A DNA stretch of 32,932 bases from Methanobrevibacter sp. (lineage in GTDB: Archaea > Methanobacteriota > Methanobacteria > Methanobacteriales > Methanobacteriaceae). The stretch is from assembly GCA_030539935.1 (NCBI GenBank), contig JAUNXF010000006.1, positions 1-32,932 on the forward strand, given 5' to 3'. Shown here one piece after another: positions 1-32,932 of the stretch. Position numbers and translations under genes: made by a program. A model generated the notes under the pieces. The model was not told the origin of the DNA and did no database searches. It worked only from the letters and a program-made list of their open reading frames with translations. How positions within the stretch are numbered: position 1 is the stretch's first letter; the number at the start of each line of letters is the position of its first letter.

Positions 1-110
1 CGAGTCCTATGGCCAAAATAGGCATCTGCAAGAAACGGCGCATTTCCCAAAACAACACGAGGGATTGACTTTCCCTTAAATTCTAAATCTTCATTAAAAA
101 TAATAAACAC
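1..110 (-). CDS. Partial gene, conserved-looking protein of unknown function (N-terminus only)
   Basis: The minus strand is open from position 110 to the window edge, with 36 complete codons. The reading contains EFKGKSIPRVVLG followed by NAPFLADAYFGHRT. The base composition here is clearly richer in G+C than the spacer that begins at 111, as expected for coding DNA. An in-frame TAG at 114-116 limits the start, so the only usual start codon is the GTG at 108-110. There is no spaced ribosome binding site, but an A/T box (TTTTTATAAT at 131-140) lies about 26 bases upstream, which suggests a leaderless transcript. I do not recognise the family with certainty. The coding call is moderately sure and the exact start is not. 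Confidence 0.5.
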   Translation of the reverse strand, partial: MFIIFNEDLEFKGKSIPRVVLGNAPFLADAYFGHRT

Positions 111-300
111 AACCTAAAATTGAATGATAATTTTTATAATTATGAATAAAGGTTTAATTAAATTAATTATTATATTTATCGAAACCCTTAAAAAAGTTTT
201 AAGTATACTAAAAAAATTAAAAAAATAAAATTTATTCAATCAGAACCTACTTTTTTAAATAAACTTCAGTTAATTAAGTTAAAAATGAAACACTTAGTAA

Positions 301-352
301 AAATTATATAATATTCTAAACAAATATAAAAGATATATATTTTAATATGGGG
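301..352 (+). promoter_or_regulatory. Candidate promoter and ribosome binding site of the large adhesin
   Basis: An archaeal-type A/T box, ATTATATAATA, lies at about 303-313, and a second one, AAATATAAAAG, at 322-332. GGGG at 349-352 is eight bases before the ATG and is the best ribosome binding site. The first box would give a transcript start near 333 and a short leader that keeps this site; the second would not. The spacer 111-300 is A/T-rich and shows no gene. Confidence 0.4.
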
Positions 353-360
353 AAAATAGT

Positions 361-3300
361 ATGAAGAAAAGAAAGATGATTTTCCTACTGATACTCCTTG
401 TTTGTTTACTTGGCATATCAGCAGCCAGTGCTGCAGATGATGCTTCAAACGATGCTATCAGTACGGACATTAATGATGATCTTATTTTAGAGGAAAATAT
501 CAACGAAGTTGATGTTTCGAGTAGTTCCCATGAGGAACCTAGCTTAGATGAAAATAGTGGAGATCCTGTTTTGGATAGTGCCAATGAAGAGGCACTCTCT
601 GAAAACACTCCCGGAACTTTTACGGATTTGAATAATGACATCAATGGTAATAATGATGACATAGTCTATTTAAACCGTGACTATACATATGACAATTCAA
701 CTGATTTTAGATTAAGAAACGGGACCGTTATCAGCCGTGCCGTGACCATTGAAGGTAATGGCCATACTCTTGATGGAGCCCATATTGGAAGAATCTTTAA
801 TGTCACCAATGCCAATGCAATATTTAAAAACATTATTTTTATAAATGGTAACACCACCGATTACGAACATGGTGGCGCTATCCACGGTGACTGTACCATT
901 CAGGACTGTGCTTTCATAAACAATATGGCATATTATTCTTATGGAGGGGCAATCTATGGAAACTGCACTGTTCAGGGCTGTACATTCACAAACAACACTG
1001 GAGACTATTACGGAGGAACAATCCATGGGAACTGCACTATCATAAATTCTACATTCAATGAGAATAATGGAGTAATCTATGGAAACTGCACTGTCCAGAA
1101 CTGTAATTTCAATAACAATTCCAAAAATCGCTATGCGCTCCTTGGAAATTACACTCTCATAGACTCTAACTTTACAAACAATAAGGGAGGTGTTCTTGAA
1201 GGGGCATGTGATGCCATCAACTGTACCTTTGCCAATAACGCTGGAAGCAATGGCATTATAAAGGGCAATTCTACTGCCAGAAACTGCATATTTGAAAATA
1301 ATACCGTTAGTTCTTATGGAGGCGCAGTCTATGGAATGTCTGAACTCATTAACTGTACATTTACAAATAATTCCGCATCATGGTATGGTGGTGTCGTCTA
1401 TGGTATCAGCACAATCAGGGATTGCACATTCACCAACAATTCCGCAAGACAGGGTGGTGCAGTTTATGGAAATTGCACCATTATAAATTGTGACTTTACA
1501 AATAATTCCGCACGGGAGCGTGGTGGTGCAATTTGCAATTACATGATTGATGGTAATGGAGGTTCCATTTCTGGAACTTGCATGGTGAAGGATTGTAGAT
1601 TTACAAATAATTCTGCATCAGACTATGGTGGTGCTGTCTACAGTGAAATTACATCAAATATGTTTGTAGACAATTGTAACTTCACACAAAACCATGCAAA
1701 CAGTTATGGTGGAGCAATCTATAATGTATTGACTGCCAATTCCCTATTTGAAAACAATTCAGCATATTCAGGAGGTGCAATGTATAGGGGCACTGCCGTA
1801 AACTGCACATTCAACAACAACAATGCAAGCCGTGATGGAGGGGCAGTCCATAGTGCAAACATTTCCAATTGTCACTTCAGCAATAATGTCGCACAGAATG
1901 AAAATGATACCTATAACGTTGACACAATTGATATGGGAAACATGAAGACTATTGCTGATTTGAACACTCTTTTAAATGGAGATTCTGATGAAATTTCCTT
2001 GGATGACAATTATACCTATAATTTTGCAACTGATTATGCCTTGAAAGGTGGTATTGAAATCAATCGTGCCATAACCATTCACGGTAATGGATTCACCATC
2101 AATGGTCTTAACCAAACTCGCATTTTCAACATAATAAGCGAAAATGTAATTATTGAAAACATTAACTTCATCAATGCAAACAGCACTGAAAACGGTGGAG
2201 CAATCCATGGTGATTGTAGTGTAAGGGACTGCAACTTCACCAATAATTATGCAGAACATAATGGTAGTGCCATCTATGGAAACTGTGAAGTCATCAATTG
2301 TAATTTCAATGATAATTATGCAAATAACTGTGGTGGGGCCATTTTTGGAAACTGCACTGTCACAGACTGTAGATTTACACACAACTATGCAAAAAGTAGA
2401 GGTGCAGCAATCTATGGAAACTGCACCGTAACAAATTCCAACTTTACAGAAAATTATGGAGGATATTATGGAATTGGAGGGGCAATCTACGGTAACGGCA
2501 CTGCAATAAACTGCTCCTTTACAAATAACCATGTAGGAGATAAGGGAGGTGCCCTCTGTGGAGGCACTGCAATAAACTGCACATTCAAAGATAATAAGGG
2601 AGACAGCAGTGCTGGTGCAATATTTGAAGGCTCTGCAATAAACTGTACCTTCATAAACAATACTGCAGGTTACGGTGGAGCAATATACTCTACTTCAGCA
2701 AAATATTGTAACTTTACAAATAATACTGCAAGATATGGTGGTGCATTATATGAAAGCAATGCAACAGCATGCATTTTCCTAAACAATTCCGCAAGCGATT
2801 ATGGAGGAGTGATGTATTACGGCACAGCTATTGACTGCAGCTTCATAAACAATTCCGCAAACAGTTATGGAGGAGCAATGTATTACGGAGCCGCATTCGG
2901 ATCTAATTTCACAAACAATAATGCAAGCAATTATGGTGGAGCGACTTATTATACCAAGGTTTCAAGCTGCCTCTTTGAAAATAATACTGCAAACAATGGT
3001 GGTGCAATGTATTACGGTACTGCTGTAAACAGCATATTCAACAACAACAATGCTAGCAATCAGGGTGGAGCAGCTTACAAAACCAGACTTTCAAACAACA
3101 CCCAATTCAGCAATAACCTTGCAAATGAAGGAAATGACAACTACTCTGTTACATGGATTGGAATTGCAAACGGAAAAACATTAACAGAACTAGCGAATCT
3201 TATCAATTGTTATGATGATGAGGAATTTTATTTAGACAGCAACTATGCATATAATTCAGAATTTGATTCCGGCTTGAAAAATGGAATCCTCATCAACCGC

Positions 3301-6300
3301 ACTGTAACCATTCATGGAAATGGATACTCAATTGACGGCAATAAAACAGCAAGAATCTTCAATATCACTGGAAGCAGTGTGACTTTAGACAATATAGTTT
3401 TCATTAACGGTTACACCACAGCTTATGGTGGAGCAATCTATGGAAACTGCACTGTCACAAATTGCAGATTTATAAATAATTCCGCAAGATATTCAGGTGG
3501 AGCAATCTGCGGAAACTGTAGCATTGAGAATTCAAGCTTTTCATATAACAAGGCAAGCGGCTATGGAGGTGCTGTCTATGGAAACTGTACAATTAAAGAT
3601 TGTAATTTCACAAACAATACTGGAAGTTCCGGTGGAGCGACCTATGGAAACTGTACCATTGAAAATTCCAATTTCATAAATAACAATGCAAGCAGTTCTG
3701 GTGCTGCAATGTATAATGGAACTGCAATAAACTGTAATTTCACAAGCAATAATGCAAGCAGTTCCGGTGGAGCACTCTACTATGCTTCAGCTCTAAATTG
3801 TAGCTTCAAGGACAACTATGCTTATTGGGGCGGTGGAGCAATCTGTGATGGAAATGCTCTAAACTGTACTTTCATTAATAACTATGCATATGATGATGGA
3901 GGAGCCATAAAGTATGGTAATGCTACAAATTGTAATTTCATAAACAACTATGCAAGATCCGATGGCGGTGCCATATATGAGGGATCTGCAATAAACTGTA
4001 ACTTCACAAACAATACTGCAAATGGCTATGGAGGCGCTCTCTATGTAGGCAATGCCATAAATTCCACATTTGTCAATAACCATGCAGCTTATGAGGGCGG
4101 GGCAATTTCTGGCCCTTACTATACCAATTCCATTAGCTACAGTGCAATGAATTGTGTATTTGTAAATAACTCTGCAGATAAGAGTGCAGGTGCAGCATAC
4201 CATATGGATGTTGCAGATTGTAATTTCACAAACAATTCTGCAAATGAAAATGGAGGAGCAATGGTCGGAGGCTATGCCACCAATTCCAATTTCACAGGAA
4301 ATCATGCAAATGGAGATGGTGGAGCATTATATGCTGTTACAGTTTCAAAATGCTCATTTGAGGATAATTATGCAGGAAATGGTGGTGCAATTGCCAAGGG
4401 AATAGTTGCAAATTCCACATTTACAAACAATCATGCAAATAACAATGGAGGGGCCATATACAATGCTACAGCCTACACTGGCTCTACCTTCACCAACAAT
4501 ATTGCACAAAACGGAAATGGCACAGATGAAGTGACATGGCTAAATCAGGGAAACTCAAAAACACTTAGTGATTTAAAAGACCTGATTGACAATAGCATTG
4601 ATGGCATTGTTTATTTAGAAGACAATTACACTTTCTATATTGGCACTGACTTAGATTTAAAAGATGGAATTCCAATTGACCATGAAGTGACCATTTATGG
4701 TAACGGCCATACCATTGATGGGGTGAAGATGTCAAAAGTATTCAGCATAAGCAATGATGATGTGACAATCCGAGACCTTATTTTTGTAAACGGTAAAGCC
4801 AATACCAATGGAGGGGTCATAGAAGGAGTAGGTACTGTCATAAACTGTAGCTTCACCAACAATACCGCACAGTCAGGTGGTGCAATCTATGGTAACTTAA
4901 CTGTAATCAACTCCACCTTCACAAACAATGTGGCAGACAGTTATGCTGGTGCCGTCTATGGAAACTGTACTGTAATTAATTCAAACTTCACCAACAATCG
5001 CGTATCCTCCTATGGAGGTGCAATGAGTGGAGGCCAAGCCATAAACTGTAGCTTCACCAACAATTCAGGAAAGTATGGTGGTGCAGCAAACAACATTAAG
5101 GCCTTGAACTGTAACTTCACCTATAACAATGCAAGTTACTATGGAGGTGCATTGTATGGCAGCAATGCTACAAACTGCAGCTTCACCTATAACAATGTAA
5201 GTGACAAGGCTTGGGGTGGAGCAATGGGTAATGGTGTCGCTCAAGACTGTAGCTTTATAAACAATACTGGAAATGACGGTGGTGCAACCTGTTCAGTAAA
5301 TGCAACAAACTGTACATTCATTGACAACACTGCAATTGCAGGAGGTGCAATGCGTTATGGTAATGCTGTAAACTGTACCTTCATCAATAACAATGCAAGC
5401 AATAGAGGCGGAGCCACTTATGGAACCGACGTTAATGACTCTGTATTTATCAATAACAGTGCAGTTGGCTATGGTGGTGGCCTATGTTCTGGACATGCCG
5501 TCAATTGTAGCTTCACCAATAACACTGCAAGCTATGGTGGTGCAATATCTGACGGATCAGTAGTGAATTGTACCTTAACTAATAATAATGCAAGCTATGG
5601 AGGTGCCATGGGCTGTATTTACACATCTAACAATGCAGAAAACAGTACATTCATCAATAACACTGCAACATATGATGGCGGTGCAATATGTGGTGAAGGA
5701 GGCTATGTGAAAAATTGTACTTTCATAGACAATACTGCCTCAAGGGAGGGCGGTGCAGCTTATAATGTCACTGCAATAGATTCCACTTTCACAAACAATA
5801 GTGCAGGACAGGGTGGTGGAGCCATCACTTATGGTGATGCAAGAAATTGTACTTTCACCAATAATAATGCAAGCTATGGTGGTGCAACCCGCTATGTTGA
5901 AGCTGAGAGCAGTACCTTCACAAACAACACTGCTGAATATTCTGGTGGAGCTATGGAATATGGCAATGCCACAGATTGTACATTCATCTCCAACACTGCA
6001 AAACTTGATGGTGGAGCAATCTATTGTTGTGATGATGCAATAAACTGTACCTTCATTGGAAATGTTGCAAACCGTGACGGCGGAGCAATCTGTGAAGGCA
6101 CCAAAGCAGTGAATTGTACTTTCACCAATAACACTGCAGAGGGTGACGGCGGAGCAATCTGTGAAGGTTCTGTTTCAACATCCAATTTCACAGGAAATCA
6201 TGCAGGCGGAAACGGTGGTGCTACCTATGATGCAATAATCGCCAATTCCATATTTGGGGATAACTCTGCAACCATTGGTGGTGCAATAAGTGGAGGCCAA

Positions 6301-8103
6301 GTTGCAAATTCCACATTCAACAATAACAGCGCAAGCCAAAAAGGTGGAGCAGTAGCCAATGCAATAGTCTACTCCGGATGCACATATTCCAATAACAATG
6401 CACCAAGCGAAGCAGATACCGCCAATTCAACAACAATTCAAAAGGGAAATGCAAAAACATTCACCGAATTATATGAGCTTATCATGGGCGACGATGATTG
6501 GGAAATCAATTTGCGTGACAATTACACCTTTGATCTTGCAAGCGACTTCGACTTGAGGAATGGTGTAAACATTAGCCGTACCGTAACAATTCTTGGTAAT
6601 GGGTTTACCATTGATGGCGCTGGCTTGGCAAGGATGATTTATATAGCTGACTCCTGGTATAGCACCTATCATGTGGTATTCAAAGACACCATTTTCAAAA
6701 ACGGTAATGCCTCAGGCAATGGTGGTGCAATTTGCGGAAATGACTGTGTCCTTAAAAACTGTACCTTCATCAATAATTATGCAAGCGAAGACGGTGGAGC
6801 TGTAGAATATGCTGAAGCAACAAACTGTACCTTCATCAATAACACAGCAGACCATGGCGGCGGAGCAATCTATGTAGGTGACGTCAACAATTCTGCATTC
6901 ATCAATAACTCTGCAACTTCAGGTGGTGCAATTTGGAATGCATATACTAGTAAAAACTGTACATTTACCGGAAATAGTGCTTTGTATGGTGGTGCCGTTT
7001 ACAATACCACCAAAGCAATTACAAACTCCACCTTTAAGAATAACTCTGCGATGTACGGTGGAGCTATGGCTGGAGGTAATGCTACAGATTGTAACTTCAC
7101 AGGAAACACAGCACAATATGGTGGAGCAATCTACGGAGGAACCGCAAACAACTGTACCTTCAAAAACAACAATGCAACCGACTACGGCGGAGCAATCTAC
7201 GGAGGAACCGCAAACAACTGTAACTACAGCGGAAACACAGCAGGAATAGAAGGTGGTGACACCTATGGTGAACCTATCTCCAATACCCCATACATAAAGG
7301 CATCTGACTTCACTTCCACATATAAATCTGGCGCTAAATTGTTATTTGATTATGTAGACAAAGGCCAATATATAAATGGCTATAATACTACAATCAGAGT
7401 ATATAAAAACAATACTTTAGTCGGAACATATTATGCATTAACTGGTATTGGCTGGGCCGTTAATTTAGCTCCAGGAACCTATAGTGCTATTTTAAATTGC
7501 ATGGGATATAGCAAAACCGTTACATTAACCATCAATAAGATTAGCACTGCAATAACCGCAGCTGCTGTGACAACCGTATACAATGGAAACAAATACTTGA
7601 CAATAACCTTGAAGGACAAAAGCGGCAAAGTGTTAAGCGGAGTGAAAGTGACTGTGAAAATCAGCACTGCAAAAACTTACACAACAAACAAGAACGGTCA
7701 AATCAAGGTATCCTTGAATGGAATAGCTCCAAAGGCTTACACTGCACTAATCACATTTGCAGGAAACACATACTATGCCAAATCCACAAAGTCCGTAAAG
7801 GTAACTGTCAAGAAGGCAACTCCAAAGATGACTGCAAAGGCAAAGACCTTCAAGCTTAGTGTTAAAACCAAAAAGTACACAATTATCTTGAAAACCAATC
7901 AGAACAAGGTAATGAAAAGCACTAAGGTAAGCCTAAAGGTCAACAAGAAAACCTACACCGTCAAGACAAATGCAAAAGGTGTGGCCACCTTTAAGATTAC
8001 CAACTTGAAGAAAAAAGGTATCTTTACATCAGTCATAACATATGCGGGAAGCAAATACTACAACAAGCTAACTAAAAAAGTTAAGATAACCGTTAAAAAA
8101 TAG
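361..8103 (+). CDS. Giant adhesin-like surface protein, beta-helix repeats with C-terminal Ig-like domains
   Basis: This 2580-residue secreted protein starts with a clear signal peptide (MKKRKMIFLLILL, then a cleavage-like AASAADD at about 21-27). An acidic, Ser/Asn-rich linker runs to about residue 85. The body to about residue 2310 is built of short rungs of the form NCTFTNNSA-GGAIYG, typical of polymorphic outer membrane protein / right-handed beta-helix adhesins. It falls into five large modules, each opened by a conserved cap that includes a LxNGxxINRxVTIxGNG-like core. The C-terminus holds Lys/Thr-rich Ig-like domains, where phrases such as TFKITNLKKKG are shared with the adhesin at 24355-26583. 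I see no sortase motif, no pseudomurein-binding repeat and no C-terminal membrane anchor. The likely role is cell-surface attachment to microbes or host; the target is unknown. Many Asn-x-Ser/Thr sites allow N-glycosylation. Confidence 0.93.
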   Translation: MKKRKMIFLLILLVCLLGISAASAADDASNDAISTDINDDLILEENINEVDVSSSSHEEPSLDENSGDPVLDSANEEALSENTPGTFTDLNNDINGNNDDIVYLNRDYTYDNSTDFRLRNGTVISRAVTIEGNGHTLDGAHIGRIFNVTNANAIFKNIIFINGNTTDYEHGGAIHGDCTIQDCAFINNMAYYSYGGAIYGNCTVQGCTFTNNTGDYYGGTIHGNCTIINSTFNENNGVIYGNCTVQNCNFNNNSKNRYALLGNYTLIDSNFTNNKGGVLEGACDAINCTFANNAGSNGIIKGNSTARNCIFENNTVSSYGGAVYGMSELINCTFTNNSASWYGGVVYGISTIRDCTFTNNSARQGGAVYGNCTIINCDFTNNSARERGGAICNYMIDGNGGSISGTCMVKDCRFTNNSASDYGGAVYSEITSNMFVDNCNFTQNHANSYGGAIYNVLTANSLFENNSAYSGGAMYRGTAVNCTFNNNNASRDGGAVHSANISNCHFSNNVAQNENDTYNVDTIDMGNMKTIADLNTLLNGDSDEISLDDNYTYNFATDYALKGGIEINRAITIHGNGFTINGLNQTRIFNIISENVIIENINFINANSTENGGAIHGDCSVRDCNFTNNYAEHNGSAIYGNCEVINCNFNDNYANNCGGAIFGNCTVTDCRFTHNYAKSRGAAIYGNCTVTNSNFTENYGGYYGIGGAIYGNGTAINCSFTNNHVGDKGGALCGGTAINCTFKDNKGDSSAGAIFEGSAINCTFINNTAGYGGAIYSTSAKYCNFTNNTARYGGALYESNATACIFLNNSASDYGGVMYYGTAIDCSFINNSANSYGGAMYYGAAFGSNFTNNNASNYGGATYYTKVSSCLFENNTANNGGAMYYGTAVNSIFNNNNASNQGGAAYKTRLSNNTQFSNNLANEGNDNYSVTWIGIANGKTLTELANLINCYDDEEFYLDSNYAYNSEFDSGLKNGILINRTVTIHGNGYSIDGNKTARIFNITGSSVTLDNIVFINGYTTAYGGAIYGNCTVTNCRFINNSARYSGGAICGNCSIENSSFSYNKASGYGGAVYGNCTIKDCNFTNNTGSSGGATYGNCTIENSNFINNNASSSGAAMYNGTAINCNFTSNNASSSGGALYYASALNCSFKDNYAYWGGGAICDGNALNCTFINNYAYDDGGAIKYGNATNCNFINNYARSDGGAIYEGSAINCNFTNNTANGYGGALYVGNAINSTFVNNHAAYEGGAISGPYYTNSISYSAMNCVFVNNSADKSAGAAYHMDVADCNFTNNSANENGGAMVGGYATNSNFTGNHANGDGGALYAVTVSKCSFEDNYAGNGGAIAKGIVANSTFTNNHANNNGGAIYNATAYTGSTFTNNIAQNGNGTDEVTWLNQGNSKTLSDLKDLIDNSIDGIVYLEDNYTFYIGTDLDLKDGIPIDHEVTIYGNGHTIDGVKMSKVFSISNDDVTIRDLIFVNGKANTNGGVIEGVGTVINCSFTNNTAQSGGAIYGNLTVINSTFTNNVADSYAGAVYGNCTVINSNFTNNRVSSYGGAMSGGQAINCSFTNNSGKYGGAANNIKALNCNFTYNNASYYGGALYGSNATNCSFTYNNVSDKAWGGAMGNGVAQDCSFINNTGNDGGATCSVNATNCTFIDNTAIAGGAMRYGNAVNCTFINNNASNRGGATYGTDVNDSVFINNSAVGYGGGLCSGHAVNCSFTNNTASYGGAISDGSVVNCTLTNNNASYGGAMGCIYTSNNAENSTFINNTATYDGGAICGEGGYVKNCTFIDNTASREGGAAYNVTAIDSTFTNNSAGQGGGAITYGDARNCTFTNNNASYGGATRYVEAESSTFTNNTAEYSGGAMEYGNATDCTFISNTAKLDGGAIYCCDDAINCTFIGNVANRDGGAICEGTKAVNCTFTNNTAEGDGGAICEGSVSTSNFTGNHAGGNGGATYDAIIANSIFGDNSATIGGAISGGQVANSTFNNNSASQKGGAVANAIVYSGCTYSNNNAPSEADTANSTTIQKGNAKTFTELYELIMGDDDWEINLRDNYTFDLASDFDLRNGVNISRTVTILGNGFTIDGAGLARMIYIADSWYSTYHVVFKDTIFKNGNASGNGGAICGNDCVLKNCTFINNYASEDGGAVEYAEATNCTFINNTADHGGGAIYVGDVNNSAFINNSATSGGAIWNAYTSKNCTFTGNSALYGGAVYNTTKAITNSTFKNNSAMYGGAMAGGNATDCNFTGNTAQYGGAIYGGTANNCTFKNNNATDYGGAIYGGTANNCNYSGNTAGIEGGDTYGEPISNTPYIKASDFTSTYKSGAKLLFDYVDKGQYINGYNTTIRVYKNNTLVGTYYALTGIGWAVNLAPGTYSAILNCMGYSKTVTLTINKISTAITAAAVTTVYNGNKYLTITLKDKSGKVLSGVKVTVKISTAKTYTTNKNGQIKVSLNGIAPKAYTALITFAGNTYYAKSTKSVKVTVKKATPKMTAKAKTFKLSVKTKKYTIILKTNQNKVMKSTKVSLKVNKKTYTVKTNAKGVATFKITNLKKKGIFTSVITYAGSKYYNKLTKKVKITVKK
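619..7290 (+). repeat. Five tandem beta-helix super-modules inside the adhesin
   Basis: A conserved opening block recurs at about 619, 1936, 3165, 4549 and 6444. Each has a KT-T-LxxL helix-like lead, a DxxYTY strand, a GNG-TIDG core and then RIFNIT. Modules 2-5 are preceded by a linker ending in GN-KT. Module lengths are about 1317, 1229, 1384, 1895 and 846 bases, so the number of rungs differs between modules. Short DNA words such as GGAGCAATCTATGGAAACTG recur within and between modules. Confidence 0.8.
7123..7222 (+). repeat. Exact 34-base repeat, one rung apart, near the end of the beta-helix
   Basis: The 34 bases at 7123-7156 recur without change at 7189-7222. The offset is 66 bases, or 22 codons, which is one beta-helix rung. 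This looks like a recent in-frame duplication of a rung. Confidence 0.85.
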
Positions 8104-8154
8104 TTAAAAAGTGTAGTATGAGCTAAACTATAAAAAACAAAAAATTTCTTAAAA

Positions 8155-8198
8155 AAAAAGAGTTTAACAATATAAACTCTTTTTACTTTTTTTATTTT
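8155..8198 (+). terminator. Intrinsic-type terminator after the adhesin
   Basis: A perfect 12-bp inverted repeat (AAAAAGAGTTTA at 8155-8166 and its complement at 8173-8184) with a six-base loop is followed by a long T-rich tract. It is about 50 bases past the adhesin stop. The rest of the spacer to 8379 is A/T-rich with no gene visible. Confidence 0.75.
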
Positions 8199-8379
8199 AT
8201 AAATTATTATTAAAAATTGTTATTTTATAATCAAATGCCAAAACTAATTTTATGAATCAAAATAAAATAAACAATAAGAAAAAAAGTTTTCTAAACAGAT
8301 AAAAATAAACTAAATATTATTCAGATTTAAAAAAAATAAAAAAAAATTTAAAAATAGTTTTCTAACAAAGGTTAGACCT

Positions 8380-8607
8380 CTAAGCACTAGATCCTGTAGC
8401 TTGCCTATAGGTCTCATACAATGCATATATCCACACTATGAATGCACCAATACCAAACAATGGATACACCATATAGTACAATATATTGAATATTATTGCA
8501 AGGGCAATGCATATAGCTCCCTTTTTAATATCCCCAAGATATACAAGACCTAAACCAGCGAATATTACTGAAAGGACCATTGCTATTATCATTCTCTTAT
8601 CTGCCAT
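8380..8607 (-). CDS. Small membrane protein, TM2-like
   Basis: This encodes 75 residues if translation starts at MADKRMIIAM, which I prefer because GGTGGT lies four to five bases before that ATG. The longer reading to 8685 adds an A/T-rich stretch without a ribosome binding site. Two or three hydrophobic segments are seen: MIIAMVLSVIFAGLGLVYLG, then an IKKGAICIALAIIF hairpin, then FGIGAFIVWIYALYETY. The pattern of a Gly-rich first helix, a short loop and a second helix recalls TM2-domain proteins, whose function is mostly unknown. It may be cotranscribed with the UPF0145 gene upstream (137-base gap). The family assignment is tentative. Confidence 0.7.
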   Translation of the reverse strand: MADKRMIIAMVLSVIFAGLGLVYLGDIKKGAICIALAIIFNILYYMVYPLFGIGAFIVWIYALYETYRQATGSSA

Positions 8608-8744
8608 ATTACCACCGATTATTAAATTAAAAAAATTAAATAAATAAATGAAAATTAAATAATGGAAATAATATAATGAAAACAAATTTCAATACCTAAA
8701 AAAAATAATGAAAAAATAAGGAATAATGAAATGAAAAGAATAAT

Positions 8745-9083
8745 TTATTCTTTTTCAATTACAACAGCTGTACCATATGCCAAAACTTCCTGCATGTTTT
8801 GGGAGATGCTGTCTGAATCCATTCTCATGGTTATGATTGCATTTGCACCTAATTCCTTGGCATGTTCAATGCAGCGTTCAATGGATTCCTCTCTGGATTC
8901 TTCCATCATTTTTACGTATTGCTTGATCTCTCCACCTAACAATCCTTTCAATCCTGCACCGATGTCTCCACCAAGACCACGTGCACGTACTGTCAAACCA
9001 TATACGAATCCTTTTTCTTCTACAACTTTGTAACCTGCAATATAATCTGCACTTGCAATAGGAAATTCTTCCATACTTACCAT
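8745..9083 (-). CDS. UPF0145 / YbjQ family protein (putative heavy-metal-binding domain)
   Basis: This 112-residue protein shows the YbjQ layout throughout: an N-terminal YIAGYKVVEEKGFVYG strand pair, the VRARGLGGDIGAGLKGLLGG loop, and a helix with ESREESIERCIEHAKELGANAI leading to strands with MRMDSD and a Tyr-Gly-Thr-Ala-Val-Val end. Family members form a small oligomeric alpha/beta barrel-like fold. They are often annotated as putative heavy-metal-binding, but no firm role is known. The start at 9083 follows GAGGT with a six-base gap. The promoter region carries two tandem palindromes (9114-9134), so regulation by a DNA-binding protein is likely. Confidence 0.88.
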   Translation of the reverse strand: MVSMEEFPIASADYIAGYKVVEEKGFVYGLTVRARGLGGDIGAGLKGLLGGEIKQYVKMMEESREESIERCIEHAKELGANAIITMRMDSDSISQNMQEVLAYGTAVVIEKE

Positions 9084-9113
9084 TTAAATACCTCACATTA
9101 TTTTTCTAGCATC

Positions 9114-9172
9114 AACAAATGTTGAACAAGTGTTAATTATAATAATATTTAATAATACTGTATATAAAGGTT
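9114..9172 (-). promoter_or_regulatory. Promoter of the UPF0145 gene with two tandem palindromes
   Basis: On the minus strand a good TATA box (CCTTTATATAC, about 9162-9172) lies some 80 bases before the start codon. Downstream, near the expected transcript start, are two palindromes of form AACAnnTGTT at 9114-9123 and 9125-9134. They are 11 bp apart, one helical turn. This arrangement fits a repressor operator; the regulator is not identified. Confidence 0.55.
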
Positions 9173-9361
9173 TTTAAAATATTTTAACTAATTTTAAACG
9201 AAAATCAAATAAAAATAAATGAGACTGAAAAAAGGACATTTTACAAATTATTTAAATATAATGTCAACAATAGATAATAATATTATAAACTATCTAATGT
9301 AGATTATAACTTTTTATTAGATAATTTATCATTAATTTTAAAGATTTTAAAACTTTATGAA

Positions 9362-9415
9362 TCGAATATTCAATGCGAATAAGAACAAATAAACAGAATA
9401 TTCGAATTTATAAGA
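9362..9415 (+). promoter_or_regulatory. serA promoter with inverted repeat next to the TATA box
   Basis: TCGAATATTC at 9362-9371 is matched by its exact reverse complement GAATATTCGA at 9396-9405, with centres 34 bp apart. The second arm abuts the candidate TATA box TTTATAA at 9406-9413, about 60 bases before the serA ATG. A protein bound there would interfere with or recruit TBP. GGTGA four bases before the ATG is the ribosome binding site. Confidence 0.55.
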
Positions 9416-9470
9416 TTATTAACTATTAAAATTACTTAAAAATTTATTTCAAAGAAAGAATGGTGAAATA

Positions 9471-11045
9471 ATGAAAGCATTAGTAGCAGATGCAATAAAT
9501 GAAAAAGGTATTGAAAACTTGAAAGAAGTTTGTGAAGTTGTAGTGGATACAAGCATAACCCCAGAAGAATTGCTTGAAACCATTGGTGAATACGATGCAA
9601 TCCTAATTAGAAGCAGAACCAAATTGCCTGCTGAAGTTATTGAAAAGGCAGACAACCTTAAGATCATTGCAAGGGCAGGTGTAGGTGTAGACAACGTTGA
9701 TGTGAATGCAGCTACCCAAAAAGGTATCATGGTAGTCAATGCACCTGAATCCACCTCAATCACTGTAGCGGAACACACTATGGGACTCATCTTAAGCACC
9801 ATCCGTAAAATAGCCATTGCTGACAAATCCACTAAAGAGGGAAAATGGGAGAAAAAGGCATTCATGGGTATGGAACTTAGAAACAAGACCCTTGGTGTAA
9901 TCGGTATGGGAAGAATCGGATCCCAAGTGGTAAACAGATGCAAGGCATTTGAAATGGATGCAATTGCATACGACCCATACTTGCCTCCTGAAGTGGCTAA
10001 GAATATGGGCGTTGAGTTATACGAAGACATTGAAGACGTATTGACCAGAGCAGATGTAATTACAATTCACGTTCCACTCACTCCTGAAACCGAACACTCA
10101 ATTTCAACCGAACAGTTCAAGATGATGAAGGACACTGCACTCATCTTCAACTGTGCACGTGGTGGAGTCATTGATGAGGATGCATTATATGAAGCATTGA
10201 CCACTGGAGAAATCCTTGGAGCAGGACTTGACGTATATGAAAAGGAACCTGCAAAGGACAACAAGCTATTCGAATTGGACAATATCGTATGTACCCCTCA
10301 CATTGCAGCATCCACTAAGGAAGCTCAAAGGGATGCGGCAATCATTGTAGCAAATGAGGTCATTACCCTATTCAAAGGAGGAATGCCTAAAAACGTCATC
10401 AATATGCCTCGTATGAACAGCAGTGAATTTGAGGAAACCAACAATTACTTAGAGCTTTGTGAAAAATTAGGAAGCTTCATTTCCCAATCTGCAAGCAGCC
10501 CAATTAAAAAACTTGAAATCACATACAAAGGTGAAATCGCAAAGATTCCAAATAGGGAATTATTCACAAGAACCATCCTGCAAGGTATCCTAAACCCAAT
10601 CACTGAAACTGCTGTAAATGCTGTAAATGCAACCACTGTAGCCAAATCCAGAGGAATCAGCATTACCGAAGCTGTAAGTGATGACAGCGAAGGATACGAA
10701 ACCATGATCAAGGTTTCCGCAAGAACCAAAAATGGGGAAATGTCTGCAGACGGTACCTACTTGCACGAACCTAAAATCATTAAGGTCAATGGTTACTGGG
10801 TAGATGTGAAACCTGAAGGAAACATGTTCATTGCAAGATACAAAGACATTCCTGGAAGCATTGGTGCAATTGGTACCATATTTGGACAAAGAAACATTAA
10901 CATTGGTATCATGCAAGTGGGAAGAGACTCCTCAGGTGGAGAAGCTGTCATGATTCTCACTTTAGACGAACCTGCTACCAAAGAGGCAGTTGAAGACATT
11001 AAAGCATTGGAAAATGTTTATGATGCAACCAGATTGACTCTTTAA
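9471..11045 (+). CDS. serA: D-3-phosphoglycerate dehydrogenase
   Basis: This enzyme oxidises 3-phosphoglycerate to 3-phosphohydroxypyruvate with NAD, the first step of serine synthesis. At 524 residues it is the long form. It has substrate- and NAD-binding domains (about 1-310, with [10 protein letters not shown] at 68-77 and the Rossmann motif GMGRIG at 145-150), an intervening ASB-like domain, and a C-terminal ACT domain from about 450. The catalytic set is visible: Arg230 in FNCARGG, Glu259 in YEKEP and His277 in TPHIAAST. The ACT domain suggests feedback control by serine, as known in the family. The gene stands alone between divergent and convergent neighbours. An inverted repeat at the promoter suggests transcriptional control. 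Confidence 0.97.
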
Positions 11046-11119
11046 GTAGAAATAGTTAAAATAAACTTAAAATTAAATATCAGCTAAAAATAAATAAAAA
11101 ATAGTTGAATTAAATAATC

Positions 11120-11160
11120 ATTAGAATTCATTTGAATTCTAATACCCTTTTTCTTTTTTA
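11120..11160 (+). terminator. Terminator of serA
   Basis: A perfect 11-bp inverted repeat (ATTAGAATTCA at 11120-11130 and its complement at 11133-11143) is followed by a pyrimidine/T-rich run (CCCTTTTTCTTTTTT). It lies between the convergent genes serA and the JAMM gene and points with serA. Confidence 0.65.
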
Positions 11161-11189
11161 AAAATAAAAATTTATAAAAATAGCTTTTT

Positions 11190-12041
11190 TTATTCAGAAT
11201 TATTCTCATCTGAATCTTCTTTTGATTTGTTTGTAACACCTTTAATAATAGGTTTGCCATCTCTAAATTCAATTATCAAACCTAAATCAGGGCTTTGACC
11301 ATTAATACGTTCTCCACCTATTCTAACTACCCTCGGATTTAAGTCAATGGCTCCCAAATCATCATCAGACACATTGTAAGGATTGAAAGATACATTAGAA
11401 CTATAGTTGGATGAACCATGGAAATTAGATGCACTATTCAAATCATCATCAAATTCATGGGAGTACTTATTGGTCTTTTCATTATCATCATCAAAGTAGG
11501 ACAAATCCTTATCCAAATCAAAGAATGATGGACTGATCTCTTCACCATCCATTCCATCAATCTCCTCTTTTATCTGTTCCAAATCCTCAAACATCAAATC
11601 CCTATTCTCATCACTGAAGCTCCCAACTTCAAAGGTTGTAGGCATCCCATAAGCATCATAGGCCTTCATGGTCTCCAGGCTATAAGGTTCACAAACAATT
11701 ATATGAAATGGGCCATGCTTTGAGAATGTCATCAAGTCTGCATGAGATGGATTTGCATTATTGCCTGGATGGGAATGTACTGAACCCCACTTTTTCTGAT
11801 TAGGGGGAATCATCCAATCATTGAAGGTGGCACTTGTGTGAGACCTTTCCCCTGGCAGGAACAGCAGACCTGTGATATAGAGAACCTTATCTTTAATATG
11901 GCCATCAAACATTGCCAAAAATTCATTGGGATATGATTTTTTTGAATAGAATACAACAGAATCTATCACTCCTTGGTCTACACAGACCTTTTTGAATTGA
12001 TTCTTCTCATTCATCTTAGATATCAAATCTTCAAATCCCAT
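11190..12041 (-). CDS. JAMM/MPN-domain metalloprotease-like protein
   Basis: The N-terminal 130 residues are a JAB1/MPN/Mov34 domain with the complete zinc motif: Glu40 (YPNEFLAM), then HSHP at 89-92, Ser99 and Asp102, with seven residues between His91 and Ser99. Archaeal proteins of this type can remove ubiquitin-like SAMP modifiers or act in related isopeptide cleavage; which substrate applies here is unknown. The remaining 150 residues form an unusual acidic, Ser/Asn-rich, probably disordered tail, ending in a short strand-rich piece (VVRIGGERINGQSPDLGLII). The start follows GGTGA with a four-base gap. The downstream gap to serA is convergent. I am sure of the domain but not of the biological target. 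Confidence 0.85.
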   Translation of the reverse strand: MGFEDLISKMNEKNQFKKVCVDQGVIDSVVFYSKKSYPNEFLAMFDGHIKDKVLYITGLLFLPGERSHTSATFNDWMIPPNQKKWGSVHSHPGNNANPSHADLMTFSKHGPFHIIVCEPYSLETMKAYDAYGMPTTFEVGSFSDENRDLMFEDLEQIKEEIDGMDGEEISPSFFDLDKDLSYFDDDNEKTNKYSHEFDDDLNSASNFHGSSNYSSNVSFNPYNVSDDDLGAIDLNPRVVRIGGERINGQSPDLGLIIEFRDGKPIIKGVTNKSKEDSDENNSE

Positions 12042-12107
12042 AATTTCACCAAAATAATAGATAAAAAAATTTTTTTAGTTTATAAAAAATGCATTATACC
12101 CTTATTG

Positions 12108-12869
12108 CTACCTTAAATTATCAAAAAACTCTTGATTAAAAATTTCCAATTCATAATCCACATACACTTCAGATCTTGTAGATGTTGTTTTTTCATTCCT
12201 TTTAGGATTGAATCCTTCTATTTCCCATGATCTCCTATAAACGCCAATTCCCCTTTTCTTCCAGGTGTCCACATCATTAAGGTTTATTCCCCTCTCAAAC
12301 AGCAGGTCATGAATCTCACTTGACTTCAATCCTTTTATCTTTTCATTTGCATCTTCATTATTGTATTCTTTTTTGAGTGCCCAGATGCCGTAGCCATTGA
12401 TGCAATTTCTCCAACATTCATCTTGTCTCCATTTGAAGTAGCTTGATATAGATGAAGCATCAATTGGAATGATTCTTGAATCAAAGGATATAGGAAATAC
12501 AATACTCCTTTCATTATCTGACAACTTATCTAAATTGAACTCATTAGAATAATCATGCAATAAATAATATGTAAAGGAACTTGAGGCCAGTGAGGCGAAC
12601 ACTGAATCAATCTTCTCAACTCTGCCAGAAAATGGAATCTCATCCAACAGTATACTGATCTCATCTGAGAAAGTGTAAATGAATTTAGGTGTAAACTGCT
12701 TGAAGATGTCGAGGCAAACATTTGTAATGACCTCATAAAAATTATCATCATAAGGTTTTTGAAGATTTAAAGCCTTTGCCAAACTATGAAACTTCCGACC
12801 ATCCAAACGTATTATGATGTTTGAGTTCTTTGGAACCTTCATAGTTGAATAAATCTCATAATCCTTCAT
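12108..12869 (-). CDS. thg1: tRNA(His) guanylyltransferase / Thg1-like 3'-5' polymerase
   Basis: Thg1 enzymes add nucleotides to the 5' end of tRNA, classically G-1 of tRNA(His); archaeal members use template-dependent 3'-5' addition and may also repair 5'-truncated tRNAs. At 253 residues the length is typical. The palm-domain motifs are intact: RLDGRKFHSL at 21-30 (Asp23) and YTFSDEISILL at 65-75 (Asp69, Glu70), the two-metal ligands. NCINGYG and a C-terminal RRSWEIEGFNPKRN also fit the family. GGTGA lies four bases before the ATG. Whether it acts mainly in tRNA(His) maturation or in repair cannot be read from the sequence. Confidence 0.93.
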   Translation of the reverse strand: MKDYEIYSTMKVPKNSNIIIRLDGRKFHSLAKALNLQKPYDDNFYEVITNVCLDIFKQFTPKFIYTFSDEISILLDEIPFSGRVEKIDSVFASLASSSFTYYLLHDYSNEFNLDKLSDNERSIVFPISFDSRIIPIDASSISSYFKWRQDECWRNCINGYGIWALKKEYNNEDANEKIKGLKSSEIHDLLFERGINLNDVDTWKKRGIGVYRRSWEIEGFNPKRNEKTTSTRSEVYVDYELEIFNQEFFDNLR

Positions 12870-12936
12870 AAAATCACCTAAATTTTAAATTCAATGATTT
12901 CTAATCATTTTAATACTGTTTTCATCATTTTAAATG

Positions 12937-13009
12937 CCAAAAAATTAAATTATATCCCTACAGAGAGAAAATTCCAAAAAACTTAATTATGTTCCTACAG
13001 AGAAACATT
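12937..13009 (-). repeat. 3'-end echo of nadX (imperfect 37-bp tandem duplication)
   Basis: The last codons, stop and 3' flank of nadX (12974-13009) are repeated just downstream at 12937-12973. The units share CCAAAAAA, AATTAT-like and CCTACAGAGA blocks, with about 31 of 37 positions alike and one gap. The stop codon triplet is present in both copies. Confidence 0.7.
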
Positions 13010-13748
13010 CGTTAAAGCTTTTCAACAATTTAATGGCTGAAAATGCAGCCAACATACTTGTTTTTGGATTTGCTGCAAATGGAACATTTTCAGAGCTTGT
13101 CCTGAATTCACCGAAGTCACCTTTAACTACAACTTCATGGACATTCCTATCAACCTTAGGGTCTACAATGATCTTAACGTCAATATCCATATTGCAGGCA
13201 ATGCTTAATGAAGCAGCGACATTAATGTTTACCGGAAACTTCTCTACAGCTTCTGAAGCCTTTCCTTCAAATAGAACCTCTTCCTCTTCAACTTCCCTGC
13301 CTAAAGATTTCGGTGCCTTTCTTGTAGTTAATGAGGCCTGTGTAATTTTACCAATGGATGCTGCCTTAATACCATCCAAACCTACAATGGCACCAGATGG
13401 CGCATAAACCTTAGCCTTATGCTCTTGAGCGACCTTATGAACCTTTTCCCTAAATTCATTATCCATCAAGGCACCTACACTCATAACCATCAAGTCGACA
13501 TTATTCTCTAAAATATCAATAGCTATGGCCTTTAATGCCATAGGAGAAGCTGCTTCAACAACCAAATCCACTTTGCTTATCATATCCTCAAGTTTGATTA
13601 CAGCTATTCCATTAGCAATTTGTGCAAGATTTTCCGCCCTTTCAATATCACGATCATAGAAATACTTGATTTCTATTCCCTTTTCAGATAGGATTTCATT
13701 GACTATTGTGTTTGCAATAGCTCCACATCCCACAATACCTACAATCAT
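12987..13748 (-). CDS. nadX: L-aspartate dehydrogenase (NAD biosynthesis)
   Basis: This enzyme converts L-aspartate to iminoaspartate with NAD(P), which quinolinate synthase then uses for NAD synthesis. It replaces aspartate oxidase in anaerobic archaea. The 253-residue length fits. The N-terminal Rossmann motif is [10 protein letters not shown], and the family blocks [40 protein letters not shown] and [14 protein letters not shown] are all recognisable. [11 protein letters not shown] carries a conserved His region of the family. GAGGTGA before the ATG is a strong ribosome binding site. The gene stands alone with more than 400 bases upstream. The last codons are duplicated downstream. Confidence 0.93.
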
Positions 13749-13814
13749 CAGTTCACCTCAATAAAAAAAAAATCTTATTTGAAAAAATATGACAAGATAT
13801 TTTTTTTTTAATAA

Positions 13815-13913
13815 AATTTGTATAAGTATATTTATCCTTAATATTAATTAATCTTTATTAAATAAAAAAGTATCTTAATAGAAATTTCAAATTAAATTAA
13901 CAGAAATTTCAAA
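13815..13913 (-). promoter_or_regulatory. nadX upstream region with paired GAAATTTC palindromes
   Basis: The gap 13749-14159 has no gene. Minus-strand TATA-like sequences (AAATATAC, TTATAC) lie at about 13818-13832. Further upstream AGAAATTTCAAA occurs twice, at 13880-13891 and 13902-13913, exactly 22 bp apart, and each contains the 8-bp palindrome GAAATTTC. Two sites two helical turns apart could form an operator. The AT-rich background lowers confidence. Confidence 0.35.
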
Positions 13914-14159
13914 CTATTCAGAAAAAATATCCAATTTGGAATAAGAATCAGAAAAAGTTGTAAACCATTTATTATAAATTGTTAATAACATTGATAATAA
14001 CAAGAAAAAATAGAAAATTGACTTCATGAAAAATAAATAAAAAATAAGGAAAATTAAAAAATATGTTAATTAATCTGAAACTACATTTAGAAAAAATAGG
14101 CTAATAATCAAAGGATATGGTAAAAATCTCAAAGATTAATAACATATTTAGTTAAATAA

Positions 14160-14570
14160 CTATTGTGTTCTTGGTATAGGAGCTTCTACTGGAGCTTCTG
14201 CCGGAGCTGCTCTAACTGGCTCAGGTCTTGGACGGATAGACATTTCTTCCCCAGCAACTGGAGGTTTAGGTCTTTTCAAGTCTTGAGGATCAATTAACAT
14301 AATGTCTCCAATAGCAGTAACTCTGTCAAACTCAATATTAAGTAAGCCTTCTTGGAAGGTTCTGCCTACTTCTTCTTCAGGAACGAATTGGAATCCGCCT
14401 CTAAAGATATCTCTGAAACCTGCACTTTTTCTTTCAGGTTCTAAAGCCTTTACTTGAAGTCTAGAGATAGTTCCGTACCTAATATTAAGAACTACATCAT
14501 GTACTTGTCCTACATACTGTCCCGCTAATGTATATATATCTAAATCGTAAAGAGTGGAAACTTCTACCAT
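14160..14570 (-). CDS. PRC-barrel domain protein with proline-rich tail
   Basis: Residues 1-90 form a PRC-barrel, a small beta-barrel found in RimM and photosynthetic reaction centre H subunits. It shows LYDLDIYTLAGQYVGQVHDV, then VLNIRYGTISRLQV, then the strand ending GDIMLID. The last 30 residues are Pro/Ala/Glu-rich and probably disordered. I choose the second Met (MVEVSTL) because GGTGA is five bases before it; the longer reading to 14582 would begin inside that site. In haloarchaea PRC-barrel proteins (CdpB) link SepF to FtsZ at the division ring. A similar role here is possible but only inferred. It is a single gene with a long upstream spacer. Confidence 0.85.
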   Translation of the reverse strand: MVEVSTLYDLDIYTLAGQYVGQVHDVVLNIRYGTISRLQVKALEPERKSAGFRDIFRGGFQFVPEEEVGRTFQEGLLNIEFDRVTAIGDIMLIDPQDLKRPKPPVAGEEMSIRPRPEPVRAAPAEAPVEAPIPRTQ

Positions 14571-15199
14571 TTTTTTCACCATCTAACTCAATAAATCAAA
14601 ATAAAATGTTTAATATCAATGCATTAAAAACATTGAAAAATCCTTTAATTTTTTAAAATTTTAGCCTATGGAGAATGAATTAATAATTAAAGATATGAAT
14701 TTTTTAATTTTGGTTTTTATTAAGAAATTCATATGGAATTTAACAATTAAACATTAAATAAGCCTATTATATAATATATGTCTAATTGCTCATATAAATA
14801 CTTTATGTTTTTTAAGTCAGAATTAACTAATAAAATTCGAAATTAGTTAAAAAATTTAAATAAAAATTAAAAATAATAGTAAACCATTTGCAAAAATAAA
14901 AAAATAAGAAAATTTTCAAATCAAACCTAAAAAATAAGTAAAATTTCATCAAAAAAATTCGAAATTTTCGAAAAAATGATAATGACATGATAATATCATA
15001 AAAAATTACATGAAATCTGAAAAATATGTTAATATCATTGTAATATCAAATGAAAAATCATATAAATTTTAAGAAAAAATATTAATTAAGTTTGATAAAT
15101 TAAGAATAAAACTTAAAAAAAATTAAGAAAAAATAAGAAAATAAAAAGGGAAATATGAAAACAAATGGAATCTTTATAAAGCTTTTTTAAAAGTTCAGA
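14571..15199. other. Gene-free A/T-rich spacer
   Basis: No credible reading frame or RNA gene is seen in these 629 bases. Minus-strand TATA-like boxes for the PRC-barrel gene occur near 14763-14780 and 14788-14800, which would imply a leader of about 190 bases or more. TTCGAA appears at about 14835 and twice at 14958-14972, where it forms a near-palindrome. CAATG-CATTG at about 14617-14635 could form a weak hairpin in the leader. Confidence 0.5.
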
Positions 15200-15925
15200 T
15201 TAGCTTTCCAAAAAGTTTGTTATCATGTTTTTGGTTTCATTCAATGATTCCATAGGTATTCCATTAGGCATTTGACCCAATTCCCCTTGAACATCCTTTA
15301 AGATGCTACCATTCATTCCCAAGAACATGCCTTCGGAAACAATGTCCATGAATGTTGCAGGAGGAAGCAGGGAAACCCCTACCCTATTGCCTTCCTTGAC
15401 TGTCAAATCATTGGTGACCACCTTTAAGGCCCTCTTACCAAGATTTACATTGCAGATCATTAGTGAATCCGCCTTAGGATGCTTGCTGACACTCATGATT
15501 TCTCCAACCTTGACGTCAATTCCGATGATTGGGTCCTCAATTGGCCCAAACTTAAATCTTGATCTGAGGCCTAAGATGGTGTCCAGGAAAAATCTAACCT
15601 TTGCAATGTTCTCCTCTGTCTTTTCCCTTTCATCCTTTGGGGCGCCATTCAAAAACTTATGAGCCCAATCCTCACCTCCAAGGAAAGTGATGATTCTATG
15701 AGCCTTCTCCTCAAGCTTTTCAACATCTTCACAATTAGCCAAAGTGTCTCCTTCAAGATAGCAGTAAAGCAAAGACTTTAAATCAGGCTCCATCTTTTTA
15801 GTCTCCTCAATAGCACCCTTCTTATTCCAATTGCCTCTAAAGCTACCTGTCTGAACGGTTCTTAAAAACAATTCACGAGCATGCATAGCCACTAATATCC
15901 TATAATCTTTAGCAGTATCCCACAT
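15200..15925 (-). CDS. tRNA-binding OB-fold domain protein (MetRS C-terminal / Trbp111 type)
   Basis: The C-terminal half, from about residue 133, is a tRNA-binding OB fold like that at the end of methionyl-tRNA synthetase: VKVGEIMSVSKHPKADSLMI, then KRALKVVTNDLTVKEGNRVGVSLLPP, then SEGMFLGMNGSILKDVQG. The N-terminal 130 residues are mainly helical and charged, without a catalytic motif that I recognise. Proteins of this build in methanogens are annotated as tRNA-binding proteins and may aid an aminoacyl-tRNA synthetase or tRNA quality control. The ATG follows GTGAT with a three-base gap. No neighbour gives a functional hint. The domain call is firm; the role is unknown. Confidence 0.85.
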   Translation of the reverse strand: MWDTAKDYRILVAMHARELFLRTVQTGSFRGNWNKKGAIEETKKMEPDLKSLLYCYLEGDTLANCEDVEKLEEKAHRIITFLGGEDWAHKFLNGAPKDEREKTEENIAKVRFFLDTILGLRSRFKFGPIEDPIIGIDVKVGEIMSVSKHPKADSLMICNVNLGKRALKVVTNDLTVKEGNRVGVSLLPPATFMDIVSEGMFLGMNGSILKDVQGELGQMPNGIPMESLNETKNMITNFLES

Positions 15926-16022
15926 AATATCACGATTGATAAAGTTTAAATTAAATAATTCTTTAAGTTTCTGATTGATTATTAGTTTATTTTTCTTTAA
16001 ATTAATACTTTATTAAATTATT

Positions 16023-16129
16023 TGCAATTGAATGCAATCAGAAGAAAAAAAAATAAAACAAATCACCTGCAATTGAAACCGATCGATAAGACCAAATAAA
16101 AACAAATCACCTGCAATTGAATGCAATCA
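16023..16129 (-). repeat. 3'-end echo of the aldehyde dehydrogenase gene (three partial copies)
   Basis: The 3' end of the gene at 16096-16129 is partly repeated downstream. ATAAAACAAATCACC plus TGCAATTGAA appears at 16053-16077 and, with one extra A, at 16096-16121. TGCAATTGAATGCAATCA appears at 16023-16040 and 16112-16129. The stop codon (TCA on the plus strand) is kept in the 16053 copy. AAGACCAAAT at 16088-16097 is the inverse of ATTTGGTCTT at 16130-16139. Confidence 0.75.
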
Positions 16130-17522
16130 ATTTGGTCTTGCACATATCCTCAACTGCATATTTGATTCCTTCCTTGCCCATTCCGCTTGACTTGAATCCT
16201 CCAAATGGCATAGCATCTGTTCTGAATGTTGATTCCTTATTGATCAAAACGGAACCTGCATCTATTTCATTTGCACACCTTAATGCACTGTGAATGTTTT
16301 CAGTGAACACTCCTGCCTGAAGGCCATATTGGGTATCATTCGCCACCTTAATTGCCTCATCAATTCCATCAACCCTAATGATTGGTGCAATTGGGCCAAA
16401 GGTTTCATTTGCAACCAAGTCCATAGACATGTTCACATTATCCAAAATGGTAGGCTCATAGAAGCAATCCTTACGGTTTCCACCAAGCATCAATTCTGCA
16501 CCATCCCCAATTGCACTGTTAACGGCAGTTTCAATGTGAATGGCTGAACTTTCATTGATTACCGGACCAATATCAGTTGATTCATCCATAGGATCCCCCA
16601 TCTTCAATCTGCTTGCCTCCTTTACAAATGAATCTATGAATTCATCAGCTATCACATTATCCAATATTATCCTTTTTACACCTATGCAAACTTGTCCTGA
16701 GAAGAGAAATGCCCCTGATGTAGCTGCACTCACTGCCTTTTCAACATCAGCATCTTCAAGCACAACCAATGGATCATTACCTCCAAGCTCCATAGTCAGT
16801 TTCTTCATTCCTGCCCTTGATGAAATGAACAGTCCAGTGGCTACACTGCCTGTAAATGAGATCTTATTTATGCCGGCTGATACAACCATTGCATCCCCAA
16901 CTTCACTGCCATATCCAGTTACAGAGTTTATTACACCATTTGGAAAGTGATTGTTGATTATTTCCGCCAATCTTAATGCAGCAAGTGGCGCCTCCATAGA
17001 AGGCTTCATGACAACAGCATTCTTAGCTGCAATGGCTGGAGCTATCTTATGCAATGCAAGGTTAACAGGATAATTGAATGGGGTAATTGCACCTACAACA
17101 CCAAGGGGAACCTTCTTTGTAAATGCCAAAAACCTTGCATCGACAGAGCCTGTAGCATCTATAGGTACAGATTCCCCATAAATCCTTTTAGCCTCTTCAG
17201 CTGCAAACTGCAATGTTTCAACAGACCTTTGAAGTTCTACAATAGCTTGCTTATAGGGCTTTCCAGCTTCCATAACTATAAGCTTTGCAATATTTTCGCT
17301 TTCCCTTTCAAGCTCTTCACAAGCATCATATAATCTGATTGAGACTTCCTTTGCAGACAATTCATTCAATGCCTTTTTTGCACTGTTTGCTGCTTCAACA
17401 GCATCATCAACATCACTTCTATATCCTATTGGAACTGTATCCACAATTTCTCCATTATATGGATTAATGACATCATAATGGTCTGATTTATCTACAAATT
17501 CACCATTAATTAAGAATTTCAT
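16107..17522 (-). CDS. cofA: Lactaldehyde dehydrogenase (aldehyde dehydrogenase family)
   Basis: This NAD(P)-dependent aldehyde dehydrogenase has 471 residues and all key sites: Asn150 in TPFNYPVN, the cofactor loop FTGSVATG at 223-230, Glu245 in MELGGNDP and the nucleophile Cys279 in FSGQVCIG. Its whole-length pattern resembles the Methanocaldococcus lactaldehyde dehydrogenase, which makes lactate for the side chain of coenzyme F420. The CofA name rests on that family resemblance, so another small aldehyde substrate is possible. GGAG lies eight bases before the ATG. It is a single gene; the pilus genes upstream are separated by 118 bases. The 3' end is echoed downstream (16023-16129). Confidence 0.88.
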   Translation of the reverse strand: MKFLINGEFVDKSDHYDVINPYNGEIVDTVPIGYRSDVDDAVEAANSAKKALNELSAKEVSIRLYDACEELERESENIAKLIVMEAGKPYKQAIVELQRSVETLQFAAEEAKRIYGESVPIDATGSVDARFLAFTKKVPLGVVGAITPFNYPVNLALHKIAPAIAAKNAVVMKPSMEAPLAALRLAEIINNHFPNGVINSVTGYGSEVGDAMVVSAGINKISFTGSVATGLFISSRAGMKKLTMELGGNDPLVVLEDADVEKAVSAATSGAFLFSGQVCIGVKRIILDNVIADEFIDSFVKEASRLKMGDPMDESTDIGPVINESSAIHIETAVNSAIGDGAELMLGGNRKDCFYEPTILDNVNMSMDLVANETFGPIAPIIRVDGIDEAIKVANDTQYGLQAGVFTENIHSALRCANEIDAGSVLINKESTFRTDAMPFGGFKSSGMGKEGIKYAVEDMCKTKLIAFNCR

Positions 17523-17640
17523 GATTCTAACTCCAAATTATTTAATTAATTTCTTAAATTTTAGACTTTCAAAAATATTGAAATTACTCAATATCCTATA
17601 TGTTTTTTAAAGTATATATCTTAATGATAAAATTTTAAAA

Positions 17641-17862
17641 TTATTCAAATCTGGAAGCAATATCACTAAATGAACCGTTTAAAGCATTCAATTCATTAGA
17701 ATCAATCTCACTTCCCAAATCTACCAAATATGACTTATACATTGAAACCACAAGAAGAATGATTACAATGATTCCTCCTATGATTAATATTAGCTCTACA
17801 GAGCCTTGCCCATTATCATCTCCAAAGGAATCGATGATAGAATAAAATAAACTATTTTTCAT
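17641..17862 (-). CDS. Archaeal type IV pilin-like protein with class III signal peptide
   Basis: This 73-residue protein has the class III signal motif at 18-24: GQGSVEL, with the expected cut between Gly18 and Gln19 and Glu23 at mature position +5. A hydrophobic helix follows (ILIIGGIIVIILLVVSMY). Such prepilins are cut by the EppA-type peptidase and assembled by a TadA-like ATPase and a FlaJ/TadC-like platform. The mature part is only about 55 residues, so it may be a minor or short pilin. It starts 12 bases after the stop of the platform gene, with GGTGA four bases before the ATG, so the two form an operon. The motif is clear; the pilus type is inferred. Confidence 0.87.
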   Translation of the reverse strand: MKNSLFYSIIDSFGDDNGQGSVELILIIGGIIVIILLVVSMYKSYLVDLGSEIDSNELNALNGSFSDIASRFE

Positions 17863-17874
17863 AATCTCACCAAA

Positions 17875-18807
17875 CTAGACCAATCCAAAGAAGCCTGCTC
17901 CAAAATTATTGATTGCATAAAACACTGAAAAGGCACAACAGGTTATTGGAATGGAATACCTTAACCCCTTCTTCAAATCCCCATACATAATCAATGCTAT
18001 CAGAAATCCTGCAGAAATGGAATGGATAATCAGATAAATCTCTGCTGCAAGTGGAGCAACTTCACAGATGGTCCCTCCCTTTCCCAATTCAATCATAAAT
18101 GAGGAATATACTCCAACCATTCCAAGTGCAAAGGGAGCTGCAAATGTGGAAGCGATGATGAGAAACATGATTGACATCATTACACTTGCCTTGCGCTCTC
18201 TCTTCAGTATTAGCATGGCCCTTAAGTCATCACTGACATCAAGAATGACATCCGATAGTGACCCTCCACTTTTACGGGCATTCAATATGATCTTAAAACT
18301 GCGCTCCAAATCCTTTGAATTTAGTCTCATTGCCATGTTATTGAATGATTCATCCAAACTCTTTCCCATCCTTATTTCCACAACGACCCGCCTCAATTCA
18401 TCATATAATGGTCCTTTTCCATGATTGGACATGTCGATCAATGCATTTTCCAGACTTAAGCCTACCTTCAGCATAGAGGACAGCTGCCTTAGGAAGTCTG
18501 GAATGGAATTCTCTATTTCACTTGCCCTTCTTTCTATCTTCATGAATAAGATCAGAACAAATGTCACTGTAGGAATGGAAATTGCCACAACAATAGAAAA
18601 GACCATATTAATTGAGAATATTAATGAAAATAACATGAATAGAAAAATAGATAGGACATAGACAATTAAGATGACCGCCAATATATGAGAGGCCAATGTA
18701 AATATTCCTGCCTTAAGCAAGTATTCCTGAAAGCCAATCAAAATAGATTGGCTAATCTTATTTTCAATTATATCTGATAATTTAATTATTAAATCTTCAA
18801 TTAACAT
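17875..18807 (-). CDS. Type II/IV secretion platform protein (TadC/FlaJ-like, T2SF domain)
   Basis: This 310-residue inner-membrane platform protein has an N-terminal hydrophobic pair (about 40-90) and a cytoplasmic T2SF domain (about 95-215). That domain includes SIPDFLRQLSSMLKVGLSLE, RMGKSLDESF and ARKSGGSLSDVI, the usual conserved blocks. Three more membrane segments follow to the end. It would anchor assembly of the pilin encoded directly downstream. No assembly ATPase or prepilin peptidase gene is in the window. No ribosome binding site precedes the ATG, but a TATA-like box lies about 29 bases upstream, so a leaderless transcript is likely. Confidence 0.88.
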   Translation of the reverse strand: MLIEDLIIKLSDIIENKISQSILIGFQEYLLKAGIFTLASHILAVILIVYVLSIFLFMLFSLIFSINMVFSIVVAISIPTVTFVLILFMKIERRASEIENSIPDFLRQLSSMLKVGLSLENALIDMSNHGKGPLYDELRRVVVEIRMGKSLDESFNNMAMRLNSKDLERSFKIILNARKSGGSLSDVILDVSDDLRAMLILKRERKASVMMSIMFLIIASTFAAPFALGMVGVYSSFMIELGKGGTICEVAPLAAEIYLIIHSISAGFLIALIMYGDLKKGLRYSIPITCCAFSVFYAINNFGAGFFGLV

Positions 18808-18828
18808 TGTTAATAGGTTTGTATAAGT

Positions 18829-18842
18829 TATTAATAAATTTA
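18829..18842 (-). promoter_or_regulatory. TATA-like box of the pilus operon, placed for a leaderless start
   Basis: On the minus strand AAATTTATTA (within 18831-18842) is centred about 29 bases upstream of the ATG at 18807. The sequence between has no Shine-Dalgarno motif. Transcription would therefore begin at or within a few bases of the start codon. Confidence 0.4.
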
Positions 18843-19002
18843 ACCTATTTACAGACTTAAAAAAACAATTTAATTATAATATTTTAAAAAATAAGCAAAA
18901 TTATAATTATTCTGTAAAATTAAAATGATTTGTGAAAATATAATTTTATTGGAAATAATAAAAAAATAGTGAATTTATATAATCTAATGAAATTATAATC
19001 AG

Positions 19003-19032
19003 AATGAAAAATAGTAAAAAATAAAAATAGTT
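19003..19032 (-). terminator. Oligo-T terminator after the dipeptidase gene
   Basis: Read on the minus strand, the stretch just past the stop is AACTATTTTTATTTTTTAC followed by more T-runs, with no strong hairpin. Archaeal transcription often ends at such T-tracts. Confidence 0.4.
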
Positions 19033-19047
19033 AAGATTGAAAGGGGA

Positions 19048-20091
19048 TTATAATATCTGAGGCAAATCGCCAATCAGTTTACCCTTTTTATCCACCAGAA
19101 CCATATCCTCTATCCTTATTCCAAACTCACCTTCAAGATAGATTCCAGGCTCTATGGTAACAACCATATTGTTCTCCAAAACAGTCTTATCCCTAAATGA
19201 TAAGGTAGGGCTTTCATGAATGTCCAATCCTAAGCTATGGCCTGTGCTGTGAATGAATTTGTCGCCATACCCATATTCAGCAATGATGTCCCTTGCAACC
19301 TTATCAACCTCACAGGCCTTAACACCTGCCTTCACTGCATCAATGGCCTTATCATGAGCTTCAAGAACAATATCTGATATCTCCTCCTGCCTTTCTGTAT
19401 AGAGGAATGTCCTTGTAGTGTCAGAGCAATACCCTTCAAATTTGCACCCATAATCCACCAAAACAGGAGTTTCCAATGCATGCTGCCTTGGAGTTGAATG
19501 AGGCAGTGAGGATATGGCTCCAGATGCAAATATTGTATCAAATGATTCGACACCTGCACCATTTCTCCTCATAAGATAGCCTAATTCATAGGCACATTCC
19601 CATTCCTCCTTTCCCTCTTCCTGCTTTGACCTTACATCCAATTCAATCAGGGACTTATGTGCAATTTCAGTTGCCTTAATGATCTTATTAATCTCCTCAT
19701 CAGACTTTATCATCCTTTCAGTTGATATTGCATCAGAAATGGTGAGATTGAATTCCTTGAACTTTTGATAGACATTTGCAGTCAAATCTGATTCAATGGC
19801 CAAATTCCTTATCTCCTCTTCTTTAAGATATTCAATAATCTTATCAAAGGATTCATACTTTAGAATGTCAATGGAAGATGTGTTCCTTGCATTTTCCAAA
19901 TCCATTTCAGAAACAAATATGATTGGATTCTCCTTAATGATTAAAAATGCAAAGCTTGTTGACAAATATCCTGAAAGATAATGAATATTATTGAAATTAG
20001 CCACCAGCATTGCATCCTGATCTTTTTCCTCTAATTTTTTTAGAATGTTTTTTATGTGAAAATTATGAATGTCATTTTCCCTGTCTTTCAT
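19048..20091 (-). CDS. pepQ: Xaa-Pro dipeptidase / aminopeptidase (M24B)
   Basis: This metallopeptidase cleaves peptide bonds before proline. At 347 residues it has a creatinase-like N-terminal domain (1-125) and the pita-bread catalytic domain. All five metal ligands are seen: Asp213 (LVDYG), Asp224 (CSDTTR), His285 (HSTGHSLGL), Glu314 (TIEPG) and Glu328 (RIEDM). GAGG lies seven bases before the ATG. It is divergent from ycaO with a 191-base spacer. The likely role is peptide recycling in the cytoplasm. The pepQ symbol is used by family resemblance; substrate length preference cannot be read from the sequence. Confidence 0.92.
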   Translation of the reverse strand: MKDRENDIHNFHIKNILKKLEEKDQDAMLVANFNNIHYLSGYLSTSFAFLIIKENPIIFVSEMDLENARNTSSIDILKYESFDKIIEYLKEEEIRNLAIESDLTANVYQKFKEFNLTISDAISTERMIKSDEEINKIIKATEIAHKSLIELDVRSKQEEGKEEWECAYELGYLMRRNGAGVESFDTIFASGAISSLPHSTPRQHALETPVLVDYGCKFEGYCSDTTRTFLYTERQEEISDIVLEAHDKAIDAVKAGVKACEVDKVARDIIAEYGYGDKFIHSTGHSLGLDIHESPTLSFRDKTVLENNMVVTIEPGIYLEGEFGIRIEDMVLVDKKGKLIGDLPQIL

Positions 20092-20224
20092 TTAAAGGCC
20101 TCTAAAAATTTTGAAAATTAAAAATCATGAATTGTTGAATATCTTCAAATAAATATTAATTTTCATTATTTAAAAATTAAACTATGAAAACATTGAAAAA
20201 TTAATAATAATTATAAATAATCAC

Positions 20225-20282
20225 AAATATAATATAACTATTAGACAGAATTATTTTTTAAAAATAGCTAAGGATAAAAAAC
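20225..20282 (+). promoter_or_regulatory. Promoter of ycaO-tfuA
   Basis: A TATA-like stretch AAATATAATATA at 20225-20236 lies about 50 bases before the ATG, giving a leader of about 25-30 bases. AAGGAT seven bases before the ATG is a modest ribosome binding site. Confidence 0.45.
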
Positions 20283-21548
20283 ATGTTTGAAGACATTCCA
20301 ATAAAATTCTTTAAGGGAACTCATAGAGTGAGAGACCCAAAGGAAACAATTGAAATAAATGAGAAAAAGCTAAGAACTGCAGGAATAACCAGACTGACTG
20401 AAATCACCGACCTGGACAGAGTGAAGATTCCAGTATTCTCAGCCATTCGCCCAACTGCACAGTCCGGAGGAGTGAGCGTATATGCAGGAAAGGGTGCAAC
20501 AAGAGAGCAGGCAAAGGCATCTGCAATGATGGAAGGGTTCGAAAGGTACTCTGCAGAAAGGCAAGACAAGGATTCAGAAAGAACCTTTGTAGACACATAC
20601 AATAACCTTATAAATGATCCGTCCACCTCCAATAATGTGCTTGACCCAAGAGACCTCCTTTTGCCAAAGAACTATGGCAATGAAAATGTGGCCAATTCAA
20701 GGCTTGAATGGATAGAGGCAGAAGACATCATAAGTGAAGAAATCATTCATGTGCCGTCAAATGCGGTTTTCCACCCATATGTTCCAACAAGGGAAGTCAA
20801 CCCTAGTCCAATAGCTATTTTTAAGGGAAACACCAATGGCCTTGCATCTGGAAACATTATAGAGGAATCAGTTTTGCATGGAATCTTTGAAGTTGTTGAA
20901 AGGGATGCATGGAGCATCTTTGAACTTACCAAAAGAAACAAAAGGGAAATCAATCAGGACACAATTGAAAATGACATCATCAATGAGCTTTTGGACAAGT
21001 TCCACTCCCAAGGAATCAACATCAAGCTTATGGACTTGACTGCCGATTTGAAGATAACCACAATAGCTGCAAGTGCTGATGACACAGTCCTTAAGGACCC
21101 TGCACTATTGACATTAGGTGTCGGAACCCACTTGAACCCTGAAGTTGCTGTCATCAGGGCACTTACTGAAGTTGCACAAAGCAGGGCAACCCAGATTCAT
21201 GGAACCCGTGAAGACACAATAAGGGCGGACTTCATGAGAAAGTCCGGCTATGAACGCATGAAAAAGATGAACAGACACTATTTCGAAAAAGAGGAAGAAA
21301 CAATTGATCTTAAAGACATTGAGGATAAAAGCTCACATTCAATCAAAAGGGATATTGAAACAAGCATTGAAGAGGTTCAAAAAGCCGGATTCAAACAGAT
21401 CCTATACACAGACCTTACAAGGGAGGAAATTGGAATCAATGTTGCAAGGGTAATCATTCCAAAGGCGGAACTGTATTCATTGGATGAGGAAAGATTAGGA
21501 ACCCGGGCTTTGGAATATGACAGAAAAGCAAGAAGAGGATTGGTCTGA
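20283..21548 (+). CDS. ycaO: YcaO protein for McrA-glycine thioamidation
   Basis: YcaO enzymes activate a peptide-backbone amide with ATP. With TfuA in methanogens they convert one glycine of methyl-coenzyme M reductase (McrA) to thioglycine. This 421-residue protein has the YcaO blocks: SGGVSVYAGKGATREQAKAS near residue 60, AMMEGFERYSAER with the Glu pair of the nucleotide site, and a second half with SVLHGIFEVVERDAW and LNPEVAVIRALTEVAQSRAT. The tfuA start overlaps its stop by one base (TGATG), so the two are translationally coupled. This arrangement is the known methanogen pair, which makes the McrA assignment strong though still inferred from context. Confidence 0.95.
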   Translation: MFEDIPIKFFKGTHRVRDPKETIEINEKKLRTAGITRLTEITDLDRVKIPVFSAIRPTAQSGGVSVYAGKGATREQAKASAMMEGFERYSAERQDKDSERTFVDTYNNLINDPSTSNNVLDPRDLLLPKNYGNENVANSRLEWIEAEDIISEEIIHVPSNAVFHPYVPTREVNPSPIAIFKGNTNGLASGNIIEESVLHGIFEVVERDAWSIFELTKRNKREINQDTIENDIINELLDKFHSQGINIKLMDLTADLKITTIAASADDTVLKDPALLTLGVGTHLNPEVAVIRALTEVAQSRATQIHGTREDTIRADFMRKSGYERMKKMNRHYFEKEEETIDLKDIEDKSSHSIKRDIETSIEEVQKAGFKQILYTDLTREEIGINVARVIIPKAELYSLDEERLGTRALEYDRKARRGLV

Positions 21549-22189
21549 TGACTAAAATTATTGTATATTTAGGCCTTTCCATTTTGGAAGATGAAGCCAA
21601 AACCATACTGGATGCTGATTACAGGCCTCCAGTTAAAAGGGGAGACATCCTAAAGGCGATAAGTGAAAAGCCAGACATAATAGGAATAATAGATGGGGTT
21701 TTCCACCACTCTCCAGCAGTTGCCCATAAGGAGATTATGAAAGCCTTGGATAAGGGAATAACTGTTGTAGGGGGAAGCAGTATGGGAGCCCTAAGGGCAT
21801 CTGAACTGGATGACTTGGGAATGATAGGCATAGGATATGTCTACAAGGCATACAGATCAGGAAAAATAACATCAGATGATGATGTGGCACTTAGCTTTGA
21901 CCCAGAAAGAAATGTCCCAATCTCCGAAGCTCTTGTAAATGTTGACTATAAGCTTAATTTAGCTGTAGATGAAGGAATCATCACAGAAGAGGAAAAGGAC
22001 AATATCCACAATATTGCCAAGGAAATCTATTATCCGAAAAGATCATATCAGAACATCTTTTCCAAAGTGGAAATGGAAGATGAAAGGAAAACCAAACTCA
22101 TCGATTTTGTATTGAAAGAGAAAGACATCAAATATTTGGATGCCATTGAAGTTTTAGAGCATATAAAAAGCATTTCCAATGAGGAATAG
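21548..22189 (+). CDS. tfuA: TfuA protein for McrA-glycine thioamidation
   Basis: This 213-residue TfuA-like protein has IIDGVFHHSPAVAHKEIMKAL, then the signature GGSSMGALRASELDD, and a third block with GIGYVYKAYRSGKI and DDDVALSFDPE. TfuA is the partner of YcaO in McrA thioglycine formation and is thought to help deliver the sulfur nucleophile or its donor protein. Its ATG shares one base with the ycaO stop, so the two are one operon. The gene ends at 22189. The next gene, a LarE-like sulfur transferase, has its own promoter about 200 bases on. Confidence 0.94.
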   Translation: MTKIIVYLGLSILEDEAKTILDADYRPPVKRGDILKAISEKPDIIGIIDGVFHHSPAVAHKEIMKALDKGITVVGGSSMGALRASELDDLGMIGIGYVYKAYRSGKITSDDDVALSFDPERNVPISEALVNVDYKLNLAVDEGIITEEEKDNIHNIAKEIYYPKRSYQNIFSKVEMEDERKTKLIDFVLKEKDIKYLDAIEVLEHIKSISNEE

Positions 22190-22258
22190 CTTCATGGCCA
22201 ATCATACTTTTTAAGATTATTGGACATTTCAGCTATCTAATTTTAAAATCAATAGCAA

Positions 22259-22292
22259 AATTTATATAATGTAAAGAATATAACAATTGTTA
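22259..22292 (+). promoter_or_regulatory. larE promoter with palindrome at the expected transcript start
   Basis: TATA box TTTATATAA at 22261-22269, then the perfect 12-bp palindrome TAACAATTGTTA at 22281-22292, about where transcription would begin. Its core AACAATTGTT has the same AACAnnTGTT form as the paired sites at 9114-9134. A leader of about 110 bases would precede the gene. Confidence 0.45.
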
Positions 22293-22402
22293 ATTTATTA
22301 TTTCAATTTAATAATAATAAATTCACCAGACTATCAAATTAAAACATCAAAAAAATTTGTCAAGAGGGATGAATTTTTTAATAAATTAATTTGAGGATGA
22401 AA

Positions 22403-23473
22403 ATGAACACCAATCAGAAAATAGAAAAAGTGAAGGAAATACTAAAAAACCATCAGAAAATAGCGTTAGCTTTCTCTGGAGGGGCAGACAGCACACTCCT
22501 TGCATATCTTGCAAAGGAAGTGGACTGTGATGTGCTTGCAATAACATATGACAATCAAATTTTTCCAAGCGGATTTTTGGAATTTGCAAAAAAGAGAGCA
22601 TCCGAACTTGGAGTAAGACATGAAATTATAGAAAATAATTTCCTTGATATGGAGGGGGATATAGTCAACAATACTCCACAAAGATGTTTAGTGTGCAGAA
22701 GATTGATGTATGGTGCCATAAAACAACTGGCTAATGAAGAAGGATATGAAATAATCATAGACGGAAACAATATAACAGACCTTACCCATGACAGGCCAGG
22801 GATACTGATGAAATATGAGTTTGAGATTGAAAGTCCATTCATTGAAGCTGAACTTGAAACCTATGAGATTCACAAGTTCCTTGAAGAAAGCAATATAGAA
22901 TATTCAAGGTCAACAACATGCCTTGCAACAAGAGTGAAAACAAATGAAACCGTTACAATGGACAAGGTCAACAGAATCGATTACTGTGAAAGCTTCATTA
23001 AGGAAAAGACAAACTCCCAAACAGCCAAGCTAAGGGAAAGCAATAATGTTGCAACAGTTGAACTGGACAATATTGGAATTGTTTTAGAGAAAAAGAGAAT
23101 TGAATCAATTGTCAATGAACTTCAATTGGCCCAATATGAGAAGATCCTATTCAACTTTATAGTGGACAAAAATAAGGAAAGCCTCATTGAAGACAAGGAG
23201 CTTGAAATTGGAGCCAACAATCTGACCTTAAGAAAAAGATTGCCATTTGGAATAAACATTCAGGAAACCGTCAGAATAATTGAAGAGAATGAAAATGAGC
23301 ATATAAGCAATGTTCAATCCTTTGAAGATATCGGCTACATCAAACTGGATGTTGACGAAAAGGAGTCCAAGATATTTAGAGACGGAAAGATAAGCATTGA
23401 AAACAATAGGGACAAAGTCGATGCCAAGGAATCCTTAGTCAAGATTTTGCCTTTGATTAGAAGAACTGTTTAA
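22403..23473 (+). CDS. larE: LarE-like ATP-dependent sulfur transferase, three-cysteine type
   Basis: This PP-loop enzyme of the LarE family adenylates its substrate and delivers sulfur; in lactobacilli it builds the nickel-pincer nucleotide of lactate racemase. Counting from the ATG at 22403 (six bases after GAGG; other starts at 22391 and 22397 fit the site less well), the PP-loop SGGADS is at 25-30, RCLVC gives Cys95 and Cys98, and TTCLATR gives Cys173. Three such cysteines mark the LarE subset that carries a [4Fe-4S] cluster and passes on sulfide rather than sacrificing a cysteine. At 356 residues it is longer than typical LarE by about 80-90 C-terminal residues. Its place after ycaO-tfuA invites a link to sulfur supply, but the true substrate is open. 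Confidence 0.85.
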   Translation: MNTNQKIEKVKEILKNHQKIALAFSGGADSTLLAYLAKEVDCDVLAITYDNQIFPSGFLEFAKKRASELGVRHEIIENNFLDMEGDIVNNTPQRCLVCRRLMYGAIKQLANEEGYEIIIDGNNITDLTHDRPGILMKYEFEIESPFIEAELETYEIHKFLEESNIEYSRSTTCLATRVKTNETVTMDKVNRIDYCESFIKEKTNSQTAKLRESNNVATVELDNIGIVLEKKRIESIVNELQLAQYEKILFNFIVDKNKESLIEDKELEIGANNLTLRKRLPFGINIQETVRIIEENENEHISNVQSFEDIGYIKLDVDEKESKIFRDGKISIENNRDKVDAKESLVKILPLIRRTV

Positions 23474-23539
23474 AGTTCTTCTTTAACTATTTTTTAAATT
23501 AGAAGAGCTGTTTAAAGTTCTTCTTTAACTATTTTTTAA
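23456..23539 (+). repeat. 42-bp tandem duplication of the larE 3' end with its terminator hairpin
   Basis: Positions 23456-23497 and 23498-23539 are two copies of the same 42 bases with a single A/G difference. The first contains the last larE codons and the TAA stop at 23471-23473. Each copy carries an AAGAAC (or AAGAGC) to GTTCTT stem and a following T-run, so the terminator is doubled. More T-runs follow to 23575. Confidence 0.92.
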
Positions 23540-23590
23540 TCATTGTTTTTTAATTTTTTACATTTTTTTTAACTAATTTCTACATTTGAA

Positions 23591-24136
23591 TTATTTTCCA
23601 TTCCTTAATCTTTGCTCTCTTGCAAAGTCCTTGAATGAAATCTTCTTTTCAGTTGGAATGGTCTTTTCGACTAACTTTTCCACTCTTGAATCACTTTCTC
23701 TCCAGTCCTCTTCATTATCAGACCCATTATTACTGCTTAGAATGTTTATTTTATCTAAGATGCCTTTGGAGTATTCCTCTTTTGATGTGAGCCCCTTTAA
23801 AGCAAGTATCTTTCCATCCAGCCTTAAGCTTTGGTTGTCTGCCTTGACCTCTTTCAAGTGAATTTCAAATCTGCTTGCTTTACTTATTTCATCATCAGTT
23901 ATGAGATTGTACTTTAAAAAAAGATTTTCATGTGGAATGACATCATTTATTGTTCTTTTTAGAGAAGATTCAAAAAGGCCTATAATGTTTTCAATGACTG
24001 GAAGGCCATTGTCCCAATAATATGCAAGTATGACATTCAATTGGATTTCATGTTCAGAGAACTCATCTCCAATCCTTGCCCTTATCCCGATTGTTGAATC
24101 ATTATCCTTTATGACTAAAATAGGTTCATCAGACAT
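23591..24136 (-). CDS. Hypothetical protein, unrecognised
   Basis: This 181-residue protein is acidic and hydrophilic, without a signal peptide or membrane segment. The first 100 residues look folded and strand-rich (EPILVIKDNDSTIGIRARIG, then EIQLNVILAYYWDNGLPVIE). The C-terminal third is Ser/Asp/Glu/Lys-rich and probably flexible, ending KDFAREQRLRNGK. GTGAT three bases before the ATG supports the start. It faces larE tail to tail, and the next gene upstream on the same strand is the second adhesin's terminator region. I find no motif that gives a function. Confidence 0.75.
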   Translation of the reverse strand: MSDEPILVIKDNDSTIGIRARIGDEFSEHEIQLNVILAYYWDNGLPVIENIIGLFESSLKRTINDVIPHENLFLKYNLITDDEISKASRFEIHLKEVKADNQSLRLDGKILALKGLTSKEEYSKGILDKINILSSNNGSDNEEDWRESDSRVEKLVEKTIPTEKKISFKDFAREQRLRNGK

Positions 24137-24320
24137 CTTATCACATAAAAATAATTAAATTAAAATATTTCATTCATCATTAGACTTTTTTATAAAATTG
24201 AATACTAAAACATTTATTAGAACTCATATAAATATTTTAAATTTTTAAAAAAATGAAAAATTTTATTAATAATCTAAAAAAAGAATAAAAATGAAAAAAA
24301 TATAGAAAAAACTTAAAGTC

Positions 24321-24356
24321 CTAAAAAAAGAAAAAAAGCAGATATTAATAATATCT
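24321..24356 (-). terminator. Terminator overlapping the stop codon of the second adhesin
   Basis: Read on the minus strand, a 7-bp perfect stem with a three-base loop (AGATATT-ATT-AATATCT, 24340-24356) includes bases of the TAG stop codon and is followed by GCTTTTTTTCTTTTTTT. This is a compact intrinsic-type terminator. Confidence 0.7.
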
Positions 24357-26583
24357 ACTTGACTGTAATTGTTGCGGTTTTGCTTACCTTATTATAGTAG
24401 CTGCTTCCTGCAAAGCTTGCCACTGCCTTGAATTTCCCCTTTTTCTTAAGGTTAGTGATCTTGAAGGTTGCGATTCCCTTTGCATTGGTTCTGACTGCAT
24501 ATGTTTTTCCGTTGACCTTTAGGCTAAGTTTTGTGTTTTTGAAAACCTTGTTCTGATTGGTCTTAAAGGTGACTGCATAGCTTTTGGTCTTTGTGCCAAC
24601 CTTGAATGTTTTGGCAGATGCAGTCATCTTCGGAGTGGCCTTCTTGACTGTAATCTTAAGGGATTTGGAAGATTTAAATAAAAAGTCATCTCCTGCAAAG
24701 CTGATTGAGACAGTATAATTTTTAGGAGCCAAATTAATTGGCAATTTTACTTGGCCTTTACTGTCTGTAGTTCTCTTATATGTCTTTCCATTTAGCTTAA
24801 TTACAAGTGGAGCATTCCTATAATACCTCATCTTATAATTTGTTAGATTAACCACCAAATATTTGCCACCATTATAAACAAAGGAAATTGGTGAAGCTTT
24901 AATAATGGATTTGGATTTATAATCATTTGCATTTTTACCTAAACCCTTACAATTTGTTATATTGAGCTTCATAGATAAGGAATAATCATAAGAAATGGTA
25001 CCATTGCTATAGTGATTATAATCATGATCTACGGTTCCATAGACAGAATTGTTTGTGAAAATTGAATTATTGATCTTTAGTGTATAAATGAATTTTCTAA
25101 AATCATCTGTCCCAATTGCAAATACACTGCCTGAATGTGCACGCCTATTATTGATGAAACTGCAATTGTCAACAGAAATGGTAATATATAATTTTGCAGT
25201 TGAACTATGATAAGATGAAGCAATTACACCCTTAGGATTGTTTTCAAATCGGCAATTTACAATGGAATACTTATTGGAAAAATTGCCATCACTTAATTTA
25301 TGGAAATATGCATCAATCTTGCCAAAACTATGACCATAAGTAATAGTGGAATTCTTATTATTGTAAAAAGTGGAGTTCTCAACCAAATTTACATTTTCTA
25401 AAGTTCCCACTGCACTATTCTTCTGAAAACTGCAGTTCACAACAGAGCAATTGCCATAGGATGAAATGGCAGCACCAAAACGAGCGGAATTATTGATGAA
25501 TGTGCTGTTTGCAACAGTACAATTTCCAGTTGAAAATATGGCTCCTCCGTGCCCATCTACAGAAATGAGGCAATTATTCTTGAATGTGCAATTCACAACA
25601 GAACAATTTTTGGACGAATAAATGACACCCCCATTGATTTGGCGATCATAAAGATTTAAAGTGCAATCCATAAAGTTTGAATCCTTAACGGTACATCTGC
25701 CTCTTGCCTTAATTACACCTGGGCTATTTGTAAAGTTAGATGATTGGATATTGCAAGTTTTAGCATAGATAATGCGATAGTCATTTGATAGCTTTACCGC
25801 ATTATTGACAAAACGACTATTGATTATGTTACAATAGTTTTTACAATATACGATACGGCCATCTGTCCTATCAACATCTGTATTTTCAAAAGTGCATCCG
25901 TCAAACTTTAACTTTCCTTCAGAATAAATGGTGCCCCCATATCTGTTGCTGGTGGAAAAAACACTATTTTTCTTAAAGCTGCAATTAATAAAGCTTGCAT
26001 ATTCCCCATAAAAACAAACAGCACCACCAAAATTATCTGCAGAGTTATTCTCAAAACGACAATTCTGGACAGTGATATTAATATTCATATTGCCGTAAAT
26101 GGCTCTTGTAGAATTGATGAGGGTCAAGCCATCAAATAGGACATTTTGGCCACAGGAAAAAATTTGAGAATTCTTATGGGCATTCAAGATTGTATCTCCA
26201 TTTCCATGAATTGCTATTGATTTAGATATGTAAATTGAATCATTAATTTCAAAATATCCTGAAAGTTCTATTGTATCTCCATCGTTTGCATTATTTACTG
26301 CATTTTGAATGTCTTGAGAAGTTCCGCCATCTATAATTACTGGGTTTGATGGGTCCTCCTCAAACAAAATATCTTCTTCAATGTCTGTTTCAATATCATC
26401 ATTGTCATTTATTTCATTATTGGAATTGATTTCATCAGCCATTCCAATATCATCATCGATTGAGGAATCCACATCCCCTATCTGATTGTCAAAATCATCA
26501 GAAGCGGATATTGCTCCCAAGCTTAATATTAGAATGCATAATAATGAAAAAATGAGCAATCCTTTTTTATAATCATTAAACAT
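24355..26583 (-). CDS. Adhesin-like surface protein with beta-helix and C-terminal Ig-like domains
   Basis: This protein is about 742 residues long if started at MFNDYKKG, the Met five bases after GGTGA; two Mets upstream are possible but less well placed. A signal peptide (GLLIFSLLCILILSLGAISA) is followed by an Asp/Asn-rich acidic linker, a beta-helix region of rungs such as NCSFKKNSVFS and NCTVANSTFINNSARFG, and from about residue 560 Ig-like domains. The last 100 residues closely match the end of the giant adhesin at 361-8103 (for example ATPKMTA-AKTFK and TFKITNLKKKG). The shared end may be a common stalk or wall-associating part. It is a single gene with its own terminator. It is likely exposed on the cell surface; the binding target is unknown. 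Confidence 0.9.
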   Translation of the reverse strand: MFNDYKKGLLIFSLLCILILSLGAISASDDFDNQIGDVDSSIDDDIGMADEINSNNEINDNDDIETDIEEDILFEEDPSNPVIIDGGTSQDIQNAVNNANDGDTIELSGYFEINDSIYISKSIAIHGNGDTILNAHKNSQIFSCGQNVLFDGLTLINSTRAIYGNMNINITVQNCRFENNSADNFGGAVCFYGEYASFINCSFKKNSVFSTSNRYGGTIYSEGKLKFDGCTFENTDVDRTDGRIVYCKNYCNIINSRFVNNAVKLSNDYRIIYAKTCNIQSSNFTNSPGVIKARGRCTVKDSNFMDCTLNLYDRQINGGVIYSSKNCSVVNCTFKNNCLISVDGHGGAIFSTGNCTVANSTFINNSARFGAAISSYGNCSVVNCSFQKNSAVGTLENVNLVENSTFYNNKNSTITYGHSFGKIDAYFHKLSDGNFSNKYSIVNCRFENNPKGVIASSYHSSTAKLYITISVDNCSFINNRRAHSGSVFAIGTDDFRKFIYTLKINNSIFTNNSVYGTVDHDYNHYSNGTISYDYSLSMKLNITNCKGLGKNANDYKSKSIIKASPISFVYNGGKYLVVNLTNYKMRYYRNAPLVIKLNGKTYKRTTDSKGQVKLPINLAPKNYTVSISFAGDDFLFKSSKSLKITVKKATPKMTASAKTFKVGTKTKSYAVTFKTNQNKVFKNTKLSLKVNGKTYAVRTNAKGIATFKITNLKKKGKFKAVASFAGSSYYNKVSKTATITVK

Positions 26584-26611
26584 CATTTTCACCTTAAAAT
26601 CACTCATTTAA

Positions 26612-26630
26612 ATAAACTATTTATAAAATT
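26612..26630 (-). promoter_or_regulatory. Promoter of the second adhesin
   Basis: On the minus strand the TATA-like stretch AATTTTATAAATAG (about 26616-26629) lies about 40 bases before the chosen ATG, giving a leader of roughly 15 bases that still contains GGTGA. The rest of the spacer to 26865 is A/T-rich, with other weak TATA-like stretches but no gene. Confidence 0.4.
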
Positions 26631-26865
26631 AATGAGAAATCGTTTTTTAAATGAAATAATATGAATAAATCTTTATAAAAAATAATATAAATAACTTGTG
26701 AAAAGTTTACAAGGTTAACAATATAAATTAAAAAGTTTGCAACATATGAAACAAAAATGCTATTGATTGTAAAAATTAGAATTGGAGAAAATAATAAAAA
26801 AGAAGAGTTGATTAAAATGAAAAAATTGAAAAAATATAATAAAAAAAGAAAAGAGTTAATTAAAA

Positions 26866-27702
26866 CTAGAGTAAAGTTCTAATTAAGTCACTTGCTCTGA
26901 CGAGTCCTACAAGGTCCCCTTCGATTCCTAAAACAGGCAATTGTTCCACATCGAGGGATCTCATCTTTTCAGCACATACAGAGACTTTTGTTTTTGTGTT
27001 TGCAGTCACAACATCCTTAACTGCAACATCCTTGAACACTTTGTCAGTGAACTTGAGATGGTTTTTCTCAATGTACAATACGGAAGTGCTGTCCCAGGAC
27101 CATTTGTCTCCTTCAGTACCTACAGAAGAGCTGTGTTCAGTTCTTTCAGAGATGATTTCACTTTCAGCAATGAAATCGGTTTCAGTCAAGATACCGGTCA
27201 TTCTGTTGTTTGAGTTTAATCCGATTACAGACTTCAATCCGAAGAATTTCATCACTTCAAATGCAACATTCAATGGAGTCTCATCCCAAGTTGCAGGAAT
27301 GGTCTTGATCATATAGTTTTCCACAGGTTCGCTAATGCCCATATCTGCAATGGCCAAAGCCACAATATCAAAAGAAGTTACAATACCGACCAATTCATCA
27401 TCATCATTAACAACAGGTATTCTTCTAATGTTGTTTTCAACCATCTTTTCTGCAACGGTCTTTAATTCATCATCCATTTTTGCTGTGATTAAATCTCTAG
27501 TCATCAACATAGCAATTTGTTCTTCATCAGGATTGGTGATCATATCAGAACGAGTTAATATCCCGACTAATTTGTTAGTATCATTTTTAATAACAGGCAC
27601 TACAGATACATCCTCTTTTTTCATGATTCTTAAAGCATCTTCTCTGCTTCCTGGAACAGTTACATGAATAACATCTGTAGAAGCTACATCTTTTACTTTC
27701 AT
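26866..27702 (-). CDS. Four-CBS-domain protein
   Basis: This protein of about 278 residues consists of four CBS domains in two pairs. Recognisable repeats are VSVVPVIKNDTNKLVGILTR, NNIRRIPVVNDDDELVGIVT, a divergent third with RMTGILTETD, and EQLPVLGIEGDLVGLVRASD. CBS pairs bind adenosine nucleotides and sense energy state. With no partner domain, this is probably a free-standing regulator or subunit. The ATG at 27702 is chosen because AGGTG lies six bases before it; an in-frame GTG at 27711 is less likely. A conspicuous inverted repeat in its leader or promoter (27741-27803) suggests regulated expression. The target is unknown. Confidence 0.9.
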   Translation of the reverse strand: MKVKDVASTDVIHVTVPGSREDALRIMKKEDVSVVPVIKNDTNKLVGILTRSDMITNPDEEQIAMLMTRDLITAKMDDELKTVAEKMVENNIRRIPVVNDDDELVGIVTSFDIVALAIADMGISEPVENYMIKTIPATWDETPLNVAFEVMKFFGLKSVIGLNSNNRMTGILTETDFIAESEIISERTEHSSSVGTEGDKWSWDSTSVLYIEKNHLKFTDKVFKDVAVKDVVTANTKTKVSVCAEKMRSLDVEQLPVLGIEGDLVGLVRASDLIRTLL

Positions 27703-27740
27703 AAGTAACACCTAATTGATTTTTAAATAAGATTAAAACA

Positions 27741-27816
27741 GGTATTGTGATAATTTCAATTCATTTTATTTTCTTATCTTTTCACACCTAATTATCACAT
27801 ACCGATATAATTTTTG
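27741..27816 (-). promoter_or_regulatory. Inverted repeat upstream of the CBS gene
   Basis: GGTATTGTGATAATT at 27741-27755 pairs with AATTATCACATACC at 27790-27803: 10 bp perfect plus 4 more after a one-base bulge. A TATA-like stretch (minus strand AAATTATATCGG, about 27804-27816) lies just upstream, so the repeat would flank the transcript start and leader. It could be an operator or an RNA hairpin. The rest of 27817-28024 is A/T-rich without a visible gene. Confidence 0.5.
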
Positions 27817-28024
27817 TTATAAGTTTTTAACAAAAAGTAGTATTCTTATTATACATTTGTTAATATATTGTTTATCATTTAAATAATTTTAGTATAAAAT
27901 GGAAAAAATTAGTGATAAAAAAATTAACTTAGTTGATTATCAAATAATTTTATGAAAAAATTAGAAATTATTGTAAAAAATATTTTGAAAAATGGGCAAA
28001 AATAAAATCTTAATCACTGCTTCT

Positions 28025-28057
28025 TGAATGGAAAAAAAGAAAATAAAAAATAAAAAA
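28025..28057 (-). terminator. Oligo-T terminator of the CAT-like gene
   Basis: On the minus strand, directly after the stop, the sequence is ACTATTTTTTTATTTTTT followed by ATTTTCTTTTTTTCC, a run of T-tracts without a strong stem. Confidence 0.4.
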
Positions 28058-28061
28058 ATAG

Positions 28062-28688
28062 TTATAATAAACTGTCAAAGTTCTCTTGAGCATTCTTATA
28101 GAACTTAGCCAGTTCCAACCCATTTACAAAGATATGGCTAACTGTTATGGATACAGTCATCTCATAATTCTCATTGACCTTTCCCCAAGTGATTAAAGGT
28201 TGGATTGCATTTCCCGCAGCAGTTGCATTGGTGATTGAATCGAAATCAACCCAAGGGATGCATGAAAAATTAGCAATGTTTATCTTATCCCTTTCCATTG
28301 TATCCACATCAAATGCCTTATCAACTCCTTCCAAAACATTAAGCTGATAATCCACAACATAATCATGCCATTTTAGAATGTTGTAGAATCTTTGAGGACC
28401 TTCTATCCTTATTTCCTTAAAGACTGTCTCCTCCTTATCCATTATTGGGCAAACTGCATCCAATGACTCGAATTCAATGACCTTGCCATCAATGATTCTT
28501 CTTCTCATTTGAGGAATATCATTCAATGCATTCATCAACGCTCCCAGTGACATGACAAAAAAGGACAAGTCCTGCTCCTTTGATTTAATCCACAAGTTTT
28601 CAACATTGACCCTTGCAGACATGGTGTATCTTGAGGACAGGAAGTTAATGAATGGGTTGTTTTCCAAGTCAAATTCTATTTCCTTCAT
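28062..28688 (-). CDS. Chloramphenicol acetyltransferase-like protein (catalytic Asp replaced by Asn)
   Basis: This encodes 208 residues from MKEIEFDLEN, preferred because GGGAG lies six bases before that ATG; the frame also opens at 28721 but without such a site. The fold matches the CAT family: FSSRY-like N-terminus, MRRRIIDGKVIEF, FSCIPWVDFDSI, and a C-terminal active-site block. In true CAT enzymes this block is HHxxxDG. Here it is SHIFVNG, so His185 is kept while the Asp becomes Asn189. It may still transfer acyl groups to an unknown acceptor or be a binding protein; antibiotic resistance should not be assumed. It follows the universal stress protein gene after 22 bases, so they are probably one transcript. 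Confidence 0.8.
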   Translation of the reverse strand: MKEIEFDLENNPFINFLSSRYTMSARVNVENLWIKSKEQDLSFFVMSLGALMNALNDIPQMRRRIIDGKVIEFESLDAVCPIMDKEETVFKEIRIEGPQRFYNILKWHDYVVDYQLNVLEGVDKAFDVDTMERDKINIANFSCIPWVDFDSITNATAAGNAIQPLITWGKVNENYEMTVSITVSHIFVNGLELAKFYKNAQENFDSLL

Positions 28689-28710
28689 TTGAAACTCCCA
28701 TTCAATGCAA

Positions 28711-29154
28711 TCAATGAACAACTAAGACAGAACATTTTGCAGACTTGACGACCTTTTCTGCTACACTGCCCATCAAGAACTTATCAATTCCGCTCTTTCC
28801 TGAACTTCCCATAACAACAAGGTCAATGTCTTCCTCATCAATGGTTTCGAGAATTACCCTTGCAGGAGAACCTTCCTTAACCATTGTAGTGATATTTACA
28901 TTCACACCACATTCATCTCGAAGCCTTTCCACTTTCTTAAGGTTCTTTTCATTCTCTTCCTTAAGCAATCTGTTCACTTCTGAAATGGTTTCGGTATCTG
29001 GAAGGCCTATTGAAAAAGAGTTTTCAATTACGCTTAATGCAATTATTTCAGAATTATTTGTAGCTGCAATTGATAATGCATGCTTTTCAGATATGTCTGA
29101 GTATTTTGAGCCATCTGTTGGCAATAAGATCTTTTTATATAATTGTTCACTCAT
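28711..29154 (-). CDS. Universal stress protein (UspA), ATP-binding type
   Basis: This 147-residue single Usp domain has the N-terminal strand KKILLPTDGSKYSD and the C-terminal ATP-binding motif G-x2-G-x9-G-S at Gly116, Gly119 and Gly129 (MGSSGKSGIDKFLMGS), ending in the usual CSVLVVH strand. ATP-binding Usps act in stress or energy signalling, often as dimers in the cytoplasm. GTGAT lies three bases before the ATG. The CAT-like gene starts 22 bases after its stop and is likely cotranscribed. Confidence 0.95.
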   Translation of the reverse strand: MSEQLYKKILLPTDGSKYSDISEKHALSIAATNNSEIIALSVIENSFSIGLPDTETISEVNRLLKEENEKNLKKVERLRDECGVNVNITTMVKEGSPARVILETIDEEDIDLVVMGSSGKSGIDKFLMGSVAEKVVKSAKCSVLVVH

Positions 29155-29236
29155 TTTATCACAAGCTTATTATTAAAAATTAAATTAATTAAATAAATAT
29201 AACTTCAATCAAAACATTTAAATTATATTTCTTTTA

Positions 29237-30382
29237 TTAAAGTATCTTTACAATATCATTTACTTCAGTTCTATTAATCAAACTAAGATATGGATTGTTT
29301 GACTTTTGATTAATGATCATGAATTGTCCTTTTTGACCTACTTCAATGTATGATTTACTGATTTTTGAAGATAATGGACTGTTTACACATACATTTGTTG
29401 TTGCCATTTTCAACACTTCAATAGGCGCTATGTAACTCTTAGAGAAACCCTTCATTATCTTTAATGTAAATTCCATTTCTCTAAAAAGATTAGGCCTATT
29501 TATCATTATATTGTCACTTCCAATCAAAGGCATAACTCCTGTTTTCAACACTTCAAAAAGTGGAATTATTCCAACACTCAATGCACCATTTGATCTTGGA
29601 CAAATGGTGAGAGAGCTATTTGATTTGGAAAGCTGATTGATGTCATCATTCTTTGGATTGGTCATATGGACAACCTGATTGAATCCCGCTTCAAATGCCC
29701 TTTGAGGTTCGGTTTTACTTGTCTTTTCCAAAGATACATATTGGTTGCTTTCACTTTCAGCCACATGAATTGAAGATATCTTTCCTGCTGCTTCACATTT
29801 TTCACAGATTATTTCAGCAACTGTTGTATCAATTTCTCCAAAACCGCTTAATCCAATTCCATCAGCATGCTTCAGAAGCTTTCTGATAGCCATTTTAACT
29901 TGATGGTAGTTAGGATCTTCACCATAAAAGGAACTGTCTCTTCCAAGAATTATTGGAGTTATCGGAATGTCCTTTGATGCCTCCTTGATAAGCTTGACAC
30001 CTTCAATGCCACCTTCACGATAATCAATGAAATGGCTGATTCCAAGATTGTGCATGTCCCACATTGTCTCTCTCATCGCTTCAATGAGCTCATCATCATC
30101 TGCAGATTCCAATGCAACATGCTTTATCCCATGAGGCGGCTTGACCATTTCATCCAAGCTTAGCCCATCCCCCTCATCCTTGATTATTGAATCTCCAATA
30201 TGGGTATGTGCATTTATGAACCTTGGGCAAACTATCTTGCCGGATGCATCAATGATCTCCCCTTCTGAAGCATCCTTAGAGATTTCAATTATCCTGTTTT
30301 CGTCATCAATGACAATGTTTTCCTTTGAGGGATTTAAACCAATCCCTTTTAGAACCAATCCATTTGCTATAGTCTTCATCAT
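29237..30382 (-). CDS. Amidohydrolase family protein (deaminase/chlorohydrolase-like)
   Basis: This 381-residue metal-dependent hydrolase of the amidohydrolase superfamily has the ligand set HTHIGD (His59, His61), SSIHVAES (His206), VVHMTN (His239) and GSDN (Asp290). That pattern resembles the cytosine deaminase / MTA-SAH deaminase branch. The N-terminal strand-rich piece (GKIVCPRFINAHTH) and the C-terminal return to the beta-sandwich (VGQKGQFMIIN) are complete. The substrate is unknown; a nucleoside or cyclic amide is plausible. There is no ribosome binding site before ATG-ATG, but a TATA box lies 24-27 bases upstream, so translation is probably leaderless. Upstream the TATA box sits in a three-unit 43-bp tandem repeat. 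Confidence 0.87.
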   Translation of the reverse strand: MMKTIANGLVLKGIGLNPSKENIVIDDENRIIEISKDASEGEIIDASGKIVCPRFINAHTHIGDSIIKDEGDGLSLDEMVKPPHGIKHVALESADDDELIEAMRETMWDMHNLGISHFIDYREGGIEGVKLIKEASKDIPITPIILGRDSSFYGEDPNYHQVKMAIRKLLKHADGIGLSGFGEIDTTVAEIICEKCEAAGKISSIHVAESESNQYVSLEKTSKTEPQRAFEAGFNQVVHMTNPKNDDINQLSKSNSSLTICPRSNGALSVGIIPLFEVLKTGVMPLIGSDNIMINRPNLFREMEFTLKIMKGFSKSYIAPIEVLKMATTNVCVNSPLSSKISKSYIEVGQKGQFMIINQKSNNPYLSLINRTEVNDIVKIL

Positions 30383-30397
30383 TATTAATTTTAAAAT

Positions 30398-30511
30398 AAG
30401 TTTTATATATTTATTTTTAAATGAAGGTGAAAAAACAAAAAGGTTTTATATATTATTTTTAAATGATGGTGGAAAAATAAAATAAGTTTTAAATATTTTT
30501 ATTTAAAAATT
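30398..30511 (-). repeat. 43-bp tandem repeat carrying TATA boxes in a divergent promoter region
   Basis: Units begin at 30398, 30441 and 30484 (the third is partial). Each starts A-A/G-GTTTTATATATT or a close variant and ends in A-rich sequence; the first two also share AAATGA-GGTG. The first unit holds the TATA box (30401-30410) of the amidohydrolase. The repeated copies place further TATA-like boxes at 43-bp steps toward the DUF2124 gene, which starts at 30546. Confidence 0.75.
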
Positions 30512-30545
30512 ACTAATTAACTAAAAACTATTAGGATGTGGAATC

Positions 30546-31010
30546 ATGGAAGTAATTAGTGAATTTAAAGGATTGAACGGAAACATTGTAGCATTCAAGG
30601 AAGCAGTCGGAGATGTTGAAAAAGTCACTTTTCTAGGCACACCAGGAGTTTGCACACCATTTGCAGCCTTATTCTCATATGCCATAAGGGATAAGGAAGC
30701 CCATTTCATCTCTTCAACAAAGATTGAAACCTGCCATCAGTTTGAATTCAAGCCATATGGCATGCAGCTTAATGAAGAGGTTTCTGACCCACATGGATCT
30801 GATGCTGTTGTATTGTTAGGTGGACTTACAATGCCTAAAGCCAATGTAGATGTTGACGACTTGAATGAAACAATCAATGAAATCCTCAAGGAAGACGGCA
30901 AGATAATCGGTGTAGGCTACATGGACATGTTCACCAAAGCGGGATGGCTTGACAAAGTTGACTTTGACTGCATTGTAGATGGAACATTGACTGGAGTCAC
31001 TAAAAAATAA
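30546..31010 (+). CDS. DUF2124 family protein
   Basis: This 154-residue cytoplasmic protein matches the archaeal DUF2124 family known from methanogens. It has a Rossmann-like layout with FLGTPGVCTPFAALFSYAIR at the front, SSTKIETCHQFEFKPYGMQL in the middle and VVLLGGLTMPK followed by GKIIGVGYMDMF. Conserved Cys42 and the CHQFEF region may be functional, but no activity is established. AGGATGTGG is four bases before the ATG. It has the promoter region of tandem repeats on its left and a convergent DUF3021 gene on its right. Confidence 0.88.
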   Translation: MEVISEFKGLNGNIVAFKEAVGDVEKVTFLGTPGVCTPFAALFSYAIRDKEAHFISSTKIETCHQFEFKPYGMQLNEEVSDPHGSDAVVLLGGLTMPKANVDVDDLNETINEILKEDGKIIGVGYMDMFTKAGWLDKVDFDCIVDGTLTGVTKK

Positions 31011-31049
31011 GAATATGAGATAAAAATAAAACAATCCCAAAAATTAAAA

Positions 31050-31105
31050 AGTTAAAAAAAGTTAAAAAAAAGATAAAAAAAGCAATAGTTGGACCAGTCC
31101 CAACT
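31050..31105 (-). terminator. Terminator of the 2TM-LytTR-DUF3021 operon
   Basis: On the minus strand the hairpin AGTTGG-CCAACT (31087-31105, extendable with a one-base bulge) stands out as G/C-rich and is followed by ATTGCTTTTTTTATC and more T-runs (31041-31080). A second perfect stem, ATAGTC-GAA-GACTAT at 31130-31144, touches the stop codon. Confidence 0.65.
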
Positions 31106-31143
31106 ACTAAATATTTTGGTCAAGGTTTTATAGTCGAAGACTA

Positions 31144-31578
31144 TTAAAGCTTGTTGGATAATTCCAATTTTTTATTTATGTCTCTTGCTTGAAGAGTGTA
31201 ATAAATGTAGAATCCAAACCAGAACACTGCTGCAAAGATACAAGCTATTAGAACCCAAGTAATGATTGGGCCAATGCCTAAGCTAATTGGCATCCAACCT
31301 AAATAGATTGCAACAGCAAACAATACGCCCATACCTATTACCATTTGGAAAATGACTTGAAGCGGAAATGGGACTTCATCCTTTTCATAAATCAAACCGC
31401 TTAAAGAGAATGCCCATCCAACCACAATGGATCCGAAGAATGCATTAATCAGTTCTACACCACTAAATGATACATTTTGGGGACCTGCTGCATAAGATCC
31501 CAACACTATTACAAGCATTACAATGAAGCATCCTACAAATGCTCCCATTGACAATCTTTCAATTAAATCTAATTTCAT
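31144..31578 (-). CDS. DUF3021-like four-helix membrane protein
   Basis: This 144-residue protein has four hydrophobic segments at about 9-31, 40-63, 72-95 and 100-127 (for example GAFVGCFIVMLVIVLGSY and FFGSIVVGWAFSLSGLIYE). A short basic N-terminus and the size and helix pattern fit DUF3021. In Firmicutes DUF3021 genes sit beside stand-alone LytTR regulators, just as here, and the membrane protein probably controls the regulator. GGTGGT three bases before the ATG is a strong ribosome binding site. It is 107 bases downstream of the LytTR gene on the same strand. Confidence 0.8.
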   Translation of the reverse strand: MKLDLIERLSMGAFVGCFIVMLVIVLGSYAAGPQNVSFSGVELINAFFGSIVVGWAFSLSGLIYEKDEVPFPLQVIFQMVIGMGVLFAVAIYLGWMPISLGIGPIITWVLIACIFAAVFWFGFYIYYTLQARDINKKLELSNKL

Positions 31579-31628
31579 ATAACCACCTTTACATTAGTTA
31601 AAACATTTATAATTCAAGTCTTTAAAAT

Positions 31629-31709
31629 CATCACATCAATAAGATCACAAATCCAAAGCGCCTTAAAAAACATCACACAATAAGGTCACAAATCCAAAGC
31701 ACTTTTAAA
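31629..31709 (-). repeat. 3'-end echo of the LytTR gene
   Basis: The gene's 3' end (31671-31709) is copied just downstream at 31629-31668. The units share CATCACA, CAATAAG and an exact 15-base TCACAAATCCAAAGC, with about 36 of 40 positions alike and one indel. The stop codon is inside the exact block of both copies. Confidence 0.85.
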
Positions 31710-32150
31710 GTCAGATAAATATTTTCTTGAAATATTATCCTTCAAACCGTTTTTAAGTTCAATGAACATCATTCCCTTTAAAGAGGGAGCCACTCTTTTT
31801 ATCTTTCTTAAATTGACAATTGTGGTTTTTGAAACCCTTACGAAATTAGAGTCCAAGCTCTCTTCGATTTGATAGAGAGGCTTTTTAACCAAATAATCCC
31901 TATCTTCTGTAAAGACTTTGGTTTGCTTGTCTTCAACCCTAATCATAAAGATGTCATCAAAATCCAAAAGAACAATGTCCTGTCCTTTCTTAACTGCTAA
32001 AATAGAATTATCAGCGATTCCCTCATCATCTTCTTCTGTTTCATTTTCTAAAAGAACCATGGCCTTTTGAATATTGTCAGTTAAAACATCTGTGTATATT
32101 TCAGCATAAGGCTCTTCCAGGTCTTTTGAAACAAATAGCTGCACTTTCAT
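31686..32150 (-). CDS. Stand-alone LytTR-family DNA-binding regulator
   Basis: The 154 residues from the ATG at 32150 comprise a short N-terminal alpha/beta part and a C-terminal LytTR domain (about 55-154). LytTR blocks seen are DIVLLDFDDIFMIRVEDKQT, the FTEDRDYLVKKPLYQIEESL stretch, FVRVSKTTIVNLRKIKRV and KDNISRKYLSDFK. There is no receiver domain, as in the Firmicutes LytTR/DUF3021 pairs. The frame extends to 32177 only with a TTG start, so 32150 is preferred; GGAT eight bases upstream is a weak site. It lies between the 2TM gene and the DUF3021 gene. Paired direct repeats upstream of the operon are likely its own binding sites. Confidence 0.88.
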   Translation of the reverse strand: MKVQLFVSKDLEEPYAEIYTDVLTDNIQKAMVLLENETEEDDEGIADNSILAVKKGQDIVLLDFDDIFMIRVEDKQTKVFTEDRDYLVKKPLYQIEESLDSNFVRVSKTTIVNLRKIKRVAPSLKGMMFIELKNGLKDNISRKYLSDFKSALDL

Positions 32151-32202
32151 AAACAACAATCCAAAATTATAAAGCAATATTCAATTTGATTTTCAAGATA
32201 CC

Positions 32203-32478
32203 TTATTTTCTAATTTTTTCCATTTCTTTTTCAATCATTTTGTCTCTGTACTTTTCATCAAATTTTTCTATGAAGATATGGGTTTTGATAAAATGGCATA
32301 CTAAACCGATTCCCCAGAAGAAGGAAACCCACATAAACCACCAATTTTCTGGTGAAAAAACAATATTGACAATAGCTAAGATCACATTAACAACAATATA
32401 GCTGTACAAATGATGATAAAATCCAATTTTTTCATCTACAATTTTTTCTGCTCTACTATAAATTTCATTTTCAGACAT
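32203..32478 (-). CDS. 2TM-domain membrane protein
   Basis: This protein of 91 residues starts at MSENEIYSRA (ATG at 32478, three bases after GTGAT; the frame extends to 32490 only with TTG). It fits the 2TM domain: a charged RAEKIVDEKIGFYHHLYSY lead, helix YIVVNVILAIVNIVF, a Trp-rich turn (PENWWFMW), helix VSFFWGIGLVCHFI, and a basic KTHIFIEKFDEKY tail. In bacteria 2TM domains are linked to LytTR-type signalling, so this is probably the membrane input or a partner of the LytTR regulator 52 bases downstream. It is the first gene of the trio. Confidence 0.83.
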   Translation of the reverse strand: MSENEIYSRAEKIVDEKIGFYHHLYSYIVVNVILAIVNIVFSPENWWFMWVSFFWGIGLVCHFIKTHIFIEKFDEKYRDKMIEKEMEKIRK

Positions 32479-32580
32479 AAAATCACACAAAACCTTTTAT
32501 TTATGATATTTAAAAATTTTCTTTCTCTAAAATGATTAATGAAATTCCATTTGTTTTTAGATAATATTACTTAGTTTATT

Positions 32581-32705
32581 CTTATATAAATGAATACTTA
32601 TCAAAATTAACAAGATGCAAAAAATACACACCAAAATGCAAATAAGATGACTGAAATAAAAAATGAAAAATCAAAATGCAAAAACCGAAACCCAAAATGC
32701 AAAAA
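32581..32705 (-). promoter_or_regulatory. Promoter of the 2TM-LytTR-DUF3021 operon with four direct repeats
   Basis: The TATA box (minus strand CATTTATATAAG, 32581-32592) lies about 105 bases before the first gene. Upstream of it ATGCA cores within CAARATGCAAA occur at 32615, 32636, 32676 and 32697: two pairs each 21 bp apart, and 40 bp between the pairs. LytTR-family regulators typically bind short direct repeats with a period near 21 bp, so these are candidate activator sites. Confidence 0.55.
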
Positions 32706-32752
32706 ACAAGAAATCAATGAAAAGAGAACTAAATTATTTTAAGAATATTTAA

Positions 32753-32932
32753 AAAAATGAAGAGAATAAAAAAAGAATAAAAGGTATTTTTATAACACAT
32801 GGACATCAAGATCACATTAATGGTCTTAGAGTTTTCTTAAAAAAGTATAACCCAAAAGTATATTTAACCGCAAAAATGGAAGAAGAAATAAATCTTATAA
32901 TTGATAAAACTATTTATTTAAACAAAGAAATG
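32753..32932 (+). pseudogene. Truncated metallo-beta-lactamase-fold fragment at window edge
   Basis: The frame from 32753 is open to the edge and from 32783 reads GIFITHGHQDHINGL followed by RVFLKKYNPKVYLT. This is the zinc-binding HxHxDH core of metallo-beta-lactamase hydrolases (most like the YycJ-type 'THxHxDHIxGLRVF' group). The roughly 50 N-terminal residues that should precede it are missing; the DNA before is A/T-rich spacer and there is no in-frame ATG. An ATG at 32757 opens the neighbouring frame and would join in frame if the A7 run at 32768-32774 had one more A, but even then the N-terminal strands are absent. It is probably a gene remnant; the part beyond the window is unseen. Confidence 0.6.

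Follow-up and report, generated by a model that had tools for sequence, protein, structure and literature searches.

A predicted LytTR operator at a fixed distance from the TATA box of an archaeal LytTR regulatory operon in Methanobacteriaceae

Regulators of the LytTR family bind paired 9-bp direct repeats with a spacing of 10–13 bp. LytTR Regulatory Systems (LRS), among them HdrRM and BrsRM of Streptococcus mutans and the SACOL LytTR-DUF3021 type of S. aureus, combine a LytTR regulator without receiver domain with a membrane protein (DUF3021) encoded next to it, 9-bp direct repeats directly upstream of the operon promoter and, in some LRS, a link to an ABC transporter (PMC6193735). HdrM and BrsM restrain their LytTR regulators in S. 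mutans (PMC6193735). The published repeats are 9 bp long with spacers of 11–13 bp and most commonly lie 10 bp ahead of the –35 box, the Listeria repeats being GCATCTTAG-12-GCATGTTAC (PMC6193735); by our own arithmetic, this spacing places the end of the bacterial repeats near –46. For archaea, an LRS with autoregulation via direct repeats was proposed in silico in 2018, with one Thermoplasmatales example (PMC6193735). Archaeal activators occupy tightly fixed positions just upstream of the BRE/TATA, and repressors bind on its downstream side (PMC2995911, PMC4158304). Few examples have been worked out of how bacterial-type activators act on the eukaryote-like archaeal transcription machinery.

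The window, by which we mean the whole stretch of 32,932 nucleotides of Methanobrevibacter sp. DNA that was analysed, is a complete contig and carries an apparent minus-strand operon, 2TM–LytTR–DUF3021, which has the layout of a bacterial LRS (Table 1). It shares with those systems the receiver-less LytTR gene followed by a DUF3021 membrane protein gene and the 9-bp direct repeats with a 12-bp spacer directly upstream of the promoter, and differs from them in its extra leading 2TM gene and in having an archaeal TATA promoter in place of –35/–10 boxes. A preceding sequence-only reading had taken the neighbouring gene to encode a LytTR protein, and it does: its 154-aa product scores 82.7 bits against PF04397 (curated cut-off 22.6), LytTR is the only Pfam domain found in it, and PF04397 matches no other gene of the window's own genome. 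Its nearest named relatives are from Methanobrevibacter. The DUF3021 gene lies directly downstream of the regulator, and gene order is the same in relatives.

Table 1. Coordinates of the operon genes and promoter features in the window
Feature	Position	Strand	Basis or remark
DUF3021 membrane protein (PF11457), presumed LRS inhibitor	31144..31578	-	E 2e-23
LytTR DNA-binding regulator without receiver domain (PF04397)	31686..32150	-	E 2.2e-23
2TM domain protein (PF13239), first operon gene	32206..32478	-	E 2.6e-22
Conserved region ACTAAGTAATATTATC directly downstream of TATA box	32557..32582	-	presumed transcription start region
TATA box TTTATATA	32583..32590	-	19 bp downstream of proximal repeat
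Proximal LytTR-type 9-bp repeat GCATCTTGT	32610..32618	-	sequence; kept as GCATCTTgg across the 49 non-redundant promoters of orthologues
Distal repeat GCATTTTGG	32631..32639	-	21 bp (two helix turns) upstream of proximal repeat, 12-bp spacer
Extra repeat GCATTTTGA further upstream, proximal member of duplicated pair	32671..32679	-	sequence; 61-bp duplication
Extra repeat GCATTTTGG further upstream, distal member of duplicated pair	32692..32700	-	sequence; 61-bp duplication

The motif CAARATGCAAA occurs in four exact copies in the whole window, all within 32611–32703 (32611–32621, 32632–32642, 32672–32682 and 32693–32703, with ATGCA cores at 32615, 32636, 32676 and 32697). The spacings of 21, 40 and 21 bp given in the sequence-only reading are recovered; its distance of about 23 bp to the TATA box was near the mark and is refined here to 19 bp, counted from the proximal 9-mer to TTTATATA. 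On the minus (operon) strand each copy reads TTTGCATYTTG, the 9-bp unit corresponding to known LytTR repeats is GCATYTTRN, and the core of the promoter is GCATTTTGG-12 bp-GCATCTTGT-19 bp-TTTATATA. The sites agree with published LRS repeats in length, in spacing and partly in sequence (PMC6193735). The outer pair appears to have arisen from the inner one by a 61-bp duplication; in relatives the number of 21-bp pairs ranges from one to three, three relatives also have duplications of 61–62 bp, and this repetition of up to three pairs sets the archaeal operons apart from bacterial LRS.

We gathered relatives of the LytTR protein by protein similarity and not by motif, which gave 61 archaeal loci, and scanned their promoters for periods of 15–30, with ties broken toward period 21. 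In these orthologous Methanobacteriaceae operons the best pair has period 21 in 56/61 loci, and in 52/61 exactly 19 bp separate the end of the second 9-mer from TTTATAT; these counts are not independent because many of the loci are related. Loci cut by contig ends make up most of the exceptions, together with those of Methanovirga, where LytTR is present without a clear 21/19 layout. The consensus of 49 non-redundant promoters is TTTTTT GCATTTCAn (12 bp) GCATCTTGG (19 bp) TTTATATA, followed by the conserved ACTAAGTAATATTATC, a region that stands at a fixed offset in the LRS promoters and is similar in ABC-permease promoters. Across the aligned promoters the spacer letters vary and the spacing is constant, TTTATAT is present in nearly all, and the 9-12-9 repeat layout 19 bp before the TATA box is conserved; the window's own module (pair plus TATA box) is an exact match with 0 mismatches. 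Lack of conservation upstream of orthologous operons had been named beforehand as a result that would speak against the sequence-only reading; the pair and its spacing to the TATA box are in fact kept to the base across genera. No clear BRE is seen directly upstream of the TATA box, where the conserved letters differ between target classes, and a third half-site, TTTCA, another 21 bp upstream is weak in the LRS-promoter consensus, is shifted by one base in the window and is not counted among the promoter elements. In the M. ruminantium-like genome (G012, locus L009) the proximal pair is degraded, with 2 mismatches, and fuller sites stand further upstream.

The same module precedes other genes in a related genus. 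Across 139 Methanobacteriaceae genomes the exact pair pattern has a match in 68, against one control match, and in the related genus there are about two modules per genome, present in 56 of its 67 genomes, again against one control match. The first of these is that of the LRS operon and the second precedes an ABC permease of the MacB/FtsX type (MacB_PCD/FtsX). Thirty permease promoters, chosen by gene and scanned over periods 12–33 without period preference, have period 21 in 30/30 and the 19-bp gap in 29/30, with the ATG about 28 nt after the start of the TATA box. A third module precedes a class I methyltransferase gene in nine genomes, these nine promoters having been chosen by motif. Separate permease and methyltransferase genes with the module of the operon are a further difference from bacterial LRS. 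We predict from these promoters that LytTR turns on the exporter permease and the methyltransferase in the related genus, and the MacB-like target leads us to guess at a response to membrane-active compounds. Within the genus of the window itself, the module is clearly carried by the LRS operon only; direct reading of the sequence upstream of the ABC permease in the window's own genome reveals no repeats, and this gene was dropped as a regulon target. In several loci of the related genus (L145–L155) the permease operator and a small divergent gene of about 80–90 aa overlap at the start of that gene, which LytTR binding could therefore also block. In one genome (locus L238) a second 2TM gene stands after the methyltransferase target, a further link between 2TM proteins and the regulon.

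We consider it very probable that LytTR binds the repeats to activate its own operon and also, in some species, an exporter. With 21 bp making two turns, two LytTR molecules on the pair of 9-bp repeats would share one face of the DNA. The transcription start can be placed from the TATA box and the permease-gene ATG: as about 28 nt separate the TATA start from the ATG, the repeat end would fall near –47 if transcription starts near the ATG. Because the proximal repeat would thus end about 47 bp before the start, the predicted LytTR-bound site would lie just upstream of the TBP/TFB complex, where bound LytTR could recruit or stabilise TBP/TFB on the TATA box and so switch the operon on. The DUF3021 membrane protein, perhaps together with the 2TM protein, would presumably hold LytTR inactive until a signal from the membrane or the outside, and released LytTR would enter a positive feedback as in streptococcal LRS. 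LytTR binding, activation, inhibition by DUF3021 and the signal are elements of the working that we infer, and the presence and placement of the operator suggest positive autoregulation.

Such a predicted placement resembles that of Ptr2, LysM and Ss-LrpB, Lrp-family archaeal activators which are also bacterial-type regulators with regularly spaced sites at a tightly fixed place just upstream of the BRE/TATA and some of which are known to be autoregulated (PMC2995911); those regulators are Lrp-type dimers, whereas here a LytTR protein would act on direct repeats with a membrane partner. The LytTR-bound repeats might instead act as a repressor site or a dual switch rather than mainly as an activating one. 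CoxC, which has a LytTR domain, is a repressor, its three repeats lying over the –35 box (PMC11347149), and some archaeal regulators change role with concentration (PMC2995911). However, the sites end 19 bp upstream of the TATA box and do not overlap it, a placement that is associated with activation in archaea, and the matching bacterial LRS repeats activate, so that we regard repression or a dual role as unlikely.

Activation by the operon's own LytTR, the reading we prefer, also agrees with the distribution of regulator and module. A search of 25 genomes with PF04397 found 13 positive, the window's own included, each with exactly one LytTR gene. Among the 67 genomes of the related genus, 53 have both LytTR and the module, none has LytTR only, three have the module only and 11 have neither (Fisher p 3e-10, shared ancestry not corrected for). 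The three with a module and no detected LytTR (G073, G087 and G112) are 81–91% complete. In two others (G102 and G106) the permease is kept, LytTR is not detected and the repeats have decayed, with the TATA box retained in G102; both are draft genomes, and LytTR is likely absent from them. LytTR binding being a prediction from sequence, the repeats might be the operator of another, unlinked transcription factor, to which the three incomplete genomes with a module could be counted. We hold this to be very improbable, since the module is found in 53/53 LytTR-bearing genomes of the genus, it is lost from relatives without LytTR, even from those that retain the permease, and the repeats resemble those of clostridial LytTR operons.

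The sequence-only reading had proposed a genome search for further 21-bp pairs; at up to 3 mismatches in 1.67 Mb, only the window's two places are found and a reversed-pattern control gives 0; the module, at the same tolerance, likewise has no further site in this genome besides these two. Among 5000 dinucleotide shuffles of 32480–32932, none has four sites or a 21-bp pair. A broad pattern with 2 mismatches gave long match lists with counts above the control and was too unspecific for use. The region is A/T-rich, the outer pair seems to be a 61-bp duplicate and tandem-repeat rows overlap the region, but the idea of a chance or functionless A/T-rich tandem duplication has a negligible probability and was rejected on the uniqueness of the pair genome-wide, the empty shuffles and orthologue conservation, in which the spacing is kept to the base while the spacer letters drift.

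The LytTR protein has clostridial relatives, about 39–45% identical, with the same LytTR-DUF3021 order where inspected. Their operons have repeats such as GCATCTTAC-12-GCCACTTAC and GCATTTCAC-12-ACCACTTAC, which stand before a sigma-type (–35/–10) promoter sequence. In an unrooted LytTR tree with near relatives sampled, one branch (99/95) splits the archaeal from the clostridial proteins. We lean slightly towards a history, reconstructed from these comparisons, in which a complete bacterial switch coupled to a membrane protein entered gut methanogens and kept its operator about 47 bp before the start while the –35/–10 boxes were swapped for a TATA box; an activator of sigma-70 promoters would now work with TBP/TFB, and an exporter and a methyltransferase would since have joined the regulon. 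One operator layout can be compared base by base between a sigma promoter, in Clostridia, and a TATA promoter, in Methanobrevibacter.

The Thermoplasmatales BRNA1 LRS (TALC_RS05580/05575; PMC6193735, Table 3) likewise consists of an archaeal LytTR and a membrane protein with claimed direct repeats, but its repeats are weak (TCCGTCGGT / TACGAGGGA) and bacterial-style –35/–10 boxes were assigned to it, whereas in Methanobacteriaceae the repeats are kept in many species and coupled in position to the TATA box. A search of the available literature for LytTR and Methanobrevibacter found no relevant paper. As far as this literature shows, four things appear to be new: the conserved Methanobacteriaceae operator, the constant spacing between it and the TATA box, the targeting of an exporter and a methyltransferase, and the disappearance of the operator where the regulator is lost. 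The sequence-only reading of a bacterial LytTR regulator on an archaeal promoter is supported and largely holds. A small regulon of exporter and methyltransferase is also predicted in rumen and gut methanogens, so its signal and role can be tested directly.

The locus and its relatives have several further features. The leader between the TATA box and the first gene (32495–32560) contains a near-palindrome, AATGGAATTTCATT, which is conserved in relatives of the same genus and perfect in one locus (L132, AATGGAATTCCATT); it might be an operator or an RNA hairpin. An extra gene stands between 2TM and LytTR in L009 and in L011 (G008). Directly after the LytTR stop, at 31620–31700, there is a 41-bp tandem duplication (90% match), apparently copied from the 3' end of the gene, and in one relative (G004) a stop breaks the 3' end of LytTR, where a second match to the C-terminus overlaps. 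At the contig end, the plus strand of 32750–32932 holds a metallo-beta-lactamase frame that starts after a stop and matches its profile from position 39; as the N-terminal part is absent, the frame may be what remains of a gene or may have been cut by the edge of the assembly.
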